DNA of 64,000 bases from Thermoproteota archaeon. Its GTDB lineage: Archaea > Korarchaeota > Korarchaeia > Korarchaeales > Korarchaeaceae. The notes under the pieces were generated by a model. The model did no database searches, was not told the origin of the DNA, and worked only from the letters and a program-made list of their open reading frames with translations. Positions 1 through 64,000 of this stretch are shown here, piece by piece; position 1 is the first letter of the stretch; every line of letters starts with the position of its first letter. The DNA lies in the NCBI GenBank assembly GCA_027491915.1, contig JAOZGC010000002.1:248001-312000 (forward strand), read 5' to 3'. The translations under genes were made by a program, and so were the position numbers.

Positions 1-2
1 GG

Positions 3-92
3 TTGGGATACAGCTACCTGGAACCGGACGAGATATACGAGGGTGTGAGGATCCTGGGCCAAAAGCTGAGGGAGCGGGAGAGTGGGGGATGA
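3..92 (+). CDS. C-terminal end of a probable PLP-dependent aminotransferase (partial)
   Basis: An open frame enters from the left edge and stops with TGA at 90-92, leaving 29 residues. The stretch YSYLEPDEIYEGVRILGQ resembles the last helix of class I aminotransferases of the archaeal/MocR-like type, where a YSYLEPDEI-like motif precedes a final helix of the form EGIRRLGEAL. The frame overlaps the next gene by 11 bases, so the two are probably cotranscribed. Only the tail is visible; the enzyme and its substrate cannot be told. Confidence 0.5.
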   Translation: MGYSYLEPDEIYEGVRILGQKLRERESGG

Positions 93-972
93 TCCCGGCT
101 TGCTCGAGGACTCTATCGTCGCCGGCCTGAGGGAGGTAATATCCAGGGCGGCGGTCTCCCTTTCGAGAGACGTTGTCTCCGCCCTCAAGGCGGCCAGAGA
201 GAGGGAAGACTCTTTCCTCGCCAGGGAGATACTGAACTCCATCCTGAAAAACATCGAAGAGGCCGAGAGGAGGGGGCTGCCCCTATGCCAGGATACGGGG
301 ACCCCCACATTCTTCGTCCACCTGGGGGACGGCTTCCCGGTGAGGTCGCGCCTCGGGGACCTCATAGCGCGCGCCGTCAGGGAGTCAACCCCCTCCGTCC
401 CCCTGAGGCCTAACACCGTCGATCCGTGGACGGGGCGGAACTCCGGGGACAACACCGGACGGGGGGTCCCAGTCATCCGCTGGTTCCCCGTGGAGGGCGA
501 CGAGCTGAGGGTGATCTACCTGGCCAAGGGTGGGGGATCGGAGAACGTGAGCAGGCTGTTCATGTTGAATCCGACCGAGGGAGTCGAGGGAATCCGGCGA
601 GCCGTCCTCCGGGCCGCGATCGACGCCGGGGGGAAGCCCTGCCCCCCGGTCATATTGGGGGTGGGCGTCGGAGGGGGGGCGGATGCGGCCCTGGAGGCGG
701 CGAAGGCCGCGACCCTGAGGAGGGTTGGATCGCGGTCGGGAGATCCGGCGGTCGCCGAGCTCGAGGAGAGGCTCCTGGAGGACGTTAACTCCCTCGGAAT
801 AGGTCCGATGGGCCTCGGGGGGAGGACCTACGCCCTGGACGTCCACGTCGATTGGATGCACAGGCACCCGGCTAGCCTGCCAGTCGCGGTGAGCATGCTG
901 TGCTGGGCCGCCCGCCGGGGGGAGGTGGTCTTCCACCCCGACGGGAGCTACGAGGTGCTGGAGCCCGGGTGA
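82..972 (+). CDS. fumA: Class I fumarate hydratase, alpha subunit
   Basis: This is the Fe-S catalytic half of a two-subunit class I fumarase (fumarate to malate) or a related tartrate dehydratase. Family marks are LCQDTGTP near residue 68, which carries a cluster cysteine, the TVDPWTGRNSGDNTG block near 112-126, GGGSENVSRL and GKPCPPVILGVGVGG with further conserved cysteines, and the end block GPMGLGGRTYALDVHVDWMHRHPASLPVAVS. The 296-residue length is normal. The GTG start at 82 lies inside the preceding gene; a TTG at 100 is an alternative. The beta subunit follows with a TGATG overlap, so the pair is translationally coupled. Substrate choice between fumarate and tartrate cannot be read directly; fumarate is the usual archaeal case. 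Confidence 0.88.
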   Translation: MGDDPGLLEDSIVAGLREVISRAAVSLSRDVVSALKAAREREDSFLAREILNSILKNIEEAERRGLPLCQDTGTPTFFVHLGDGFPVRSRLGDLIARAVRESTPSVPLRPNTVDPWTGRNSGDNTGRGVPVIRWFPVEGDELRVIYLAKGGGSENVSRLFMLNPTEGVEGIRRAVLRAAIDAGGKPCPPVILGVGVGGGADAALEAAKAATLRRVGSRSGDPAVAELEERLLEDVNSLGIGPMGLGGRTYALDVHVDWMHRHPASLPVAVSMLCWAARRGEVVFHPDGSYEVLEPG

Positions 973-1565
973 TGGGTTTGAGGGAGTGGAGGGTGAGCAC
1001 GCCCCTGTCCGAGGAGACGGTAAGGGGGATGAGGGTCGGGGACCTGGTCTGGCTCTCCGGCAGGGTGGTCACCGCCAGGGACCAGGCCCACAGGAGGGCC
1101 CTGGATCTCGCGTCGTCGGGCGGGGAGCTGCCGGTCGACCTGAGCGGAATCGCGGTGTACCACTGCGGCCCGATAGCCAGGAGGGAGGGGGAGGTCTGGA
1201 GGATATACGGGTTCGGCCCGACCACCAGCGCCAGGATGGAGCCCATGGAGGCCGAGTTCCTGAGGACCTTCGGGGTCAGGATGATCGTGGGGAAGGGCGG
1301 GATGGGGGGGAGGACGGCCGACGCCCTGGCCGAGGTGGGGGCCGTCTACGCGGCCTTCACCGGGGGGGCGAGCGTCCTGGCCACAGATTCCGTGGAGAGG
1401 GTGATCTCCGTTAATTGGCTCGACTTGGGAATCCCGGAAGCCCTCTGGGAGGTGGAGGTCAGGGATCTCGGTCCCCTGATAGTTGCGATGGACTCGGTCG
1501 GGGGGAACCTCTACAGGGAGGTCGCGTCCCACGCGGCCGAGAGGATGGGCAGGCTGCTGGGATGA
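972..1565 (+). CDS. fumB: Class I fumarate hydratase, beta subunit
   Basis: This is the swivelling C-terminal half of class I fumarase. It starts with ATG at 972, sharing the A of the alpha-subunit stop codon. Recognisable blocks are VGDLVWLSGRVVTARDQAHRR near residue 26, the IAVYHCGPIARR block near 57, FGPTTSARMEP near 78, and IVGKGGMGGRTADAL near 100. The order alpha then beta with a one-base overlap matches archaeal and many bacterial split fumarases. The 197-residue product contributes the substrate-binding serine/threonine/arginine residues in this family. Its adjacency to alpha makes the call firm. Confidence 0.88.
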   Translation: MGLREWRVSTPLSEETVRGMRVGDLVWLSGRVVTARDQAHRRALDLASSGGELPVDLSGIAVYHCGPIARREGEVWRIYGFGPTTSARMEPMEAEFLRTFGVRMIVGKGGMGGRTADALAEVGAVYAAFTGGASVLATDSVERVISVNWLDLGIPEALWEVEVRDLGPLIVAMDSVGGNLYREVASHAAERMGRLLG

Positions 1566-1573
1566 TGAGGGGC

Positions 1574-1590
1574 TCACTTTTTTACCCGCC
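1574..1590 (+). promoter_or_regulatory. Promoter of the DedA gene
   Basis: An AT-rich box (ACTTTTTTAC, about 1576-1585) is centred 27 bases before the GTG at 1608. This is the archaeal TATA-to-start spacing and suggests a leaderless transcript for the dedA-hypF pair. Confidence 0.45.
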
Positions 1591-1607
1591 GCGCGGCGCC
1601 GGGGCCC

Positions 1608-2213
1608 GTGGGCCCCCTGACCCGGGTGGTCGAGTCCGCCCTGGAGCTCCTGACGTCCGCGGTATCCCGGGGATCTTACCCGGCGATCCTCTCCCTGATG
1701 GCGCTCGAGAGCGCCCTGATACCGGTGCCCAGCGAGATCGTGATGCCCCTATCCGGATTCCTGGTCGTCAGGGGGGAGATGACTTTTTGGGGTGCGGTGA
1801 CGGCTGGGGTCTTGGGCAACCTGATCGGCTCCCTGGCGGCCTACCGCCTCGGGAGGACCTTCGGTTGGGACGGGCTCGCCAGGCTGATCGGCGGGCTGCC
1901 CTGGGCCCCCCGAGAGTTGGAGAGGGCGGATCTCTTCTTCAGGAGGTGGGGGAGACACGCGGTCTTCCTGGGGAGGATGATGCCCGCGGTCAGGACTTTC
2001 ATCTCACTTCCAGCCGGAATGTCGGGAATTCCCGAGTGGGAGTTCGCCCTGCTGACGGTCCTGGGTTCCGTCCCTTGGAACCTGGCCCTGGTCTGGGCCG
2101 GGATGATCTTGGGGGAGAACTGGCCCGCGGTCAGGAATTTCGTGGACCCCCTGATCCTGGCCGCGGCGGCCGCGGCGCTGATCTACGCGTGCGCGGTTCG
2201 GAGGAGGGAGTGA
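1608..2213 (+). CDS. DedA/SNARE-associated family membrane protein
   Basis: A 201-residue integral membrane protein with the DedA pattern: an early ALIPVPSEIVMPLSGFL segment, a GNLIGSLAAYRLGRTFG block near residues 65-80, and FLGRMMPAVRTFISLPAGMSG near 123-143. The last is the conserved F-x-x-R-x-x-P-x-x-R-x-x-x-x-x-x-A-G motif. DedA proteins act in the cytoplasmic membrane; members have been linked to lipid-carrier recycling and proton-coupled homeostasis, but the archaeal substrate is unknown. The GTG start is placed by the AT-rich box 27 bases upstream. hypF follows after 6 bases; any functional link to hydrogenase maturation is unproven. Confidence 0.82.
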   Translation: MGPLTRVVESALELLTSAVSRGSYPAILSLMALESALIPVPSEIVMPLSGFLVVRGEMTFWGAVTAGVLGNLIGSLAAYRLGRTFGWDGLARLIGGLPWAPRELERADLFFRRWGRHAVFLGRMMPAVRTFISLPAGMSGIPEWEFALLTVLGSVPWNLALVWAGMILGENWPAVRNFVDPLILAAAAAALIYACAVRRRE

Positions 2214-2219
2214 CCCGAT

Positions 2220-4553
2220 TTGAGGTCTGCCCTGATAAGGGTCTCGGGAGTGGTCCAGGGCGTGGGCTTCAGGCCCTTCGTTCACAGGATGGCCTCCAAG
2301 TGGGGGCTCAGGGGCTACGTGAAGAACATGGGGGGCAGCGAGGTCGAGATACTGGTGGAGGGCAGGGAGGACCAGATAGCCAATTTCCTGAGCTCCCTTT
2401 TCACGGAGAAACCTCCGCCCGCCAAGATAGAGGAGCTCTCCCTGCGGGAAGTCCCGCCATCCGGGTCCATCGAGTTCTCCATCCTGCCGAGCGACAGCTC
2501 CCCAAAGCTGCCGTCCATGATCCCACCGGACATAGCCATATGCGAGGGCTGCCTGGCAGAGATCCACGATCCCCGAGACAGGAGGTACAGGTACGCCCTG
2601 AACTCCTGCGCCTGGTGCGGGCCCCGCTTCTCCATGATGGAGAGGCCGCCCTACGATAGGGAGAACACCTCCATGGCGGACTTCCCCCTCTGCGACGATT
2701 GCCTCTCGGAGTACGGGGATCCAGGGAACGTCCGCAGGTTCCACGCCCAGGGCATGAGCTGCCCCGTCTGCGGTCCCAGGCTGTGGCTGGAGGAGCCGTC
2801 GGGCCTCCGGGTCGACTGCGACGACCCGATCTCCGAGGCCGCCTCCCTGATAAGGGAGGGGGAGATAGTGGCGATAAAGGGGATCGGCGGCTACCACGTG
2901 GCGGCCCTGGCGACCGACGACGGCGTGGTCGAGGAGCTCAGGAGGAGGAAGGACAGGCCCCAGAAGCCATTCGCCCTGATGGCCCTGGACCTGGTTACCG
3001 TGGAGAGGTTCGCCGAGATACCCTCGCGGGAGATCAGATCCCTGCTCGCCGGTCCGGAGAGGCCGATAGTGCTCCTCCCGGAGAGGCCCGGATCGGGCCT
3101 CTCCAGGCTGGTGGCCCCGGGTCTGAACGCGGTCGGCTTCATGCTGCCCTACACCGGGGTACACCACCTGCTGCTGGAGGAGGTGCCGGACGGGGTCCTC
3201 ATAATGACCAGCGGAAACGAGAGGGGACGCCCTATGTGCATCGACGAGGAGTGCGCCAGGCGGAGGCTGTCCGGGATCGTGGATCACATACTCCAGCACA
3301 ACAGGAGGATAGTCAACAGGGTTGACGACAGCGTGGTCAGGCTGACCGCCGGGAGGGTGACTTTCCTCCGCAGGAGCCGGGGGTACGCCCCCTCCTGGAT
3401 AAGGCTTCCCTTCAGGCTGGAGAGGCCAGTCATCGCCTTCGGAGCCGAGCTCCAGAACGCCGGTGCGGTCGCCTTCGAGGACAAGCTGATCCCCACCCAG
3501 TTCGTCGGGGACACGGACGAGTACGAGAACCTGACGTACCTCGAGAGGGCCTTGGAGTTCCTCGTCAGGTCCTATCGACTGGACCTGTCCGAGGCGGTCC
3601 TGGCCGCCGACATGCACCCGAGCTACTCGTCCAGGAGGTTGGCCGAGCTCTGGTCGATGGAGAGGGGGATGGAGCTCGTTCTTGTACAGCACCACCACGC
3701 CCACGCGGTCTCGGTGGCCGCGGAGCTCGGCGTCGACGGGGACTGGGTCGGGGTGGCCGTCGCCGCGGACGGGCTGGGCTACGGGCTGGACGGGACCCTG
3801 TGGGGCGGAGAGGTTCTCAAGTTCTCCTACCGCGGGGCGGAGAGGTTTGCCTCCCTGACTCCGGTGCCGATGCCGGGGGGAGACGCCGCCACCAGGAGAC
3901 CCCCCAGGATGCTGATAGGGGTCCTGTCGACCTTCATGGGGGACGACGAGGTGAAGGAGATCCTGCGCTCGAGGGGAATAGTGGATCACCTGCCCGGGGG
4001 GGAGGGAGAGGTGGATATCGCCCTTGCGCAGGCTAGGTCCGGCGCGCCTATGATATCCAGCGTCGGCCGGGTCATGGACGCGGCCGCCTCCCTCCTGGGG
4101 GTGTGCCACGTCAGGACCTACGAGGGGGAGCCAGCCATGAAGCTGGAGGCGGCGGCCGCGGCCGCCGACCCGCTGGAGTACTCCCTCGTCAGGAGGGACG
4201 GCATAGTCAGGGTGGACCTCCGCCGCACTTTCGAGTCCCTCATAGAGAGGAGGGAGGACGGTGTCCCCGCCCTGGCTGGCGCCTTCATATCCTCCCTGGG
4301 GGAGGCGCTGGGATCCGCCGCGGCGGAGGCCGCCGACTCCCTGGGGGTGGACCTGGTGGTCGCGAGCGGCGGGGCCGCCGTGAACACCCTCTTCATCTCG
4401 GCCATGGAGCGGGCGCTCTCGGAGTCCGGGATCAGGCTGGTTCTGAACTCCAAGCTCCCGCCGGGTGACGGCGGGGTGGCGGCGGGACAGGCCGTCTCCG
4501 CCGGACTTGGCGTTCCCTCCTATGAGAGGCCGAGGGCCACCCCTCCCCAGTAG
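2220..4553 (+). CDS. hypF: HypF, carbamoyltransferase for [NiFe] hydrogenase cyanide ligands
   Basis: HypF uses carbamoyl phosphate and ATP to make the thiocarbamate on HypE that becomes the CN ligands of the [NiFe] site. All four family regions are present in 777 residues. These are an acylphosphatase domain (1-90, with VQGVGFRPFVHRMA), two zinc motifs (C108/C111 with C130/C133, and C158/C161 with C181/C184), a YrdC-like ATP domain (about 200-390) and a Kae1-like carbamoyltransferase domain (about 400-777, with HHHAHAVSVAAE). Start is TTG at 2220, six bases after dedA. The 3' end overlaps the convergent feoB by 34 bases. It lies 2.5 kb from the hydrogenase operon. No other hyp genes or hydrogenase endopeptidase lie in the window. 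Confidence 0.95.
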   Translation: MRSALIRVSGVVQGVGFRPFVHRMASKWGLRGYVKNMGGSEVEILVEGREDQIANFLSSLFTEKPPPAKIEELSLREVPPSGSIEFSILPSDSSPKLPSMIPPDIAICEGCLAEIHDPRDRRYRYALNSCAWCGPRFSMMERPPYDRENTSMADFPLCDDCLSEYGDPGNVRRFHAQGMSCPVCGPRLWLEEPSGLRVDCDDPISEAASLIREGEIVAIKGIGGYHVAALATDDGVVEELRRRKDRPQKPFALMALDLVTVERFAEIPSREIRSLLAGPERPIVLLPERPGSGLSRLVAPGLNAVGFMLPYTGVHHLLLEEVPDGVLIMTSGNERGRPMCIDEECARRRLSGIVDHILQHNRRIVNRVDDSVVRLTAGRVTFLRRSRGYAPSWIRLPFRLERPVIAFGAELQNAGAVAFEDKLIPTQFVGDTDEYENLTYLERALEFLVRSYRLDLSEAVLAADMHPSYSSRRLAELWSMERGMELVLVQHHHAHAVSVAAELGVDGDWVGVAVAADGLGYGLDGTLWGGEVLKFSYRGAERFASLTPVPMPGGDAATRRPPRMLIGVLSTFMGDDEVKEILRSRGIVDHLPGGEGEVDIALAQARSGAPMISSVGRVMDAAASLLGVCHVRTYEGEPAMKLEAAAAAADPLEYSLVRRDGIVRVDLRRTFESLIERREDGVPALAGAFISSLGEALGSAAAEAADSLGVDLVVASGGAAVNTLFISAMERALSESGIRLVLNSKLPPGDGGVAAGQAVSAGLGVPSYERPRATPPQ

Positions 4554-6646
4554 ACGGCCGCGGCCAGTAGGATGGCCATCGCTATCTCGTAGGCGACGAC
4601 CCTCCAGACGTACTTGACGTACCTGAGCTCCTGCTTTATCGCCGCCAGGGTGGCCACGCAGGGGGTGTATGTCATCATCGCCACCGTGAGGGCGAGGGAC
4701 TGGAGCGGAGTCATCCCCAGGGCCCGGAGGGCCCCCGCGGGATCGGGGGCCCCGGTCGTCGTCACCAGGATGCTTATCACGGCCTCTTTGGCCAAGAACC
4801 CGGCCTCGAACGCGAGCATCATCCTCCAGTCGGGCAGGCCCACCAGGGATCCCAGGGGGGCCAGGGCCTTCCCCAGGGCGGCGGCGAAGGTCCCCTCAAC
4901 CGAAGAGGGATCCGACTCGAGGGCCGCCTGGGGCACGAACCCCGACGGGCCGAAGTGGAGCAGGAACCACAGGGCGACCGTGAACCCGAGTATGAGGGTC
5001 CCAGCCTTCGTCAGGAAGTGCTCCGTGTTGGTCCTCGCGTACCACCATATCACCTTCAGGCTCGGCCGGTGGTAGGGGGGTATCTCCATCACCAGCTCCG
5101 GAGCCGACCTAACCCTGAACATGAACCTGCTGATCAGGGCGCTGACCGCCAGCCACAGGACAACGGAGAGGGAGTACATGGCCAGCATCACCAGGGCCTG
5201 CCCGCCCGGATCACGGGTCACCCCGCCCGCGAGGGCGAGCATGACCACCAGCCTGGCCTGGCACGGTATTATCGGGGAGGTCATGGCCATTATCATCCTC
5301 TCCCTGTCGTCGTCCAGCGCCCGGGTGGCCATGACCGCCGGCACGTTGCATCCAAACCCAACCACGGCGGGGAAGACGGATCTCCCGGAGAGGCCGAATT
5401 TCCTGAGGAATTTGTGCAGGGAGACCGCCGACCTGGCCAGGATCCCGGTGTCCTGTAGGGCTCCGAGGAGCAGGTAGACCGTCAGGACCAGGGGGAGGAA
5501 GCTGAGCACCGCGCCGACCCCCGAGATCACCCCGTCGCACACCAGACTGACGAGCCACCCGGGCGCCCCCGAGTTGGAGAGCGCGGCCGACGCCTCCGCC
5601 CCAAGCCACTCGAAGAAGCCGCCGAGCAGTCCCGTGAGGCTTAGTTCCTCCACCGCCTCGGCCAGGTCAGGCATGCCGCCCAGGTAGAGGATCAGGTTCA
5701 GCGGGAAACCCATGTTCGCGACGAAGGCCAAGAAGAAGGTCCCAAGCATGACCCCCAGGGAGAATATGGGCCCGCCCAGTGGGTGGAGGGCCACCCGATC
5801 CAGGGCCTCGGAGAGGCCGCTCCCGAGAAGCCTGGTCCTCCTGACCCTCCCCCTGAGAAGCCGGTCTATGTACCTGTACCTGGACTCCACAGCCACCTGA
5901 TCCGGGGGGATCCTGAGGTCGATCCCCGCCTCCGACCTGACGCGCTCCGCCTCCGACTTAACCTCCTCGGAGTACCTCCCGGCGGCCTCGGCCACCTTGG
6001 GATCCCCTTCCAAGAGCCTGAGGGCGGCCCACCTGGCTGGGATGGACTCCTTCCAACCAGATTTGACGAGCAGCTTCTCGATCCTCGATATGTAGGGCTC
6101 TAAACCGTCGTAGTCTATCCTCAGGGGGTGTTTCCTCCCCTCCCTCCCCTCTGCGACCGCCAGCACCCTATCCAGCAGGGCCCCTATCCCCTCACCCCTG
6201 AGGGCCGATATCCCCACCACCGGCACCCCCAGCGCCGCGGAGATGCCCTGCAGGTCCACGTGGATGGCCCTCCTGGCGGCCACGTCCATCATGTTGACCG
6301 CAACCACCACCCTTGGGGTGATCTCCATCACCATCAGCGGCAGGTACATGGTCCTCTCGAGGGCGGTGGCGTCGGCCAGGACCACGACCACGTCCGGCCT
6401 CTCCGATATCAGGAACTCCCTGGCCACCCTCTCGGCCTCCTCGGTCACCCCGCCTATGCTGTAGGTTCCGGGCAGGTCGACTATCCTCATCTCGACGCCG
6501 TGATGGGACGTCCTTCCCTCCCTCAACTCCACGGTTACCCCGGGCCAATTGGCCACGTGGGCCGTCGCCCCGGTCAGGGCGTTGAACAGGGTGCTTTTTC
6601 CTACGTTGGGATTCCCGGCCAGCGCCACCAAGATCTCCCTGCTCAA
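4520..6646 (-). CDS. feoB: FeoB ferrous iron transporter
   Basis: This membrane G-protein imports Fe(II). The N-terminal GTPase has GNPNVGKST (G1), ANWPGVTVE (G2 region), DLPGTYSI (G3) and VNMMD (G4). Then come an all-alpha GDI-like region and a multi-span membrane domain with the Gate motifs FGCNVPAVMATR and, late in the protein, TPCVATLAAIKQE. The start is TTG at 6646, which overlaps the feoA stop as GGTTGAGC and puts the G1 motif near residue 10. A longer upstream frame exists but only runs antisense-free through feoA in another phase, so it is rejected. The product is 708 residues, within the family range. feoA-feoB form one operon. Confidence 0.95.
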   Translation of the reverse strand: MSREILVALAGNPNVGKSTLFNALTGATAHVANWPGVTVELREGRTSHHGVEMRIVDLPGTYSIGGVTEEAERVAREFLISERPDVVVVLADATALERTMYLPLMVMEITPRVVVAVNMMDVAARRAIHVDLQGISAALGVPVVGISALRGEGIGALLDRVLAVAEGREGRKHPLRIDYDGLEPYISRIEKLLVKSGWKESIPARWAALRLLEGDPKVAEAAGRYSEEVKSEAERVRSEAGIDLRIPPDQVAVESRYRYIDRLLRGRVRRTRLLGSGLSEALDRVALHPLGGPIFSLGVMLGTFFLAFVANMGFPLNLILYLGGMPDLAEAVEELSLTGLLGGFFEWLGAEASAALSNSGAPGWLVSLVCDGVISGVGAVLSFLPLVLTVYLLLGALQDTGILARSAVSLHKFLRKFGLSGRSVFPAVVGFGCNVPAVMATRALDDDRERMIMAMTSPIIPCQARLVVMLALAGGVTRDPGGQALVMLAMYSLSVVLWLAVSALISRFMFRVRSAPELVMEIPPYHRPSLKVIWWYARTNTEHFLTKAGTLILGFTVALWFLLHFGPSGFVPQAALESDPSSVEGTFAAALGKALAPLGSLVGLPDWRMMLAFEAGFLAKEAVISILVTTTGAPDPAGALRALGMTPLQSLALTVAMMTYTPCVATLAAIKQELRYVKYVWRVVAYEIAMAILLAAAVYWGGVALGLS

Positions 6647-6924
6647 CCGGTCACCTCCACCATTATCTTGGAGGCGAGCCCCCTCCCTATCGCCAGGGTT
6701 ACCCCGCGCGAGGACACCACGACCGGACCAGCCGAGTTGGCCACCACGGTCACGGGGCTCCCGGGCGTCAGCCCCATCTCCATTATCCTCCTGATCTGCC
6801 CCCTGCCCCCGCCTATCCACCTCACCACCCCGGCCCCTCCCGGGGGGACGGCCGTCAGGGGGATCAGGTTCCCGGATCCGGGCGGCGGGGGCGGCCCGCC
6901 CGCACGACCCCTCCTCCACCTCAT
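6643..6924 (-). CDS. feoA: FeoA-like SH3-domain protein
   Basis: A 93-residue protein of the FeoA type, a small cytosolic SH3-like partner of FeoB. The core is IPLTAVPPGGAGVVRWIGG, then a turn region, MEMGLTPGSPVTVV, and a final GVTLAIGRGLASKIMVE strand pair. This matches the FeoA layout L-x-x-x-x-x-G-x-x-G-x-V, then R-x-x-x-x-G-(L/I)-x-P-G, then GxxxAI. The N-terminus has an extra Arg/Gly/Pro-rich stretch of about 18 residues. ATG at 6924 lies 14 bases inside the candidate metal-repressor site, consistent with regulation of the whole feoAB unit. Confidence 0.88.
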   Translation of the reverse strand: MRWRRGRAGGPPPPPGSGNLIPLTAVPPGGAGVVRWIGGGRGQIRRIMEMGLTPGSPVTVVANSAGPVVVSSRGVTLAIGRGLASKIMVEVTG

Positions 6925-6937
6925 GCCGGATCACGAG

Positions 6938-6964
6938 TTAGGTGCTCCTAATTTTAGTATAAGA
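6938..6964 (-). promoter_or_regulatory. feoAB promoter with DtxR-like palindromic operator
   Basis: The perfect inverted repeat TTAGG-TGCT-CCTAA occupies 6938-6951, 14 bases upstream of the feoA ATG. An AT-rich promoter box read on the minus strand (CTTATACTAAAATT) abuts it at about 6951-6964. TTAGG/CCTAA half-sites are typical of iron or manganese repressors of the DtxR/IdeR/MntR family, and the site falls between the promoter box and the start, where binding would block transcription. The palindrome is direct observation; the repressor identity is inference, and no dtxR gene is in the window. Confidence 0.6.
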
Positions 6965-6990
6965 TCTTTTCCATCAGCCCTGGGAGGCCC

Positions 6991-7019
6991 GCGGCCCGCC
7001 CGGCCTCACGCCGGGCCGC
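6991..7019. other. GC-rich inverted repeat between feoA and the hydrogenase operon
   Basis: GCGGCCCG at 6991-6998 pairs with CGGGCCGC at 7012-7019 across a 13-base spacer. There is no adjacent T-tract on either strand close enough for a clear terminator. It sits upstream of both divergent promoters. Function unknown. Confidence 0.35.
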
Positions 7020-7054
7020 CCCTCCTCTTCTATTACCATAGTAAAAACCATCAC

Positions 7055-7102
7055 CTTTATATCTGTTTCGTTGTTCAACGCGCAACCTCGCTCCGCGAGG
7101 TT
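7055..7102 (+). promoter_or_regulatory. Hydrogenase operon promoter and leader hairpin
   Basis: CTTTATAT at 7055-7062 is a good archaeal TATA box. Transcription starting about 26 bases later would give a leader of about 30 bases before the ATG at 7117. The leader contains AACCTCG (7084-7090) and CGAGGTT (7096-7102), a perfect 7-bp stem with a 5-base loop, followed by a G-rich ribosome-binding stretch. Much of the likely start region lies in this stem, so it could affect initiation or serve as an operator. Confidence 0.55.
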
Positions 7103-7116
7103 TGGGGGGAACTTTG

Positions 7117-8367
7117 ATGGCAGATTCGTCTATCTCCCCAGGAGCAACCGGTTCTGGGGGGCTGCCGCTGAGGAGGAGAGACTTCCTGAAGCTCTCCTCC
7201 GCGGCCTCCCTCCTGGCCATGGCCAACTGGGGAACCTTCCAGAAGGTGGTGGCCGAGACGCTGCAGGGAGGGGCCGTGAACCTGTTCTGGCTCGAAGCCC
7301 AGGACTGCGCCGGGAACACCATATCCCTGATAGAGGCCGACGCCCCCAGCCTGGTCCAGGTTCTGGTGGGCGAGAGCCCCGTGATAGGGCCGGGCAGGGT
7401 CAGGGTCGTCTTCCACGAGACCATAATGCCGGAGTGGGGCGACGAGGCCGTCGCTTACCTGCATAAGGCCGAGAGCGGGGAGCTGGATCCCTACGTCCTT
7501 GTCTTGGAGGGCTCCTTCCCCGACGAGGACGCGGCCGCGAAGACGGGAGGGTGGTGGCTGGTCATAGGAGAGGAGAACGGCCGCCCCCTGACCGGAAACG
7601 AGTGGCTGCGCAGGCTGCTGAGGAGGGCCGTGGCCGTGGTGGCCGTGGGGAACTGCGCCTCCTACGGCGGCATACCGTCGGCCAAGGTGCTCGATCCCAA
7701 CGGCTACTCCGCCGACGGTTTCAACGTGACGGGCGCCAGGGGTTTCTTCGACGATCCCGTCAGGGGTCTGGAGGGAATGATACGCAAGCTGGACACCGCC
7801 GCCCCGTTCCTGAACTTCATAGAGGGGAGGTGCACCCCGGAGGTCTCCCCGACCAGCAACTGCAGGCCGGCGGTGGCAGTGCCCGGGTGCCCGGCGAATG
7901 GAAACGCCATACTGAGGACCCTGGGCCACCTGGTCCTGGCGGTGGACGGCCTGCTGCCGCTGCCCGAACTGGACGAGTACTGGAGGCCCAAGTACATATT
8001 CGGCGCGTCGACCCACGAGCAGTGCCCGAGGGCCGGGTTCTACGCCGCCGGGGACTTCAGGGAGCACGCCGGGGACGGCGACCTCAGGTGCCTGTTCAAC
8101 GTCGGGTGCAAGGGCCCCGTGAGCAACTGCCCGTGGAACAGGGTGGGCTGGATACAGGGGATAGGGGGGCCCACCAGGACCGGAGGGGTCTGCATAGGGT
8201 GCACCATGCCGGGATTCCCCGACGCCTTCGAGCCCTTCTACAAGCCGCTCCAGGCCCCGCTGCCTCCTGACATCGTCACGGTCGGCGGGCTGACGGCGGC
8301 CGCCGCGGTGGCCGGCGCGGCCGTCGGGTACCTGTCCACGAGAGAGGCCAGGAAGGGGGGTGAGTGA
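7117..8367 (+). CDS. [NiFe] hydrogenase small subunit, Tat-exported
   Basis: This is the Fe-S electron-transfer subunit of a membrane-bound uptake-type hydrogenase. A Tat signal (RRRDFLKLSS, residues 19-28) directs export with the large subunit, and a C-terminal hydrophobic segment (about 389-406) anchors it outside. Distal-cluster ligands H300, C303, C325 and C331 and medial [3Fe-4S] ligands C338, C359 and C362 are all visible. For the proximal cluster, C64, C180 and C258 are present, but the usual CxxC is C64-A-G-N67, so one cysteine is replaced by asparagine. ATG at 7117 is preferred over a TTG 15 bases upstream because of the G-rich ribosome site. First gene of the four-gene operon. Confidence 0.92.
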   Translation: MADSSISPGATGSGGLPLRRRDFLKLSSAASLLAMANWGTFQKVVAETLQGGAVNLFWLEAQDCAGNTISLIEADAPSLVQVLVGESPVIGPGRVRVVFHETIMPEWGDEAVAYLHKAESGELDPYVLVLEGSFPDEDAAAKTGGWWLVIGEENGRPLTGNEWLRRLLRRAVAVVAVGNCASYGGIPSAKVLDPNGYSADGFNVTGARGFFDDPVRGLEGMIRKLDTAAPFLNFIEGRCTPEVSPTSNCRPAVAVPGCPANGNAILRTLGHLVLAVDGLLPLPELDEYWRPKYIFGASTHEQCPRAGFYAAGDFREHAGDGDLRCLFNVGCKGPVSNCPWNRVGWIQGIGGPTRTGGVCIGCTMPGFPDAFEPFYKPLQAPLPPDIVTVGGLTAAAAVAGAAVGYLSTREARKGGE

Positions 8368-10142
8368 GCGTGGGAGAGAAGGTAATGTTCATAGATCCCA
8401 TAACCAGGATAGAGGGTCACCTGGGCCTGAGGGCCGTGGTGGACACCGACACCAGGCAGGTCAGCGACGCGTGGGCCTTTGCGGCCATGTTCAGGGGATT
8501 CGAGGTCTTCCTCCGAGGCAGGGAGCCGCCCGACGCCATACACATAACCAGCCGGATCTGCGGGGTGTGCGCGGCCAGCCACTCGAACGCGTCCGTGATA
8601 GCCAACGACATGGCCCTCGGCGCGGTCCCGTATCCCTTCGGCGTGGCCATCAGGAACCTGGCCTGGGCGGCCACCGACCACATGTACGACCACCCCACCC
8701 ACCTGAACATCCTGGCCGGACCGGACTACAGCGCGGCGATCGTGGGCAGGTTCACGCCCAGCGTGCTGGACGAGGCCAGACAGACCCACGCCGAGAGGAG
8801 CGACATCCACGGATTCTCCACCATAGGAGACCTGCTGGAGGGGCTCAACCCGCTCCAGGGTAAGATATACATAACCGCCCTCAAGATGCAGAAGGTGGCC
8901 AGGCAGGCGGGGGTCCTGCTCTACGGCAGGCACCCGCACCCGTCCACACTCGTCCCGGGAGGAATAGGGACCACGGTCACCCCGGACACCCTGATAGAAT
9001 ACTCCTACAGGCTCACCAAGCTCACCGCCTGGATGAAGATGGTCGTCGCCATATGGGACGACATAGCTGATTTCTTCAACGAGAACGGGTATGAGAGGCA
9101 GGGTCTAACCTACGAGAGGCCCAATCTGCTCTCGGTCGGTCTGTTCGAGGATCCAGAGACTTACTCCTCCATGGGAGAGAGCTACGAGGAGATATACCAC
9201 AACATGGACGAGGCCGCTGAGAAGAGGTGGGTGAAGCCCGGGCTCATACTGGACGGGGAGCTGGTCTCCACCAAGCACAGCGACATGAACGTTGGGACCA
9301 TAGAGGTCGTCGACTACGGGTTCTACAGGGACTGGGAGTCCCACTTCGTGGACGCCGATCCCAACGGGACCCCCGTCGTCTGGGGCAACTCCGACCTGGC
9401 CAAGTATCATCCCTGGAACAAGACCACCATACCTAATCCGGTCGCCCAGGACTGGGCCTCCAAGTACACCTGGGCCGGGACCGTCAGGTACGTCAAGAGG
9501 AACGGCGAGATAAGGCCGCTCGAGGTCGGCCCGATAGCGAGGATGTGGGCGACGGCGCTGGCCATGGGGGGCAGCGTGAGGTTCGAGCTGCCCAGGACCA
9601 ACGGCGTGCTGGAGCTCCCCGAGGGGACTTGGGGAGAGATGGAGTTCGAGTGGCGTCCGCCGAGGGTCGGGGCCTCCACCACCGTAGAGAGGATGAGGGC
9701 GAGGGCCTACAACGTAGCGTACGACGCCGCCGGCGCCTGGAACTCCCTGGTCTTGGCCCTCGGTCTCGTGAAGAGCGGGAACACCGCCCAGTCCAGACCG
9801 TGGAAGCAGCCCTCCCACGCCGTGGCCATAGGGTTCAACGAGGCTCCCAGGGGCAGCGTGAGGCACTGGATGGTGGTGGACAACTACAAGATAACCAACT
9901 ACCAGATACACGCCCCGACGACCGCTAACCTTTCCCCCAGGGACAGGTGGGGGATCCAGGGACCCTACGAGATGTCCGTCATCCACAGTGTCGTGACGGA
10001 GGAGGGCGGTCCGGACGAGTGGTCCGGCCTCGACTTCGTCAGGGCCATAAGGAGCTTCGACCCGTGCCTCGCCTGCACCGTCCACATATTCGCCGGCTCC
10101 AGGAAGATAGAGAGGCTGATCAACCCCGCCTGCGGGCTGTGA
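8364..10142 (+). CDS. [NiFe] hydrogenase large (catalytic) subunit
   Basis: This subunit holds the Ni-Fe site that oxidises H2. The N-terminal motif RICGVC (residues 64-69) gives C66 and C69. The C-terminal motif DPCLACTVH gives C568, C571 and H574. An 18-residue tail (575-592) follows H574 and should be cut off by a dedicated endopeptidase after nickel insertion; that protease is not in this window. The 592-residue length and the motif style resemble the group 1 hydrogenases of thermophilic archaea. The GTG start overlaps the small-subunit stop by 4 bases (GTGA); GTG at 8370 is a possible alternative. Folded and carried out by the small subunit's Tat signal, as in the family. Confidence 0.95.
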   Translation: MSVGEKVMFIDPITRIEGHLGLRAVVDTDTRQVSDAWAFAAMFRGFEVFLRGREPPDAIHITSRICGVCAASHSNASVIANDMALGAVPYPFGVAIRNLAWAATDHMYDHPTHLNILAGPDYSAAIVGRFTPSVLDEARQTHAERSDIHGFSTIGDLLEGLNPLQGKIYITALKMQKVARQAGVLLYGRHPHPSTLVPGGIGTTVTPDTLIEYSYRLTKLTAWMKMVVAIWDDIADFFNENGYERQGLTYERPNLLSVGLFEDPETYSSMGESYEEIYHNMDEAAEKRWVKPGLILDGELVSTKHSDMNVGTIEVVDYGFYRDWESHFVDADPNGTPVVWGNSDLAKYHPWNKTTIPNPVAQDWASKYTWAGTVRYVKRNGEIRPLEVGPIARMWATALAMGGSVRFELPRTNGVLELPEGTWGEMEFEWRPPRVGASTTVERMRARAYNVAYDAAGAWNSLVLALGLVKSGNTAQSRPWKQPSHAVAIGFNEAPRGSVRHWMVVDNYKITNYQIHAPTTANLSPRDRWGIQGPYEMSVIHSVVTEEGGPDEWSGLDFVRAIRSFDPCLACTVHIFAGSRKIERLINPACGL

Positions 10143-10153
10143 GGCGATAGGAT

Positions 10154-10963
10154 ATGCAGCCCGTACCGGCGACTGATCTCTACAACCTGGCCGTCTACAG
10201 CCTGCTCCCCGTGACCATATTCGTGTTCGTGGCCGGCATGTTCTACAGGATATCCAGGTACGTCTCCACCTGGAAGAGGCCTAGGGCGTCCTCCCCCAAG
10301 AGGGGGAAGGGATTCGGGGGCGCCGTGGTCGGCCTGATAATGACCTTCCTCCACCCAATAATCTTCAGCCTGAAGAAGGAGAGATCCATGTTCACCACGG
10401 GGCTGCTGGCAATGCACGTCCTGGGGGTGATACCCCTGCTCTTCCTCCTCGCCCACCACGTCGTGTGGTGGGCCTACTTCTTCCCACCCTACGCGGCCCT
10501 GAAACCCCTGGCCATACCGACCAGCTCCGTCAGCTCCTACCTGTCGCTCTCCGCCCCCGTCCACCCGGCCTCCTCCATGTCCTTTGACTTCGTCAACACG
10601 GTGTGGGGACCCCTAACCGCGGTCCTCAACGGGGACGTCCTGGCCGTCATCGCGACGGTGGCCGTAGGCTACAAGGTACTCGAGAGGATACCCAAGATCT
10701 CCGGCGGGAGGAGGTACATCAGGATAGGGGACTTCGTCGCCCTCCTGCTGCTCTTCGCAATAATAGTCTCCGGATACGTGGCCACCCACCACATGCTCGG
10801 CCCCGACATGAGCGACTACAGGACGGCCCTCGGATTCCACATACTGACGGCCGAGATCCTGGTGATGATACTGCCCTTCACCAAGTTCTTCCACTTCGTC
10901 TTCGGGTACTGGTACGGGAAGCTGCACGAGTGGTACGACCTAGTGTTGAGGAGGGGAGTGTGA
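10154..10963 (+). CDS. Hydrogenase membrane subunit, cytochrome b-like (Isp1 type)
   Basis: A 269-residue protein with about five membrane segments (near 12-30, 80-110, 150-175, 190-212 and 225-250). Histidines lie within or at the ends of segments, including MHVLGV, AHHVVWW, ATHHMLG and FHILTAEI, suiting b-type heme ligation. It matches the NarI/HdrE-like cytochromes (Isp1) that link group 1 hydrogenases to the quinone pool. It starts at ATG 10154, 11 bases after the large subunit, and its stop overlaps the next gene by one base. Heme number and quinone contact are inferred from the family. Confidence 0.82.
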   Translation: MQPVPATDLYNLAVYSLLPVTIFVFVAGMFYRISRYVSTWKRPRASSPKRGKGFGGAVVGLIMTFLHPIIFSLKKERSMFTTGLLAMHVLGVIPLLFLLAHHVVWWAYFFPPYAALKPLAIPTSSVSSYLSLSAPVHPASSMSFDFVNTVWGPLTAVLNGDVLAVIATVAVGYKVLERIPKISGGRRYIRIGDFVALLLLFAIIVSGYVATHHMLGPDMSDYRTALGFHILTAEILVMILPFTKFFHFVFGYWYGKLHEWYDLVLRRGV

Positions 10964-12285
10964 TGGCCGCAGAGACGGTCGAGATCAAGAGGGCGGCGGG
11001 CGCCGCCCTGAGGAGGATATCCTCAGCCGAGCTCCACTTCCTGGAGAACTGCGTTGGGTGCGCCCTCTGCGAGTCCGTGTGCCCCTATACGGAGGTTGAT
11101 CCCGGATACGGTCCCGTCAGCAAGGCCGAGCTCCTCAGGAGGATATACAGGAAGGAGATGACCATCTCCGGGATGATACTGGGCCCCCTGGTCCACGCCT
11201 GGATGCCGGGCGCCGGTGACCTGGGGCTGGTCAGGGAGGTCGCCTACAGGTGTACCAACTGCTGGCACTGTTACACGGTCTGCGCGTTCGGCATAAACAG
11301 CGGGACCCTGGTCAACATGCTCCGCACGGTGGTCGACGGGGTCGGCATGACCCCGGCCGTCCTGGCCGAGATGAGGAAGCTGGAGCTCGAGGGGGCGGGC
11401 GGCAAGGCCTCGGCCACCTTGGCCGAGGTCCTGAACAGGGCCGCCAAGGAGATAGGGAAGGACCTGCCCTTCGACAAGAAGGGAGCCAACGTTCTCTACG
11501 TGCCGTGGCCCGTCGAGGCGGCGCTGGACCCCGACTCGGTGGTGGCCACCATAAAGATACTCGACGCCCTGGGTGAGGACTGGAGCATACCCAAAGACCC
11601 TCTCGGACTCAGGGTGCCCGTGGGAAGCCTGGTGGGAGACGTCAAGGCGGCGGAGGAGGCCATGAAATCCTTCAACGATAGGGTCTCCGACCTCTCACCG
11701 AAGATCGTGCTCCTGAGCGACGGCGGATACCCGTACTCCTCGCTCAGGTTCGAGCTGGCCGAGGCCGTGGGCTCGACCCCGTCCTACCGGGTTGTTCACG
11801 TCTCCGAGTACCTCGCCGAGAAGCTCAGGGAGGGTAAGCTCAAGCTCCGCTCCGGATCGGAGAGGGTCACCTGGCACGATCCCTGCAAGCTGGGCAGGTC
11901 GGCCGGGGTCTTCGACGAGCCCAGGGAGGTCCTCAAGGCGGCGACCTCCGGATTTAGGGAGCTGCCCCACAACAGGAAGGACAGCTACTGCGTGGGCGGT
12001 GGCGGCGGCATGGGGTGGCTCTCCGACGAGCTGAGGAAGGTGGCCGAGGAGAAGCTGGGGGTGAAATCCTCCTCCGACGGGGAATCGGAATTCCTCTCGA
12101 AGGCGGATTCCGATCTTAAGAAGGCCATGAAGAGGAAGATGGAAGACGTGAAGAAGTCGGAGGCCGAGATAATCGTCACCGCCTGTCCCATGTGCGTGAA
12201 GACCCTCGTGATGGGATCTCAGATCCACGGACCGGAGATAAAGGTCGAGCACATATCCACCTTCGTGGCTGAGAGGCTGGGCTGA
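10963..12285 (+). CDS. Hydrogenase Fe-S subunit, HdrD-like (Isp2 type)
   Basis: A 440-residue cytosolic-side Fe-S protein. Two ferredoxin motifs lie near the N-terminus: C30/C33/C36/C40 and C97/C100/C103/C107. The C-terminal half carries one CCG-type domain: HDPCKLGR (about 305), then YCVGGGGGMGW about 37 residues on, and ACPMC (about 412). The usual CysCysGly is CysValGly here. The combination matches HdrD/DsrK-like Isp2 subunits, which pair with Isp1 in group 1 hydrogenases. ATG at 10963 shares a base with the Isp1 stop. A charged region of about 50 residues (VKSSSDGESEFLSKADSD and on) is inserted before the last motif. Confidence 0.85.
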   Translation: MAAETVEIKRAAGAALRRISSAELHFLENCVGCALCESVCPYTEVDPGYGPVSKAELLRRIYRKEMTISGMILGPLVHAWMPGAGDLGLVREVAYRCTNCWHCYTVCAFGINSGTLVNMLRTVVDGVGMTPAVLAEMRKLELEGAGGKASATLAEVLNRAAKEIGKDLPFDKKGANVLYVPWPVEAALDPDSVVATIKILDALGEDWSIPKDPLGLRVPVGSLVGDVKAAEEAMKSFNDRVSDLSPKIVLLSDGGYPYSSLRFELAEAVGSTPSYRVVHVSEYLAEKLREGKLKLRSGSERVTWHDPCKLGRSAGVFDEPREVLKAATSGFRELPHNRKDSYCVGGGGGMGWLSDELRKVAEEKLGVKSSSDGESEFLSKADSDLKKAMKRKMEDVKKSEAEIIVTACPMCVKTLVMGSQIHGPEIKVEHISTFVAERLG

Positions 12286-12307
12286 GGGGCCAGCCTCTCC
12301 CTCTCTC

Positions 12308-12318
12308 CTCTTTTTCTT
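12308..12318 (+). terminator. Pyrimidine/T-rich terminator after the hydrogenase operon
   Basis: CTCTTTTTCTT follows the last hydrogenase gene by 23 bases. Archaeal polymerase stops at such T-tracts without needing a strong hairpin. The next promoter-like box (ACATTTATCC) follows about 30 bases later. Confidence 0.5.
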
Positions 12319-12368
12319 CAATCCACCTCGCGGGGCGGCACGAACATTTATCCCTGGTCCCCCCGCCG

Positions 12369-13709
12369 GTGGTCGAGGTGCGTCCCTTGGATCCGAGGGA
12401 GTCTTACGACAGAGTTTTTGAGCTCCTCCGGGAGCACCACTCTTGGTTTGACTCCTCTATTCCCCTGATAGCCAGCGAGAACGTCACCAGCCCGGCGGTC
12501 AGGGAGGCCCTGATAAGCGACTTCGAGCACAGGTACGCCGAGGGATGGGTCGGCGAGAGGGTCTACGCAGGGTGCAGGTACATAGACGAGGTGGAGAGGG
12601 TGGCGATGGACCTCGCCAAGGATCTCTTCAGGGCGGACCACGCTGACGTCAGGCCGATAAGCGGCGTGGTTGCCAACCTCGCCGTCTACACCGCCTTCAC
12701 CAAACCTGGGGACGTCATGATGGCCCTCCCCATCACGAAGGGAGGTCACATAAGCGCCGGCCCCCTCTACGGCAGCAAGGGAAACAGGATAGGGGGGACC
12801 GCCGGGGCGGTCCACGGCCTCGACGTCAAGTACATGGCGTTCGACGACGAGGAGTTCAACATAGACGTGGACAGGACCCTCAAGAGGATGGAGAAGTATC
12901 GCCCGAAGCTCCTGATGTTTGGGGCCTCCGAGATACTGTTCCCACAGCCTGTGAGGGAGATAGCCGACGAGGCGCACGCCATGGGCGCGGTGGTCAACTA
13001 CGACGCGGCCCACGTGGCGGGCCTCATAGCCGCGGGGAGGTTCCAGGATCCCCTCAGGGAGGGGGCCGACACCATGACGGCCAGCACTCACAAGACGCTC
13101 CCGGGTCCGCAGCACGGCATGGTGCTGACCAACGACGGGGAGAAGTTCGAGCTGATAAAGCAGGCCTGCTTTCCCGGCCTCCTGAGCAACCACCACCCCA
13201 ACGCGGTGGCGGCCCTGGCCGTTGCCCTGGCGGAGCTGAAGGCCTTCGGCAGGGATTACGCCGATCAGATAATCAGGAACGCCAAGGCCCTGGCTGAAGC
13301 CCTGTACAACGCTGGATTTAAGGTCCTCGGAGAGAGGAGGGGTTTCACCGAGTCTCACCAGGTGATCTTCGACGTGGCCGACATCGGGGGAGGAATGTGG
13401 GCCGAGAAGGCGCTGGAGGAGGCCAACATAATAGTGAACAGGAACCTGCTCCCCTACGACATAAAGAGGGGGAGGCACTTCCGGGATCCGGGCGGGATAA
13501 GGCTGGGAACCCTGGAGGTCACCAGGCTTGGGATGAGGGAATCTGAGATGGAGGAGATAGCCTCTTTCTTCAAGAGGGTTCTCTTGGACAGGGAAGAGCC
13601 CTCAAGGGTCGCCGCCGACGTTCGGGAATTCAGGAGGAGGTTCAGACACGTCCACTACTGCTTCGACTGTCCTGCCGAGGCCTACGCCTACAGGAGACTC
13701 AGAGGGTAA
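12369..13709 (+). CDS. glyA: Serine hydroxymethyltransferase
   Basis: This PLP enzyme interconverts serine and glycine with a one-carbon carrier; archaeal members may use a pterin other than folate. Seen are IPLIASENVTSPAVREAL near residue 34, the YAEGWVGERVYAGC block near 57, VNYDAAHVAG near 215, and the PLP lysine in TASTHKTLPGPQ near 243. The length of 446 residues is normal for the archaeal group. Start GTG at 12369 lies about 20 bases after a TTTAT promoter-like box. It is likely a monocistronic start, with the phosphoesterase gene following after 5 bases. Glycine and serine supply ties in loosely with the lipoate locus and the serK-like gene elsewhere in the window. Confidence 0.93.
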   Translation: MVEVRPLDPRESYDRVFELLREHHSWFDSSIPLIASENVTSPAVREALISDFEHRYAEGWVGERVYAGCRYIDEVERVAMDLAKDLFRADHADVRPISGVVANLAVYTAFTKPGDVMMALPITKGGHISAGPLYGSKGNRIGGTAGAVHGLDVKYMAFDDEEFNIDVDRTLKRMEKYRPKLLMFGASEILFPQPVREIADEAHAMGAVVNYDAAHVAGLIAAGRFQDPLREGADTMTASTHKTLPGPQHGMVLTNDGEKFELIKQACFPGLLSNHHPNAVAALAVALAELKAFGRDYADQIIRNAKALAEALYNAGFKVLGERRGFTESHQVIFDVADIGGGMWAEKALEEANIIVNRNLLPYDIKRGRHFRDPGGIRLGTLEVTRLGMRESEMEEIASFFKRVLLDREEPSRVAADVREFRRRFRHVHYCFDCPAEAYAYRRLRG

Positions 13710-13714
13710 CTGCG

Positions 13715-14533
13715 ATGGGCGCGAGGAGGAGGGACCTCCTGAGGCTGACGGGCGCGCTGGTCTTGGCGTCGGGCGCTGGGGGCGCGCTGGAGGTCTTCAG
13801 GGAGGTGGACTCTCCCGTCGTGGAGATCGTGAGGCTCCCTCCTCCCTCGCCCCACCTGGAGGGCGAGAGGATCCTGCTCATCTCAGACGTCCACTCCAAG
13901 GGGTGGGGACCTAGGGAGGCCTTCGCGCTGGCGGCGGCCGCCGCGGCGCGGCCAAGCCTGATAGCCCTGACCGGCGACCTGATAGACTCCGGTGGGGAGG
14001 GAATCGAGGCGGCCCTGAGGCTGGTCGAGGGCCTCTCTTCGATTGCCCCCACCTTCTTCGTGCCGGGGAACTGGGACTACTGGGCCCTGGGGAGGGGCGG
14101 TCCCCCGCCCGAGGAGTGGTTTGGGGAAATCTCCTCCGCCGGGGCAATGGTCCTCAGGAATGATTCGGTGGAGCTCCCGGGAGGGGGTTCCCTCGTGGGG
14201 CTCGACGACCCGCACACCTGGAGGCACGACGTCCCGGCCGCCTTCTCCGGTGTTGAGGGGCGACCCCTGGTTTTGGCCCACTCGCCCGAGGCCTTCGAGG
14301 AGGCGGCGCGCGCGGGGGCCGGCGCGATCCTGGCAGGGCACACGCACGGAGGGCAGGTCAGACTCCCCCTGATCCCGCCGATATGGATCCCGGCCAGGAC
14401 CGGCGCCAAGTACGTGTCGGGACTCTACGAGGTTGGGGGGTCGGTCGCGTACGTCAGCAGGGGTCTCGGGTGGTCCGGTCTCCCGGTCAGGTTCATGTGT
14501 CCCCCGGAGGTCACCCTCCTGATCCTCGACTGA
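13715..14533 (+). CDS. Exported metallophosphoesterase (YkuE/LpxH-like fold)
   Basis: A 272-residue calcineurin-like phosphoesterase. Metal-binding motifs are LISDVHSKG (near 52), LTGDLIDSG (near 88), FVPGNWDYW (near 111, Trp-Asp in place of the common His-Glu), LAHSPE (near 188) and GHTHGGQ (near 209). The N-terminus has RRRDLLRL followed by a hydrophobic run, which looks like a Tat-type signal or membrane anchor. This is the pattern of YkuE-like exported phosphoesterases. Start ATG at 13715, 5 bases after glyA. The substrate is unknown; phospholipid or nucleotide phosphodiesters are possible. Confidence 0.82.
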   Translation: MGARRRDLLRLTGALVLASGAGGALEVFREVDSPVVEIVRLPPPSPHLEGERILLISDVHSKGWGPREAFALAAAAAARPSLIALTGDLIDSGGEGIEAALRLVEGLSSIAPTFFVPGNWDYWALGRGGPPPEEWFGEISSAGAMVLRNDSVELPGGGSLVGLDDPHTWRHDVPAAFSGVEGRPLVLAHSPEAFEEAARAGAGAILAGHTHGGQVRLPLIPPIWIPARTGAKYVSGLYEVGGSVAYVSRGLGWSGLPVRFMCPPEVTLLILD

Positions 14534-14534
14534 C

Positions 14535-14756
14535 CTATCGATCACCCTCTCGCCCGCCCCGAGGGGAATTTTCCCCTCCCCCTCCCAGCTCACTGGGATC
14601 GACCTCTATCTCTCCGTAGACGGGGCCCCTGTAACCACAATCCGGGCAGAACCAGACCTCCGGGGTGAGCCAGCCGGAGAAGACGCTCGCCCTCTCCAGT
14701 CTTCTGCTCCCGCAGACGGGGCAGATCCTCATCTTCATCTTCACCTTCTTACCCAT
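14535..14756 (-). CDS. Small zinc-ribbon protein
   Basis: A 73-residue protein with one zinc ribbon: CPVCGS near residue 13 and CPDCGYRG near 37, followed by an acidic then Gly/Arg-rich tail. Single zinc-ribbon proteins of this size are common in archaea and mostly uncharacterised. ATG at 14756 has a GGAAGGGG ribosome site just upstream. Later in-frame ATG (MKMRIC) is a possible start. The gene diverges from tldD and ends 2 bases before the end of the convergent phosphoesterase gene. Confidence 0.6.
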   Translation of the reverse strand: MGKKVKMKMRICPVCGSRRLERASVFSGWLTPEVWFCPDCGYRGPVYGEIEVDPSELGGGGENSPRGGREGDR

Positions 14757-14780
14757 CCCCTTCCTGGACCCCGGGCGGCA

Positions 14781-14791
14781 AAGTTATTTTT
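14781..14791. promoter_or_regulatory. AT-rich element between the zinc-ribbon gene and tldD
   Basis: AAGTTATTTTTC lies about 26 bases before the tldD ATG at 14814 and about 25 bases before the opposite ATG at 14756. One box could serve as promoter in both directions. Confidence 0.4.
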
Positions 14792-14813
14792 CGCTTGCCC
14801 TCCGGCGGGCCCG

Positions 14814-16205
14814 ATGTCGGAAGGAGGCCTCGACTTGGATTGGCTCCTCTCCTTCGCCTCCGACCTGGATCCGGAGTTCGTTGAGGTCAGGTACGGGTCT
14901 GAGGAGAGTTTCTCCCTGGCGCTCATGGACGGGACCGTCAGGGAGATGTCTAAGGGGATCTCCATGGGGGTCGGGGTGAGGGCCTTCTACCGTGGGGCTT
15001 GGGGCTTCTCCTCGACCCAGGACCTCTCCAGGGACTCCCTGAAGACGGCTGCCGTGGAGGCGGTGGATCTGGCCAAGAGGTCTTCCGCCTCCAGGAAGAC
15101 CAGGTTCAGCGTAGGGGGGAGACCCTTCTCCGGCGAGTGGCTCTCCCCAGTAGGCAGGGATCCCAGAGACGTGAGCCCAGAGGAGAAGGTCTCGCTGGTC
15201 AGAGAAGCCGAATCGGCCGCCAGATCCCTGGGGGAGAGAGTCAAGAACGTGAACGTTATGTACGCCGACTCCAGGGTTGTGGAGCTGACCCTGAACAGCC
15301 TGGGGACGGAGGTCCGACAGGAGATTTTCAGGACCAGGGCCGCCGTCCAGGTGTTCGCCCACGAGGCCGGCGTCACCGAGAGGGCCTACGAGTCGCTCGG
15401 CGGGGTGGGCGGGGTTGACCTTGTTTCGGACCTGCCCTCCTCGGGAGAGGAGGCCGCCAGGAGGGCGATCGACCTCCTTGGGGCAAAACCGGCCCCGGCC
15501 GGACCTTACCGCGCCGTGCTCGACGGCAAGCTCGCCGGCCTCTTCATACACGAGGCCTTCGGTCACGCGACGGAGGCAGACTCGGTCCTGGAGAGGATGA
15601 GCGTCCTGGAAGGGAGGGTCGGTACCAGCGTGGGCTCCCCGGAGGTCAACGTGCTGGACGATCCGACGATACCGGGGCTCTACGGATCCTACGCCTACGA
15701 CTCCGAGGGGACTCCGGCCAGGAGGAAGTACCTCGTCAGGGAGGGAGTCCTGGTCGGTTTCCTCCACAACCTCGAGACCTCGTCCAGGATGGGGGAGGAG
15801 CCGAGCGGCAACGGGCGCGCCCAGGGTTACGGTTCCCCTCCCCAGGTGAGGATGAGCAACACGTTCATAGAGGCCGGCGATTGGAGCCTGGAGGAGATGA
15901 TATCAGAGATGAGGGAGGGAATATACGCCAAGGGCGGTCTCTACGGTTACACCGAGCCGGCCAAGGGACAGTTCATGTTCAAGGCGGAGGAAGGGTGGTG
16001 GGTTGAGGGGGGAGAGCTGAGAGAGAGGCTAAGGGAGGTGGCCATAGCCGGAATGACCCTGGACGTCCTCCACGGAGTGGACGCGGTCGGGAGGGACCTT
16101 AGCCACGATCCGGGCATGTGCGGGAAGAACGGCCAGTGGGTCCCCGTCACGACCGGCGCCCCGCACATACGCGTGGAGAGGGTGGTCTTCGGGGGGTTGA
16201 GGTGA
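14814..16205 (+). CDS. tldD: TldD-type metalloprotease subunit
   Basis: TldD is the catalytic half of the TldD/TldE protease, which in bacteria trims peptides such as microcin B17 and acts on unfolded peptides; the archaeal substrate is unknown. The metal-binding motif H246-E-x-x-x-H251 (IHEAFGHATEAD) and a late conserved cysteine (GMCGKNGQWVPV, near 440) are present. Length of 463 residues is typical. ATG at 14814. tldE follows after one base, so the two make one operon, as usual for archaeal pairs. Confidence 0.92.
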   Translation: MSEGGLDLDWLLSFASDLDPEFVEVRYGSEESFSLALMDGTVREMSKGISMGVGVRAFYRGAWGFSSTQDLSRDSLKTAAVEAVDLAKRSSASRKTRFSVGGRPFSGEWLSPVGRDPRDVSPEEKVSLVREAESAARSLGERVKNVNVMYADSRVVELTLNSLGTEVRQEIFRTRAAVQVFAHEAGVTERAYESLGGVGGVDLVSDLPSSGEEAARRAIDLLGAKPAPAGPYRAVLDGKLAGLFIHEAFGHATEADSVLERMSVLEGRVGTSVGSPEVNVLDDPTIPGLYGSYAYDSEGTPARRKYLVREGVLVGFLHNLETSSRMGEEPSGNGRAQGYGSPPQVRMSNTFIEAGDWSLEEMISEMREGIYAKGGLYGYTEPAKGQFMFKAEEGWWVEGGELRERLREVAIAGMTLDVLHGVDAVGRDLSHDPGMCGKNGQWVPVTTGAPHIRVERVVFGGLR

Positions 16206-16206
16206 C

Positions 16207-17544
16207 ATGGACGCGGGGCTCCTTTCTCTGGGAGAGGAGATGGTGGGAAGGGCCCTGTCGGAGGGGGCAGATTCCGCCGAGGCCTTCCTCGTCCGCTCCA
16301 GGATCGTCAGCGTTGAGGTCAAGGGAGGGGAGATAAAGGCGGCATCGTCCAGAGTGAGGGAGGAGGTCGGAATAAGGGCCGTCTCCGGTGGGAAGCTGGG
16401 CTTCGCCCACGCGTCCGGCTCTTCCAACGCCCTCAGGATCGTCAAGGCCGCGATCGAGAACATGGCCGCAAGCCCGCCGGATCCGAACCTCAGGGGGCTG
16501 CCGGCGGGCCGGAGGCCCACGGACGTCGCCGGCCTCTACGACCCGAAGCTGGCCGACCTACCCGTCTCGGACGCTGTGGAGCTGATGACGTCGGCGGTCG
16601 AGTCCGCCTCGGTGGGACCCAAGATAAGGTCCATCTCCGGAGAGCTGTCGGCCTCCAGGATGGAGGTCGCAGTCGTCAACTCCGAGGGGGTCTCGGCCTC
16701 GGAGGAGAGGACCTCCTCCTACCTGGAGGTTTACGTCGCGGCCTCCGACGGGACCGAGTCCAGCACCGGATATGAGTTCAACGAGGGGAGGAGGCTGGAC
16801 GAGATAGATCCCGAGTGGGTCGGCTCGAAGTCGGCCGAGCTGGCCCTGGCCTCCCTCTCTCAGGTGCGGCCCGAGACCGGCGACTACCCAGTGGTGATCG
16901 ACCCGACCGCGGCTCCGATGTTCCTCGGCTTCATGGTCTCCTCCGCTGCCAACGCGGAGAACGTCCAGTACGGGCGGAGCTTCCTCTGCGGGAAGCTAGG
17001 CGAGAGGATAGGTAGGGAAGGATTGAGTTTGATCGACGACGGGACCTTGGAGGGGGGGCTGAAGAGCGCCGGCTTCGACGATGAGGGTGTCCCAACCAGG
17101 AGGACGGAGGTGATAAGGGACGGCGTCCTCTCAAGCTACATACACAATCACTACACGGCCTCCAAGGAGGGGATCGAGAGCACGGGGAACGCCGTCAGGT
17201 CCCCCAGCAGCCTGCCCCGGGTGGGATCCCACAACGTGATATTCGAGGCTTCCCAGAACTTGAGGTTCGGGGAAGACGAATTGTTGGATCTGGACCGGGG
17301 AATCTACCTCAAGTTCACGGGAGACGTTCCGAACCTGGCCAACGGGGAGTTCAGCGGGCTCATACAGCTGGGATTCCTCATAGAGAGGGGAGAGATAACC
17401 AGGGGCCTCAAGGAGGCCAACTTCGGTCTGTCCTTGCTGGACCTCTTGAGGAACGTGGACGCTGTCGGTCGAGAGCCCAGGAGCGTCATGGGAACGGTAT
17501 CCCCGAGTTTCAGGGTCAGGTCTGTTCGCGTGGCGGGCGGCTAG
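16207..17544 (+). CDS. tldE: TldE/PmbA-type protease subunit
   Basis: This is the non-catalytic partner of TldD: same fold but no HExxxH. It shows VRSRIVSVEVKGGEIKA early, VVIDPTAAPMFLGFMVSS near 220, SFLCGKLGERIG near 258, and the GIYLKFTGDVPN/NLANGEFSG end block near 360. Length 445 residues. Start ATG at 16207, one base after the tldD stop region. The heterodimer forms a closed chamber in the family. No peptide substrate gene is recognisable next to it. Confidence 0.9.
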   Translation: MDAGLLSLGEEMVGRALSEGADSAEAFLVRSRIVSVEVKGGEIKAASSRVREEVGIRAVSGGKLGFAHASGSSNALRIVKAAIENMAASPPDPNLRGLPAGRRPTDVAGLYDPKLADLPVSDAVELMTSAVESASVGPKIRSISGELSASRMEVAVVNSEGVSASEERTSSYLEVYVAASDGTESSTGYEFNEGRRLDEIDPEWVGSKSAELALASLSQVRPETGDYPVVIDPTAAPMFLGFMVSSAANAENVQYGRSFLCGKLGERIGREGLSLIDDGTLEGGLKSAGFDDEGVPTRRTEVIRDGVLSSYIHNHYTASKEGIESTGNAVRSPSSLPRVGSHNVIFEASQNLRFGEDELLDLDRGIYLKFTGDVPNLANGEFSGLIQLGFLIERGEITRGLKEANFGLSLLDLLRNVDAVGREPRSVMGTVSPSFRVRSVRVAGG

Positions 17545-17560
17545 CCGCCCGTGGTAACAA

Positions 17561-17571
17561 ATTTATAGGCG
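17561..17571 (+). promoter_or_regulatory. Promoter of the small winged-helix gene
   Basis: AATTTATAGG is centred about 21-24 bases before the ATG at 17587 (a second in-frame ATG lies at 17599). This suits a leaderless or very short-leader message. Confidence 0.45.
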
Positions 17572-17586
17572 GGCGCCGGATATAAC

Positions 17587-17820
17587 ATGTGTGATACCAT
17601 GCTCCTCGGTTCCCACTTCCGGATGCTGAGACAGGTCGCCGAGAGGGGAGAGCGGGGTATGCCAGCCAGCGAGCTGGTCCCGAAGAGGGAGTACAGGGAT
17701 TTCGTCATAGAATATCTATCCAAGGAGGGACTCATACAGGTCAGGCGCCAGGGGGCTGGCGGGAGGGTCTACATAACCGAGAAGGGGCTGAGGCTCCTGA
17801 GGGATCAGGACATGTCCTGA
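17587..17820 (+). CDS. Small winged-helix DNA-binding protein
   Basis: A 77-residue protein whose body (FRMLRQVAERG, then a helix ending REYRDFVIEYLSKEGLIQVRR, then a wing GGRVYITEKGLRLL) is the winged-helix layout of small archaeal regulators. It has no ligand domain. It starts at ATG 17587; 17599 is possible. Its last seven codons lie in a 24-base palindrome shared with the end of moaC, so both proteins end in RDQDMS. It could regulate the adjacent molybdopterin genes, but that is only position-based inference. Confidence 0.65.
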   Translation: MCDTMLLGSHFRMLRQVAERGERGMPASELVPKREYRDFVIEYLSKEGLIQVRRQGAGGRVYITEKGLRLLRDQDMS

Positions 17821-17824
17821 TCCC
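17801..17824. repeat. 24-base perfect palindrome at the convergent ends of the winged-helix gene and moaC
   Basis: GGGATCAGGACA followed by its exact complement TGTCCTGATCCC. The plus-strand gene stops at 17818-17820 and moaC stops at 17805-17807, so both stop codons lie inside and both proteins end RDQDMS. As RNA it would form a 10-bp stem with a CAUG loop on either transcript. There is no T-tract. It may act as a two-way 3' end or stabilising hairpin, or as a protein-binding site. Confidence 0.85.
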
Positions 17825-18266
17825 GGGCCTCCCCTCCTGCCCCCAGCTTGACCTTCTCCAGAACCCTTATCTCCTCTATCTCCGTGTGCGGGTACTGGCC
17901 GGCTTCGTCCTTCTCGTACTTCTTCAACATGTCCCACACGTTCAGGAGGGCGACCGCGACCCCGGTCAGGGCCTCCATCTCCACTCCAGTCTTGGCCACG
18001 GCGCTGACCTCAACCTCCGCCACGACCCCGTCTTCCTCCACCCTGAGGTCGACTGACACGTGGGTTATCGGGATCGGGTGGCAGAGGGGGACTATTTCTG
18101 GCGTCCTCTTCACGGCCAGTATGGCCGCGGTGCGGGCCACTGAGAAGACGTCTCCCTTCTCCACCCTCCCGGATCTCAACCTCTCGACGGACTCCGCCCC
18201 TAGCCTTATCTTGCCGACCGCCCGGGCGGACCTAAACACCTCCGGCTTGCCGCCGACGTCGACCAT
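17805..18266 (-). CDS. moaC: MoaC, cyclic pyranopterin monophosphate synthase
   Basis: MoaC turns the MoaA product into cyclic pyranopterin monophosphate, the first stable molybdopterin precursor. The ATG at 18266 gives the family start MVDVGGKPEVFRSARA; longer in-frame starts overlap moaA more deeply and are less likely. Further motifs are IVPLCHPIPITHVSV near 75 and KTGVEMEALTGVAVALLNVWDMLKK near 110. Length 153 residues. Reads after moaA with a 19-base gap, so moaA-moaC form an operon. The last codons are embedded in the 24-base palindrome. Confidence 0.94.
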   Translation of the reverse strand: MVDVGGKPEVFRSARAVGKIRLGAESVERLRSGRVEKGDVFSVARTAAILAVKRTPEIVPLCHPIPITHVSVDLRVEEDGVVAEVEVSAVAKTGVEMEALTGVAVALLNVWDMLKKYEKDEAGQYPHTEIEEIRVLEKVKLGAGGEARDQDMS

Positions 18267-18285
18267 CCTCACCTCTCCCAACCCC

Positions 18286-19230
18286 TCACACCTCCGCTGG
18301 CCCTCCAACGATCCACCCAAAATAGGGTATCCTCAGAGAGACGGCCCTGATGAAGGCCGCCGCCAGCACGTCGTCCGACGCCCCCTCTCTCATCATGGAT
18401 AGGAAGTCTACGTAGCCGTCGTCCCTGAAGAGGCACGGCTTGAACCTCCCGTCGTGGGTTATCCTGATCCTGGTGCAGTGAAAGCAGAAGTCGGAGTTTC
18501 CCATCGGACCCACCACCTCCACCCTCACCCCGCCCACGTCATACACAGGCCTGTTGTGCATCCCCTCCCTCCTGTAGATCAGCCTCCCCTGGAGATCCAA
18601 TTCCGAGGTTATATCCTCCAGGCCCACGCCGTACCTCCTGACCAAGTCGGAATTCGGGTCGGGATCCTCCAACTGAATCAACTGGACGATCGCACCCACT
18701 TTGCGGGCGAAATCTATCAGATCGTCTATTTCATCATCGTTTATACCTCTAAGGACGACCCTGTTTATCTTCACCTGTCTGAAGCCCGCCCTCGAGGCCT
18801 CCCTTATCCCCGCCAACACCCTGTCCAGGGCGTCCACCCCGGTGATTAGCCTGAACCTCTCCCTCCTGAGGGAGGGGAGAGACACATTTATCCTGTCCAG
18901 GCCGGCGTCCGCCAGCCTCCCAACCCTGCCGACGAGGAGGGATCCATTGGTCACCAGGCTCAGATCCCTCACAGAGTTGATCGACGCCACCTCTCGGATG
19001 ATCTCCTCAAGATCCGGCCTGAGGGTTGGTTCCCCCCCCGTGAACTTGACGGCCGACACCCCGAATCTGCCCATGACTTCGACGATCCTCCTGATCTCCC
19101 CGGGGGTCATAAGCCCCGGATCCCTTGGAGAGTACCCTTCCCTGTGGCAGTAGAAACACGAGAAGTTGCAGGCCGGCGTGAGGGAGATCCTGACGTTGGT
19201 CACCGCCCTGTCGAAGGCGTCCCTGAGCAT
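18286..19230 (-). CDS. moaA: MoaA, GTP 3',8-cyclase (radical SAM)
   Basis: MoaA converts GTP to 3',8-cyclo-GTP at the start of molybdopterin synthesis. The radical-SAM cluster motif is C21-x3-C25-x2-C28 (CNFSCFYC). The second, substrate-binding cluster is given by CFHC and RFKPCLF near residues 252-270. GGEPTLRPDL is the SAM-binding GGEP block. The extreme C-terminus lacks the usual GG but ends VGGPAEV. Length 314 residues, normal for archaea. ATG at 19230 lies 34 bases from the start-proximal edge of a perfect 24-base palindrome in its promoter. Confidence 0.94.
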   Translation of the reverse strand: MLRDAFDRAVTNVRISLTPACNFSCFYCHREGYSPRDPGLMTPGEIRRIVEVMGRFGVSAVKFTGGEPTLRPDLEEIIREVASINSVRDLSLVTNGSLLVGRVGRLADAGLDRINVSLPSLRRERFRLITGVDALDRVLAGIREASRAGFRQVKINRVVLRGINDDEIDDLIDFARKVGAIVQLIQLEDPDPNSDLVRRYGVGLEDITSELDLQGRLIYRREGMHNRPVYDVGGVRVEVVGPMGNSDFCFHCTRIRITHDGRFKPCLFRDDGYVDFLSMMREGASDDVLAAAFIRAVSLRIPYFGWIVGGPAEV

Positions 19231-19264
19231 CTTCGACCCTCCGTCCTCCGCCGCCGTCTAGAGC

Positions 19265-19301
19265 CGATATACTCAATTGAGTATATCGATTTGATATAAA
19301 G
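19265..19301 (-). promoter_or_regulatory. moaA promoter with 24-base palindromic operator candidate
   Basis: CGATATACTCAA and its exact complement TTGAGTATATCG span 19265-19288, a perfect palindrome. On the minus strand a TATA-like box (TCTTTATATC, about 19292-19301) lies just upstream, so the palindrome covers the likely transcription start. Half-sites CGATATA/TATATCG resemble ModE-type operators in character, but the protein that binds is not known. A ModE-type DNA-binding protein is encoded at 53289-53669. Confidence 0.65.
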
Positions 19302-19346
19302 AATTGCCGCCCGACCGGGCCTGCCCCCTGCCCTCCACCCACCTAC

Positions 19347-20045
19347 CTACTCCGCTCCCTTCCCCTCCTCAACCTCCCCGGAAACCCATCTCCCCTCGCC
19401 GGAGGGGGAGATCTCCTTCTTCCATATGGGCACCCTTTCCTTTATCCTGTCTACGATCCACCTCAGGGCATCGAAGGCCTCTCCCCTGTGTTCCGAGGCC
19501 ACCCCGACTATCATGACCTCATCGCCGGGTCTCAGGATCCCTACCCTGTGGTGGGCCTCAGCGGCCATCAGCCCCCACCTCTCCTCGGCCTCGGAGACTA
19601 TATCCTCCATCTCACGCACCGCCATCTCACCGTAGGACTCGTATAACATCTCTCTAACTTGAAAATCGCCGGAGTGCTCCCTGACCCTACCGACAAACAG
19701 CGCTATAGCCCCTACATCCCTGGACGAGGATCCCAGGCTGATCGCGACGTCTTCCAGGCGAGGGATTTCCTCCCCGACGCTCACCCTGCCCCCACCGGCC
19801 ACGGGCGGGAAGAAGGCCACCTCGTCGCCGTCGGTCAGCTCCTCTTCCCAGCCGCAGAATCTCCCGTTTCTGGCGGCCAAGATCCTAATTTTTCCGGCAG
19901 AAGAGATCTCTTTGAGATTAGGATGCCTGTCGGCGAGAGCCGAGAACAGATCGCCGACCGTCGCCCCCTCCCCTATCTCCAGGACCTCCTCTCCCACGCC
20001 AGAGAGCTCCCTCACCGTGGCGAACATCCTGACTGTAACCCTCAA
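19347..20045 (-). CDS. MoaD-MoaE fusion, molybdopterin synthase
   Basis: Both subunits of molybdopterin synthase lie in one chain. Residues 1-86 are a MoaD ubiquitin-like sulfur carrier (VTVRMFATVRELSG at the start, EVAFFPPVAGG at 75-85). About 95-232 are MoaE: DVGAIALFVGRVRE, LYESYGEMA, HRVGILRPGDEVMIVGVASEHR and the catalytic lysines in KERVPIWKKEI. For sulfur transfer the MoaD Gly-Gly must be a free C-terminus, so the chain should be cut after G85 or G86, as known for mycobacterial MoaX. TTG at 20045 gives the family N-terminus; ATG at 20027 would remove its first strand. Divergent from the ATL/EndoV gene. Confidence 0.88.
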   Translation of the reverse strand: MRVTVRMFATVRELSGVGEEVLEIGEGATVGDLFSALADRHPNLKEISSAGKIRILAARNGRFCGWEEELTDGDEVAFFPPVAGGGRVSVGEEIPRLEDVAISLGSSSRDVGAIALFVGRVREHSGDFQVREMLYESYGEMAVREMEDIVSEAEERWGLMAAEAHHRVGILRPGDEVMIVGVASEHRGEAFDALRWIVDRIKERVPIWKKEISPSGEGRWVSGEVEEGKGAE

Positions 20046-20080
20046 TTCTGGGCCCGGTTCACCCGGGACGGGTGGGCCCC

Positions 20081-20088
20081 TAATAAGG
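20081..20088. promoter_or_regulatory. Promoter element shared by moaDE and the ATL/EndoV gene
   Basis: TAATAAGG lies 25 bases before the GTG at 20109 on the plus strand and about 39 bases before the TTG at 20045 on the minus strand. It is the only AT-rich stretch in a GC-rich intergenic segment, so it probably serves both directions. Confidence 0.4.
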
Positions 20089-20108
20089 TGCCGCGGCCCC
20101 GCGCGGCG

Positions 20109-21062
20109 GTGTCCGCGACGCGCCTGAGGCCCATGGAGTCCGAGATAATTAGGGCCGTGGAGTCCATTCCCAGGGGGAGGGTCACCACCTACAGGGAGAT
20201 AGCCGCGGCCCTTGGGGATCCGAGGGCATCCAGGGCGGTGGCCGAGATCGTCAGGAGGCTGGGCCCAGCCCTGGGGATCCCCTGGCACAGGGTCGTCGGG
20301 AGGGACGGCCGGGTGGCCGACCGGCGGGCGGCCGTCGAGCTGTCCGGTGAGGGGGTCCCGGTCGAGGGGGGTTTCGTCCCCCTATCTGACAGGGTGATCG
20401 GCGCGGACGAGTTGGGGGTGATCCCCATCCTGTCTCGGATGAGGAGGGTCCAAGAGAGGATGGCCGAGGAGATATCTCTTGAGGACGGTTTCTCCGAGGT
20501 AGATCTGGCGGCGGGGGTGGACGTGTCCTACGCCTGGGTAGAAGACGGCGGGGTTCCTAGGGAGGTCGCCAGGGCGGCCTGCGTCGTGTTAAACAGGGAG
20601 ATGAGGGTCGTGGACGGCGGGACCCTGGAGGGGGAGCCCCCCATGCCCTACGTGCCGACCTACCTCGGGTTCCGGGAGGTGCCTCTCCTGGCCCCCCTGG
20701 CCAGGAAATTCGACTTCGACGTGCTCATAGCGGACGGCCACGGCCTGGCCCATCCCCGCATGATGGGTGAGGCGTCCCACCTGGGGCTCGTCCTGGGGAG
20801 GCCAACCCTTGGGGCCGCCAAGCGCAGGCTCGTGGGGTGGGTGAGGGGCGACGAGCTGGTCTACCTCGGCAGGGTCGTCGGGTGGGTCCTGCTCCCGCCC
20901 GGCGGGAAGAGGCCGATATACGCATCCCCCGGACACCTAATCTCCATGGAATCCACCCGAGAGGTGGTATACTCCTTCAGGGGGAGGCACAGGATACCGG
21001 AGCCCGTGAGGCTGGCACACAGGCTGTCCAGGTTCGGTCCATCCGGCCGCCGGAGCTCTTAG
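20109..21062 (+). CDS. Alkyltransferase-like (ATL) domain fused to endonuclease V
   Basis: A two-domain DNA repair protein. Residues 9-90 are the DNA-binding half of O6-alkylguanine methyltransferase (IPRGRVTTYREIAAALG, then PWHRVVGRDG), but the methyl-accepting cysteine of PCHR is W59. That makes it an ATL, a family that flips and flags alkylated guanine without repairing it. Residues 105-317 are endonuclease V: VDVSYA (D138), MPYVPTYLGFRE (PYxP wedge and E190), IADGHGLAHPR (D209). EndoV cuts near deoxyinosine. Start could be GTG 20109 (25 bases from the promoter box, leaderless) or ATG 20133 with a GAGG site. AGT-EndoV fusions are known from Ferroplasma. Confidence 0.87.
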   Translation: MSATRLRPMESEIIRAVESIPRGRVTTYREIAAALGDPRASRAVAEIVRRLGPALGIPWHRVVGRDGRVADRRAAVELSGEGVPVEGGFVPLSDRVIGADELGVIPILSRMRRVQERMAEEISLEDGFSEVDLAAGVDVSYAWVEDGGVPREVARAACVVLNREMRVVDGGTLEGEPPMPYVPTYLGFREVPLLAPLARKFDFDVLIADGHGLAHPRMMGEASHLGLVLGRPTLGAAKRRLVGWVRGDELVYLGRVVGWVLLPPGGKRPIYASPGHLISMESTREVVYSFRGRHRIPEPVRLAHRLSRFGPSGRRSS

Positions 21063-21110
21063 ACCTTCCCTCTGATGCACGCCTGTAGACGGCTTCACCC
21101 CTCCCGCGCT

Positions 21111-21119
21111 TGATTTTTA
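21111..21119 (+). promoter_or_regulatory. Promoter of the FAD/Fe-S dehydrogenase operon
   Basis: TGATTTTTACG about 40 bases before the TTG at 21154 is the only AT-rich box upstream. It would give a leader of roughly 12 bases. Confidence 0.4.
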
Positions 21120-21153
21120 CGGTTGGCGGCCCGGACCGATCGGGTGCCCGCCC

Positions 21154-22593
21154 TTGGCCAGGAGGATCTGGGATCACCCGATACTGGACTTCGAGAGGGG
21201 GGAGCCGCTGAAGCTCATTTTCGAGGGTAGGGAGATAACCGCCTATCCGGGGGAGAGCGTCGCGGCCGCCCTAGTCGCCGAGGGGGTGGACATCCTCGGC
21301 TGGAGCAAGTTGAGAGGGAGGCCGAGGGGGTTCTTCTGCGGGATAGGGAAGTGCTCGTCCTGCCTGATGGTGGTGGACGGCATTCCCAACACCAGAACGT
21401 GCGTGACGCCCGTTTCTCCGGGCATGAGGGTCTCCAGGCAGAGGGGACCCCCTCCCATCCCGGACGTGGTTCCGGAGTTCGACCTCGAGAGGGAGGAGGT
21501 CGACCTGGCCATACTCGGGGGCGGACCGGCCGGGCTGTCGGCCGCGATCGCGGCTGCGGACCTGGGCGCCTCCGTCCTGTTGGTGGACGAGAACTTCAGG
21601 CCCGGGGGTCAGCTGATAAAGCAAACCCACAAGTTCTTCGGATCCAGGGAGAACTACGCCGGGGTCAGGGGAATAGAGATAGCCAGGAGGCTCCTCTCGG
21701 AGGTGGGCGGGCTGGGGGCCAGGTGGGTGCTCCGGTCCAGCGCGGTGGCCGATTACCCCACCGGATCCGGGCACAGAATAGTGGTCAGGCGTCCCGGAGG
21801 GGCTACGCTGGTGGACGCGCGGGCCGTGATAGTCGGGACGGGCGCCTCGGAGAACATGCTCGCCTTCCCGAACAACGACCTCCCCGGGGTGTACGGGGCC
21901 GGAGGATTGCAGACCCTGATGAACGTGTTCGGCGTTCTCCCGGGAGAGAGGGCCCTGGTCATCGGCGCCGGCAACGTCGGCCTCATAGTGGCCTACCAGC
22001 TCCTGCAGGCCGGGGCCCGGGTGGAGGCAGTCGTGGAGATAATGCCGAGGATAGGCGGGTACTTCGTCCACGCGGCCAAGATCAGGAGGATGGGGGTCCC
22101 CATACTGCTGAGGCACACCATCTCCAGGGTGCTCGGCAGGGAAAGGGTTGAGGGGGCCGAGGTGGTGGCCGTGGACGATTCTTGGCGGGCGGTGGAGGGG
22201 TCAGAGAGGACGTTCGACGTTGACATGGTGGTGTTGGCCGTCGGCCTCACCCCCTCCGTCAGGATACCGGCCCAGGCCGGCGCCGATATGATCTACGTCC
22301 CCCAACTCGGGGGGCACGTGCCCGTCCACACACCCAGACTCCTGACCACCCTGGATGGGATGTACGTGGCGGGCGACTCGTCGGGCATAGAGGAGGCGAC
22401 GACGGCCATGCTGGAGGGGAGGATCGCTGGGGCCGCGGCGGCCTCCGATCTGGGATACGCCCCGGATCGGGCGGAGAGGGTGATATCCGAGGCCCAGAGA
22501 CAACTGGAATCGTTTAGATCTGGTCCGTTCAGCTCCAGGGTTTTGGAGGGGAAGGAGATGGTCTGGGAGAAGGCCCGGGAGGTGATAGGATGA
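21154..22593 (+). CDS. Dye-linked proline dehydrogenase-type alpha subunit (FAD, 2Fe-2S)
   Basis: A 479-residue flavoprotein like PdhA of Thermococcales proline dehydrogenase, HcnB and the alpha chain of heterotetrameric sarcosine oxidase. Residues 20-95 are a ferredoxin-like domain with C62, C67, C70 and C83. The first dinucleotide site is LGGGPAGLSAA (121-131), and the second, VIGAGNVGLIVAY, lies near 270. A GDSSGIEEATTAMLEGRIAG block near 405 is the FAD-site end motif. In the family this subunit passes electrons (and may oxidise NADH) while the beta subunit oxidises the amino acid. TTG start. It overlaps the next gene by 4 bases and leads a four-gene operon. Confidence 0.85.
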   Translation: MARRIWDHPILDFERGEPLKLIFEGREITAYPGESVAAALVAEGVDILGWSKLRGRPRGFFCGIGKCSSCLMVVDGIPNTRTCVTPVSPGMRVSRQRGPPPIPDVVPEFDLEREEVDLAILGGGPAGLSAAIAAADLGASVLLVDENFRPGGQLIKQTHKFFGSRENYAGVRGIEIARRLLSEVGGLGARWVLRSSAVADYPTGSGHRIVVRRPGGATLVDARAVIVGTGASENMLAFPNNDLPGVYGAGGLQTLMNVFGVLPGERALVIGAGNVGLIVAYQLLQAGARVEAVVEIMPRIGGYFVHAAKIRRMGVPILLRHTISRVLGRERVEGAEVVAVDDSWRAVEGSERTFDVDMVVLAVGLTPSVRIPAQAGADMIYVPQLGGHVPVHTPRLLTTLDGMYVAGDSSGIEEATTAMLEGRIAGAAAASDLGYAPDRAERVISEAQRQLESFRSGPFSSRVLEGKEMVWEKAREVIG

Positions 22594-23066
22594 GCGAGCC
22601 GGGCGTGATGCCGGAAGACGTCCTGGGGGGCCTATTGCCACCGGATCGGGCTGCCGAGCGCCACCCGGTGGCCGTCATAGAGTGCCACGAGGAGATACCG
22701 TGCGACACCTGCCGCTGGGTGTGTCCCGTCGGGGCGGTGATCAAGCCGTCGATCACGACCCCCCCGAGGGTGGACTGGGACAGGTGCACCGGGTGCGGCA
22801 CGTGCCTCATGTCCTGCCCAGGCCTGGCCATCTTCATGGTCCGCCTCCGGGGTGAGTGGGCCGACGTCTACGTCCCCTATGAGTTTTCCCCCCTCCCCCG
22901 CAGGGGGGAGGTGGTGGCCGCCCTGGATCGGATGGGCGAGAAGATCGCGGAGGCGGAGGTTGTGCTCTCCGTCAGGTCCAGGGACGGGACCGGGATGGTG
23001 GCGGTCAGGGTTCCCAGAGAGGCGGCCCACGTCGTCAGGGCCGTCAGGGCTGGTGGGTCGAGATGA
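22590..23066 (+). CDS. Ferredoxin-type subunit of the amino-acid dehydrogenase complex
   Basis: A 158-residue protein with two 4Fe-4S motifs. One is C32, C38, C41 and C45, with a wider first spacing than the standard CxxCxxC. The other is C66/C69/C72/C76 (CTGCGTCLMSCP). The C-terminal half (VYVPYEFSPLPRRGEVV and on) is a mixed alpha/beta extension without a motif I know. It corresponds in position to the gamma (PdhF-like) subunit of archaeal proline dehydrogenase complexes. It overlaps both neighbours by 4 bases (ATGA type), showing tight coupling. Confidence 0.8.
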   Translation: MSEPGVMPEDVLGGLLPPDRAAERHPVAVIECHEEIPCDTCRWVCPVGAVIKPSITTPPRVDWDRCTGCGTCLMSCPGLAIFMVRLRGEWADVYVPYEFSPLPRRGEVVAALDRMGEKIAEAEVVLSVRSRDGTGMVAVRVPREAAHVVRAVRAGGSR

Positions 23067-23359
23067 GCTCGGAGATCACCATATGCAGGTGCGAGGACGT
23101 GACGGAGGAGGACGTGGTTAGGGCCGTGAGGGAGTACGGCCTGACCACCCTGGACGAGCTCAAGAGGGTCCTGAGGATAGGTATGGGCCCCTGCCAGGGC
23201 AGAACGTGCCTCAGACTCGCGGCCAGAATCCTGGCCAGGGAGACCGGGAGGTCGACCTCCGAGGTGATGAGCCTCTACCCGAGGGTGCGCCCCCCCATAA
23301 TACCCCTGGAGCTGGGCCTGGCCGCGCTGCTGGAGGGGGGTGACGGCGGAGGTGACTGA
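23063..23359 (+). CDS. BFD-like [2Fe-2S] subunit of the amino-acid dehydrogenase complex
   Basis: A 98-residue protein with the BFD-type (2Fe-2S) pattern: C8 and C10 (ICRCEDVTEEDV) and C44 and C49 (GPCQGRTC). This domain is found as the delta (PdhX-like) subunit, or as a central domain, in proline dehydrogenases, HcnB-type enzymes and sarcosine oxidases, where it helps carry electrons between flavins. It starts 4 bases before the ferredoxin gene ends and itself overlaps the beta-subunit gene by 20 bases. Confidence 0.82.
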   Translation: MSSEITICRCEDVTEEDVVRAVREYGLTTLDELKRVLRIGMGPCQGRTCLRLAARILARETGRSTSEVMSLYPRVRPPIIPLELGLAALLEGGDGGGD

Positions 23360-24500
23360 GAGGCTCGACGTCGCCGTGGTGGGCGCCGGGATAATAGGGT
23401 CGGCGACGGCCTACTACCTGGCCGCCAGGGGGCTGTCGGTCGCGGTCTTCGACAGGGAGTACGTGACGGCCGGGGCCACCGGAAGGTGCCCGGGCGGGAT
23501 AAGGCAGCAGTGGAGCACAGAAGACAACGTCCGCCTGATGATGAAGAGCGTGGAGATCTACGAGGGGCTGTCCGAGGAGCTGGGGGCGGAGATCGACTTC
23601 CACCAGGGGGGCTACCTGATAGTGGCCAAGACGGAGGAGGAGAGGAGGAGGTTCGAGGACCAGATGAGGATGCAGAGGTCCCTCGGCCTCCCTGTCAGGT
23701 GGCTAGAACCCGGCGAGATCAAGGAGATGGTCCCCCAGCTGGACGTCGAGGGGATCGGGGCCATCGGCGCGGCGTGGAACCCGACCGACGGTTATGCCAA
23801 CCCGTTTAAGGTCACATACGCCTTCGCGTCGGCCGCCAGGAGGCTCGGGGCGGAGTTTCACCTCTTCACCCCCGTGAGGAGGGTGGTGGTGGAGGGGGGA
23901 TCCGTCTCCGGCGTTGAGACCGACAAGGGTTTCTTCGGGGCGGAGTTCGTGGTCAACAGCGCCGGAGCCTGGTCCAGGGAGATCGCGGAGACCGCCGGGG
24001 TATCGCTCCCCAACAGACCTTATAGGCACGAGATACTGGCCACCGAGCCCGTGCGCCGCTTCTTGGAGCCCATGGTGATATCCTTCCACGACAACGTTTA
24101 CTTCAGGCAGTCCCACGCCGGGGCCATACTCGGGGGCTGGGGGGACCCCAACGAGCCGCCGGGATACAACCTCTCCTCGAGCCCCAAGTTCCTGGGCAGG
24201 TTCTCTCGACTCCTGATCAGCTACGTCCCCGGGCTCAGGTCCGTCAGGGTGGTGAGGCAGTGGGCCGGGCTCTACGACGTGACCCCCGACGCCAAGCAGA
24301 TAGTGGGAGAGGTCCCGGAGGTGGCCGGGTTCATACAGGCCAACGGCTTCAGCGGACACGGCTTCATGGCCGGCCCGATAACGGCGAAGCTCGTCGCTCA
24401 GCTGATATCCGGGGAGCCCCTCGACCTGCCGATAGAGGGCTTCTCCATAGAGAGGTTCAGGAGGGGAGAGACCGGGAGGGAGGCGTCGGTCGTCGGGTAG
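23340..24500 (+). CDS. Proline/sarcosine dehydrogenase-type beta subunit (DAO family)
   Basis: This FAD-dependent subunit should oxidise the amino acid. It has VVGAGIIGSATAYYLA (about 12-28), a TAGATGRCPGGIRQQ block near 45 typical of beta chains of archaeal proline dehydrogenase and sarcosine oxidase, and the family end block GFSGHGFMAGPITAKLVAQLI near 340. Length 386 residues. GTG 23340 starts inside the BFD gene; GTG 23352 is an alternative. The four-subunit set matches the Thermococcus pdh type, so L-proline is the leading substrate; sarcosine or hydroxyproline cannot be excluded. Its 3' end overlaps the convergent lipS2-like gene by 103 bases. Confidence 0.85.
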   Translation: MTAEVTERLDVAVVGAGIIGSATAYYLAARGLSVAVFDREYVTAGATGRCPGGIRQQWSTEDNVRLMMKSVEIYEGLSEELGAEIDFHQGGYLIVAKTEEERRRFEDQMRMQRSLGLPVRWLEPGEIKEMVPQLDVEGIGAIGAAWNPTDGYANPFKVTYAFASAARRLGAEFHLFTPVRRVVVEGGSVSGVETDKGFFGAEFVVNSAGAWSREIAETAGVSLPNRPYRHEILATEPVRRFLEPMVISFHDNVYFRQSHAGAILGGWGDPNEPPGYNLSSSPKFLGRFSRLLISYVPGLRSVRVVRQWAGLYDVTPDAKQIVGEVPEVAGFIQANGFSGHGFMAGPITAKLVAQLISGEPLDLPIEGFSIERFRRGETGREASVVG

Positions 24501-25342
24501 GATGGGAACCTCCACAGCTCCCCCTCGGGAACCGCGCAGCACGCCCCGACGACCCTCATGCCGAACCTCGATATGGTCTCCCTCCTGGGGTTGGCCACCC
24601 TGTCGACCCCAGCCCCGACGGCGGCCTCGTCGTACCGGACCTTCAGCCGGGGCGACCTCATGCACCCGAGGTACACCTCCCTGAAGATGCCCCGCGCCGC
24701 CCCGACGGCCGCCGCCACCTCCCCGGGGGTGGGCGGAGGGTGCCCCGCCAGCGGAGTGCCCGCCGTGGGGACGAAGGCCAGGACCACGAGCCTGTCCGCC
24801 CCGGCCGCCCTGATCTGGCGGGCGGCCTCCACCCACTCGTCCAGCCCGGAACCCGGTAGGCCAACGGTCAGGTGGGGGGCCACGTGCGGGGGACCGAACT
24901 CCAGGAGGATCTCGAGCGCCCTGAGGTAGTCCTCCAGCCCGTATCTCAACCCCTTCGACCTCTCGGCGGTCCTCCTGCTGGGCAGGACCTCAAAGTCCAC
25001 CATGTCTATCCCTGCGTCGGCCATCTCCTCGGCGGTCTCCCTGTCCACCATCCCCGGGTGGACGCTCACGAACATGTCAACCTCCCTCTTGACCTCCCTC
25101 ACCGCCCGGAGGAAGGGCCTGAGCGGCAGCCTCCCCCCGGCGTCGAAACCCCCGCTCAGCAGGATGCCCCTGGAGCCCGTCGACCAGAGCCTCCTCATCA
25201 GCGCCGAGAGGTCCTCCGGGGTGGTGGCCCACGCCATCCCCCTCAGCCACCTCCCCATGCACATGGGGCACATGAGCCCGCACGCCCCCCCCGTCAGGCT
25301 GACGCTGGGGTACGCCCTGCCCGGAACGAACGCCGCCGTCAA
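24398..25342 (-). CDS. Radical SAM protein, LipS2-type lipoyl synthase component
   Basis: A 314-residue radical SAM protein with C21-x3-C25-x2-C28 (GGACGLMCPMCMG) and GSRGILLSGGFDAGG after it. Together with the upstream partner it matches the two-protein archaeal lipoyl synthase LipS1/LipS2 described in Thermococcus kodakarensis, which inserts two sulfurs into an octanoyl group on the carrier protein. The TTG start at 25342 overlaps the partner's stop (TTGA). Context supports the role: the divergent genes are lipoate ligase parts. Which of the two is LipS1 and which LipS2 is assigned here only by appearance. The C-terminus overlaps the dehydrogenase beta gene on the other strand by 103 bases. 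Confidence 0.72.
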   Translation of the reverse strand: MTAAFVPGRAYPSVSLTGGACGLMCPMCMGRWLRGMAWATTPEDLSALMRRLWSTGSRGILLSGGFDAGGRLPLRPFLRAVREVKREVDMFVSVHPGMVDRETAEEMADAGIDMVDFEVLPSRRTAERSKGLRYGLEDYLRALEILLEFGPPHVAPHLTVGLPGSGLDEWVEAARQIRAAGADRLVVLAFVPTAGTPLAGHPPPTPGEVAAAVGAARGIFREVYLGCMRSPRLKVRYDEAAVGAGVDRVANPRRETISRFGMRVVGACCAVPEGELWRFPSYPTTDASLPVSPLLNLSMEKPSIGRSRGSPDIS

Positions 25343-26226
25343 GGTGGGATCGCCTCCGCGGCCGGGTAGTTGTAGATGGGGCCGGAGGGGGACTCGTTGT
25401 AGAATGGCCTGTTGCACCCGGGACACCCGCTGGTGAGGAGGGCCCTCCTGTCCTCTGGCAGCCTCCCCCTCTCGTACATCTCCCTGGCTTCCCCGGGCGG
25501 CACCCCAGCTGAGAGGGCGTATCTGAGCCTCTGCATCCTCCTGTAACCCGCCAGGTCCGGGCTCGGTCTGCCCCACATGGGCGTGCCCCTAACTGGGGTG
25601 AAGGCGAAGAGGGCCACCTGGAGCCCCCTCGAGTAGAGGTAGATCATGGCATCGGCGAACTCCCTCTCGCTCTCCCCCAACCCGAATATCAGGTGGACGA
25701 AGACCGAGCCGGGGCCGAAAACCTCCAGGGCCTCCTCGGCGAACCGGAGGTAATCCTCCCACCGGAAGGGCTTGCCAACGGCCTCGGCGATCTCCGGCGT
25801 CGCGGCGTCCATTCCCACTCCTAGGTGGGTCACCCCCAGCCTCCTCATCTCCCTGAGGAGGTCGACGTCGACGGGCGTCGTGGCGACCGACGCGGGCAGG
25901 TCGATCCCCGCCCCGCGGATCTCCCTCAGTATATCGATGACCTCCCTCTCGAAGCCCTCCTTGATAATCGTCTGGACGCATATCCTGACCAACCGGGAGG
26001 ATCTCATCCCCTCCACCAGTTCTCTCAGCTCGACCTCGGGCCACCTTATCCTGGAGAGGAGATCCCCCCCGCCCCCGGCCGAGGACGACTGAGGGCAGAA
26101 GGCGCAGGTCCCGGCGCACCCGCCCTCCGAACTCTGCAGGAGATAGGCCGTGGTTGGGGGCCAGTCCATCTTGATCCTGACCAGCCCCGAGACGGCCAGA
26201 GTCCCTAGGGAGGCCCTCACCCTCAT
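25339..26226 (-). CDS. Radical SAM protein, LipS1-type lipoyl synthase component (biotin-synthase-like)
   Basis: A 295-residue radical SAM protein with C37-x3-C41-x2-C44 (GGCAGTCAFCPQ), which gives the SAM-cleaving cluster. It looks like biotin/lipoyl synthase-type enzymes through VGMDAATPEIAEAVGKPF near 150 and the late SGCPGCNRPFYNESP, whose cysteines could bind a second (auxiliary) cluster. ATG at 26226 has GAGG five bases upstream; longer frames run into the divergent lplA region. It forms an operon with the lipS2-like gene by a 4-base overlap. The auxiliary cluster as the sulfur source is family knowledge, not visible here. Confidence 0.72.
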   Translation of the reverse strand: MRVRASLGTLAVSGLVRIKMDWPPTTAYLLQSSEGGCAGTCAFCPQSSSAGGGGDLLSRIRWPEVELRELVEGMRSSRLVRICVQTIIKEGFEREVIDILREIRGAGIDLPASVATTPVDVDLLREMRRLGVTHLGVGMDAATPEIAEAVGKPFRWEDYLRFAEEALEVFGPGSVFVHLIFGLGESEREFADAMIYLYSRGLQVALFAFTPVRGTPMWGRPSPDLAGYRRMQRLRYALSAGVPPGEAREMYERGRLPEDRRALLTSGCPGCNRPFYNESPSGPIYNYPAAEAIPP

Positions 26227-26267
26227 GGTATCCTCGCATCCTCCTCCACGCGCCCCCCGGCGATCGG

Positions 26268-26274
26268 TTATATT
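26268..26274. promoter_or_regulatory. Promoter element between lipS1-like and lplA
   Basis: TTATATT is centred 26 bases before the lplA ATG at 26297 (leaderless fit) and about 45 bases before the lipS1-like ATG at 26226, leaving room there for a leader with its own GAGG site. It likely serves both operons. Confidence 0.5.
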
Positions 26275-26296
26275 GGATGCCGCCGCTTCCCAGCCG

Positions 26297-27055
26297 ATGC
26301 CCCGGAGCTGGAGGCTCTTGGTGGACGAGGGAGACGGGCGGTGGAACATGGCTCTGGACGAGGCCATCGCCCTGGAGAGACCGAGGATCGGGAGGAACAC
26401 CCTTAGGGTCTACAGGTTCTCCGAGGGGACCGTCACGATAGGGAGGTTTCAGCGGGCGGCGGAGGCGGTGAACCTGGGAGAGGCGGCGCGCCTCGGGATA
26501 CCCGTGATAAGGAGGGTAACGGGAGGGGGCGCGGTTTACCACGACCCCCGGGGGGAGGTGACCTACTCGGTGGTGATCCCTGAGAGGGAGCTCCCGTCGA
26601 GCGTGCTGGATAGCTACAGGACGCTGTGCTCGGGAGTGGTCAGGGCGGCCGAGATCCTGGGAGCCGAGGCCTCCTTCTCGCCGATAAACGACGTGATCGC
26701 CTGCGGGAGGAAGGTGTCCGGCAGCGCCCAGGCCAGACTCTCGGGCGCGGTGCTCCAGCACGGCACCCTGATGTACGCGTCGGACCTGGACCTCCTGGCG
26801 GCCCTCCTAAGGCCTCCCAGGGAGAAGCTCGCCGCCCACGGGGCCTCCGACATAAGGGAGAGGGTGACCACGATATCCGAATGCGTCGGGAGGGCTGTCG
26901 ACTGGAGGGAGGCCTCCGAGGCGGTGATCTCCGGGTTCTCCGAGGCGCTGGACCTTGATCTGAGGGAGGAGGATCCGACCGAGGCGGAGATAAGGACGGC
27001 CGAGAGGCTCGTGGAGGAGCGATACTCGAGGGACGGGTGGAACCTGTCGAGGTGA
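26297..27055 (+). CDS. lplA: Lipoate-protein ligase, catalytic domain (LplA type)
   Basis: LplA attaches lipoate or octanoate to the lysine of carrier proteins (GcvH or 2-oxoacid dehydrogenase E2). Motifs are NMALDEAIAL near 15, IPVIRRVTGGGAVYHDPRGEVTYSVV near 65-90 (RRxxGGGxVxHD), and the lipoyl-AMP lysine in GRKVSGSAQAR near 140, then LQHGTLM. The 252 residues cover only the large domain; the small domain is the next gene, as in Thermoplasma LplA/LplB. ATG at 26297 lies 26 bases from the promoter box. With the divergent synthase genes it could lipoylate from octanoate upwards. No carrier protein gene is in the window. Confidence 0.9.
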   Translation: MPRSWRLLVDEGDGRWNMALDEAIALERPRIGRNTLRVYRFSEGTVTIGRFQRAAEAVNLGEAARLGIPVIRRVTGGGAVYHDPRGEVTYSVVIPERELPSSVLDSYRTLCSGVVRAAEILGAEASFSPINDVIACGRKVSGSAQARLSGAVLQHGTLMYASDLDLLAALLRPPREKLAAHGASDIRERVTTISECVGRAVDWREASEAVISGFSEALDLDLREEDPTEAEIRTAERLVEERYSRDGWNLSR

Positions 27056-27360
27056 TCCCCTTGGGGATCGGCAGGCGCAGAATCAGGTCGAGCCTCGGCA
27101 AGACCGTTGAGGTGGAGGTGGCGGTCTCCCGGGGCAGAATATCCAGGGCCCTGATATCCGGAGACTTCTTCGCATTCCCGGCCGACGTCGTATACCGGCT
27201 GGAAGAAGCCATGACCGGACTGCCAGCCGACCCTGAGGCCATATCCCGCCTGGAAGAGTTGGAGCTGGGAGGGGAGCTGGTCGGGGTATCGCTGTCGGAC
27301 GTGATCGACGCTGCGAGGTCAGCCCTGTCCAGGGCCCTCTCTCACGAGGGAGAGGAGTAG
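27037..27360 (+). CDS. lplB: Lipoate-protein ligase accessory domain (LplB type)
   Basis: A 107-residue protein matching the separate small domain of archaeal lipoate ligase, which is needed for adenylation of lipoate by LplA. It has KTVEVEVAVSRGRISRALISGDFFAFPADVVYRLEEAMTG, of which GDFF and the following helix are family marks. GTG 27037 has a GAGGGA site; GTG 27052 would overlap the lplA stop by 4 bases and is an alternative. The 3' end overlaps the convergent CBS gene by 42 bases. Confidence 0.8.
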   Translation: MEPVEVIPLGIGRRRIRSSLGKTVEVEVAVSRGRISRALISGDFFAFPADVVYRLEEAMTGLPADPEAISRLEELELGGELVGVSLSDVIDAARSALSRALSHEGEE

Positions 27361-28143
27361 GTCCCTCTCGGTTATGATGCCCACCACCCTCCTCCTCTTT
27401 GTGACCGGCAGGCACCCGACGTTCTCCCTCGCCATGAGCTCGGCGGCGGCCGCAACCCCTATCAGGGGGCTCACCGTGATGACCGGGGAGGTCATTATCG
27501 TCCTGACCGGCGCCGAGAGTGCCGCCGCCGGGTCGGCCGCCGTCCCCTCCTCCACCATGAACCTCATGAGGTCCATCGCCGTGACGATGCCCACCAGCTC
27601 CCCGCCGTCTACTATCGGAGTCCTCCTGAATCCCCCCGAGGCCATCTCCCTGAAGGCCGAGATTATCGGGGCGTCGGGCGGCAGGGTCCTAACCTTCTCC
27701 GTCATGACCTCGCCTACGGTAAGCCTAACTTCCCCCTTGGGGTAGTGCCTCACCACGTCCCTCTCGGATATTATGCCGGCGAGCCTGTCCCCCCTCACGA
27801 CCAGCAGGGCGCCGGACTCGTCCTCCGCCATCAACCTGGCGACCGTCCAGAGGTCGGAGTCCGGATCCACCGAGGGCGGGGGCCTGCCCATTACCCCCCT
27901 CAACGGGCTCTCGAGGAAGGAGGAGTATCTCTCGGCGTCGCACCTGGGGGAACACGTCTTGACCAGGCCGGATACCAGGTTCCTGGCCGTCAATATCCCT
28001 AGTACCCTTCCAGACTCCACCACGGGGAGCCTGCGGAACCAACCCCTCATCATCACCCGGGCGGCCTTGCCGACGGACTCGTCCGGCCGAGCGGTCACCA
28101 CGGAGGCCGTGGCTATGTCCATGGCCCTGATAACTTGATCCAT
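27319..28143 (-). CDS. Four-CBS-domain protein
   Basis: A 274-residue cytosolic protein built of four CBS domains in two Bateman pairs. Repeats of the form VVTARPDESVGKAARVM / RLPVVESGRVLGILTARNLV recur at about 10-65, 85-140, 145-200 and 215-270. CBS pairs bind adenine nucleotides or SAM and report energy state. No enzyme domain is attached, so it is a stand-alone sensor. ATG 28143 is chosen; an ATG at 28185 would add 14 residues. An AT-rich box (TCAAAAAGATTT on the minus strand, about 28183-28195) lies upstream. A second four-CBS gene lies at 56607-57494. Confidence 0.85.
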   Translation of the reverse strand: MDQVIRAMDIATASVVTARPDESVGKAARVMMRGWFRRLPVVESGRVLGILTARNLVSGLVKTCSPRCDAERYSSFLESPLRGVMGRPPPSVDPDSDLWTVARLMAEDESGALLVVRGDRLAGIISERDVVRHYPKGEVRLTVGEVMTEKVRTLPPDAPIISAFREMASGGFRRTPIVDGGELVGIVTAMDLMRFMVEEGTAADPAAALSAPVRTIMTSPVITVSPLIGVAAAAELMARENVGCLPVTKRRRVVGIITERDLLLSLVREGPGQG

Positions 28144-28223
28144 ATGACCCACCGTCCAGCCCTTCCTTCCCGTGATGTACCCCAAATCTTTTTGAATTTT
28201 TCTACCAAGCGTCGGGAAGAACC

Positions 28224-28520
28224 CTACGGAATGGCGGGCTCGGCCTCACCCGTCTCGGGATTGAGGACCATTATCCTGTCCCCTTTCTTGACCTTGGGCT
28301 CTATCATTAGCCTCCGACCGCCTCCCTTGATGGGTATTAGGAAGTACTCGTCCACCCGACCGTCCCCGTGTCTCAGTATCAGCTTGACCTTGTCCTCCGT
28401 CCTCTCCATGGTATTCGGGTCGACGTACTCGACTATCGCGAATTCCCCCCTGGAGACCAGCCTCCTGGCCTCCACCTTCCCCCTCTTGCTCACCGTCAAC
28501 ACCTCTTCCGGCAGGCTCAC
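28224..28520 (-). CDS. Small protein of unknown function coupled to the PfpI gene
   Basis: A 98-residue charged protein that I do not recognise. The pattern of alternating strands (GEFAIVEYVDPNT, DKVKLILRHGDGRVDEYFLIPIKG, RRLMIEPKVKKGDRIMVLNPETGE) suggests a small beta-barrel. The GTG start at 28520 overlaps the preceding gene's stop by 4 bases, so it is translated with the DJ-1/PfpI protein. The coding frame is well kept and the overlap is typical of real genes here. Function unknown; the product is small and not secreted. Confidence 0.6.
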   Translation of the reverse strand: MSLPEEVLTVSKRGKVEARRLVSRGEFAIVEYVDPNTMERTEDKVKLILRHGDGRVDEYFLIPIKGGGRRLMIEPKVKKGDRIMVLNPETGEAEPAIP

Positions 28521-29035
28521 CCTCCAGACCCCCCGGCCAGCTCCACGACCGCCGACATGAACTCCGGCAGATCCTGGGGCCCCCTGGCGGTGACCACCCT
28601 GCCGTCGACCACCACCGGTCCCCCCTCCAGGATTGCCCCGGCGTTCTCCAGGTCGTCCAGTATAGAGGAGGCCCCGGTCATCCTCCTGCCCCTGACGAGG
28701 CCCGCGCTTATCAGGACCTGGGGCCCGTGGCATATGGCCGCCACGATACCCCCGGCCCCATGCACCTCCCTAACGAGCCTCAACACGTTCGGATCCCTCC
28801 TGAGCCTGTCTGGGCCCCACCCACCGGGTATGAGGATCAAATCCACATCCTCACCGCTCAGCCCCCTGGCCTCCCTCTCGGCCCTCCAGGTCAGACACCC
28901 CCTCTTGCTCCTGACCTGCCCGATCTTTGAGGAACACACCTCTACCTCGAAGCCGGCCTCCAGCAGTCGGTAGTAGGGATAGATGAACTCCGACTCCTCG
29001 AAGCCGTCCCCGAGCAGTATGACCGCCCTCAACAT
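28517..29035 (-). CDS. DJ-1/PfpI family protein
   Basis: A 172-residue protein of the DJ-1/PfpI fold, which includes archaeal intracellular proteases and glyoxalase-III/deglycase-like enzymes. It has ILLGDGFEESEF (acidic residue of the triad area), LILIPGGWGPDRL near 72 and the nucleophile elbow IVAAICHGPQVL with the catalytic cysteine near residue 106. ATG at 29035 is the natural start. Role is probably handling of damaged protein or reactive aldehydes; the exact activity cannot be read. It leads a two-gene operon with the small unknown protein. Confidence 0.9.
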   Translation of the reverse strand: MLRAVILLGDGFEESEFIYPYYRLLEAGFEVEVCSSKIGQVRSKRGCLTWRAEREARGLSGEDVDLILIPGGWGPDRLRRDPNVLRLVREVHGAGGIVAAICHGPQVLISAGLVRGRRMTGASSILDDLENAGAILEGGPVVVDGRVVTARGPQDLPEFMSAVVELAGGSGG

Positions 29036-29061
29036 CCCCCCAAGCCCGGGGTATGGGGGAG

Positions 29062-29096
29062 GATAATTATCTATCCCCCCTCGGGGGATGAGGGAG
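29062..29096 (+). promoter_or_regulatory. Promoter, leader hairpin and ribosome site of a small membrane protein gene
   Basis: GATAATTATC (29062-29071) is an AT-rich box. ATCCCCC (29073-29079) and GGGGGAT (29083-29089) form a tight 7-bp stem with a CTC loop between box and gene. GAGGGAG (about 29090-29096) then precedes the ATG at 29103. Confidence 0.4.
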
Positions 29097-29102
29097 GGAA
29101 AG

Positions 29103-29471
29103 ATGAGCAAACTCGCGGTGGTGGCGATATGGCTGGTCGCCTCCTCGGCGGCCTTCCTGTTCGCCAGCGCGTCGGTCAACAGCTTTCTCCCTCCGACGAA
29201 GGGAGAGGGGCCCGCTTGGGGGATCTGCTTTTTGGTCGAGCCTTCGGCCGGTTTTTACGGGTGTGCTGGGGCCCTGGCCGGACTTGGGGTGGGTCTCCTC
29301 CTGCCGATCCTCCTGGCTGAGACCCAGAGAGAGCTGAAGAGGATCCTCTCGGTGGGCATACTCCTGATCGTTGTGGGAGGGCCGGCCTCCAGCCTTGGGT
29401 GGTTGGGTCCACCTCTGGCCTTCCTCGGGGTCGGCCTGACGGTCACCTCAACGCTGGGCCTCCTCATGTGA
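29103..29471 (+). CDS. Small integral membrane protein, function unknown
   Basis: A 122-residue protein with about four hydrophobic segments (3-22, 52-72, 82-98, 100-120). There is no motif that I recognise. ATG 29103 is preferred over ATG 29088 because GAGGGAG stands at the right distance. It has its own promoter-like box and stands between the PfpI operon and the MFS gene. Cysteines in WGICF and YGCAG could matter but are not a known motif. Confidence 0.6.
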   Translation: MSKLAVVAIWLVASSAAFLFASASVNSFLPPTKGEGPAWGICFLVEPSAGFYGCAGALAGLGVGLLLPILLAETQRELKRILSVGILLIVVGGPASSLGWLGPPLAFLGVGLTVTSTLGLLM

Positions 29472-29541
29472 TCGGCTGCTCCGTTAAAATAGGTCGGACC
29501 GGAGGCGCTCCGCCGCCGCGCGGAGTCTATCGAAGCCAGGG

Positions 29542-30915
29542 ATGATCGGGATGGCCTCGACCCCCCTGAAGATGCATGCCGGCTTGGCCGATCTCCTGCT
29601 GACCAGGAAGAACGTTCTCTTGTCGGCGTGGCTCGTCTTCCTACTGAGCCTTGGATTCAATTCCGTCACTCAGATAATCCCATACTACATCATGTACCTC
29701 GAGGGAACCCTCTCCGATCTGCCGGAGAACCTCGGAAAGCTGTCAGGGGCCTCCGGGGTGGCCCTGGAGGTGGGCCTGGTGGTGTCCCTCTTCAACCTCT
29801 CGAGGGCCTCCCTGGCCAGGTTCTTCGGGGGGCTCAGCGACAGGAGGGGGAGGAAGAGGCTAATCTCAATTGGATCAATCTTGTACGCGATTATCTCATC
29901 CCTGTTCCCACTCGTAAAGTCTCTCCCGGAGATATACGCCCTGAGAGCTGCCCAGGGGGCGGTCTCGGCCATGGTCTGGCCGGCCGTCCTGGCCCTGATA
30001 ATGGACACGACCGAGAGGGAATGGAGGGGTAGGGCCATGGCCGTGTTCACGCTCGCCAACAACTCCGCCATGGTCCTCGGCCCGGCGATAGCGGCCGGTA
30101 TATACAAGCTTGGGGTAATCTTCCTGAAGCTGAGGGACGTCCGCGCGGCCCTGATCTTCCCCTTCGTCGGCCTGGCCGCCCTGTCCTACCTGGCAGTCCC
30201 CCCGGCCATCCTGCTGAGCGAGCCGCCGAGGGTCGATGCGGGGAGGGGGAACCGCCCGCGGGGAGGGGGGCCGGTGGACCGCTCCCTCCGGAGGAGCCTG
30301 CTGGCCCTGTACACCATGGGACTGGCGAACGGGTTCTCCATGGGTTTCGCCGCCCCCCTGGTCACCCTCTACGTCGCCGAGTACATCAACGCCGACCCGG
30401 CGGTGGTGGCCTCCGTCCCGCTGGCGGCCGGCGCGCTGGCCTTCCTCGCGACGTATCCGGCCGGCCGGGTGTCGGACTCGGTGGGGCGCAGGCCGCTCAT
30501 AATATGGGGGTCGCTCGTCAGCAGGGTGTCGACCGCGGCGATGCCCTTTGTCAGGAACCTGTTCTCATTCACCGGACTCTATTCCATAAGGGCCGTCTCC
30601 TTCAGCTTCGCCTCCCCCTCATTCAGGGCCATACAGGGGGACATAGCCCCGAGCGAGATAAGGGGAAGGGTGATAGGGACCATACAGACGATGTACAACG
30701 TCGGCGCCGTCGTGGGCCCGGTCGTGGGCGGTCAGGTCTACTCCTCGCTGGCCGGGGGGCGCGTGGGAGGGGGAGGCCTCCCGGAGATCCCCGGCGAGGC
30801 GGTTCCCTTCCTCATAAGCTCGGCGATAGGCCTGTTCAGCATAGCCGTATTCGCCGCGTTCGTCCGGGAGCCGGGGGATCACGACCCCGGCTCCTCCCCC
30901 CCGCCCGACTCCTGA
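29542..30915 (+). CDS. Major facilitator superfamily transporter
   Basis: A 457-residue protein with the 12-segment MFS layout. Loop 2-3 has GGLSDRRGRKRLI and loop 8-9 has AGRVSDSVGRRPLI, the two copies of MFS motif A. A charged, Gly-rich central loop (ARGNRPRGGGPVDRSLRR, about 230-250) joins the halves. It fits drug/sugar efflux-type MFS, but the substrate is unknown. Start at 29542 is ATG (MIGMAS), with ATG at 29551 as an alternative. Its end overlaps the convergent DUF4349 gene by 37 bases. Confidence 0.85.
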   Translation: MIGMASTPLKMHAGLADLLLTRKNVLLSAWLVFLLSLGFNSVTQIIPYYIMYLEGTLSDLPENLGKLSGASGVALEVGLVVSLFNLSRASLARFFGGLSDRRGRKRLISIGSILYAIISSLFPLVKSLPEIYALRAAQGAVSAMVWPAVLALIMDTTEREWRGRAMAVFTLANNSAMVLGPAIAAGIYKLGVIFLKLRDVRAALIFPFVGLAALSYLAVPPAILLSEPPRVDAGRGNRPRGGGPVDRSLRRSLLALYTMGLANGFSMGFAAPLVTLYVAEYINADPAVVASVPLAAGALAFLATYPAGRVSDSVGRRPLIIWGSLVSRVSTAAMPFVRNLFSFTGLYSIRAVSFSFASPSFRAIQGDIAPSEIRGRVIGTIQTMYNVGAVVGPVVGGQVYSSLAGGRVGGGGLPEIPGEAVPFLISSAIGLFSIAVFAAFVREPGDHDPGSSPPPDS

Positions 30916-31883
30916 GGCCGAGGCCTGGGTCTAACCCTCCTGTAGATCAGGTAGGCCACCCCGACCACGGCCGCTATCGGGATCAGCCCGAAGAACAGGA
31001 TCACGATCAGGTAGACTGCGCCGTAGAGCGATCTGAGGGCGGCGGCCGCCAGGGCCCACCAGTCCAGGCTTGGCAGGTTCTCGGTGGGCTCCCTCCTCCG
31101 CTCGAGATAGACCGTGAGCGTCGCGTAAGTTACGGACGACTCGAGGTTCTGCAGCTCGGCCTGAAGGACCTCTATCCTCTCCCTCACGTCCGAGAGGGCC
31201 CTCTCTATCTCCAACAGATCTGACACGTCGGTGGCCATCGAGTAGAGCTCCAGGAGCCTCTCTTCTTCGGCCCTCGCGTTGTCCAGCCTGGCCTGCAGGT
31301 CGACTATCTGATCCGTCACGTCGTTCGCGTTGATCCTCTCCTCCCTAACCTCCCCCAGTCCCCTGACCTGGCTCAGCAGGTTCCCGAAGGAGTCCGCCGG
31401 AACCTTGACGCTCACGCTGCCGGAATCCTCCTCCACCGACGAGGAGGCCACGTAACCGCCCAGGGCCTGGGCCCTCGACGCAATCTCCCTCGCCGCCGAG
31501 GGAACGTCCTCGACCTCCAGGCTCATCCACCCCGTATAGGATATCTGCCTCCTGACCTCGCCCCCCACCAGGTATCCGGTCGACCCGGGCTGCCCGGGGG
31601 ACCCCCCTCCCATCTCGGTCCCCTGCCCCCCGCCATATCCGGACTTGGGGGGCGCGGCCGGGATCGGCGGGGGACCTCCTCCCCGCCCCAGCCCCCCGAC
31701 ACCCACCTCCTCTGCGCCCGGGGCCATGTAGCCTCCGACCCCGACGGCCGGCGCCGGGACGGGGATCGGGGCCCACGGGCGCCACCCCTCCTCACCCGTG
31801 ATTATCGGGTACGTGAGGTATCCGGCCAGGAGCAGGCCCCCGACGACGAGGATCGCCAGCAGCTCCCTCTTCCCCAATATCAT
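30879..31883 (-). CDS. DUF4349-type membrane-anchored extracytoplasmic protein
   Basis: An N-terminal hydrophobic segment (about 8-25) is followed by a long Gly/Pro-rich linker (about 40-110). Then comes a domain with SLEVEDVPSAAREIASRAQALGGYV and VKVPADSFGNLLSQV, which matches DUF4349. A heptad-rich coiled coil follows (about 185-250, with LQARLDNARAEEERLLELY and ERIEVLQAELQNLESS), then a second membrane segment near the C-terminus (about 285-318). The start is ATG 31883, 24 bases after a TTAAAA box (leaderless fit); ATG 31919 is possible. The role is unknown; family members are cell-surface proteins. It is divergent from the putative secreted peptidase. Confidence 0.72.
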   Translation of the reverse strand: MILGKRELLAILVVGGLLLAGYLTYPIITGEEGWRPWAPIPVPAPAVGVGGYMAPGAEEVGVGGLGRGGGPPPIPAAPPKSGYGGGQGTEMGGGSPGQPGSTGYLVGGEVRRQISYTGWMSLEVEDVPSAAREIASRAQALGGYVASSSVEEDSGSVSVKVPADSFGNLLSQVRGLGEVREERINANDVTDQIVDLQARLDNARAEEERLLELYSMATDVSDLLEIERALSDVRERIEVLQAELQNLESSVTYATLTVYLERRREPTENLPSLDWWALAAAALRSLYGAVYLIVILFFGLIPIAAVVGVAYLIYRRVRPRPRPQESGGGEEPGS

Positions 31884-31984
31884 CCCCGGAGGTACCCGGG
31901 CAGGCGATTTTAACTCCATATCATTTGCTTCGATCCCGGTCGAACCAAATGGTCCGGCCGGGGGGGGGACCGGACGACCGAGAT

Positions 31985-31994
31985 CCTATTATCT
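31985..31994 (+). promoter_or_regulatory. Promoter of the legumain-like protein gene
   Basis: CCTATTATCT is centred about 27 bases before the TTG at 32017, the spacing seen for other leaderless genes here. Confidence 0.4.
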
Positions 31995-32016
31995 TCCCGG
32001 ATCTCCCCCCACCCGG

Positions 32017-33507
32017 TTGGACTTCAGGGGACCGGCGGCGATCCTGATGGTCGCCGCCATAATAGCCTCCGTTGAGCTGGTGGGGATGAGGCTCCCCCAG
32101 CTGACCGACTCCGACGGGGACGGCCTGGTGGACCTCAGGGAGGTCTCCATGGGGACCGATCCGACCAGGATCGACACCGACATGGACGGGCTCTCCGACG
32201 GCCTGGAGGTCGAGCTGAGGTCCAACCCACTGCTGCCGAGCCCGGCCATGGTCAGCATCCTGTCCCTCGGCATGGACCCCGCCCTATACAGGTCGGGCCT
32301 ATCTGTAATGGACCTCGACGGGCGCCTGTCTCCGGAGGAGGCCGAGTTCCTCCGCGCTCTCGCACGGGCGATCTCGATGATCTCCAACTCCTCCGTCTAC
32401 CCGTACCTCACCGACGAGATGAGAGGGGAGGCCGTCAGGTCGGTGATCTCTGCGGCGACCCGAGACGGTCGGATCTCGGGGAGCGAGGCCCGAGCCCTCG
32501 CGGCCCTGAAAGATCTCCCTCCGGACGTGAGACTCGCGGCCTACGCCTTCGGGCTCCCCTCCGACGAGAACCTCCCCCTCGACTGGGACCTCGACGGGGC
32601 GTCGAACCTGGAGGAGGTCCTGTCTGGGTCCAACCCTTTTACGGACCTGGAGGGGCCCGACTCGGAGAACCGCTCGGACCTCTACCTGATCGCGATCCAG
32701 GGCAGGGGCCCCCCGGCGTCAAACATCTTCCTGATCTACCACATGGCGGCCCTCTGGGGACTCAGGCCGGAGAACTCGAGGATCATCATATCTAGGAACT
32801 CCACCTCGACCGCGGGGGTGGACAGCACCTGGATCCTCTGGCAGCAGATCTCCAGGCCGGAGGTCGGGCCGTTCCGAGTCGGCGAGTACACCACCTCTGA
32901 GGTCTACGGCAGGAGGTTCGGGGCGGACTCCCTCGGCCCGGTCCCGGTGTGGCAGTACCTCGAGGACCTGGAGGGGGATCCCCTCCGAGACGTGGACGTG
33001 ACCCCTGACGCCAACGACAGGATCCTCATCGTGCTGGACGGTCACCACGCCCCGGGATCCGGGTGCCTCTCCCTCTCCGGCCGGATCTCCGTGTCCCCCC
33101 GGGAAGTGTCGGAATTCCTGTCCCGGCTGAGGTTCGGGATCGCATACGTGATAATAAACGCGTGCCAGGGATCCGACCTGCTGGACGAGTTCCCGCCCAC
33201 CTCCGGGGGGAGGGTTGTGGTGGTGACCACGAGCTCGATCGGCCAGCTAGTTGACGGCGAGTACACCAGGATATTCGAGTCCCTCTCCCTCTCCCCATTC
33301 AGCCCGAACTACTACTCGTCCGTGACGTCGCGCGCGCCGTGGACGCTCATAGGCGCCCTGGAATTCTTCTCATCCACCTTCGGCTCGGATTCCGGGATCG
33401 AGATCACCCCGAGCTGGAGGCTCCTAGGGTCAGCCGACCCCGAGGACCTACTTGGGAATCCCATGGCCTGGTCCCCGGCAGGTTGGGTCTGGGCGTCCGA
33501 CGGGTAG
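32017..33507 (+). CDS. Putative exported legumain-like (peptidase C13-like) cysteine peptidase with calcium-binding repeats
   Basis: A 496-residue protein. A signal anchor spans about 5-24. Two thrombospondin-3-like calcium motifs follow (DSDGDGLVD 31-39 and DTDMDGLSDG 53-62). EF-hand-like loops lie at 99-108 (DLDGRLSPEE), 148-157 and 189-200 (DWDLDGASNLEE). From 220 to 430 the chain resembles the caspase-fold peptidases of clan CD. It has YLIAIQGRGPPASNIFLIYHMAALWGL, then VDVTPDANDRILIVLDGHHAPG with the candidate catalytic His (343/344), and YVIINACQGSDLLDEF with candidate Cys383. The VDVTP...LxGHxAPG...ACQGS order matches legumain/GPI8-type enzymes. The Gly after the catalytic His is His here. 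TTG start chosen by promoter spacing; ATG 32047 is possible. Activity is inferred. Confidence 0.68.
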   Translation: MDFRGPAAILMVAAIIASVELVGMRLPQLTDSDGDGLVDLREVSMGTDPTRIDTDMDGLSDGLEVELRSNPLLPSPAMVSILSLGMDPALYRSGLSVMDLDGRLSPEEAEFLRALARAISMISNSSVYPYLTDEMRGEAVRSVISAATRDGRISGSEARALAALKDLPPDVRLAAYAFGLPSDENLPLDWDLDGASNLEEVLSGSNPFTDLEGPDSENRSDLYLIAIQGRGPPASNIFLIYHMAALWGLRPENSRIIISRNSTSTAGVDSTWILWQQISRPEVGPFRVGEYTTSEVYGRRFGADSLGPVPVWQYLEDLEGDPLRDVDVTPDANDRILIVLDGHHAPGSGCLSLSGRISVSPREVSEFLSRLRFGIAYVIINACQGSDLLDEFPPTSGGRVVVVTTSSIGQLVDGEYTRIFESLSLSPFSPNYYSSVTSRAPWTLIGALEFFSSTFGSDSGIEITPSWRLLGSADPEDLLGNPMAWSPAGWVWASDG

Positions 33508-33522
33508 CGGAGGCGGTCCCAA

Positions 33523-34584
33523 TTGGGGAAAGTTGAGAAGGCTTTCCTGGCCGTGGCCTCTCTCCTCCTCTCCCTCTACTGGCCCGCGGATCTTCTGCCG
33601 CTTGGAGCAGCCTCGGCCTCTATACTGACATTCGCTGTGGGGGCTTGGGTGATCTTCAGGGCCTCGGAGGTGGCAGTCTCCGGGATAGACGGACTGTCTT
33701 CGGCCCTCGGGGTACCCGGGTACGTCGCCGGCGTTGGGGCAGCCCTGGTGTCCTCGCTCCCGGAGCTGACGATAACCCTCGTGGCCGTGTCTTCCGGGTT
33801 CCCGACCCTGGTCGAGGCGGCGGTCCTCTCCGTAATAGCCAGCGTCGGCTTCGGACTCATAATGCTGGCCGCCCTGGTCCTGCTCCACGCCGTCAAGTTC
33901 GGCGGTCCGATGAGGCTGCCGCGGGAGGTCCTCACCCTGGAGCTGGACGCCTTCGCCTTCACCGCATCCTCATACTCCGTCCTGGCCACCCTCGCCCTGA
34001 TCCTCTTTGTAGAGTCGGGGGGGTCGGGCGCCTCCCTCCCGAGGAGCGCGGGCGCGATCCTGGTCGCGGTCTACCTCTCCTACCTGATCCACATGCTCTC
34101 CTCGCGCGAGGCCGGAGGGGGACAGACCGGCCGGTCCGGGGCGGGACCGACCTCGGTCGCGATCGAGGCGGTCGCGGGGATCGCGGCCGTGGTGCTGGCT
34201 GGCGGGGCCGTGGTGCACGCCACCGAGGCCCTGTTGAATCAGGCCCACCTGGGCAGGGTGCAGGCCGCCCTCGCCCTCGCCCTAGTGGGGACCGTGCCCG
34301 AGCACGCCGTGGCCTTCACGGCTGCCTCCGCCGGGAGGGGAGATATAGGCCTGGGGAACCTGCTGGGCGGGTTCACCCAGCTGTCCCTGCTGGTGGTCGG
34401 GCTCATAGCCGCGACGGCAGACGTCCCCGCCGACCCCTACGTCATAGTTCAGCTAGCCGTGGCCTCCGCTTCGATGGCCATGCTGAAGCTCTTCTCCAGG
34501 GACGATGGGGCCATAGACGCCGGGGAGGCCGGGCTGATGGCGGCCCTCCAGCTGCTCGCCTTCGACCTACTCCTTTCCCTCTGA
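33523..34584 (+). CDS. Cation/proton or sodium/calcium exchanger family membrane protein
   Basis: A 353-residue membrane protein with the internal duplication of the CaCA superfamily. The alpha-1 repeat has ASEVAVSGIDGLSSALGVP...GAALVSSLPELTITLVAV (the SSLPE motif near 80). The alpha-2 repeat has ALALVGTVPEHAVAFTAASAGRGDIGLGNLLGG (near 262-290). The acidic Glu in each repeat binds the cation. About ten membrane segments. The TTG start lies 15 bases after the preceding gene, so it may be cotranscribed with the peptidase. Which ion is moved is not readable. C-terminus overlaps cinA-like by 18 bases. Confidence 0.82.
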   Translation: MGKVEKAFLAVASLLLSLYWPADLLPLGAASASILTFAVGAWVIFRASEVAVSGIDGLSSALGVPGYVAGVGAALVSSLPELTITLVAVSSGFPTLVEAAVLSVIASVGFGLIMLAALVLLHAVKFGGPMRLPREVLTLELDAFAFTASSYSVLATLALILFVESGGSGASLPRSAGAILVAVYLSYLIHMLSSREAGGGQTGRSGAGPTSVAIEAVAGIAAVVLAGGAVVHATEALLNQAHLGRVQAALALALVGTVPEHAVAFTAASAGRGDIGLGNLLGGFTQLSLLVVGLIAATADVPADPYVIVQLAVASASMAMLKLFSRDDGAIDAGEAGLMAALQLLAFDLLLSL

Positions 34585-35388
34585 CCCGGCGCCAGCCCCT
34601 CCCAACAGGATCCTCCCGCCGATCCTCTCCAACCCCTCCCTCAGCCTCGAGGAGGCCCTGGCCACCCTGCCCTTGGCCCCTCTGCCCCTGGACTGCACGT
34701 GGATCTCCAAGATGGGGAATCCCAGCTCGGATCCCATGGGGTGGCTCTTCACGTAGATCCCGGGGATCTCGGCCATGACCCCCTCTATTATCGGGGCGGC
34801 CGCCGACTCCGGGATTCCCTCGCACCTGAAGATATCCTGAGCGGTCTCCTCCCGGTTCAACCTCTCCCTGAGATCTGGGAGGACCGACCCTTCGAACATG
34901 GCCCTCATCTCCGACGGAACCCCGGGCAATGAGAAGATTATGGTCCCTCCCTCCTCGACCTCCAGCGCGCAGCCCGGGGCGGTCCCCACGGGGTTAGGCA
35001 GCGGCCTCCCGCCGACCGGCATGAGGGCCATCTTCCTCCTGGCATCGTTGAGTTCCATTCCCGCCGACCTGTACTTCCTCCTGATCATCTCCAGGGCGGT
35101 CCTGTTCAGTTCTATCCCCAGCCCCAGCGCCTCGGCGACGCACTCCAGGGTCTTGTCGTCGAATGTCGGCCCCAGGCCTCCGGTGGTTATGACCGCCCCG
35201 GCGCCCATCCCCAGGGCCTGCCTCAGGGCCCAAGAGACGTCTCCGCAGTCGTCCCTCACCGTGATTGCCGCCCTTACGAAGAACCCCTCCTCGGTCAGCC
35301 TGCCGCCCAACCAAGAGAGGTTCGTGTTGACGGTCTTCCCTATCAGGAGCTCGTTCCCCACAGACAATATCCAGATCTCGTCGGTCAT
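34567..35388 (-). CDS. CinA-like/molybdopterin-binding-fold protein (COG1058)
   Basis: A 273-residue protein with the MoCF-binding fold found at the N-terminus of CinA. It shows ILSVGNELLIGKTVNTNLSWLGGRL at the start, VITTGGLGPTFDDKTLECVAEALG near 62-85 and NPVGTAPGCALEVEEGGTIIFSLPGVPSEMRAMFEG near 130-165. It lacks the C-terminal NMN amidohydrolase domain of full CinA. Stand-alone archaeal members have been linked to pyridine-nucleotide recycling (ADP-ribose pyrophosphatase-type activity in CinA); a role in molybdopterin is not implied by fold alone. ATG at 35388. Confidence 0.88.
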   Translation of the reverse strand: MTDEIWILSVGNELLIGKTVNTNLSWLGGRLTEEGFFVRAAITVRDDCGDVSWALRQALGMGAGAVITTGGLGPTFDDKTLECVAEALGLGIELNRTALEMIRRKYRSAGMELNDARRKMALMPVGGRPLPNPVGTAPGCALEVEEGGTIIFSLPGVPSEMRAMFEGSVLPDLRERLNREETAQDIFRCEGIPESAAAPIIEGVMAEIPGIYVKSHPMGSELGFPILEIHVQSRGRGAKGRVARASSRLREGLERIGGRILLGGAGAGSEGKE

Positions 35389-35444
35389 TCGCCGCCGTAT
35401 GCCTGGGGGATATGCCTAAATCCTTGACCCCCCGGGAACCCCGA

Positions 35445-36032
35445 ATGAGGGGGACAACCGGGGGAATCGCGGCGGCGGAAGTTAGTGGGCGGGGCGCCGC
35501 CCTCCACGCCGTGAGGGACCTCCTGACGTCCGGAGAGGCCGTCCTTCTGGACTTCAGGTTCGACGTCAGATACGGCGAGGTGCTGTCCGCGATACTGCGG
35601 CCCAGGGATGAGGTGGGGGTCCCAGTGATCCTCCAGAATCCGGCCGCCGATCCCCCATCTTACGTCGATCAGGGCGCCATGCTCGTGGGCTTCTCGGAGC
35701 TCCGGGGGGACGGCCGCCCCGCGGCGGACCGGCCGCGGGACCCCGTCGGGAGAACTCTGCTGAGGCCGGAACACTACGAGGTGCTGTCCCTCCTGGAATC
35801 GCGGCGCGGACCGACCGTCCTGGTGCACGACAGCGCGTCTGGATTCCTCAGCGAGTTCGGCCTGAGGAGATCTTACAGATTCTTCCGAGGCATCTTGGAC
35901 GAGCTGGACTGCCCCGGGATCTTCGTGTGGTTCTCCTGGATCCACGACCGCATCGTCAACTCAATAATGAGGGACCTCTTCAGCCACGTAGTCTCGGTCT
36001 ACGGCGGGGGGATCTTGGTCGGCCCCCGGTGA
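35445..36032 (+). CDS. Uncharacterised archaeal protein, possibly RecA/KaiC-like fold
   Basis: A 195-residue soluble protein with no motif that I can name. Strand-helix alternation (GEAVLLDFRFDVRYGEVLSAIL, GPTVLVHDSASGFLSEFG, CPGIFVWFSWIHDRIVNSIMRDLFSHVVSVYGGGI) recalls RecA/KaiC-type folds, but the Walker A loop is missing, so this is weak. ATG 35445 lies about 27 bases from a CCTAAATCC box; ATG 35412 is an alternative. The gene is divergent from cinA-like. Its end overlaps the flippase gene on the other strand by 53 bases. Confidence 0.55.
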   Translation: MRGTTGGIAAAEVSGRGAALHAVRDLLTSGEAVLLDFRFDVRYGEVLSAILRPRDEVGVPVILQNPAADPPSYVDQGAMLVGFSELRGDGRPAADRPRDPVGRTLLRPEHYEVLSLLESRRGPTVLVHDSASGFLSEFGLRRSYRFFRGILDELDCPGIFVWFSWIHDRIVNSIMRDLFSHVVSVYGGGILVGPR

Positions 36033-37578
36033 CGTTCGGGACTCCAAGGATCTCGAGGATCCACCAAAGCCGCTTGGGCAGCGCCCCCCTCAGGATGCCC
36101 GAGTCCTCCTCTGTCAGCGCTCCCAGCAGCCTGCTGAGGGCCGCGTAGGTGAGAGATCCCGCCAGCGCGCCGATTATCAGAGAGGCGACTGGATCTAGGG
36201 CGGCCGACGCGCACGCGGCCGGGACCGCCGCGGCCGCGGAGAGCAGCACGGAGTGTGCCATGGTTCTCGCCCTCACCGGCACGTCGGTCCTGCCTCCGAG
36301 CGCGGCCAGGCCCAGGGCGAGGCCCAGGCCCAGGCTCACCCCCTGGGCCGCGGCCCCCCCCGCCAACCCCAGGGCCGGAACCATGACGGCCACCGCTGCC
36401 CCCTCGACCATCACCTGTATCGACTGTATTCCGAGAACCGCCCAGGTCATATCGAAAGCCATCAGTCCGGCGAACGTAGTCTCCACCAGGGGGAGCATCG
36501 AATAAGAGGCCGCGAACGTCGCCATAACGGGCGCGGCGGCGGAGTAATCTCGGGTGGTCACTATCCCTATGAGGGGTCCCGCCAGGGCCGCCAACATGGC
36601 GCAGACCGGTAGGTACAGTAGGAGGACGTACCTGAAGACCCTTCCAATCCCCCTGCCGACCGAGCGTCCCCCGGCCCCCTCCCTGACCCTCACCAGCCCC
36701 GGGAACGTAATGGAGCTGACCACGTTTGATAACCCCACGAGGAAGTGGGTCAGGGTCTCTGCCACCGAGTAGACTCCGAGGGCGCCCGGACCGGCCAGCC
36801 ACTGGACCAGGACCTTGTCTATCACGTTGGCCCTGGCGTAGTTGAGGAGAACCCTGCCGTGCAGGGGGATGGAGAAGGAGACCATCCTCAGGATCAACCC
36901 GCGATCCAGACCGGCCGGCCTGGCTCCCCTGAGGGAGGATGCCAGGCCGTAGGATCCCATCCCGGCGGCGGCGGCCGCCATGCCCAAGACCACCCCCGGC
37001 ACCCCCATGGGGAGGCCCGCCATCCTGGCCAGGGAGTTGATCGCCGGATACCCTCCCATGACCCTGGAGGCCCCCCCGTAGTCCCCGGAGCCCGAGAGGT
37101 AGCCGAACGAGTTGTAGACCCAGACGTTCCCGGCGGCGATCGCCGCCGCCGCCGCGGCCTCGAGCGGGCCGACGGGCGCGCCGACGAATCTCTCCCCCCC
37201 GAGCCAGATCGCGGCCGCGGCCGAGACCCCGGCCGCCGCAGAGAGCAGGAGGGTGACCGCCAGGTAGGATCCCAGAACCGGCCCCAGGTCTTCCCCCCTC
37301 TCCCTCGCCTCCGCGGCTAATTTGGCTATCCCGCTGTTGAGGCTGAGGGTGAAGATCTTCGCGAACAGGAAGGAGTACACCCCGAGCATGACTATGACGC
37401 CTATCTCCTCCTTGGTGAGCACCCTGGTGGCCGCCACGTAGTACAGCAGGCCGAGGACGTAGCCGAGAGAGGTCTGGGCCCCGGTCGATACTATCCCCCT
37501 GGCGGTCTCCACCCCGAGGCCCCCCGGCCCGGACCAGATTTCGGGACCGACCCGCCTGCCGCCGGATGGAACTCTCAA
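35980..37578 (-). CDS. Polysaccharide/lipid-linked oligosaccharide flippase (MOP/Wzx-like)
   Basis: A 532-residue membrane protein with about 12-14 segments and the polysaccharide-transport family look. It begins GIVSTGAQTSLGYVLGLLYYVAATRVLTKEEIGVIVMLGV, then a long Ala/Gly-rich membrane body, with NYARANVIDKVLVQWLAGPGALGVYSVAETL in the second half. Such proteins flip lipid-linked sugars for glycans or protein glycosylation. The TTG start at 37578 overlaps the phosphodiesterase stop (TTGA), so the two are coupled. Cargo unknown. Confidence 0.82.
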   Translation of the reverse strand: MRVPSGGRRVGPEIWSGPGGLGVETARGIVSTGAQTSLGYVLGLLYYVAATRVLTKEEIGVIVMLGVYSFLFAKIFTLSLNSGIAKLAAEARERGEDLGPVLGSYLAVTLLLSAAAGVSAAAAIWLGGERFVGAPVGPLEAAAAAAIAAGNVWVYNSFGYLSGSGDYGGASRVMGGYPAINSLARMAGLPMGVPGVVLGMAAAAAGMGSYGLASSLRGARPAGLDRGLILRMVSFSIPLHGRVLLNYARANVIDKVLVQWLAGPGALGVYSVAETLTHFLVGLSNVVSSITFPGLVRVREGAGGRSVGRGIGRVFRYVLLLYLPVCAMLAALAGPLIGIVTTRDYSAAAPVMATFAASYSMLPLVETTFAGLMAFDMTWAVLGIQSIQVMVEGAAVAVMVPALGLAGGAAAQGVSLGLGLALGLAALGGRTDVPVRARTMAHSVLLSAAAAVPAACASAALDPVASLIIGALAGSLTYAALSRLLGALTEEDSGILRGALPKRLWWILEILGVPNVTGGRPRSPRRRPRLRG

Positions 37579-39188
37579 TCCGGGCCCCCCATCTCCCCTC
37601 CCGGTCTCTCATCACCCCTCCTTCTCTCCCTCAGCCTTCTCCTGAGGGATTCGATGGTCCCGCGCAGGGCGGAGGTGGTCGGCCCGAACCTGACCCTCCT
37701 GGGACCGCCGAGCGTGATCCCCCCTCCCTCGAAGCACCAGAGGTCCACGTCCCCGTCCATGTAGGATGGGACGGCCAGGTTCAGGGCGTGGAGCGCCGTC
37801 GGCATGACGTTCACGAGCCTCCTAACCCCCCCGACAACTCCCCTCCTGACTCCCGGTCCGGAACACAGGTATATCCCGACGAACTCGTGCTTTCCGGCGT
37901 ACACCCCGCCCGGCCGCTCGAACATCCTGTCCGGGTTCAGCATTATCCTGTTGGACATGCACGTCACGTCCCTCTCGAATCGCACCACGAGGTCCGGCGC
38001 CCTCTGCGCCTCCGGTCCCCGGTAGATCGATCTCCCGTCCAGGACCTCCTCAACCCCCTGGAGCCCGGAGAAGGCCTCCCTCAGGGCCTCCAGCCAGGCC
38101 TCCCTGTCGATCCCGTCCGCCAGGTAGATGGGGGCGAACTCGGTCATGTTGCTCCCGAAGGCGTACGCTATGGATCCCCCGAGATCCACGTCCCTGACCC
38201 CGAGTACCATGGACCTGGCCGCGATCTCCGAGATCCTCCTCCTGACCGAGAAGCGGCCCACCCTGTGGACCTCCGCCTCAACCCCGGCGAACCTCCTGCG
38301 GGCGTCCTCCAGGAGCCCTGTCACCGCGGCCCTGAAGACCGTGGCCGGCGACGTCCGCAGCCTCATGAACCCCTCCCTCCTCAGGAAGGAGTTCGGGTAG
38401 AACAGCCTCCTCCTGGCGGTGAACCCGTGGTCGCTGACCACCTGGACGAACCAATCCCGCCCGTACTCCTCGACGAACTCGCCGACGACCCTGTCGGCCG
38501 CCTCGTAAACCTTCATGACGAGATCCGGCCGGTGCCACAGCACGTGGGCCACGTGATCGGTCTCCTTGAACCAGGCGACCAGCAGGGTTATGTCGTCCAC
38601 CTTCCTGTCCAAGATGGCCTTGAGCCCCTCCCAGCAGCCCAACAGCTGCGCGGCCTCCTCCTCCGCGGTCTTCTCCTCATCCTCCACGAGGGCCAGGACC
38701 CTGCCGCTGGGGGTGTAGCCCCTGCCCCTGAGGGATTCGTAGGCCCACCTGGGCCAGGCCCAGACCACGTCGTCCGGAACCCCGAACCCGGAGACCGCGA
38801 ATCCCCCGCTGGGTCGCGGCAGGGGGTACATCAGGGGTATCCCGAAGAGCCCCACCGCCAGGCCGAGGCTCTCGAGGTAGTCGACGACTGTAGGCGCCCT
38901 CACGTCCCTGTATGTGTTCACCTTGATCTCCATGGTCTCTCTGTCAAGCGTGTAGAACCCGTAGAGCCCGTGCTTACCGCCCTGAGTGCCCGTGAGTAGG
39001 TCGGCCATGGCGGGGGCGGTCTCCGGCGGTATGGAGGAGTTCATCTCCCCCCTCACCCCACCCTCGGCCATCCTCGCCAGGTTGGGGAGCCTGCCGGATC
39101 TAATGCCCTCCCACAGCAGGTCCCTAGACGCCCCGTCGAGCACTATCACGGCGGCCTTCTCGGCGCGCCGGTCGCCTGGGTGAGCCAT
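37575..39188 (-). CDS. Alkaline phosphatase superfamily phosphodiesterase/pyrophosphatase
   Basis: A 537-residue metallo-phosphoesterase of the type I phosphodiesterase/nucleotide pyrophosphatase group. VIVLDGASRDLL (D18) begins the metal site. The nucleophile is probably T57 in SSIPPETAPAMADLLTGTQGGKHG. KETDHVAHVLWH (about 228) and VSDHGFTARRRLFYPN (about 266) complete it, with a final GKHEFVGIYL near 428. No signal peptide, so it is probably cytosolic. ATG 39188 lies about 28 bases from a TTTTAA box. It is operonic with the flippase, which points to glycan or lipid-linked sugar metabolism. Confidence 0.85.
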   Translation of the reverse strand: MAHPGDRRAEKAAVIVLDGASRDLLWEGIRSGRLPNLARMAEGGVRGEMNSSIPPETAPAMADLLTGTQGGKHGLYGFYTLDRETMEIKVNTYRDVRAPTVVDYLESLGLAVGLFGIPLMYPLPRPSGGFAVSGFGVPDDVVWAWPRWAYESLRGRGYTPSGRVLALVEDEEKTAEEEAAQLLGCWEGLKAILDRKVDDITLLVAWFKETDHVAHVLWHRPDLVMKVYEAADRVVGEFVEEYGRDWFVQVVSDHGFTARRRLFYPNSFLRREGFMRLRTSPATVFRAAVTGLLEDARRRFAGVEAEVHRVGRFSVRRRISEIAARSMVLGVRDVDLGGSIAYAFGSNMTEFAPIYLADGIDREAWLEALREAFSGLQGVEEVLDGRSIYRGPEAQRAPDLVVRFERDVTCMSNRIMLNPDRMFERPGGVYAGKHEFVGIYLCSGPGVRRGVVGGVRRLVNVMPTALHALNLAVPSYMDGDVDLWCFEGGGITLGGPRRVRFGPTTSALRGTIESLRRRLRERRRGDERPGGEMGGPD

Positions 39189-39282
39189 ACGGTCCTTGGG
39201 CCCAGCCGCCCCCATTAAAACGGGTCGGTCTCCCCCGCGCGAATCCATTTTTTAAGACCCCCGAGCGGGGCGTGGGGTGCCC

Positions 39283-39504
39283 ATGGAAGAGCGGACGTTC
39301 GGGGCCGTCCTGATATCCCTGTCGCTGATACTACCGGTGGCCTACGCCTACCTTCTGTTCTTCAGCCCCTGGTACCTGGAGACCATAAAGCTGACCGTCG
39401 AGGCTGCCGTCTTGGCGCTCTCCCTCATAGCCCTCTGGATAGGGAGATCCATGATCCGGGTGGCCCCGGTGAGGGAGATCCGGGGGCGCGGGGAACAAAA
39501 ATAG
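39283..39504 (+). CDS. Small two-span membrane protein, unknown
   Basis: A 73-residue protein with two hydrophobic segments (about 7-27 and 33-53) and a basic tail. Not recognised. The box TTTTTTAAG (39248-39256) lies 27-30 bases before GTG 39277 or ATG 39283, either of which could start a leaderless message. The last codons (AAAAATAG) give, on the other strand, the T-tract that probably ends the histone transcript. Confidence 0.6.
   Translation: MEERTFGAVLISLSLILPVAYAYLLFFSPWYLETIKLTVEAAVLALSLIALWIGRSMIRVAPVREIRGRGEQK
39493..39503 (-). terminator. T-tract terminator for the histone gene
   Basis: On the minus strand CTATTTTTGTT follows the histone stop by about 22 bases and lies in the 3' end of the convergent small gene. 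Confidence 0.4.
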
Positions 39505-39524
39505 GGGTCGGGGGTTCCTCCAGA

Positions 39525-39743
39525 TCATAACCCCCTGACGACTCGGACCGCCATGTCCACGTCGTCGGCGGTCACGGTCTTCCTGCCGGCGTGCCTGGCG
39601 AACTCCACGGCCACGCTCGCGACCTCCGAGGCGAACCTCTCCAGATGGTACGCCATCGCCTCGGTCGCCCCGTCGCTGACCCTATCGGCCCCGGCCTCCC
39701 TTATTATCCTGGAGATGGGGGCCCTGGGGAGCACCCCTGCCAT
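39525..39743 (-). CDS. Archaeal histone
   Basis: A 72-residue histone-fold protein: PISRIIREAGADRVSDGATEAMAYHLERFASEVASVAVEFARHAGRKTVTADDVDMAVRVV. This shows the helix1-loop-helix2-loop-helix3 pattern, with the conserved RVSDGA loop and the KTVTADDVDMAV loop-helix that packs against DNA. No N-terminal tail beyond a few residues. It wraps DNA as dimers and polymers in the family. ATG 39743 follows an AT-rich box (TTTGATATATCC on the minus strand, about 39769-39780). The gene stands alone. Confidence 0.95.
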   Translation of the reverse strand: MAGVLPRAPISRIIREAGADRVSDGATEAMAYHLERFASEVASVAVEFARHAGRKTVTADDVDMAVRVVRGL

Positions 39744-39863
39744 GAGTCCTCACCTGATTCGAGGGGTCGGGATATATCAAATAAAAATTGCTGTTCATTC
39801 GGATTTACCCCACCTTAATTGACCTATATATATCCTATTTGGGCATAAATGTCTCACCAATCG

Positions 39864-39873
39864 CTTTTTATAC
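39864..39873 (+). promoter_or_regulatory. Promoter of the RDD-SpoIIM gene
   Basis: CTTTTTATAC is centred about 26 bases before the ATG at 39894. The surrounding 39770-39890 is unusually AT-rich for this window and contains several further TATA-like stretches. Confidence 0.5.
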
Positions 39874-39893
39874 AAACATTTCGCTTTATCCGG

Positions 39894-41456
39894 ATGCCGC
39901 CAGAGGGATCGGGGGAGACCCGGCGGGCCGCCGACCTGAGGGGCCTGATGGGGGGGAGGGCCAAGAGGCTGCTGGCGTACCTGCTGGACACGCTCCTGCT
40001 CTCCCCCCTGCTGATAGCCGCCGTCGTCCTCCTCCAGAGGAACGCCGTCTTGGGAATGATATCGATGAGCCTGGCCTACCTCGCCTACCTGGTCTACTTC
40101 TCATACATGGAGTGGAGGTACGGATCTACCATCGGAAAGAGGGCCCTCGGCCTGGTGGTCCTGAGGGCGGACGATCTGGGTCCCATATCCATGGAGCAGG
40201 CCGTCCTGAGGAACCTCTTCAGGCAGGCCGACGGGGCCCTCCTGGCCCTCCCCCTCCTGACCAGGGACGGGAGGAGGATCGGGGACGGGGCGGCCGGGAC
40301 CTTCGTGGCCGACGCCTCAAAGGCCGAGCTGAGGGTCCCAACCCTCAGGGCGTACGAGGGCATGGTCGGCACCCCTCCCTTCCACCGCTCGGAGGACAAG
40401 GCCGTGGTGAGGGCGCTCGCCGAGGAGCTCTCCGAGCACCCACCCGGGCTCGGCGACGAGGTCATCAGATCCCTGGCCGTGAGGCTGGCCCGGGGGGGAG
40501 ACCCAGAGTCCGTCGTCCGCAGGGCGGTGGACCTCTTCGGCTGGCCCAGGGTCGACGAGAGGGCGGCCCTCCTCACGTACGCCGCCCTCTCCGGGGCCAT
40601 AAGATTCAGGAGGGAGACCAGGTGGGAGAGGACTGAGAGGATCTACAGGAGGGCCGCCGAGCTGGCCTACGACCTGGACGCCAGGAGGTCCCTCTCGGCC
40701 AGGGCCTCACTGGTCGGCGGGATGAGGGCCTACCGGGGAGATCGGCGCCTGTCCCTGGGAGGGGCGGCGCGGTACCTGAGGGGGGCGCCCCGGGCCTTCA
40801 GGAGATTCTCAATCGACTTCGGGCTGGCGGCGCTTGTCCTCCTGATGTCCGCGGCCGCGGGAACCTCCGGATTGGGCGCCGGATTCGTAGACCTCCTGAG
40901 GGATATACTCGGACCCCTAGGGGAGGTCGAAGCCCCCCCTCCGGTCCTGGCCTTCCTGATCTACCTGAACAACCTGAGGGTGTCTCTGACGTCCCTGTCC
41001 ATGGGTCCGGCGGTCTACCCCATCCTCCTGCTGCTCGGGGTGAACGGGTTCGTGATCGGGGCGTTCGCCGCCCACTTCGCCGTCGGCGGGGCGTCGGCCG
41101 TGCCCTACCTGGCTCCTCACGGGTTCTTGGAGGTTTCATCCATCCTCCTAGCCTCCGCGGGGTCGATCAGGATGGCCAGACATGCCCTAATGCCGCCGAG
41201 GGGTTCGTCTCGATACGAGGCCCTCAGGCGCGACGCCCCGGACGCCCTCAGCCTGGCCGTCGCCGCCGCCGCGTGGCTCGCGCCTGCCGCCCTAGTAGAG
41301 GCCTTCGTCACAGAGGGGCTGGCCTCGTCCAACCCGACGGCGGCGGTGACCCTCGGGCTCATTCTAACAATTCCATTCTACGCCTGGCTCGCGTTGGGCG
41401 GGAGGTCGAAGTCCGATGAGACCGTGGGAGAGGGTGCTCAGGGATCCCAGGTCTGA
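39894..41456 (+). CDS. RDD domain-SpoIIM (DUF95) fusion membrane protein
   Basis: A 520-residue membrane protein. Residues about 18-130 form an RDD domain: AKRLLAYLLDTLLLSPLL, then GSTIGKRALGLVVLRADD and RIGDGAAGTFVAD. A soluble middle of about 150 residues holds helical repeats. About 300-450 is the SpoIIM/DUF95 core: FLIYLNNLRVSLTSLSMG, GVNGFVIGAFAAHF and LAPHGFLEVSSILLASAGSIRMARHAL. SpoIIM-like proteins occur in archaea with RDD proteins and AAA/vWA genes; here the two are one chain. ATG 39894 fits the promoter box; ATG 39849 lies before it. It overlaps the phosphatase gene by 41 bases. Confidence 0.78.
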   Translation: MPPEGSGETRRAADLRGLMGGRAKRLLAYLLDTLLLSPLLIAAVVLLQRNAVLGMISMSLAYLAYLVYFSYMEWRYGSTIGKRALGLVVLRADDLGPISMEQAVLRNLFRQADGALLALPLLTRDGRRIGDGAAGTFVADASKAELRVPTLRAYEGMVGTPPFHRSEDKAVVRALAEELSEHPPGLGDEVIRSLAVRLARGGDPESVVRRAVDLFGWPRVDERAALLTYAALSGAIRFRRETRWERTERIYRRAAELAYDLDARRSLSARASLVGGMRAYRGDRRLSLGGAARYLRGAPRAFRRFSIDFGLAALVLLMSAAAGTSGLGAGFVDLLRDILGPLGEVEAPPPVLAFLIYLNNLRVSLTSLSMGPAVYPILLLLGVNGFVIGAFAAHFAVGGASAVPYLAPHGFLEVSSILLASAGSIRMARHALMPPRGSSRYEALRRDAPDALSLAVAAAAWLAPAALVEAFVTEGLASSNPTAAVTLGLILTIPFYAWLALGGRSKSDETVGEGAQGSQV

Positions 41457-42261
41457 GCTCTCTCCGGACGACGTGAGCTCCATACTGGATGAGGCGAGGG
41501 GCGTCCTGTCCGGGGATCCCGCGCACCTGGAGCTCGAATCTGAGATCCTCGTCGTGGGGGACACCCACGGGGACCTGGCGTCGTCCCTCTCGGCCGCGAG
41601 GGTGGCCGAGGAGAGGGGTCTTCCCCTGCTCTTCCTGGGAGACTACATCGACAGGGGTCCGGAGCAGCTCGAGAACCTCGTGTACGTACTGTCCCTCAAG
41701 TTGAGCCGCCCGGACGGGGTGTTCCTGCTCAGGGGGAACCACGAGGCAGCCGAGCCCAACGCCTGGTACGGGTTCCTTTCCGTCGTCGAGGCCCGTCTCG
41801 GGGTGGAGGCCTACCGGGACTTCCTGGGCCTGTACTCCGAGCTGCCCCTGACGGCTGTGCTGGGAGGGGAGATCCTGGCCGTCCATGGGGGGATACCCGC
41901 CGGAGTCGAGAGCTACAACCGAGTACGAAAGCTGGATAAATTCGGTCCCGATCCTGAGGATCCCATGGAAATCCAGCTGCTGTGGAACGATCCCTCGGAG
42001 TCGGTCGATTGGTTCGCCCCCAGCCCGAGGGGACCGGGGATCTTCCTGTTCGGTCGGGCGGCGGCGGAAGAGTTCCTGTCGTCGTCCGGGCTCAAGATGT
42101 TGATCAGGGGGCACGAGTTCGTTGATTCCGGGATGAGGCTCTCCCTGGGCGGGTTGGTCGCGACCGTTTTCAGCTGCAGGTACTACGGGGGCGAGCCGGC
42201 CGCCGCCGAGATGTCCGAGGGCGGCCGGATCAGGGTCATCCCCCTGAACCTGCCTCAGTAG
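41416..42261 (+). CDS. PPP-family serine/threonine protein phosphatase
   Basis: A 281-residue phosphatase with the complete PPP signature: GDTHGD (48-53), GDYIDRG (75-81), LRGNHE (105-110), VHGGIP near 155 and the late RGHE near 230. Two metal ions bind these Asp/His/Asn residues in the family. It removes phosphate from Ser/Thr of proteins. The gene begins 41 bases inside the RDD-SpoIIM gene in another frame, so the membrane protein and phosphatase are cotranscribed and perhaps coupled. Its end overlaps the convergent rhomboid gene by 7 bases. Confidence 0.93.
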   Translation: MRPWERVLRDPRSELSPDDVSSILDEARGVLSGDPAHLELESEILVVGDTHGDLASSLSAARVAEERGLPLLFLGDYIDRGPEQLENLVYVLSLKLSRPDGVFLLRGNHEAAEPNAWYGFLSVVEARLGVEAYRDFLGLYSELPLTAVLGGEILAVHGGIPAGVESYNRVRKLDKFGPDPEDPMEIQLLWNDPSESVDWFAPSPRGPGIFLFGRAAAEEFLSSSGLKMLIRGHEFVDSGMRLSLGGLVATVFSCRYYGGEPAAAEMSEGGRIRVIPLNLPQ

Positions 42262-42941
42262 TAGTAGAAGTCATACAGCCACTCCACCCTCCGGCGCCTC
42301 CTGGCCCTCCACCTGTACCTCCTGGATATCACCGCCCCGGCGACGAACCCCCCGACGTGGGCCCAGTACGCCACCCCCCCGGCCCCGCCGGATATCAGGC
42401 CCACTATGACCTGCCAGACGAACCAGAATCCTATGTAGTAGAGGGCCGACACCTTGACCACCTGCCAGATGTATCCCATCAGCACGACGGTCTCTATTCT
42501 CGCCTCCGGGTAGAATATCATGTAGGCCGCCAGCACGCCGCTTATCGCCCCGGAGGCCCCTATGGCGGGCACGGTCGATCCCCAGGAGAACGCCAGGTGG
42601 GTTAGGGATGCCCCGATCCCGGACACCAGGTAGAACGTCAGGTATCTGAGCCTTCCGAGGGCGGCCTCCACGTTGTCCCCGAATATGTACAGGTAGAGCA
42701 TGTTTCCCATTATGTGGGCCCACCCTCCGTGCAGGAACATGGAGGTGAACATCCTCAGGAGTCCGTCCGCCGGGTCGCTCACGAGGATCGCCGGGATGAA
42801 ACCGTAGTTGAGGACTATCCTCTCGAACCTCCCCGGGCTGCCGGCTATCTGCCAGAAGAACACCAGGAAGTTGATTCCTATGAGGGAATAGGTGACGACC
42901 GGAGTGATGCCGCTCGGGTTCTCGTCTCTTATCGGGAGCAC
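42255..42941 (-). CDS. Rhomboid intramembrane serine protease
   Basis: A 228-residue six-span protein. The catalytic serine lies in the IGASGAISG motif (GxSG, near residue 130) and the histidine in WAHVGGFVAGA near 192. HGGWAHIMGNMLYLYIFG near 72 is the rhomboid HxxxxHxxxN motif of the second segment. It cuts membrane proteins within the bilayer; targets unknown. The C-terminus is basic, then ends YDFYYY. It follows coaD after 4 bases, in an SIS-HAD-coaD-rhomboid run. Confidence 0.93.
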   Translation of the reverse strand: MLPIRDENPSGITPVVTYSLIGINFLVFFWQIAGSPGRFERIVLNYGFIPAILVSDPADGLLRMFTSMFLHGGWAHIMGNMLYLYIFGDNVEAALGRLRYLTFYLVSGIGASLTHLAFSWGSTVPAIGASGAISGVLAAYMIFYPEARIETVVLMGYIWQVVKVSALYYIGFWFVWQVIVGLISGGAGGVAYWAHVGGFVAGAVISRRYRWRARRRRRVEWLYDFYYY

Positions 42942-42945
42942 GCCG

Positions 42946-43446
42946 TCACCTCCCCCCTCTCCCCGTCAGGATCCTCCCCTCGGGGTCTATCTCCCCCATC
43001 CTTATCCTGGAGGAGGATATGGGCCTCCCGTCGTCGGCCAAGATCGTGGGGATGACCACTATCGGCAGCTGGGCCCTCCCGCTCTTCGCCCTCTCCTCGT
43101 TGACCAGCAGTGCCCCTGGGTACGTCTCCTCGGAGGCCACTATGGCCTCGGCCCGATCGTCCTCCGAGGCAGGACCTACCGGGTCGGTTATCCTCGCGAT
43201 CTCGAATCTCACCCCGAGCCCACTCAGGTAATCCCCCAGGATCTTCCTCCTCTCCTCGAAGGACGCGATCTTCTCCCTCCCCCTCTTACCCGCCAGCAGC
43301 GGACCGTCCGCCAGGCCGACGAATATCTCCTCTGATATGGCGGCGGCGGTCTTCAGCAGGATCTTGTGACCCTTGTGGAGCCTGTCGAAGGTCCCCCCAA
43401 CGATCACCCTCCTAAAAGGCTTAGAACAAGTTTTTTCAGTTCCCAC
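42946..43446 (-). CDS. coaD: Phosphopantetheine adenylyltransferase (archaeal CoaD type)
   Basis: This enzyme transfers AMP to 4'-phosphopantetheine in CoA synthesis. The nucleotidyltransferase motif VGGTFDRLHKGHKILL lies at 15-30 and the late SSSRIRMGEIDPEGRI (ISSSRIR) near 140-155. Length 166 residues. The ORF runs from GTG 43446; GTG 43407 overlaps the HAD stop by 4 bases (GTGA) and would begin MIVGGTFD, which is equally likely. Archaeal CoaD differs from the bacterial enzyme and fits here. Confidence 0.9.
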   Translation of the reverse strand: MGTEKTCSKPFRRVIVGGTFDRLHKGHKILLKTAAAISEEIFVGLADGPLLAGKRGREKIASFEERRKILGDYLSGLGVRFEIARITDPVGPASEDDRAEAIVASEETYPGALLVNEERAKSGRAQLPIVVIPTILADDGRPISSSRIRMGEIDPEGRILTGRGGR

Positions 43447-44072
43447 GCGTTAGACACCTCCCCGTCTGGGGCAGACCTCGACTTCCTCGGGGCGTTCCTG
43501 CCGGAGAGAAACCTGATAGCCTTAATTCCGACCTCCTTTGCCCCATCCACTCCCTCCGGCCTCGCCGACACATATATAACCCTGTCCGCGGGGACCCCGA
43601 GCTCGTCCACGATCCGGGCCAACCTCTCCGAATCCCCCCCGCCGAACCAGGCCATCTCAAATAGGTGATGGAGGCCCAGCCTGATTATCTTCTCCCAGTC
43701 CTTTATTGGGAGACCCGGGGTGGAGACCGCGGTCCCAACCCCCCTCTCCCTGAGCGATAGGAGTAGATCGAATATTCCCGGTTTTGGCCTCAGGAAGGCC
43801 CTCTTCGTATCGTGGTAGGCCACCACGCCGGCTGCTATCACCCTAGGATCCTCCCTGAGTCCGAGCCTGCTCAGGGTCACGTCCAGGTGCCTGGGATAAT
43901 CCTCTCCAAATTCCGAGACCACCTCGGTGAGCTTCCCCATCACCGTGTCAAAGTCCAGGGGCAGGCCAGCCTCTATCATGGCTAGGACAGCGTTCTCCCT
44001 GGCCGTCTCCTTGAGAGAGGTCGCGTCGTACAGGACGTCGTCCACGTCAAATATCGTCCACCAGCTCCTCAT
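43404..44072 (-). CDS. HAD-superfamily hydrolase
   Basis: A 222-residue haloacid dehalogenase-type protein. Motif I is IFDVDDVLYDAT (residues 7-18), motif II is TAVSTPGLPIKDWEK near 115, and the region RVIYVSARPEGVDGAKEVGIKAI near 168 is the final acid/loop area, though the usual DD is replaced. A helical cap lies between. Substrate is unknown; small phosphorylated metabolites are usual. It overlaps the SIS gene by 26 bases and leads into coaD. Confidence 0.8.
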   Translation of the reverse strand: MRSWWTIFDVDDVLYDATSLKETARENAVLAMIEAGLPLDFDTVMGKLTEVVSEFGEDYPRHLDVTLSRLGLREDPRVIAAGVVAYHDTKRAFLRPKPGIFDLLLSLRERGVGTAVSTPGLPIKDWEKIIRLGLHHLFEMAWFGGGDSERLARIVDELGVPADRVIYVSARPEGVDGAKEVGIKAIRFLSGRNAPRKSRSAPDGEVSNAWELKKLVLSLLGG

Positions 44073-45084
44073 CCACCATCACCCTCAACCCCAGCGACGA
44101 GTCCGGATCGACTCCCCTCTCCAGCGCCAGGCGGATGGCGAGCTCCGCCAGGGGGATGTAGTGGACCACCCCGGCGATGAGGTCGTCCCCAACCCTGGGC
44201 GTCGGGATGTCTCCCCCGGGACCCACCCTGACCACCGGGGATCCGTACCTGTCGGCCGCCGACTGAACCTCCCCACCCACCTCTCCCACCAGTATCAAGG
44301 GGGTCTCGGGTCCGAGGAGCCTGTACGGGCCCGTCATGAACTCCCTCATCGAGTATCCCCTGAAGAAAACCCTCCCTGCCTGGGAGATGAGGTGGGACCC
44401 CTCCAGCGCGGCGGGGACGGTGGCCCCCCCTCCCACGACAAATCCCACGTGGTATGGCCTGAGCTCCCCGGCCCAATCCGCTGACGCGACCTCCGCCATG
44501 GAGACAGCCTCGTCCGCCGTCCGTGGAAACCTGGAGATCTCCCTCTCCAGACTCGGTATCGGGGGTTCTTCCCTGACCTCCCTCACCTTGTACGCGAGCA
44601 AGATGCCCACCAGAGACTCGGCCGGGAAATTGGAGGGGAAGCCGCCCCCGGGCGCGGCCGTGAGGAGCGCGGCGTCGGAGGACCTGTGCAGGGTGCTTCC
44701 CGGCGAGTCTATCACCGATATCACCGGAGACGAGGGCAGGCGCCTCCTGAACTCCATCACCGCGTCCATCTCATCCTCCCCGGTGGTGGAGAACACCACC
44801 AGCGCCGACGGCCTGGGCCTCTCCGGGAGCCAACCCGGGAGCTCCTCTATGGGGGAGGCCACCACCTCCCCCCCGGACAGCCTCACCATGCCCATCCTGA
44901 ACAGCAGGGAGGATCTGTACCCCGTCCCCATGCCGGCCGAGTAGACGAACCTCCCCACCAATCTCTCTGCGGCGTACCGGGCGGGCTCCTCCGCACCGCC
45001 GAGCGTCCTCTCGAGCGTCGACGGGAGGCGCCTCAGGTCCCTGACCGCCAGCTCGCCGGGCAACGAAAGATCCAGGCAGCCCAC
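44047..45084 (-). CDS. SIS-domain sugar isomerase-like protein
   Basis: A 345-residue protein with two SIS domains like the isomerase half of GlmS. The first shows FVYSAGMGTGYRSSLLFRMGMV near 46-67 and ALVVFSTTGEDEMDAVMEF near 94. The second shows VGFVVGGGATVPAALEGSHLISQAGRVFFRGYSMREFMTGP near 220-260. It lacks the glutaminase domain. Such proteins isomerise or deaminate phosphosugars, or bind them as sensors. The GTG start at 45084 lies close to an ATTAATTA box on the minus strand (about 45094-45101). Confidence 0.8.
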   Translation of the reverse strand: MGCLDLSLPGELAVRDLRRLPSTLERTLGGAEEPARYAAERLVGRFVYSAGMGTGYRSSLLFRMGMVRLSGGEVVASPIEELPGWLPERPRPSALVVFSTTGEDEMDAVMEFRRRLPSSPVISVIDSPGSTLHRSSDAALLTAAPGGGFPSNFPAESLVGILLAYKVREVREEPPIPSLEREISRFPRTADEAVSMAEVASADWAGELRPYHVGFVVGGGATVPAALEGSHLISQAGRVFFRGYSMREFMTGPYRLLGPETPLILVGEVGGEVQSAADRYGSPVVRVGPGGDIPTPRVGDDLIAGVVHYIPLAELAIRLALERGVDPDSSLGLRVMVDEELVDDI

Positions 45085-45146
45085 CCGCCCACCTAATTAA
45101 TGTGCCGGAGCGACACCGATTATAACGACCCGCCGCCCGCCCCTCC

Positions 45147-45152
45147 CAGGAG
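45147..45152 (+). promoter_or_regulatory. Strong ribosome-binding site for the PhoU/TrkA-C gene
   Basis: AGGAGG nine bases before TTG 45162 decides this start. A CGATTATAAC box (45117-45126) upstream would give a leader of about 15-20 bases. Confidence 0.5.
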
Positions 45153-45161
45153 GTTCGCCGC

Positions 45162-46364
45162 TTGTCTGATGAGGGCCGTCCGAGGACCGTCAGGGACATC
45201 CTCCTCGAGATGAAGGACGCCTCGGAGACGGCGGTCAGCCTATCCTACGCGGCCCTCATGTTCAGCGACGAGGAGATAGCAGAAGAGGTGCTCGAGCTGG
45301 AGAACAGACTCGACGAGCTCAGGTACGAACTATCCGTCAGGACCATCCTGGCCGGGAGGACCCTGGAAGACGCTAGGGAGCTGGCCGCCGTGCTGGAGAT
45401 AGGGAGCGCCGCGGACGAGATAAGCGACGCGGTCGGCGACCTGGCGAAGCTCGTGAAGAGGGGGTACCCCCTCCACCCCTCGCTGCTGGAGGCCTTCTGG
45501 GAATCAGACGAGGTTCAGGGGATAGTCAAGGTCGTGGACGGCTCTCCGCTGGCCGGGATGAGAATCTCCGACCTCAGGGATCCCAGCGCGCTGGCCGGGT
45601 GCGATCTCCTGGGGATCAAGAGGGGCGGGAGGTGGATCTTCAACCCCCCGGAGGACGGGAGCCTGAGGCCCGGTGACGTGCTCCTCTTGGAGGGAACCAG
45701 GGAGGGGCTGATGGCCGTCAAGGGACTCTCGGGTAGGTCCGGACCAGTCCAGACAGTCCCCCCCCAGCGGGGGGCCGGGGAGGCCGCGAGGTTGGTGGAA
45801 CTGATAAAGGCCCTCAAGTCCCTCTCCGAGCTCATGGTCTACCTGGCGTACGCGGCCATCCTGCTGAACAACCAGGGCATGGCCTACGAGATATCGAAGC
45901 TGGAGGACGAGGTGGACGACCTGCACGAGATCTTCCAGGGGGAGGTCCTCTCCAGCCTGGTCGGTAGGGCGGAGATAAGGGAGATAATAGGGCTGCTGAG
46001 GGCCGGATCTTCGGCGGAGAGGATCGGGGACGCGGCCAACAGGATGGCGTCCGTGGTAGAGAGGGGCATCCCCACCCACCCCGTGCTGGCGGACGTCGTA
46101 GAGAGGAGCGGGGAGACCATAGTCAGGCTGGAGATACCCGAGGGGAGTCCGGCCGCAGACCGGCCCATAGGAGAGCTCAACCTAGAGGAATCGACCGGCA
46201 TGGAGGTTCTGGCTATAAAGAGGGGGATCAGGTGGATATACGATCCCAAGGACTCCGTCAGGCTGAGGGCGGGAGACGTGGTCCTGTTGCTGGGGTCTCC
46301 CTATGGGGAGAGGGCGGCCGAGGAGGTCCTGGGTATCGGGAGGAGAGGAGGTCGATCCGATTGA
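45162..46364 (+). CDS. Duplicated PhoU/TrkA-C regulatory protein
   Basis: A 400-residue soluble protein with two copies of a PhoU-like helical domain plus a TrkA-C (RCK_C) domain. PhoU-1 is at about 8-105, TrkA-C-1 at 112-190 (SPLAGMRISDLRDPSALAGCDLLGIKRGGRWIFNPPEDGSLRPGDVLLLEG), PhoU-2 at about 208-312 and TrkA-C-2 at 318-395 (SPAADRPIGELNLEESTGMEVLAIKRGIRWIYDP...LRAGDVVLLLG). Such proteins gate or regulate K+ and other cation transporters. Start TTG is set by AGGAGG. The next gene overlaps by 4 bases, though it encodes a metabolic enzyme. Confidence 0.87.
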   Translation: MSDEGRPRTVRDILLEMKDASETAVSLSYAALMFSDEEIAEEVLELENRLDELRYELSVRTILAGRTLEDARELAAVLEIGSAADEISDAVGDLAKLVKRGYPLHPSLLEAFWESDEVQGIVKVVDGSPLAGMRISDLRDPSALAGCDLLGIKRGGRWIFNPPEDGSLRPGDVLLLEGTREGLMAVKGLSGRSGPVQTVPPQRGAGEAARLVELIKALKSLSELMVYLAYAAILLNNQGMAYEISKLEDEVDDLHEIFQGEVLSSLVGRAEIREIIGLLRAGSSAERIGDAANRMASVVERGIPTHPVLADVVERSGETIVRLEIPEGSPAADRPIGELNLEESTGMEVLAIKRGIRWIYDPKDSVRLRAGDVVLLLGSPYGERAAEEVLGIGRRGGRSD

Positions 46365-47803
46365 CCGAGCTGAGGCTGACCGCCCCCCTGTCCTGGCTAG
46401 ACGGGGTGGACCCGAGGACCGGCAGGATAACCCAACCCGATCACCCCCAGAGGGGAGAGTCCATAGCCGGCCGGATCCTGAGGCTGCCCGGCTCCGTCGG
46501 GTCGACCGTGGGGGCCTACACCTTCTTCAAGCTGAGGAGGATGGGGACGGCCCCCTCGGCCATAGTGCTGGAGAGGCCGGACAGCATAACGGTGAGCGCC
46601 GAGATGGCCGGGATACCGGTCAAGGTGCTCGGAGCCCAGACCAATCCCGAACTGGACCTGGAGGGGGTCCCCGATCGTGTCAGGCGCTTCCTCGAGAGGG
46701 AGGCCTCCGCCTCCGGCGCGGAGGAATTCGCCCGGGTTCGCTCCGTCCACATATCCGGGATATCCTACTGGACAATAGGCGAGGCCGGACTGGACTTCCT
46801 GGAGGGGATGGCGCGGGAGGCCAGCTTCAGGGTCCCGGCCACCCTGAACCCAGCTGGCATGGACCTCTCCCGATGGGCGGACATGGGGGTTCCTGAGGGG
46901 TTCGCCGAGAGGCAGCTCAGGATAGTGGAGGCGCTGGTGAGGATGGGCGCGATACCGACGCTCACCTGCACCCCTTACCTGGCAGGGAACCTCCCTAGGT
47001 TCGGCGAGCACGTCTGCTGGGGCGAGTCCAGCGCGGTCGCCTTCGCCAACAGCGTCTTGGGCGCCCGGACCAACAGGGAGGGTGGGGTGAAGGCCGTGGC
47101 GGCCGCGGTGGCCGGGGTTACCCCCCTCTACGGCCTCCACCTGAGGGAGAACAGGTCGCCAGACCTCGAGGTGGAGGCGACTGCCCGGGTCTCCGGGAGA
47201 ACTAGGTTCTCAGAGCTGGGATACCTGGTGGGATCCCTTAGCCCCAGCGCCGTCCCGGTCTACAGGGGACTGGGATCTCCCTCCGCGGACGAGCTCAAGT
47301 CCCTCGGCGCCGGAGGGGCGGCCTCGGGGGGGATATCCATCTTCCACGTCCCGGGGGTGACGCCCGAGTCGCCTCGGCCCCGGGAGGGGGCGGACCGGGT
47401 GACGGTCGTTGACGACGATCTGGACGACGTCGAGGAGAGCCTGTCTACGACCGGATCTGAGCCGGACCTGGTCGCTATCGGCTGCCCCCACCTCTCGCCC
47501 CTGGAGATCCTCGAGGTGGCCACCCTCCTTGAGGGGAGGCGGGCGGCCGTCCCCTTCTGGCTGTTCACCTCCAGGGCCGCGCGGGCCCAGCTCCCTAATT
47601 GGGTGGAGCCCGCGCTCAGGAGGGCCGGGGCTGACCTGTTCGTGGACACCTGCATGGTGGTCGCCCCCCTGAGGGAGGCCGGCCACCGGGTCGTGGCCAC
47701 GGACTCGGCCAAGGCGGCCAAGTACCTGCGGACGCTCGGCGGACTGGAAGTCGTGCTGGCCCCCCTCGATAGGCTGATCTCCGAGTACACCTCACCCGCC
47801 TGA
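46361..47803 (+). CDS. Fused aconitase X (AcnX): candidate phosphomevalonate dehydratase
   Basis: A 480-residue member of the AcnX (DUF521/DUF126) group with the small, swivelling part first. Residues 1-95 have RGESIAGRILRLPGSVGSTVGAYTFFKLR and APSAIVLERPDSITV; 105-480 is the large Fe-S part. Large-part marks are TLTCTPYLAGNLPRFGEHVCWGESSAVAFANSVLGARTNREGG, YGLHLRENR, AIGCPHLSPLEI and VDTCMVVAP, whose cysteines fit an Fe-S cluster. In archaea this family is the (R)-5-phosphomevalonate dehydratase of the modified mevalonate pathway and is usually two genes. Fused bacterial relatives are cis-3-hydroxyproline dehydratases. Start TTG overlaps the preceding stop as TTGA. Confidence 0.85.
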   Translation: MTELRLTAPLSWLDGVDPRTGRITQPDHPQRGESIAGRILRLPGSVGSTVGAYTFFKLRRMGTAPSAIVLERPDSITVSAEMAGIPVKVLGAQTNPELDLEGVPDRVRRFLEREASASGAEEFARVRSVHISGISYWTIGEAGLDFLEGMAREASFRVPATLNPAGMDLSRWADMGVPEGFAERQLRIVEALVRMGAIPTLTCTPYLAGNLPRFGEHVCWGESSAVAFANSVLGARTNREGGVKAVAAAVAGVTPLYGLHLRENRSPDLEVEATARVSGRTRFSELGYLVGSLSPSAVPVYRGLGSPSADELKSLGAGGAASGGISIFHVPGVTPESPRPREGADRVTVVDDDLDDVEESLSTTGSEPDLVAIGCPHLSPLEILEVATLLEGRRAAVPFWLFTSRAARAQLPNWVEPALRRAGADLFVDTCMVVAPLREAGHRVVATDSAKAAKYLRTLGGLEVVLAPLDRLISEYTSPA

Positions 47804-47805
47804 TC

Positions 47806-49089
47806 TCAGATTCCGAGGACCTGGGCGTACCCCTCAAGGTCGAGCAGCCCGTGTCCAGAGTAGTTGAACACTATGACCCTCTCCTCACCCTCCTCTTTGG
47901 CCCTCAGGGCCTCGTCTATGGCCGCCTTAACGGCGTGCGACGTCTCGGGGGCCGGTATTAAGCCCTCAGTCTCGGCGAACAGCCTGGCCGCCCGGAACAC
48001 CTCGTCCTGCGGGTAGGCCACCGACTCCACCACCCCCTTGGCCTTCAGCAGGGAGACCGTCGGCGCAGCCCCGTGGTACCTCAGCCCCCCGGCGTGTATC
48101 GGGGGTGGGACGAAGTCCGATCCCAGGGTGAACATCTTCAACAGGGGGGTGGTCTTGGCCGAGTCCCCGAAGTCGTACCTGTACTCCCCCCCGGTCATGG
48201 ACGGACAGGCCTCGGGCTCCGCCGCCAAGAACCTGACCCCCCTCATCTCCCCCCTCAACACCTTCCCCACGGCCGGGAAGGTGAAACCGGCGAAGTTGCT
48301 CCCTCCCCCGACGCACCCTATCATGACGTCCGGCTTCTCGCCCACCTCCTCCAGCTGGGCCAGCACCTCCTGGCCTATGACCGTCTGGTGCAGGAGGACG
48401 TGGTTGAGCACGCTTCCCAGGGCATATTTCGTCGATTCCCTGGTCACCGCCGCCTCGACCGCCTCGCTTATCGCTATCCCCAGGGATCCGGGGTGGTTTG
48501 GGTCCTCCTCCAGGAATCTCCTCCCAACGCGAGTCAGTTCGCTCGGCGACGGGACGACCTCCGCCCCGTAGAGCCTCATGACGTACTTCCTGTAGGGCTT
48601 CTGCTGATAGGAGACCCTGACCATGAAAACCAGCACCCTCCTGTCCGTCATCGCCCCCGCGTAGGACAGGGCGGATCCCCACTGCCCGGCGCCCGTCTCC
48701 GTCGTCAGGGTCTCGGTCCCCTCCTCGGCCGCGTAGTAGGCCTGGGCCAGGGCGGTGTTGAGCTTGTGGCTCCCGGTCGGCGTCACGTCCTCCCTCTTGT
48801 AGTAGATCCTGGCGGGGGTCTTGAGGTACCTCTCGAGCCTCTCGGCGCGGTAGAGCGGGGTGGGCCTCCCTATCCTCTCGTACATCTCCCTGACCTCTTC
48901 CGGGATCTCCACCCACCTCTCCCTAGAGAACTCCTGCCTTACGCACTCCCTGGCGAAGAGGGGTTCGAGATCCACCTCCCTCACCGGCTCTCCGGTCTCG
49001 GGATTCTTCATGGGCGGGAGATCGGGCAGGTCGGCCAGGATGTTGTACCACCGCCTCGGGATGGCGCTCACGTCCAGATCGATCCTCAA
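47806..49089 (-). CDS. trpB2: Tryptophan synthase beta chain 2 (TrpB2)
   Basis: A 427-residue PLP enzyme of the TrpB2 type. It has the longer N-terminus ([25 protein letters not shown]) that marks TrpB2, [16 protein letters not shown] near 75, the PLP lysine in [16 protein letters not shown] near 108, [15 protein letters not shown] near 130 and [15 protein letters not shown] near 248. TrpB2 condenses indole with serine or, as shown for archaeal TrpB2, O-phosphoserine, to give tryptophan. No trpA lies nearby, so free indole is the likely partner. TTG start overlaps the serK-like stop as TTGA. Confidence 0.93.
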
Positions 49090-49589
49090 TCCGACTCACC
49101 TCCTCCAACACCAACCAGATCCGATATGCGGACCCTCACGTCCGGGGGATCGAAGTCCAGCACGTGCCTGGTGGTCTTCGGGGGGAACAGCTCCCCCCTG
49201 GCGGACCTCCTCAGCACCTCCCCCCTCGACACCGGGATCTCGCTGCGTCTCGGGTACAGCTCCAGCCTCTCCGACTCGTAAGGTATGAGCACCGCCGGTA
49301 TGAGCCTGGCCCCCATGGATCTCAGCGCGGCCAGCCTGTGATGTCCGTCGAGGACGGTTCCGGTGCTCCTCTCAACCAGTATCGGCCTGAACAGAACCCC
49401 GTCCTCCGCTATGCTCTCCCTCAACTTCTCCAGCCTGTCGATCGAGATCATCTCGTGGGGCCGCAGGAGATCCGCGTCGACGAAGGAGACGGAGATCCCA
49501 TCTCCGAGGTCGATCCTCCGGGGGAGAGGGTACCCGGATCCCACCCTCCGGGGGAAGACCGCCTCACGGGGAGAACCAAAGTAAACCAC
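49086..49589 (-). CDS. SerK-like (ParB/SbnI-fold) candidate ADP-dependent serine kinase
   Basis: A 167-residue ParB-like protein resembling archaeal SerK, which makes O-phosphoserine from serine and ADP. Marks are [16 protein letters not shown] (E of PHE as the candidate catalytic acid), [26 protein letters not shown] (DGHHR motif), and [18 protein letters not shown] (a PPKTTRH end typical of SerK/SbnI). It has no ParB DNA-binding helices and no parA neighbour. Tight coupling to trpB2 (TTGA) supports phosphoserine supply. GTG 49589 is chosen; the frame is open from 49646. A box ATATAATCTT (49650-49659) gives a leader of about 40 bases. Confidence 0.75.
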
Positions 49590-49688
49590 CCATGCCTGAT
49601 CCCTCCCCCCTCCCGTGCGTCCGCGCTGGGCGGGGGGCCCGCCCACCCATATAATCTTATCGGCCCACGCCCCCAGATTCGGGCCCTA

Positions 49689-49785
49689 ATTTTAACAGAT
49701 CGACCCGATCTCTCCTCTGGGATAGCAGGGACGCCCGGTCGGGGACGATCTGGGATAATCCACTCGATCCCTCTGATACCGACCG
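49689..49785 (+). ncRNA. Structured intergenic segment, candidate small RNA
   Basis: Within the longest gap (49590-49836) an AATTTTAAC box (49689-49696) has no coding start after it. It is followed by a hairpin AGATCG-ACC-CGATCT (49697-49711). A larger two-part stem comes next: CGGTCGG (49736-49742) pairs with CCGACCG (49779-49785), enclosing GGGAT (49752-49756) with ATCCC (49767-49771). It could be a short structured RNA or operator region between the divergent serK-like and nuclease genes. It does not fold as a tRNA and no C/D boxes were found. Confidence 0.3.
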
Positions 49786-49806
49786 AAACCGGGGCCACCC
49801 ATCGAC

Positions 49807-49815
49807 GCTTTTTAT
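49807..49815 (+). promoter_or_regulatory. Promoter of the PD-(D/E)XK protein gene
   Basis: GCTTTTTATC is centred about 26 bases before the GTG at 49837, again a leaderless fit. Confidence 0.45.
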
Positions 49816-49836
49816 CGCCCCCCCCGAGGGATCGAG

Positions 49837-50529
49837 GTGCCCGCGCCCAAGAGGCTGCTCAGGGAGATGGAGGCTCACCTGGTCGAGCTGATGGTGGGTG
49901 ACCCGAGCGGGCTCCCAGGGGACCTCTCCGACTACCTGTCCTCGGTGGGGGCCCTGAGGGGGGGAAGGTTAGATCCGGTCAGAACCGCGCTGGCGTGCGT
50001 CGAGGTCGGGATGCCCCCCGAGAGGGCCGCCGCCATGCTGGATTGGAGGGGGTTCGAATCTTTCGTGGCCGAGACCATGGCCGAGATCGGGCTCGCATCC
50101 TTCAGGGGGGTCTCTTTCTCCCTCGGGGCGAGGAGGTGGCAGGTGGACGTGCTGGCCGGGAGGCCGGGGATGACCCTGTCCGTGGAGGTCAAGATGTGGT
50201 CCCGCCGGCCCGCGATGTCCGGTCTCAGGGCGGCCGTCAGGACCCACTCCGAGAGGACGAGGGAGCTGGCCCTGGCCATGCCCTCCCTCCGGACGAGGCT
50301 CCCCGTGGTGGAGAGGCCCTCTCACGTCGTGCCCGTGGTTGTCACCTGGTTCTCCCCGGAGGAGATCATCGACGGAGTCCCGCTGGTGCCGCTCCGCTCG
50401 CTGTCGTCGTTCCTCTCGGAGGTAGACTCCATGCCAGACTCGGTCGTCGGGTTCCCCTCCCAAGCCTCTCTGTCCCCCTCCCCCCTCCCCGACAGCAGCT
50501 CCCTGGCCCCCCTGGAGAAGGTCAGGTAG
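49837..50529 (+). CDS. PD-(D/E)XK-fold nuclease-like protein
   Basis: A 230-residue protein with a restriction-endonuclease-like core. The core has LDWRGFESFVAETMAEIGL (E74), RRWQVDVLAG (D104) and LSVEVKMW (E117-x-K119), the acid/D/ExK pattern. The first 65 residues are helical. Stand-alone archaeal proteins of this type are probably DNA repair or defence nucleases; no methyltransferase or helicase is adjacent. GTG start fits the promoter box. The last 208 bases overlap the end of a membrane protein gene on the other strand, and its tail there is Ser/Pro-rich. Confidence 0.7.
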   Translation: MPAPKRLLREMEAHLVELMVGDPSGLPGDLSDYLSSVGALRGGRLDPVRTALACVEVGMPPERAAAMLDWRGFESFVAETMAEIGLASFRGVSFSLGARRWQVDVLAGRPGMTLSVEVKMWSRRPAMSGLRAAVRTHSERTRELALAMPSLRTRLPVVERPSHVVPVVVTWFSPEEIIDGVPLVPLRSLSSFLSEVDSMPDSVVGFPSQASLSPSPLPDSSSLAPLEKVR

Positions 50530-50843
50530 AGGCACACCGGAACGAATATCGCGGATACGGCCGCCAGTCCCTCCTCCACCCCAAGGTATCCCAGGGCGGC
50601 GACCGAGTACATTCCCGCGGCCACCGCGCCCGGCACCCTGGACCACGGTCTCCCGGACAGGAGGCCCAGCCCTATCGCGGCGTTAGCGGCGGCGGCCAAC
50701 ATCAAGAGCTGGGCCGCGACGGATCTGGTGACCGGGGGCATCGGGAAGTACAATCCGAGCCCGAAGGCCGCCAATTCCATGGCCAGCCCGAGAAAAGCCA
50801 CGCCAGACAGGACTAGGCCGAGCCTCGACGCGGATCCGGCCAC
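50322..50843 (-). CDS. Four-span membrane protein with Ser/Thr-rich tail, unknown
   Basis: A 173-residue protein with about four hydrophobic segments (5-30, 42-62, 70-88, 90-110) and a polar, Ser/Thr/Gly/Glu-rich tail (about 115-173). Not recognised. Its GTG start directly follows the prs stop with no spacing, so it is probably cotranscribed with prs. The tail is encoded opposite the 3' end of the nuclease gene; one of the two ends may be overlong. Confidence 0.55.
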   Translation of the reverse strand: MAGSASRLGLVLSGVAFLGLAMELAAFGLGLYFPMPPVTRSVAAQLLMLAAAANAAIGLGLLSGRPWSRVPGAVAAGMYSVAALGYLGVEEGLAAVSAIFVPVCLYLTFSRGARELLSGRGEGDREAWEGNPTTESGMESTSERNDDSERSGTSGTPSMISSGENQVTTTGTT

Positions 50844-51755
50844 TCACATCACCCTGTCCACTGCGTCCGCCACCTCGGGGACCACGGTGGCCCTCGACCC
50901 AACCCACTCGATGGTGTCGGACGCCACAACGGCGTCGGCCCCGGCGCCTAATATCCTGTCCAGCGACCCGGGTACGAGTACCGGGTGGACGAACGCGGCC
51001 ACCACCGAGGAGGCCCCCATCCTCCTTGCCGCGGCGACGGCGTTGGCCATAGTCCCTCCGGTGGAGACTATGTCGTCCACCACGACAGCCGTCCTCCCCT
51101 CCAAGTCCAGGTCTACCTCCTCGGTGACTATCTCCCCGGTCTCCAGGTCTCGGGACTTCTTAAAGGACGCGTAATCCCGCCACCCGGCCTCGGATGCGAG
51201 CTCCTTGGCCCACTGGATCGCCTCGTCGTCCGGCCCCAGGGGGAAGGGGTCCCTCAACTCCATGGAGGAGAGGATCCTGGCCAGGCCGGCCACGCCCGAC
51301 ACGTTGATCCCCCTGATCTCCCCGAGCATCTCTCCCATACCCCCCATCCTGTGGAGGTGCACCGTGGCCGAGATGACCGCGTCCACGCCGGCGGCCTCCA
51401 TCATGCGCCCCAGGTACAGGGGGCTCAGGGGCTCTCCCGGTCTGAATATCGCATCCTGCCTGGCGTACGGGAGGTATGGCATGACGACCACCACCTCCTC
51501 GGCCCCCAGGTGGACCTTCAGGTTGAAAGCCGTGAAGAGCACCTCGGCCAGGTAGGCGTTCGGCCTCACCTCCCCCGCCCTCATCCTCATGGACAGGACG
51601 ACCTGCTCTCCCCTGAGATCCTCCTCCTCCCTGATCACGACCCTGGGGGAAACCTCCCCGTCCGGGAAGACTCTCCTATCCACCTCCACGAGCTCGGTCT
51701 CCAGCCTCTCTGCCAGGGCCATGTTGAATCCGTCCGCCGGACCCACCAGCTTCAT
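50844..51755 (-). CDS. prs: Ribose-phosphate pyrophosphokinase
   Basis: PRPP synthase transfers pyrophosphate from ATP to ribose 5-phosphate, feeding purine, pyrimidine, histidine and tryptophan synthesis. Seen are RRVFPDGEVSPRV near 27, VVVMPYLPYARQDAIFRPGEPLSPLYLG near 88-115 (ATP loop), TVHLHRMGGM near 130 and the PRPP loop TAVVVDDIVSTGGTMANAV near 222-240. Length 303 residues, like archaeal class II-type short enzymes. ATG at 51755. It diverges from the thymidylate kinase gene. Confidence 0.95.
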   Translation of the reverse strand: MKLVGPADGFNMALAERLETELVEVDRRVFPDGEVSPRVVIREEEDLRGEQVVLSMRMRAGEVRPNAYLAEVLFTAFNLKVHLGAEEVVVVMPYLPYARQDAIFRPGEPLSPLYLGRMMEAAGVDAVISATVHLHRMGGMGEMLGEIRGINVSGVAGLARILSSMELRDPFPLGPDDEAIQWAKELASEAGWRDYASFKKSRDLETGEIVTEEVDLDLEGRTAVVVDDIVSTGGTMANAVAAARRMGASSVVAAFVHPVLVPGSLDRILGAGADAVVASDTIEWVGSRATVVPEVADAVDRVM

Positions 51756-51783
51756 GCTGCCTCCGGCCGGTCGCCGACTGTCA

Positions 51784-51798
51784 CCATTATCTAGTTAT
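51784..51798 (+). promoter_or_regulatory. Promoter of the thymidylate kinase-ribokinase operon
   Basis: CCATTATCTAGTTATC contains an AT-rich box centred 26-27 bases before ATG 51816, consistent with a leaderless message. Confidence 0.4.
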
Positions 51799-51815
51799 CG
51801 CAGGTCGGACGCCGG

Positions 51816-52409
51816 ATGGGGCGCGGTCGCCTGATAGCCCTGGAGGGGATAGACGGCGCTGGTCTCTCGACCCAGTCCGCAGCGCTGGTCGACAGGCTGA
51901 AGTCCTCCGGCGTGGAGGCCGTCTTGACCAAGGAGCCGACTGAAGGGGCCGTGGGCAGGTTGATAAGGGACGTCCTCTCCGGGAGGGTCGCGATCCCCCC
52001 TCCCAGCCTGGCCCTCCTCTTCGCGGCCGACAGGATGGATCACGTCGAGTCGGTCATATCTCCGGCTCTCGACCGGGGGGAGGTGGTGGTGACGGACAGG
52101 TACCTGCTCTCCTCCCTGGCATATCAGGGGCTCGACCTGCCCACCGGGTGGGTCGAGGAGATAAACAGGTTCGCCCCCCGCCCGGACCTCTGGATCGTCT
52201 TGGACGCGGATCCGGAGGTCGCCCTCCGTAGGATAAGATCCAGGGGCGGGGACTTGGAGATGTACGAGAGCGCGAGGATCCTGGGGAGGATCAGGGAGAG
52301 GTTCCTCTCCCTGGCCGAGAGGTTCGGGGCCGTTGTGGTGGACGCCAACAGGCCCGTGGCCGAGGTGGCCCTGGACGTGTGGAGGTCGGTCTCCGGGATG
52401 CTGAGGTGA
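51816..52409 (+). CDS. tmk: Thymidylate kinase-like protein with altered P-loop
   Basis: A 197-residue protein of the dTMP kinase fold: LIALEGIDGAGLSTQSAAL (5-23), TKEPTEGAVGRLIRD near 38-53, ADRMDHVESVI near 72 and VTDRYLLSSLAYQG near 90-104 (DRY/S motif), then a lid. The Walker A sequence is GIDGAGLST; the invariant lysine of GxxGxGKS/T is a leucine (codon CTC). All other motifs are intact, so this is not simple decay. Either lysine function is replaced or the protein uses another phosphate donor or role. ATG 51816 fits the promoter. The kinase gene behind it overlaps by 4 bases. Confidence 0.83.
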   Translation: MGRGRLIALEGIDGAGLSTQSAALVDRLKSSGVEAVLTKEPTEGAVGRLIRDVLSGRVAIPPPSLALLFAADRMDHVESVISPALDRGEVVVTDRYLLSSLAYQGLDLPTGWVEEINRFAPRPDLWIVLDADPEVALRRIRSRGGDLEMYESARILGRIRERFLSLAERFGAVVVDANRPVAEVALDVWRSVSGMLR

Positions 52410-53326
52410 TCCCCTTGATAGCCTCTGTCGGCAACGCCAACGTCGACGTTACCCTCACCCTGGACTCGATCCCGGGGCCCGACGAGGAGGTCATCTCACG
52501 GGGGACCCTGGTGTCCGCGGGCGGGTCGGCCTCCAACTTCGCGATCGCGTGCTCCAGGTTGGGGTGGCCCGCGGCCGCGGCCGCTGTGGTGGGCCGGGAT
52601 CCCCTCGGCGATTTCTACCTCTCCGCTCTGAGGGAGGCCGGGGTGCTCACCAACCTGGTGTTCAGGGATCCGGACCTCCCGACCGGCCTGGTGATAGTCA
52701 TGAACGAGCCCGGCGAGCAGAGGAGGATGATACTATCCCCGGGAGCCAACCTCCGCCTCGGTAAGGATCTGATATCCTCCATCTCCCGGGAGCTGGGAAT
52801 GTCAGAGGTCGTCCACGTCGCCACGGGCAAATTCGAGAACGCCCTGGCCGTGGCCGAGTTGGTCGAGGGACCCGTCTCCTCCTGGGATCCGGGGTTCAGG
52901 GTACTATCTGAGGCCGGGAGGATGGCGCTGGATCTTCTCCCGGAGTACGACAGGATCTTCGTCAATCTCAAGGAGGCCAGGCTCCTGTCCGGGTGCTCCG
53001 GGCCGAGAGACTGTCTATCGTCTCTCGTCGGTCCGTCGGAGGTGATAATCAAGCTCGGGGAATTCGGGGCCATGGCGTCGATAGAGGGGGAGGTGTACGA
53101 GAGTCCCGGGTACGCCGTCGAGGTCGTCGACACCACCGGCGCGGGAGACGTGTTCGACGCCGCCTACACCGTGGCCAGGCTGCGGGGGGAGGATCCCGGC
53201 CCCGCCCTGGACTTGGCCAACGCCTGCGCCGCCCTGTCGATAGGGACGCCCGGGGCCTCCCGCGGCATACCGACCTGGGACGAGGCCGTCAGGTACGCTG
53301 AGACCGGGAGGAGAAATTCGCCGTGA
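52406..53326 (+). CDS. PfkB-family carbohydrate/nucleoside kinase
   Basis: A 306-residue ribokinase-fold enzyme: GNANVDVTLTLDSIPGPDEE (6-25), AGGSASNFAIACSRLG near 36-52 (substrate GG motif), VVGRDPLGDFYL near 60 and the anion-hole/catalytic VVDTTGAGDVFDAAYTVA near 238-255, with the catalytic D in GAGD. It phosphorylates a sugar or nucleoside; close archaeal relatives include ribose-1-phosphate and ADP-dependent types. GTG start overlaps the tmk stop (GTGA). Its end overlaps the ModE-like gene by 38 bases. Confidence 0.9.
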   Translation: MIPLIASVGNANVDVTLTLDSIPGPDEEVISRGTLVSAGGSASNFAIACSRLGWPAAAAAVVGRDPLGDFYLSALREAGVLTNLVFRDPDLPTGLVIVMNEPGEQRRMILSPGANLRLGKDLISSISRELGMSEVVHVATGKFENALAVAELVEGPVSSWDPGFRVLSEAGRMALDLLPEYDRIFVNLKEARLLSGCSGPRDCLSSLVGPSEVIIKLGEFGAMASIEGEVYESPGYAVEVVDTTGAGDVFDAAYTVARLRGEDPGPALDLANACAALSIGTPGASRGIPTWDEAVRYAETGRRNSP

Positions 53327-53669
53327 TCCTCTCCCACCTCCTGACTGCCTCATCCTCGATCTCCCTCCTCAACCTCCTGTAGGCCCTCATCAGCCTTCTC
53401 CCCTCCCACGTCAGCGACGCGCCGCCGTGCTCCCTCCCACCCTTCCTTGCCTCGACCAACCTGAAGCCCAGCCTACCCTCCGCCCTCCTCAGCTTCCCCA
53501 GCAGCCAGGAGTAGGAGACCCCCAGCCTCCTGGCCGCGCCCTGCAGGGATCCCTCCCTCTCTATGGACTCCAGTATCTCGAGCAGCCCCAGGCCCATCAC
53601 GTAGGACCCGTCCACCTCCAGCCAGACCCTCACCTTGGGGGTCGGCCTCCCAGCCGCCCGGGGGGGCAC
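53289..53669 (-). CDS. ModE-type winged-helix DNA-binding protein (no molybdate domain)
   Basis: A 126-residue protein matching the N-terminal DNA-binding part of ModE: GLGLLEILESIEREGSLQGAARRLGVSYSWLLGKLRRAEGRLGF, then REHGGASLTWEGRRLMRAYRRL. It has no TOBE/Mop domain, so molybdate would have to be sensed otherwise, or it recognises something else. GTG 53669 lies 26 bases from a shared promoter box. A CCCGGGGG/CCCCCGGG inverted repeat (53657-53664 with 53672-53679) surrounds the start. Mo-cofactor genes with a palindromic promoter lie 34 kb away in the same window. Confidence 0.82.
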   Translation of the reverse strand: MPPRAAGRPTPKVRVWLEVDGSYVMGLGLLEILESIEREGSLQGAARRLGVSYSWLLGKLRRAEGRLGFRLVEARKGGREHGGASLTWEGRRLMRAYRRLRREIEDEAVRRWERITANFSSRSQRT

Positions 53670-53679
53670 ATCCCCCGGG
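53657..53679. repeat. Inverted repeat over the start of the ModE-like gene
   Basis: CCCGGGGG at 53657-53664 pairs with CCCCCGGG at 53672-53679 across a 7-base loop that contains the likely transcription and translation start. It may be an autoregulatory site. Confidence 0.45.
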
Positions 53680-53689
53680 GCCGGGGACG

Positions 53690-53699
53690 ATTAAAAATT
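53690..53699. promoter_or_regulatory. Single TATA element shared by two divergent leaderless genes
   Basis: ATTAAAAATT is centred 26 bases from the GTG at 53669 (minus) and 25 bases from the ATG at 53720 (plus). It is the only AT-rich stretch in a 50-base divergent gap and is itself nearly symmetrical. Confidence 0.55.
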
Positions 53700-53719
53700 G
53701 GGACCATCCCGCCGGCGCG

Positions 53720-54736
53720 ATGTCCGAGGGCGGACTGGACGCTAAGAGGGCCGCCGCGCTGTTGGCCCTGGGGCTGGCCATGCTGATACCCCTCGCGGGC
53801 GCCGTGGACCTGGGCGCCGTCTCCGAGTATCTCTGGGAGATAGGCCCAGGTCCCATAGCAATCTCCATCCTCTGCGTTCACGTCGGCGTCTTCTTCTACG
53901 CCCTCGGGTGGTACTTTCTGCTGGGCGGGAGGCTCGACCTGCTGGACTCCTTCCTGATAAGCTGGGCGAGCCTGTTCGTCAACCTCCTGATACCGACCGG
54001 ATCCACGTCGGGGGAGGCCCTGAGGGTCTACCTGGCCTCCAAGAGGGGGGTTAACGGGGCGGCGGCCCTGTCCAGCGTGGTCACCCACAGGGTGATAATG
54101 ATAATCCCCTTCGTGGTGAGCGTGGTGCTCGGCCTGTCATTCTTCGCCTCCGGCGGGGGGGTGCACGGGTCGGTCTCCTGGACCACGATCTGGTTTCTGA
54201 TGGCAGCCCTGGCCCTGGTCGTGGTGGCCCTGTTCTACGTGAGCGGCTCCGAGGGGACCATGCTCCGGATCGTCGGCCTGGCCGAGAGGGTCCTGCGCAG
54301 GAGGCTTGAGGGGGTAAGGTCGGCCGCCAGGGAGTACGTGTCTGCCTTCAGGGAGGCCACGAGAGACGGTCGGAAGATGCTGATGGTACTCTCGACCTCC
54401 TTCGCCAACTGGCTCTTCGACATGGCCCCCATCTTCATATTCTTCTGGTCCCTGGGGGAGGACCTATCCCCCCTGTACGGGGCTTTCGTCTACTCGGTGT
54501 CGATAATGCTGGTGCTCATCCCCGTCGGGATCCCCGGCAACACGGGGGTCAGGGAGTGGGCCCTCATAGCCCTGCTCTCGGCGACCGGGGTCAGCAGGGA
54601 GGTGGCCACGGTGGTCACGCTGATGGCGTCCACCGTCTCCGTCTTCCTCAACGAGCTGATCTCCGGGATGGTGGCCTACCTGCTCGCGCTCAGGAGGCTC
54701 AGGCGCCCGGGAAGTTCTCCGACACCCACCCCCTGA
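53720..54736 (+). CDS. UPF0104/LPG-synthase-TM-like flippase family protein
   Basis: A 338-residue membrane protein with about eight segments and the UPF0104 (AglD/MprF N-domain-like) marks: FYALGWYFLLGGRLDLLDSFLISWASLFVNLLIPTGSTSGEALRVYLASKRGV (near 52-110, with N and PxGxxxGE motif) and PVGIPGNTGVREWALIALL near 275. Relatives move lipid-linked sugars or aminoacyl lipids. ATG 53720 follows the shared promoter. The end overlaps the convergent aminotransferase by 38 bases. A second, partial member lies at the window's right edge. Confidence 0.83.
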   Translation: MSEGGLDAKRAAALLALGLAMLIPLAGAVDLGAVSEYLWEIGPGPIAISILCVHVGVFFYALGWYFLLGGRLDLLDSFLISWASLFVNLLIPTGSTSGEALRVYLASKRGVNGAAALSSVVTHRVIMIIPFVVSVVLGLSFFASGGGVHGSVSWTTIWFLMAALALVVVALFYVSGSEGTMLRIVGLAERVLRRRLEGVRSAAREYVSAFREATRDGRKMLMVLSTSFANWLFDMAPIFIFFWSLGEDLSPLYGAFVYSVSIMLVLIPVGIPGNTGVREWALIALLSATGVSREVATVVTLMASTVSVFLNELISGMVAYLLALRRLRRPGSSPTPTP

Positions 54737-55889
54737 TGGCCTCCATGGCTCCCCTTATCACCTCCTTGGAGGTCGCGAAGCTGAACCTCAGGTACCCCTC
54801 GCCCGGCTCGCCGAAGTCGGTCCCCGGCAGCACCGCCACCCCGGCCTCCTCCAGGATCCTCCTGGCCAGCTCCTTGGATCCGACCCCCAGCCTCTTGACG
54901 TTCGGCCAGGCGTAGAAGGTAGCCTTCGGCTTTATCATGCTGAAACCCGGTATTGAGTTTATCTCCCTGTGGATCAGATCCCTCCTCTCCTGGTATTCCC
55001 TTACCATTGCGTTCACCTCGTCCCTCGGCCCCTTAAGGGCCGCGACGGCCGCCTTCTGGACGAAGGAGACCGGGCACGACGTGGTGTTGAGCTGTATCTT
55101 CATCATCTTGTCGGCCATGTCCCTGGGGGCCACGGCGTACCCGAGCCTCCAGCCCGTCATGGCGAAGGTCTTACTGAAGCCGCTGATCATGACGGCCCTG
55201 TCCTCGGCTCCCGGTATCGAGAGCACGCTCTCGTGCCTCCTTCCATCGAACACTATGTCCTCATATATTTCATCGGAGAATATCCACAGGTCTTTCTCCC
55301 TGGCGACCTCAACGACGGCCTCCAGGTCCTCCCTCCTGTAGACCCCCCCGGTGGGGTTGCAGGGCGAGTTTATCACGATGGCCCTGGTCTTCGGGGTCAC
55401 GGCCTCCACTATCTCCTCCCCGCTCGGGGAGAACTCCCGCTCCTCCCTGAGGACCACCGGCTTGACCGCGCCGCCGACGAAGTTGACGACGCTCTCGTAG
55501 GCCGGGTACGCTGGCATCGGGATTATGACCTCGTCCCCCGGGTTTACCGTCGCCATCAGGGCCGCGAAGATGGCCAGCTTGGCCCCCACGAAGACGACCA
55601 CCTGATCGGGGGAGACGTCCACCCCCCTGGACTCGGACACGCTCTCCGCTATGGCCTCTCTGAGCTCCGGTATGCCGGAGGACGGGGTGTAACCCGTGTA
55701 TCCCTCATCCAGCGCCCTCTTGGCCGCCTCCTTTATGTGGGCCGGCGTGTCGAAATCCGGTTGGCCTATCTCCATGTGGTATATCCTGCGCCCTTGGGCC
55801 TCCAGCGCCTTGGCCCTGGCCAGGACCAGGAAGGCCCCCTCAACACCCAGTCGATCCATCCTGTCGGAGTATCGGGGCAATCTCCCCAC
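54699..55889 (-). CDS. Class I aminotransferase (aspartate aminotransferase-like)
   Basis: A 396-residue PLP enzyme of the aspartate/aromatic group: IYHMEIGQPDFDTPAHIKEAA near 36-56, GYTGYTPSSGIPELREAIA near 65, the NSPCNPTGGVY loop near 170, FSDEIYEDIVFDG near 198 and the PLP lysine in SGFSKTFAMTGWRLGYA near 232-248. GTG 55889 is chosen because the AT box (GTTTAAGATT on the minus strand, 55914-55923) lies 26-30 bases upstream; TTG 55913 or a later ATG are options. It transfers amino groups to 2-oxoglutarate; exact substrate not readable. Confidence 0.9.
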   Translation of the reverse strand: MGRLPRYSDRMDRLGVEGAFLVLARAKALEAQGRRIYHMEIGQPDFDTPAHIKEAAKRALDEGYTGYTPSSGIPELREAIAESVSESRGVDVSPDQVVVFVGAKLAIFAALMATVNPGDEVIIPMPAYPAYESVVNFVGGAVKPVVLREEREFSPSGEEIVEAVTPKTRAIVINSPCNPTGGVYRREDLEAVVEVAREKDLWIFSDEIYEDIVFDGRRHESVLSIPGAEDRAVMISGFSKTFAMTGWRLGYAVAPRDMADKMMKIQLNTTSCPVSFVQKAAVAALKGPRDEVNAMVREYQERRDLIHREINSIPGFSMIKPKATFYAWPNVKRLGVGSKELARRILEEAGVAVLPGTDFGEPGEGYLRFSFATSKEVIRGAMEAIRGWVSENFPGA

Positions 55890-55937
55890 CTCCCTGCCCC
55901 CAAACTTCCTCAAAATCTTAAACTTTTGGAGGGGAGA

Positions 55938-56600
55938 TCACGGGGGCGACCTCTCCAGCAGGATCACCTCGCAGCAGTCGACCAGGGAGGCGAATCTCTC
56001 GGCGTCCTTTCTGCTCCCGACGATTTCCCCGTAATGCATGGGGATGACGATCCTGGGGGAGATCGCTCGGGCCGCTGCGGCCGCCTCCTCGGCGTCCATG
56101 ACGTAGGTCCCGCTGACGGGGAGGAGGGCCACGTCCACCTTCAATCCCTCCATCTCCGGTATAAGGTCCGTGTCCCCCGCGTGGTACACCCTCAATCCCC
56201 CCAGGGTCAGCACGTAGCCGACGTATCCCTTCTCCCTGGGGTGAAAACTCATCCTGTCCGGCCTCGTGTTGTACGCCGGAACCGCAACGACCTCTATTCC
56301 GGCCAGCCGGATCGAGTCCCCCGGCTTGACCTGGAAGAATTTGCCCCCGATCCCCCTGAGCTTCCTAGCGCAGGTCTTCGGCGCCACGATGGCGGTCTCC
56401 GGGCCAGATACCCATCTCACGTCCTCGGGGCTGCAGTGATCGTAGTGATCGTGGGTGATCAGGACCGCGTCGGCCGTCCTGCCCCGCCCCCCCAGCCTGA
56501 AGGGATCCACGTACACCACCGGCCTCCCCCCCGGGCCGATCAGCCTGAAGCAGTCGTGTCCCAGCCACTCCAGCTCTATCTCGCCCACCCTCAACTCCAT
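55938..56600 (-). CDS. Metallo-beta-lactamase-fold hydrolase (UPF0173 type)
   Basis: A 220-residue metal-dependent hydrolase with ITHDHYDHCSPED (HxHxDH, near 48), YHAGDTDLIPEM near 138, PMHYGE near 185 and a short form without added domains. This is the UPF0173/YtkL group; substrates are mostly unknown (N-acyl compounds or lactones suggested for relatives). ATG 56600 is chosen; a GTG directly before it could also serve. It follows the CBS gene by 6 bases, so the two are cotranscribed. Confidence 0.85.
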   Translation of the reverse strand: MELRVGEIELEWLGHDCFRLIGPGGRPVVYVDPFRLGGRGRTADAVLITHDHYDHCSPEDVRWVSGPETAIVAPKTCARKLRGIGGKFFQVKPGDSIRLAGIEVVAVPAYNTRPDRMSFHPREKGYVGYVLTLGGLRVYHAGDTDLIPEMEGLKVDVALLPVSGTYVMDAEEAAAAARAISPRIVIPMHYGEIVGSRKDAERFASLVDCCEVILLERSPP

Positions 56601-56606
56601 CACCCC

Positions 56607-57494
56607 TCACGAGTACTTCGTCACCCTGGTCATGGATATCTCGCTCGTCACCACGTCCACGAAAGTCTCCACCCCGACCAGCTTGGGGAGCCTCCTGACC
56701 ACGTCCCTCTCGGTGACTATCCCCTTCAGCTTCCCGTCCTCCATCACTAGGAGGCTCCCGACCCCCCTGAACCTCATCTCACCCAGGGCCTCCGAGACGT
56801 CGGCGTCCGGGGAGACGGAGGCCACCTCTCTGGATCCAAGGTCCCCTATCCTGGTCGAGAAGGCCGCCTCCCCCCCGCCCGACTCCACGGCCGCCTTGAC
56901 CTTCTGAGAGGCCGCCGCGGCTATCAGGTCCTTCATCGAGAAAACGCCAGTTATCTCGCCCCCTTCCTCCAGGGGGAGTCTCCTGATCCCCCGGAACACC
57001 ATGGTCTTGGCCGCGTCCATCATAGTCGAATCAGGGTTGGCGGTAATCACCGGGGAGCTCATGATCTCCCTCACCTTAACGAAGGTCCTGTGGCCAGCCA
57101 GGGCGTCCGCTACGTGCCTCTCCGATATTATGCCTATGACGTGCCCGTACCTGTTCAGCACCGGGATCGCCCCGACGTTTTTCTCCATGAACTTCGAGAT
57201 CACCTTGGCAAATCCGCCGACCATCTGGACGGTCACCGGGTTCTCCGTCATCACGTCCCCGGCCGTCGTCTCGAACAGCGCCCTCCTCAGCCCCTCCGAG
57301 GAGGGGTCCTCCACGACCCTCCTGAACAGGTCCCTGGCCGAGACGATTCCCACGATCTTCCTCCCGTCCAGGACCGGGGCGTGCCTCACCCTCCTGTTGG
57401 CGAACCCCCTCAGGATGGCCCACAGGGGTGTATCTCGCCTGGCCACGACGGCCGGCGGATACCTCCCTATGACCGCGGTCACCGGGTCCCCCAC
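56607..57494 (-). CDS. Second four-CBS-domain protein
   Basis: A 295-residue protein with four CBS domains (about 5-62, 78-135, 140-198 and 220-285), shown by repeats such as VRHAPVLDGRKIVGIVSARDLF, GAIPVLNRYGHVIGIISERHV, RRLPLEEGGEITGVFSMKDL and GSLLVMEDGKLKGIVTERDVV. It is a stand-alone nucleotide or SAM sensor. It is similar in layout to the protein at 27319-28143 but the two differ clearly in sequence. GTG start. Operonic with the UPF0173 hydrolase, which may be its target. Confidence 0.86.
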   Translation of the reverse strand: MGDPVTAVIGRYPPAVVARRDTPLWAILRGFANRRVRHAPVLDGRKIVGIVSARDLFRRVVEDPSSEGLRRALFETTAGDVMTENPVTVQMVGGFAKVISKFMEKNVGAIPVLNRYGHVIGIISERHVADALAGHRTFVKVREIMSSPVITANPDSTMMDAAKTMVFRGIRRLPLEEGGEITGVFSMKDLIAAAASQKVKAAVESGGGEAAFSTRIGDLGSREVASVSPDADVSEALGEMRFRGVGSLLVMEDGKLKGIVTERDVVRRLPKLVGVETFVDVVTSEISMTRVTKYS

Positions 57495-57562
57495 CTGAGA
57501 TCGACCCCGGTGGGAGGCCCGAGTTAAGATATAAGGAGAGGAGGGGAGGGGAAGAGGGGATG

Positions 57563-58171
57563 TCAGAGGATCCTGACGCCCATGGCCTCGGCCCCGTTAT
57601 CGTAGATTTCCCTTATCTTGAACAGGTAGGCGGGCGTCTTCTTCCAGTCCCTTGGTTTGGAAGGCCTGTGGAACAGGTCGTGGACGGAGTTGACGAACTC
57701 CCAGATCGGACCGGACTCGTGGATCTCCACATCGCACCTGAGCTCGTAGGACGTCTCGGGCGGCGTGAAGAACAGGATGGTGGCCCTCGCCGGCCCCCCG
57801 GAGGTCAAGTTCCTCCAGGTGTGCCCCTTCGCCAGCTCCAGGGTCGTCAGCTTCCCGAAATCTATTTTGTCCTCGACGTATATCTCCCCCAGGAGGAACT
57901 CGGCCGCCCTCCTTGGGTCGAACGGCCTGGCCAACTCCTCTCTCATCCTCTCCAGGGTCTCCTCCAGGACTTCCTCCCTGTGTATGAATCCTATCCCCTT
58001 TATGGACCCGTTGGGCCCGGCCGGGCCGCAGGTTATTATCGCCGGGTTGTGCCTGGTGAACCCCAGGAGGGTCCCGGGTCCCACGCGCCCCGAGGCCATC
58101 TCCCTGATGAGCCTCACCCTCTGCCTGAACGCGTACTCCACGAAGGCCTCCGGCATCTCCGGACCGCCCAC
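57563..58171 (-). CDS. Uncharacterised 202-residue archaeal protein
   Basis: I do not recognise this protein. It is soluble. The N-terminal half has a strand-rich part (GPGTLLGFTRHNPAIITCGPAG) and helices (EEVLEETLERMREEL). The C-terminal half has a well-kept region ELAKGHTWRNLTSGGPARATILFFTPPETSYELRCDVEIHESGPIWEFVNSVHDLFHRP, which suggests a split-barrel-like or other beta-rich fold. GTG 58171 is chosen with ATG 58156 as an alternative. A GGTTATTAGG box (about 58205-58214, minus) lies upstream. It stands between two minus-strand regulatory-type genes. Confidence 0.6.
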   Translation of the reverse strand: MGGPEMPEAFVEYAFRQRVRLIREMASGRVGPGTLLGFTRHNPAIITCGPAGPNGSIKGIGFIHREEVLEETLERMREELARPFDPRRAAEFLLGEIYVEDKIDFGKLTTLELAKGHTWRNLTSGGPARATILFFTPPETSYELRCDVEIHESGPIWEFVNSVHDLFHRPSKPRDWKKTPAYLFKIREIYDNGAEAMGVRIL

Positions 58172-58203
58172 GTCGAGTCACCGGCCCCCGGTCGTTCCGT
58201 TCC

Positions 58204-58815
58204 CTAATAACCGCGCCCTCCCAGACGCAGGGCCCGTGCGGCCTTCTTGAGGGTGGTCCTCAGCCTCAGGGACGCCCTCCTCAGGATTCCCGGGGGCCTC
58301 ACGTCTGGCGGGCTCAAGGCGATGCTCAGGGGTATCTCCCCCATGCCTACCATCATCATGAACGCGGAGAAGGTCCTGACCGCCTCCTCCTGTTCGTGGG
58401 TCTCCACGGCACCGGGCCTCAGCCTCCTGACCCTGTCTATGGCCGCCTGGGCGTTGAGCCCGTTGGAGTAAACCAGGTAGGCCGCCGCCAGGGTTCCGGA
58501 TCGGCCGACCCCGGCGAAGCAGTGGATCGCCACCGGTTTCCCGGACCTGGCCCTCCCGTCGATCCACCGGCAGGCCGCCAGCATGTCCCGCGGGTCGGGG
58601 GCCAGCCCCTTCTCCACGGGCATGAAGAGGATCTCCATTCCCTCCGCGAGGACGGCCGACTCGTAGAGGCCCTCGGACCCCCAGAATATGGACAGCTCGT
58701 GCTCGGTCGCCAGGCAGACTATGGCCCCTATCCCCAACCTACTGAGGGTCCTCAGGGTGTCCCTCCTGGTCGGGAGCCTGGACACCGCGATCTCGGACGG
58801 GACTATCCACGTCAT
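58204..58815 (-). CDS. Dual-specificity/tyrosine protein phosphatase
   Basis: A 203-residue cysteine phosphatase with the P-loop HCFAGVGRSGT (C99, R105; CX5R) and the upstream general-acid loop FMPVEKGLAPDPRDM (about D74). The start region WIVPSEIAVSRLP is the usual archaeal DSP N-terminus. The C-terminal 40 residues (RRASLRLRTTLKKAARALRLGGRGY) are strongly basic, as if binding nucleic acid or lipid. ATG 58815 is chosen; the frame opens from GTG 58842 after a GGGGAGGGG stretch. With the PPP enzyme it gives the window two protein phosphatase types. Confidence 0.88.
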   Translation of the reverse strand: MTWIVPSEIAVSRLPTRRDTLRTLSRLGIGAIVCLATEHELSIFWGSEGLYESAVLAEGMEILFMPVEKGLAPDPRDMLAACRWIDGRARSGKPVAIHCFAGVGRSGTLAAAYLVYSNGLNAQAAIDRVRRLRPGAVETHEQEEAVRTFSAFMMMVGMGEIPLSIALSPPDVRPPGILRRASLRLRTTLKKAARALRLGGRGY

Positions 58816-58902
58816 CAGGGTCAAGGCGTCCCCTCCCCCCACGCGCGGCCCGATCCGACGACCACCCCGGGCCCGGACGCCCCGCCCCGCGCCGCTCTGG
58901 GG

Positions 58903-59820
58903 TCAGCCTCCCCCGACCAGCACGCCCGCCTCCACCCCCCCGCCCGGCCTTATGTAGGCGTAGGCCATCCTCGCCGTGGTGTGGGCCAGCCCGATCTCTC
59001 CCTCCCTGTCGAGGACTATCAGGCCGCCCCTCCCGCCGGTCCTCCTGAGCAGGATATCGAGGGCCCCCTCGGCGGCCGCACCCGGGTCCGCCCCGGCCGC
59101 CAGGGCGTCCACCGCGGCCTTGGCCATTAAGACCCTCATTATCCCCTCTCCCCACCCGGTGGACACCGCCGCCCCAACCTCCCCGTCGGCGTAGAGGCCG
59201 GCCCCCACTATCGGGGAGTCTCCCACCCTGCCCACCATTTTGAAGGGGGTTCCCCCCGTGGAGACGGCGGCCGCCAGGTTCCCCGAGTCGTCCAGAGCGG
59301 CGGCCCCCACGGTCCCGCCGGAGAATATGTCGGGCGGACGTCCTCCCCCTCCCGCCCTCTCCCTCTCCCTCTCCCTCCTCCAGCGCTCCAGCTCCCTCTC
59401 GACTATGAGGTCCCCCGGCGCGCACATCTCCAACCCCAACCGCTCGGCGAGCCTCTCGGCCCCCTCGCCGACCAGCATGACGTGCTCCGTCCTCTCCATA
59501 ACGGCCCTGGCCAGGGTAACCGGGTGTCTGACCCTTCTCACCGCCCCGACCGCCCCGGCCTTGAGGTCTCGCCCGTCCATTATCGCGGCGTCCAGCTCCA
59601 CGAACCCCTCCTCGTTGAGGAAGGAACCCACCCCGGCGTCGAACGTCGGGTCATCCTCCATGACCCTGACGGCGGCCTCCACCGCGTCCAGGGCGCTCCC
59701 CCCTCTGGACAACACCTTCCAACCCTCCCTGGCCGCCCTGGAGGTTCCCCTGACGTGATCCTCTACTAGGTCGTCCGGTATGTTCCAGGCCCCACCGTGG
59801 ACTACTATGGCCGTCCTCAA
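58903..59820 (-). CDS. Isoaspartyl peptidase/plant-type L-asparaginase (Ntn hydrolase)
   Basis: A 305-residue precursor of the T2 family. It begins IVVHGGAWN, has GSALDAVEAAVRVMEDDPTFDAGVGSFLNEEGFVELDAAIMDG (41-83) and cuts itself before T170 in FSGGTVGAAALDDSGNLAAAVSTGG to free the catalytic threonine. VGDSPIVGAGLYAD and STGWGE line the site. A charged ERERWRRERERERAGG-like linker (about 140-160) precedes the cut. It removes iso-Asp dipeptides or asparagine. The TTG start has a GGGGGAGA site; the leader carries a tight GC hairpin. Confidence 0.93.
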   Translation of the reverse strand: MRTAIVVHGGAWNIPDDLVEDHVRGTSRAAREGWKVLSRGGSALDAVEAAVRVMEDDPTFDAGVGSFLNEEGFVELDAAIMDGRDLKAGAVGAVRRVRHPVTLARAVMERTEHVMLVGEGAERLAERLGLEMCAPGDLIVERELERWRRERERERAGGGGRPPDIFSGGTVGAAALDDSGNLAAAVSTGGTPFKMVGRVGDSPIVGAGLYADGEVGAAVSTGWGEGIMRVLMAKAAVDALAAGADPGAAAEGALDILLRRTGGRGGLIVLDREGEIGLAHTTARMAYAYIRPGGGVEAGVLVGGG

Positions 59821-59824
59821 GTCT

Positions 59825-59862
59825 CCCCCTCGGAGAGGGGGGCGGCCATCGTATAAATCTTT
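59825..59862. promoter_or_regulatory. Shared promoter and leader hairpin between asparaginase and Nudix genes
   Basis: CCCCCTC (59825-59831) and GAGGGGG (59835-59841) form a 7-bp stem with a 3-base loop in the asparaginase leader. CGTATAAATC (59853-59862) is the AT box, able to serve the asparaginase (minus) and, about 34 bases before TTG 59892, the Nudix gene (plus). Confidence 0.45.
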
Positions 59863-59891
59863 GAACGGATCCGGCCGGCGCGGGGGGGAAC

Positions 59892-60410
59892 TTGGGGCCG
59901 ACGGGCGCAGGGCCTGGATGTAGCGGCGGGCCTCCAGGTAGGTGGGACGCGGCCGTCGGGGTCCTGATCAGGACCGGAGGCCGAGGGAGGCAGATCCTCC
60001 TGGTCAGGAGGGCCGACAGGGAGGGAGACCCATGGTCCGGCCAGGTGGCCCTCCCAGGAGGGATGAGGATGGAGGGCGAGGCCCACCCGGCGGAGACGGC
60101 GGCGAGGGAGGTCCGGGAGGAAGTGGGGATAGATCCGGCCGGATCCGCCCGCCGGTGCGAGGTCCTCCCTCCGGTCAGGTCGAGGGCCGCCGGCCTGGTG
60201 GTGGTCCCGGTACTCATGGAGGGGGACTTCGGGGATCCCTCGCCGGATGGGCGGGAGATATCCGAGGCGGCGTGGATCTCCCTGGAGGACCTAGAACACT
60301 GCTTCGCGTCGATCGGCGGTGCCCAGGTCCCGGCCCTCCGCGCCGGGACCATGGTGGTCTGGGGGCTAACTTATAGGGTGATCCTCCGGGTCCTTGAGAA
60401 GGTCGGCTGA
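59892..60410 (+). CDS. Nudix hydrolase (CoA-diphosphatase-like)
   Basis: A 172-residue Nudix protein. ILLVRRADREGDPWSGQVALPGG (35-57) resembles the coenzyme A pyrophosphatase subgroup. The Nudix box runs from G57 to G79 and ends AREVREEVG; it is one residue longer than the usual GX5EX7REUXEEXGU between E63 and R72. It hydrolyses nucleoside diphosphates linked to other groups. TTG 59892 is the first start after the promoter box. The large membrane protein gene follows at once. Confidence 0.85.
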   Translation: MGPTGAGPGCSGGPPGRWDAAVGVLIRTGGRGRQILLVRRADREGDPWSGQVALPGGMRMEGEAHPAETAAREVREEVGIDPAGSARRCEVLPPVRSRAAGLVVVPVLMEGDFGDPSPDGREISEAAWISLEDLEHCFASIGGAQVPALRAGTMVVWGLTYRVILRVLEKVG

Positions 60411-60425
60411 TTGGGGGTAGACTCG

Positions 60426-62948
60426 ATGTCAGGCCGCCGCCCGAGATCCGACGACCTGTGGGATGCGTCTTACGTCCTGCTGGTAATTCTGATATCCCTG
60501 CTGGAGTTCAGGGGGATGCTGCCCGACGGCTATCCCCCGGGGGTCGGCGGGGACTCGCTGGGTCACCTGTTCAAGATCTGGGTCGTCCGGGACTACCTCG
60601 GGCGCGGGGACCTCCCGCCGCCCTGGATCAGGTGGTGGGGGGCCGGCTTTCCATTCCTGAGGTTCTACCCCCCGCTGACCTACCTGCTGGCCGGGGCCGC
60701 CGCCCTGATCCTGGGGGGCCCCTCCAGGGGGTACAGGTTCGTCGCCCTGGCGGCCCTCGTGCTCGGCCCCCTGGCGATGGACAGGGCCGCCAGGCCCCTG
60801 CTCAGGTCGGCCGCCGCGTCCCGCGCAGCGGGTCTGATATACGGATTCAGCTCCTGGCACCTCAGGATGATCTCGGCGGAGGGGAACCTCCCCATGTTCC
60901 TAGGCTTCTCGGCCGCCCCGGTGACCCTCCTGGCCGCCGAGAGGATCTTGGAGCCGGGGGCTGATTGGAGGTCCGTGCTGCCCTCCGCGGCCGGGTTCGG
61001 CCTGCTCGTCCTGATTCACCACACCTCCGCCCTCTCAGCCGTCGTCGCCGTCCTCCCCCTGGCGGCCGCCGCGGCTCCGGGCGTCGTCAGGGACGAGGGT
61101 ATCTCGCCGGTCGCCAAGAGGGCCGCGGCCGCCTTGGCAATCGCCTTCGGCGTCTCATCCGTGTGGCTGATTCCCGCGGTCGCGGAGGCCGGCAGGGCCA
61201 GGTTCCTCTCAGTAAGACAGTTCCCCGGCCAGCTCGAGTTCTGGAGCGTCAATCCGGGGGACGTTCTGACCTGGCCCCCCCGGGGGTACAGCCAGCACCT
61301 GGGTGTCGTGCTCTTGGCGGCGCCGGCGGTCGCGGCGGCGGCCGCCAGGCGCAGGGAGGCCATCGTCCTGGCCGCCACCGGATACGCGGCGCTGATCGCA
61401 TCCTTCGGATCCCACGGTCCCCTCGGTTGGCTCTTCCTGGTGGACCCCATATCTTCCTTTCCTCCAATCAGGCTCGTGCCCACCTTCGTCTTCTGCGCCT
61501 CCTTGGCGGCGGTCTACTGGTTCCCGGCGACGGGCGGCGGGTCGCTTCGGCGCGCCAGGCTGGCGGCCCTGGGACTTGCCGCGCTGACCGTCCTCTCCAT
61601 CGCGGAAGCCTATCCCAGGACCGCCGACATGTCCGTCGGCTGGATGCCGCCGGAGGACTACCTCGAGGCCGTGGTGTGGGCGGCGTCCGAGATACCCCCC
61701 TACGCGCGCATATACCAGCCCGGCCTCCCGGCGGTGGAGGGGTCCCTTCCATCCCTCCTCCCCTCCATCGTTCGCAGGCCCATCTTGGGCTCCTGGTATG
61801 CGGAGGCGACCCAGATCAGGTGGGATCTCGTGCTCCTGGATGAGAGGATGAGGCTACCGTCGGAGTCGGCATGGGTCAGGCGGGCCCTCAAGTCCTACGA
61901 CGTCTGGGCGGTCATCCTGAGCGACAGGATACCCCTCCGGGACGAGGTGGCCGAGACCCTGTCCGGCGCCGGATTCTCCGCCGCCTGGAGATCCGGCGAG
62001 TACACGGCGTGGATCGGCAGAGGCCGCCCGGCGGAGGCCGTCAGGGGGAGGGTGCTGGCCATCGGGAAGTCAGCCTGGGTGGTCGATCGGATACTCCAGG
62101 ACGCCTCGGTGGACCGGGGCGGCAGCGACTACCTGGACGACTACGACCCCTCAGAGCTCTCAGGGTATGACCTGGTGGTGCTCTGCGGCTACGGGTACAG
62201 GAACCCGGGGAGGGCCAGGGAGGTGCTGACCTCCTACCTGACGTCCGGGGGGAGGGTGGCCGTGAGCACCTTCGGCAGCCCGGATCAGGACTCCCCGAAC
62301 GTGCTGGGACTGGGATTCAGGTCCAAGACCTTCTCCCTGAACGGGACTGTCGGCGTCTCCGGCACGCTGGCCGGGATCCTCTCCCCTTTCTCCTACGAGG
62401 GCGGCCCTTGGATGGGGCCCCTCTACTCCGGACCGGGGGTAGAGCCGAACTCGTCGATCGGCGGGTGGACCCTGCTCGGCAGGGCGAGGTTCGGCCCCGG
62501 GGAGGTCCTGCTGATAGGGGGGAACCTGCTCTACCACGCCGTCTACAGCGGGAACGGGGACGAGGCGGCGGCGCTGGCGAACTTCATGCTCCCGCCGCCC
62601 CCCGAAGTCGAGGTCTCCGTCTCGCGGTGGGGGGACGGAGAGATCTCCCTCAGGGTCTCCTCACCCCGGGAGACCGCGATCCTGATATCCGAGGCCTGGT
62701 ATCCCAGGTGGGAGGCCCAGGTCGACGGCTCCCCAGTCCCAACCTGGGAGGACGGCCGGACGGGGCTGACCTGCGTCAGGATCCCTCCCGGGGTCAGCGA
62801 GGTGAACCTATCTTTCGCCGAGCCCTGGAGGCCCCTGTACCCGGCCAGCGCGGCCTCCGCGGCGGCCGCCCTCCTGGCGCCGCTCACCGCCGGAGGGAGA
62901 GGAGGATCAGGAGGCGGGCGTAGGAGAGGACGGTCCGCCAGACCCTGA
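60426..62948 (+). CDS. Large polytopic membrane protein, PTPS-related/GT-C-like
   Basis: An 840-residue protein. The N-terminal half has about 10-12 membrane segments with GGDSLGHLFKIWVVRDYL (GD and H in an outside loop, as in GT-C glycosyltransferases), WWGAGFPFLRFYPPLTYLLAGA and IHHTSALSAVVAVLPL, resembling the 6-pyruvoyl-tetrahydropterin-synthase-related membrane family. The second half (about 420-800) is an outside domain with a Rossmann-like part (LSGYDLVVLCGYGYRNPGRAREVLTSYLTSGGRV) and a beta domain ending with a last membrane segment and a basic tail. ATG 60426 with GGGGGT is chosen over TTG 60411. Probably acts in surface glycan assembly. Confidence 0.72.
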   Translation: MSGRRPRSDDLWDASYVLLVILISLLEFRGMLPDGYPPGVGGDSLGHLFKIWVVRDYLGRGDLPPPWIRWWGAGFPFLRFYPPLTYLLAGAAALILGGPSRGYRFVALAALVLGPLAMDRAARPLLRSAAASRAAGLIYGFSSWHLRMISAEGNLPMFLGFSAAPVTLLAAERILEPGADWRSVLPSAAGFGLLVLIHHTSALSAVVAVLPLAAAAAPGVVRDEGISPVAKRAAAALAIAFGVSSVWLIPAVAEAGRARFLSVRQFPGQLEFWSVNPGDVLTWPPRGYSQHLGVVLLAAPAVAAAAARRREAIVLAATGYAALIASFGSHGPLGWLFLVDPISSFPPIRLVPTFVFCASLAAVYWFPATGGGSLRRARLAALGLAALTVLSIAEAYPRTADMSVGWMPPEDYLEAVVWAASEIPPYARIYQPGLPAVEGSLPSLLPSIVRRPILGSWYAEATQIRWDLVLLDERMRLPSESAWVRRALKSYDVWAVILSDRIPLRDEVAETLSGAGFSAAWRSGEYTAWIGRGRPAEAVRGRVLAIGKSAWVVDRILQDASVDRGGSDYLDDYDPSELSGYDLVVLCGYGYRNPGRAREVLTSYLTSGGRVAVSTFGSPDQDSPNVLGLGFRSKTFSLNGTVGVSGTLAGILSPFSYEGGPWMGPLYSGPGVEPNSSIGGWTLLGRARFGPGEVLLIGGNLLYHAVYSGNGDEAAALANFMLPPPPEVEVSVSRWGDGEISLRVSSPRETAILISEAWYPRWEAQVDGSPVPTWEDGRTGLTCVRIPPGVSEVNLSFAEPWRPLYPASAASAAAALLAPLTAGGRGGSGGGRRRGRSARP

Positions 62949-63597
62949 GCTTGCTCTTTCCCCTCTTCCTCTCGTAGTGCACCACCGCGGGGACCTCAAT
63001 CACCCTGCACCCGGCCCTGGAGAGCCTCGCCAGGATCTCAAGCTGGATCTCAAAGCCGCGCGACTCCGGGAAGTCTTCCTGGGACATCAGCAGCCTGACG
63101 CACCCGGCCCTGTAGCACCTGTACCCGCTCGACACGTCCCTGACCTCCAGCCCTAGGATCGCCCTGGCCAGGTGGGAGAGGCCCCGGCTGAGCGCCCTCC
63201 TGAGCGCCGGGACCCCCACCTGCCCTCCCCCCCGAACGTACCTGGACGCGATCGCCACGTCGGCCCCTCCCAGGCAGGCCTCGGCCAGCCCGGGGATCAG
63301 TCCCGGGTCGTGGGTTCCGTCGGCGTCCATGGTCACCAGCAGGTCGTCTTCCGCCGAGTTGTCCGCGGCCCACCCGAATAGCGTCAGGAGGGCGTCCCTC
63401 AGCCCGAGGTTCCTCGGGTGCCTGAGGACCACTATCCCCCACCGACGGGCGGCCTCCTCCAGTATGCCCGGGGTCCCGTCCTCGCTCCCGTCGTCGACCG
63501 CCACGACCGACACCCCCGGGCCGAGGGACCTTATCGCCCTCAGGAGGTCGGGTAGATTCTCCTCCTCATTGTAGCAGGGCAGCAGGACGAATATCAT
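62884..63597 (-). CDS. Family 2 glycosyltransferase, dolichol-phosphate mannose synthase-like
   Basis: A 237-residue GT2 enzyme without added membrane segments: VLLPCYNEEENLPDLL (4-19), VVAVDDGSEDGT (31-42), HPRNLGLRDALLTLF near 60-74, MDADGTHDP (90-98, DxD), then SRYVRGGG and VSSGYRCYR near 160. This is the DPM1 group, which puts a sugar on a polyprenyl phosphate on the inner face of the membrane. ATG 63597. It overlaps the large membrane protein gene by 65 bases at the 3' end and the upstream flippase-like gene by 4 bases. Confidence 0.9.
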   Translation of the reverse strand: MIFVLLPCYNEEENLPDLLRAIRSLGPGVSVVAVDDGSEDGTPGILEEAARRWGIVVLRHPRNLGLRDALLTLFGWAADNSAEDDLLVTMDADGTHDPGLIPGLAEACLGGADVAIASRYVRGGGQVGVPALRRALSRGLSHLARAILGLEVRDVSSGYRCYRAGCVRLLMSQEDFPESRGFEIQLEILARLSRAGCRVIEVPAVVHYERKRGKSKLRVWRTVLSYARLLILLSLRR

Positions 63598-64000
63598 CTC
63601 CGGCGAACCTCCCTCCCCCGGCCGAGCAGAGCCCCCACGCCCACGGAGGAGCCGGCCAGCTCCGCCGCCCTGTCCAGGAGCAGGCTGCCCAGGGCCGCGT
63701 CCGGCGGGACCCCCAGCTCGGTCAGCAGGCCGACCCCGGCCGCCTCCACCACCCCCAGCCCGGCAGCCGACACCGGCAGGAAGGCGAAGGTGTAGACCAG
63801 GGGGTGGAGGAGGAAGAACGCCTCCGGCGGGGCGGAGGCCCCGGCCGCCAGGGCGGCGAAGAACCACCTGGTCGAGGTCAGCACCCAGGAGGCGGCCGTC
63901 AGGGCCGCCGCTGGCGGGAGGGCCCCGGCCGTCTCCCCCATGGCCTCTCCCACCCCCTCCAGCCACGCCCACAGGGACCTCGGCCTGCCGGAGGTGATCC
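63594..64000 (-). CDS. UPF0104/LPG-synthase-TM-like membrane protein, C-terminal part (cut by window end)
   Basis: The frame is open to the right edge of the window and ends at 63594. The visible 135 residues hold three or four membrane segments and FAFLPVSAAGLGVVEAAGVGLLTELGV, which matches the late P-x-S-x-x-G-x-x-E motif of the UPF0104 flippase-like family seen also at 53720-54736. The stop overlaps the glycosyltransferase start (ATGA), so the two form one operon for lipid-linked sugar handling. The real start lies outside. Confidence 0.7.
   Translation of the reverse strand, partial: ITSGRPRSLWAWLEGVGEAMGETAGALPPAAALTAASWVLTSTRWFFAALAAGASAPPEAFFLLHPLVYTFAFLPVSAAGLGVVEAAGVGLLTELGVPPDAALGSLLLDRAAELAGSSVGVGALLGRGREVRRR

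Follow-up and report, generated by a model that had tools for sequence, protein, structure and literature searches.

The locus examined here raises the question whether an alkyltransferase-like (ATL) domain and an endonuclease V (EndoV) within one chain may form a repair system in which O6-alkylguanine is recognised and the DNA is then cut. The gene is part of a 64,000-nucleotide stretch of DNA (the window) from a Thermoproteota archaeon that is Korarchaeia-like. Domains, residues and ancestry of the fusion and the gene content of the genome, as reported below, are read from sequences and their alignments.

Reading frame and domain layout

The fusion gene (20133..21062, + strand) is an open reading frame of 309 aa with start codon ATG at 20133 and stop codon at 21060-21062; its translation contains GIPWHRVVGRDG. 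Upstream of this ATG the frame stays open, i.e., it spans 467 aa when read from TTG 19659, antisense to moaDE. Homology to relatives starts at ATG 20133, and a possible alternative start (GTG 20109) would extend the protein by VSATRLRP only. The preliminary description had placed the feature at 20109-21062; the end stands, while the start has to be moved to 20133, where the homologous part begins.

On the same strand, an ATL domain (aa 1-82, 20133..20378) is delimited by PF01035 (residues 3-68, E 7.4e-20) as well as by sequence and fold matches to ATLs. It is followed by a linker (aa 83-98, 20379..20426), i.e., the gap between the two domain alignments, and by an EndoV domain (aa 99-300, 20427..21032), for which PF04493 (Endonuclease_5) matches residues 109-297 with E 3.3e-45 and the fold matches that of T. 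maritima EndoV. Given a mean pLDDT of 94.5 and a pTM of 0.89, the AlphaFold model predicts a fixed mutual arrangement of both domains.

The window protein conforms to the order observed in the fusion family, i.e., an AGT-type (alkyltransferase) domain first and EndoV second, joined by a short linker, and the full-length tree gives all these fusions a shared ancestry. Within the window's own family, the ATL-EndoV fusion is present in every genome with a sufficiently complete contig; this recurrence rules out a join introduced by assembly.

The alkyltransferase-like domain and its pocket

The N-terminal part adopts the C-terminal DNA-binding and active-site fold of AGTs, while the N-terminal AGT domain is absent, as in ATLs. 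According to translation and alignments, Trp51 (20283..20285, motif PWHRVV) replaces the acceptor Cys of the PCHR motif that marks an AGT, and the GGY loop of AGTs is missing as well. The best solved sequence match is S. pombe Atl1 (3gva), and the best fold matches (3gva, 3gx4, 2kif) are all ATLs that rank ahead of any AGT. That is, Atl1 and the Vibrio ATL (2kif) are the closest solved structures, but both are stand-alone proteins without nuclease that recruit NER, whereas the window domain is fused to EndoV.

In Atl1, W56, P50 and R69 contact the alkyl group and the flipped base, and R39 and Y25 are the flipping residues (PMC10779285). An ungapped alignment relates Atl1 Y25, R39, P50, W56 and R69 to Tyr20 (20190..20192), the finger Arg34 (20232..20234), Pro45 (20265..20267), Trp51 and Arg64 (20322..20324) of the window protein, respectively, where the equivalence of Arg64 is the least certain of the five, its region being gapped in the fusion alignment. 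The lesion-contact residues are thus the same as in Atl1. Among 82 non-redundant fusions, all five occur together in the window protein alone; four are found in the relative L006 and one or two in the other Trp fusions. The motif, the full contact set and the solved ATLs as nearest relatives support the initial assignment as an ATL-type domain, which is unable to accept alkyl groups.

The endonuclease V domain

The catalytic residues D43, E89 and D110 of T. maritima EndoV align with Asp130 (20520..20522), Glu182 (20676..20678) and Asp201 (20733..20735), the latter two also in the fold match, and PDB chains mutated at these positions (2w36, 6ozg, 6ozf) align at exactly the same columns. The conserved His and Lys of EndoV are kept as H207 and K230 (Lys230, 20820..20822), and the PYIP wedge of T. 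maritima corresponds to PYVP at aa 172-175 (20646..20657). With a TM-score of 0.80-0.84 of target, T. maritima EndoV matches the RNase H-like EndoV fold of the domain, but unlike the window protein it carries no ATL domain. With every catalytic residue in place and the clear PF04493 match, the apparently intact EndoV of the preliminary description is borne out.

As best explanation, which we put forward tentatively, we consider an ATL damage sensor fused to an active EndoV. Here, the HTH of the ATL domain would bind DNA, and Tyr20 and Arg34 would flip O6-alkylguanine into the pocket of Trp51, Pro45 and Arg64, where it would be held and not repaired, such that the tethered EndoV could nick the DNA at the held lesion. 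In this reading, EndoV presumably doubles as the cell's only inosine endonuclease. Lesion binding, its coupling to nicking and the cut position are what we infer from the sequence.

Nearly as likely is a possible reading in which EndoV acts mainly on inosine and deaminated bases, while the former AGT domain serves as a DNA anchor or wedge that increases affinity or the speed of scanning and no longer reads O6-alkylguanine. No EndoV other than the fusion was detected in the window genome, at a completeness of 91%. Furthermore, the ATL domain need not present the lesion to EndoV, which brings a wedge and a base pocket of its own, and extra DNA contacts might allow for faster translocation, an idea given in PMC10779285. 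On the other hand, the complete flipping and pocket set of the window protein would be superfluous for a mere anchor.

Survey of fusion homologues

The comparison of PWHR and PCHR among fusion homologues, which the preliminary description had suggested, was run on the 82 non-redundant fusions. A contig scan with an alignment yielded 80 loci, compared to 0 for a scan with the single protein. Beside the whole family of the window's organism (named members include Methanodesulfokora), archaeal fusions were found in Thermoplasmata, DHVE2/Aciduliprofundum, Micrarchaeota, Diapherotrites, Njordarchaeota and one Bathyarchaeota bin. Bacterial fusions come from Bipolaricaulota/Acetothermia and many Planctomycetota (L099, L103, L104, L113, L123, L131-L133, L136, L221-L240). 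The known range of AGT-EndoV fusions is thereby extended from several phyla of archaea to bacteria; the literature we found mentions archaea only.

The acceptor position holds Cys in 54 fusions, Trp in 22, Leu in 2, and Val, Ser, Ala or a gap in one each. All members of the window's family carry Trp (21/21). The remaining Trp belongs to the planctomycete fusion L132 (codon TGG), and no further planctomycete fusion among those inspected carries it. Nearly all 82 fusions have an intact EndoV, with nearly invariant catalytic residues.

Within the window's family, the Arg finger is Leu in 15 members, Lys in 2 and Arg in 4 (window included), 13 members show PWWR instead of PWHR, and most Trp relatives have also lost the base-flipping Tyr. 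Of the pocket residues, only the acceptor-site Trp is invariant in the Trp clade. The nearest relative of the window protein shows 53% identity overall, with Lys in place of the finger Arg and Phe in place of Tyr20; the window's genus is represented by a single genome in our set.

This pattern bears on both readings introduced above. Since Leu replaces the finger in 15/22 Trp fusions and most have lost the Tyr, recognition of alkylguanine is not required for retention of the domain. An EndoV with near-invariant residues next to a drifting ATL pocket (Leu for the finger, Phe for the Tyr, PWWR for PWHR) is what the anchor role would lead one to expect, although the invariant Trp at the acceptor site suggests that this residue is used. 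For the PWWR relatives, the sequences make an anchor role more likely than alkylguanine sensing. The originally proposed logic, i.e., recognise, then cut, may apply to the window protein with its full contact set and in-chain EndoV, but it cannot be what the whole clade has in common, given Leu finger and PWWR in most close relatives, unless recognition differs there.

Ancestry and selection

A full-length tree of the fusions, built without the motif columns and unrooted, unites the Trp fusions of the window's family in one clade (support 99/87) that is sister to Cys fusions of Micrarchaeota/Diapherotrites (98/93). The planctomycete Trp fusion L132 is nested in planctomycete Cys fusions (100/94). 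In the EndoV-only tree, the Micrarchaeota Cys fusions are unresolved inside the Trp group, from which the full-length tree separates them. A domain tree groups the window's ATL domain with Cys AGT-EndoV fusions (96/94) and not with stand-alone ATLs, although for this short alignment a joint clade with the latter is not rejected (p 0.22).

With a nested Trp clade and a separate planctomycete Trp, the ATL form probably arose at least twice inside existing AGT-EndoV fusions. Since the tree is unrooted, Cys is taken as the ancestral state from its prevalence in stand-alone AGTs. We do not favour two separate fusion events, one for the Trp form and one for the Cys form, as the full-length tree nests Trp among Cys. 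That is, the ATL domain would have been made in place within an older AGT-EndoV fusion, via exchange of Cys for Trp and loss of the active-site loop.

Loss of the acceptor Cys and the GGY loop, together with the further conserved residues lost by several relatives, would also be expected if the N-terminal part were a decaying, functionless AGT remnant. We consider this highly improbable. In one genus that already has PWWR, dN/dS of the ATL domain is mostly 0.02-0.07 (0.22 for one pair) and does not exceed that of EndoV. Such low values show that the domain is functional in that genus, and this strong purifying selection leads us to reject a dead remnant for the family. Trp51 is moreover invariant across the 21 family members, and both domains are equally close to the nearest relative (54% identity each). 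Selection on a PWWR-type domain also fits a job other than lesion sensing, i.e., the anchor role.

Repair genes and gene neighbourhood

The window genome encodes a separate AGT with acceptor Cys (L052, PCHRVI). Another AGT-family protein is found in 27/28 genomes with a Cys-less fusion versus 13/54 with a Cys fusion, counts that rest on incomplete bins and of which the latter is if anything too high (the separate protein of L188 is an ATL with PWQR, and the match in G094 is weak). The association of Cys loss with a separate AGT yields p 8e-11 in Fisher's test and p 2e-4 with one row per lost clade; a strict test on independent pairs, which are too few for a decisive outcome, gives 2 for, 0 against and 2 tied. 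Suicide dealkylation might thus be left to a separate AGT in the lineage of the ATL-EndoV fusion.

No UvrA or UvrC was found above cut-off in the window genome (completeness 91%), and no UvrA in the whole family. The classical hand-over from ATL to UvrA would therefore be unavailable, which makes a nuclease in the same chain more sensible. Given the full pocket and the lack of UvrA/UvrC, alkylguanine sensing appears the more natural reading for the window protein. Extending it to a single-chain, UvrABC-free incision enzyme for O6-alkylguanine, i.e., a suicide AGT turned into a reusable sensor once another AGT is at hand, is a rather doubtful step.

A moaA gene and a fused moaD-moaE gene (18289-20030, - strand) lie divergent from the fusion gene, and an oxidoreductase gene with 2Fe-2S (Fer2_4) and Pyr_redox_2 domains (21154-22590, + strand) follows directly downstream. 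The order moaA, moaDE, ATL-EndoV and FAD/2Fe-2S oxidoreductase recurs in a sister genus (L061). No alkylation-repair gene was found beside the fusion within the window. In another arrangement (L004, L005, also L063, L064), an XPD-type helicase gene (DEAD_2, HBB, Helicase_C_2) directly adjoins the ATL-EndoV gene on its upstream side, in divergent orientation.

Both domains may also have uncoupled jobs, i.e., the ATL domain would flag O6-alkylguanine for excision repair of the XPF/XPD type, while EndoV takes care of deaminated bases. XPF and XPD genes are present in the window genome, the XPD adjacency is found in both species of one sister genus, and S. pombe Atl1 acts via eukaryote-type NER (PMC10779285). 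Still, we regard this division of labour as unlikely: the adjacency is limited to that one genus, the window neighbours are molybdopterin and oxidoreductase genes, and retention of the fusion in every family genome suggests coupling.

Relation to known systems

According to PMC10779285, Tubbs et al. 2009 reported an archaeal ATL-EndoV fusion. It shares with the window protein both domains, their order and the Trp at the acceptor position. We take the reported case to be that of Korarchaeum cryptofilum, i.e., presumably from the same archaeal family as the window. The Korarchaeum-type fusion in our set (L017, genome G007) shows PWWR and has Leu for the finger Arg, Phe for the Tyr and Pro where Atl1 has R69, whereas the window protein keeps all five residues. 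If the reported case is indeed Korarchaeum, an assay on it could mislead, as the Arg finger is missing. The window protein is the best-equipped fusion we found for lesion contact and thus the one to test.

The AGT-EndoV of Ferroplasma acidarmanus likewise consists of the AGT C-terminal domain, without the N-terminal one, followed by EndoV, and has been proven bifunctional (PMC10779285). It has the acceptor Cys and dealkylates directly, which the window protein cannot do.

The preliminary description had presented the repair logic of an ATL version as different from that of known fusions. The reading is plausible, but its novelty does not hold, since archaeal fusions, with EndoV as NER-like nuclease that supplies the incision, are already described (PMC10779285). 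A sensor and a nickase in one chain have been suggested there in broad outline and the architecture is not new, while the mechanism of these fusions, known since 2009, is a matter of speculation only in the literature we found. New are the survey, the nesting of the Trp forms, the link to a separate AGT, the full pocket and the absence of UvrA/UvrC. The survey also indicates that evolution has repeatedly turned an enzyme into a sensor (AGT to ATL) within a fusion, tied to a second AGT.

Further fusions and loci

The Bathyarchaeota fusion (L067, 3001-3933) has Leu at the Cys position and N/T at the positions of EndoV D110/K139, by which both halves look inactive. In L079 and L140, the AGT active-site half is wholly lost next to an intact EndoV, and both genomes encode a separate Cys AGT. 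Unusually long fusion frames are observed for L119 and L139 (668 and 991 aa, respectively). Finally, in the window genome about 3 kb separate the stand-alone AGT gene from a short gene for an ERCC4 nuclease (G000:C4:103040-106638), an arrangement also seen in several relatives.

Follow-up and report, generated by a model that had tools for sequence, protein, structure and literature searches.

A compact SerK-like gene overlapping trpB2 in a korarchaeal genome: a probable phosphoserine-dependent tryptophan salvage cassette

What does a small protein with a ParB-type fold do beside TrpB2 in a genome with no detectable route to indole? The question is raised by a 64,000-nucleotide stretch of korarchaeal DNA (the window), part of a 1.1 Mb archaeal assembly that is 91% complete, in which the genes for these two proteins overlap. 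According to a secondary citation, TrpB2 enzymes depend on O-phospho-L-serine (OPS) (Busch 2014, as cited in PMC11917138). In the open literature we found no dedicated phosphoserine source for TrpB2 and no link between SerK and TrpB2, ParB and trpB2 co-occurring only in a transcript list in which they are unrelated. Besides trp operons, an earlier neighbourhood analysis reported no second conserved neighbourhood of trpB2 (PMC1854888). An earlier note on this DNA had proposed that the first gene encodes a serine kinase like SerK and that its phosphoserine is passed to TrpB2 for tryptophan synthesis.

The first gene, a 167-codon open frame on the minus strand (49086-49589), begins with GTG and ends with a TGA that shares nucleotides with the TTG start of trpB2 (GGA TTG AGG), just as the earlier note had read it. 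We refer to its product as mini-SerK, a name coined here. The pair comprises the following features:

49086..49589, minus strand: mini-SerK, compact SerK/SbnI-like ParB-fold protein, 167 aa (sequence, profile and structure matches)
47806..49089, minus strand: trpB2, TrpB-like PLP enzyme, 427 aa, TTG start (TIGR01415; PDB 6hul)
49086..49089, minus strand: TTGA overlap of the mini-SerK stop and the trpB2 start (direct sequence)
49096..49103, minus strand: SD-like GGAGGTGA in the 3' end of mini-SerK, 6 nt 5' of the trpB2 TTG (direct sequence)
49649..49654, minus strand: TTATAT, candidate TATA-box-like element ~60 nt 5' of the mini-SerK GTG (direct sequence)
49452..49457, minus strand: codons of H45-E46 (E46 aligned with SerK E30)
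49335..49349, minus strand: codons of DGHHR, residues 81-85 (sequence)
49164..49184, minus strand: codons of PPKTTRH, residues 136-142 (sequence)
48079..48081, minus strand: codon of TrpB2 R337, in GLRYHG (alignment)

The two genes form an isolated unit, with the upstream gene (49837-50529) divergent and the downstream gene (46232-47803) convergent. As far as the sequence tells, mini-SerK and trpB2 are likely to be translationally coupled via the SD-like GGAGGTGA. The downstream gene encodes an aconitase X with swivel and large domains in a single chain, which falls under the NCBI cut-off for hydroxyproline dehydratase, and the window also encodes, at 45162-46364, a protein in which both the PhoU and the TrkA_C domain seem to be duplicated.

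In sequence comparisons, mini-SerK matched SerK at E values of 4e-20 to 8e-19, SbnI at 2e-6 and the best ParB at 3e-3. It carries the SerK motif set, including all three motifs singled out earlier, namely PHE (H45 E46), DGHHR and PPKTTRH, and no variation was seen among 68 diverse relatives at E46, G82, H83, H84, R85, Y104 or H142. E46 aligns with the catalytic Glu of SerK, E30, which is mutated to Ala or Gln in PDB entries 5x0e-5x0k; the E30A and E30Q entries contain phosphoserine and AMP. Structure prediction, a check suggested by the earlier note, gave an AF2 model (pLDDT 88.7, pTM 0.82, confident from residue ~25 onward) whose top PDB matches in Foldseek were six SerK-family entries (E 5e-10 to 2e-9, TMq 0.67-0.70), compared with E ~1e-7 and TMq 0.65-0.66 for SbnI and E 8e-4 and TMq 0.39 for ParB. 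The model shares the overall fold of SerK, with a TMt of just 0.49 because the middle region of SerK is absent from mini-SerK. In this comparison, SerK and SbnI are its only strong structural relatives. A chromosome-partitioning ParB was rejected as the identity of mini-SerK, as the ParB matches were far weaker in both sequence and fold.

Of the SerK-like identity proposed earlier, the kinship with SerK and SbnI stood, whereas an assignment to SerK proper was rejected on model score and length. The protein scored 75.3 bits against the SerK model NF053625 (cut-off 380 over 244 positions), 32.2 bits against the SbnI model NF033589 (cut-off 350) and 24.4 bits (E 3e-5) against the ParB N-terminal domain PF02195 (gathering score 26.3), in each case below the threshold. 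It matches only the N-terminal part and the last ~40 residues of SerK, and at query residue ~121 the alignment leaps from SerK ~107-115 to 204. A middle region of ~95 residues, corresponding to SerK ~108-203, is thus absent; the earlier note had mentioned neither this gap nor the short length of 167 aa. Given that mini-SerK is far under the SerK model score and without this region, it belongs, on sequence criteria, to a compact sister family of SerK. The missing region may carry substrate contacts in SerK. At residue 114, the position of SerK W102, 16 of the 23 trpB2-linked copies have Arg and most others have Trp, a split that may track phylogeny and not function.

The assignment of the second gene to TrpB2 held: its product exceeded both the TIGR01415 cut-off (684 vs. 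518.85) and the PRK12391 cut-off (697 vs. 366), and its best PDB match was 6hul (E 7e-157). R337 in GLRYHG occupies the place of the Asp in GLDFPS of E. coli TrpB (D305), and all aligned TrpB2 sequences have the Arg. This residue would bind the phosphate of phosphoserine, and its replacement of the TrpB1 Asp is at most suggestive of phosphoserine use by TrpB2. The alignment also shows that the Glu of TETGAGQ, which activates indole in TrpB, is retained. As for physiology, indole salvage is the role given to TrpB2 of T. kodakarensis in the title of one study (Hiyama 2014).

A scan of 84,980 GTDB species genomes yielded at least 197 mini-SerK relatives, and the neighbourhood set consisted of the best 80 of these at least 197, ranked by similarity to the window's lineage and drawn from many archaeal and bacterial phyla. 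Among these best 80, trpB2 is linked to mini-SerK in 23 loci, on the same strand every time, so the order seen in the window is not unique to its contig, a possibility that the earlier note had proposed to check by such a survey. Given that the ranking favoured the window's lineage, 23 of 80 is an upper estimate of family-wide linkage to trpB2. The two genes overlap or lie no more than 120 nt apart in 21 of the 23 pairs; L048 has a 398-nt gap due to a run of N within trpB2, and L099 has a single gene between the two. Both gene orders occur, the kinase coming first in Korarchaeota, Diapherotrites and some CPR, and trpB2 first in Bacillota, Caldisericota, Micrarchaeota and others. On a tree of 86 rows, the trpB2 partnership label requires 8 changes, with at least 3 of them forced by strongly supported branches.

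Mini-SerKs have other partners as well. Among the same best 80 of at least 197, CysK-like genes, A. pernix-type ones and one SbnA included, lie near mini-SerK in 21 loci; one such partner that was tested was closest to A. pernix CysO (1wkv, E 7e-79), and a Rhizobiaceae mini-SerK (L098:3995-4474) overlaps an SbnA-family gene (362 vs. 349.95 bits), parallel to SbnI-SbnA. Two members of the window's family (G008 and G010) have two mini-SerKs each, of which one accompanies trpB2 and the other a cysK-like gene. By the test applied, 36 of these best 80 loci have no PALP neighbour, and at L049, L053, L067, L068, L072, L073 and L109, in Deltaproteobacteria and one archaeon, mini-SerK adjoins gcvH, gcvT or gcvPA; mini-SerKs without a PLP partner, those with glycine-cleavage neighbours included, may point to wider roles of the family. 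Across 345 archaeal genomes, TrpB2 was over the cut-off in 142 and the pair was present in just 6, all of the window's family; most TrpB2 genes are not beside a mini-SerK, and G003 and G007 are examples of relatives in which TrpB2 occurs without mini-SerK. In G004, a decayed mini-SerK remnant (L021:1477-1917) still precedes trpB2, and a 733-aa frame around the L011 copy, in GC-rich DNA, was rejected as spuriously long. At L061, L082 and L096, the CysO-like partners of A. pernix type have an N-terminal extension that aligns with the mini-SerK profile (E 6e-10 to 8e-9; hhalign 97.9%) but no longer has the catalytic motifs; in these proteins, a degenerate serine-kinase domain is joined to an enzyme that consumes phosphoserine.

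Several loci with the pair also carry tryptophan-specific genes: TrpRS in five (L052, L071, L080, L086, L099), a Trp-repressor family gene (PF01371) in four (L086, L090, L099, L100) and a TrpY-family regulator in three (L055, L069 and L079, the last just under the cut-off). TrpY regulates trpB2 in Methanothermobacter. Such genes stand beside 10 of the 23 trpB2-linked loci and 0 of the 57 others (Fisher p 7e-7, indicative, as related loci are not independent), and together with the same-strand linkage they bear out the functional coupling of the pair that had been claimed.

The claim that the operon serves tryptophan thus survived as a link to tryptophan, but not as de novo synthesis. In the window's genome, 91% complete as an assembly, there was no TrpA over the cut-off and no match to TrpC/IGPS, and the combination of TrpA and TrpC expected with a de novo trp operon is therefore not found; G011 is the sole member of the window's family with both TrpA and IGPS. 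In the flanks of mini-SerK loci, E. coli TrpA, TrpC, TrpD and TrpE queries gave no match. TrpA occurs in 3 of 23 genomes with the pair versus 91 of 121 archaeal TrpB2 genomes outside the window's family (p 2e-8), a comparison that mixes bacteria, archaea and drafts of unknown completeness and is safer in its direction than in its number. Given that neither TrpA nor TrpC was detected in the window's genome, indole must come from elsewhere, and the most likely substrate of the cassette is scavenged indole, with no de novo pathway involved.

The other two PALP proteins of the window's genome read as threonine synthases, and neither CysK nor SepRS was found there, which leaves TrpB2 as its sole identified OPS consumer; a search of this genome for a CysO homologue was likewise negative. 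Cysteine synthase was rejected as a consumer on the threonine synthase-like character of those two proteins, and tRNA-dependent cysteine formation was rejected because TIGR00470 gave only short matches in the window's family, which at ~65 bits are far under the cut-off and consistent with PheRS. A PGDH-like gene (275 bits, under the 454 cut-off) is present, and OPS may therefore also arise from 3-phosphoglycerate. At L152:1933-3642 of this genome, a threonine-synthase-like protein is followed in frame by an HTH-like C-terminal segment.

We consider it probable that the pair is a bicistronic cassette for phosphoserine-dependent tryptophan salvage. The compact SerK-like enzyme would convert free L-serine to OPS, taking the phosphate from a nucleotide, either ADP, as SerK does, or a different one; TrpB2 would eliminate the phosphate of OPS on PLP, and the resulting aminoacrylate would react with scavenged indole on the same enzyme to give L-tryptophan. 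ADP, the donor named in the earlier note, is assumed by analogy with SerK. The computed support for a salvage cassette comprises homology, fold, catalytic residues, the gene overlap, linkage in multiple lineages, Trp regulators and TrpRS at loci elsewhere, and no detectable TrpA or TrpC; from it we infer kinase activity, donor, reaction direction, an OPS preference of the window's TrpB2 and the source of indole. Because the pairing recurs elsewhere, phosphoserine users are found among the other partners and Trp genes lie nearby, the phosphoserine reading is much stronger than the earlier note could know.

Other readings have to be weighed against this one. The same kinase could serve another product, with TrpB2 joining OPS to a non-indole nucleophile, or with OPS serving another pathway and the linkage being incidental here. 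No TrpA or TrpC is there to supply indole in the window's genome, and glycine-cleavage genes adjoin mini-SerKs elsewhere, but we regard this reading as unlikely given the retained TETGAGQ Glu, the TrpRS, TrpR and TrpY genes beside the pair in other genomes and the indole salvage named in the title of the T. kodakarensis study (Hiyama 2014).

The reaction might also run in reverse, mini-SerK converting phosphoserine and a nucleoside monophosphate to serine and the diphosphate, and TrpB2 here using serine. Such a direction would suit the reversibility in principle of the SerK reaction, the PGDH-like gene as a possible lead to phosphoserine and the commonness of TrpB2 without mini-SerK; it is very unlikely in view of the OPS dependence reported second-hand for TrpB2 enzymes (Busch 2014, cited in PMC11917138), of R337 in place of the TrpB1 Asp, and of the linkage of mini-SerK to the OPS consumers CysO and SbnA. 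We give equally little credence to a nucleotide- or ligand-binding regulator of trpB2 without enzyme activity, even though ParB folds often switch DNA binding, SbnI carries both labels, kinase and regulator, and CTP binding has been reported for an archaeal SerK-like protein (PMC12704722). The model covers the SerK-type fold only, with no HTH domain found by domain search in mini-SerK, the catalytic Glu, GHHR and H142 do not vary within the family (68 relatives), and separate TrpR or TrpY genes are already present at several pair loci.

Read as a tryptophan salvage cassette, the pairing names a candidate phosphoserine supplier for TrpB2, accounts for an orphan TrpB2 in a genome without indole synthesis, and makes a two-enzyme reaction directly testable. 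On this reading, a good many small 'ParB-like' proteins may be metabolic kinases instead of chromosome-partitioning proteins, and the recurrence of the pairing across bacteria and archaea points to an overlooked tryptophan route from scavenged indole. More broadly, we lean towards seeing in the compact free serine kinases a large family of phosphoserine suppliers that has been overlooked, in which each member is paired with one or another PLP consumer (TrpB2, CysO/CysK-type or SbnA). Its TrpB2 version would be a Trp-regulated indole-salvage cassette shared by organisms that lack indole synthesis of their own, among Korarchaeota, DPANN archaea, CPR bacteria and Bacillota.

Among known systems, SerK of T. 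kodakarensis (TK0378) is an ADP-dependent free serine kinase (PMC5120207; PDB 5x0b-5x0k) whose described roles lie in cysteine synthesis and serine assimilation; it has been reported from Thermococcales and Desulfurococcales alone, with clear homologues in only four genera (PMC5120207). Mini-SerK resembles it in the ParB-type N domain, PHE/DGHHR/PKTTRH, the aligned catalytic Glu and a TMq of ~0.7, but has 167 aa instead of 242, no ~95-residue middle region, and TrpB2 as its operon partner. The pair is also like SbnI-SbnA of S. aureus (staphyloferrin B), in which a free serine kinase of the same fold feeds phosphoserine to a fold-type II PLP enzyme; SbnI, which uses ATP, has ~254 aa, and the product there is a siderophore precursor, not tryptophan. 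OPS use by SbnA has been described (PMC12414870), so the "second use" beyond cysteine that the earlier note had envisaged was an undercount, SbnI-SbnA being an already known pair of a kinase and a phosphoserine consumer. The O-phosphoserine sulfhydrylase CysO of A. pernix (1wkv), whose relatives adjoin other mini-SerKs, consumes phosphoserine as TrpB2 would, but makes cysteine. Finally, the window's TrpB2 is similar to the solved OPS-dependent TrpB2 enzymes (6hul, 4qys, 6hte) in full-length homology, the Arg of GLRYHG and TETGAGQ, and differs from them in standing without a detectable TrpA and in being operon-linked to a putative OPS-making kinase.
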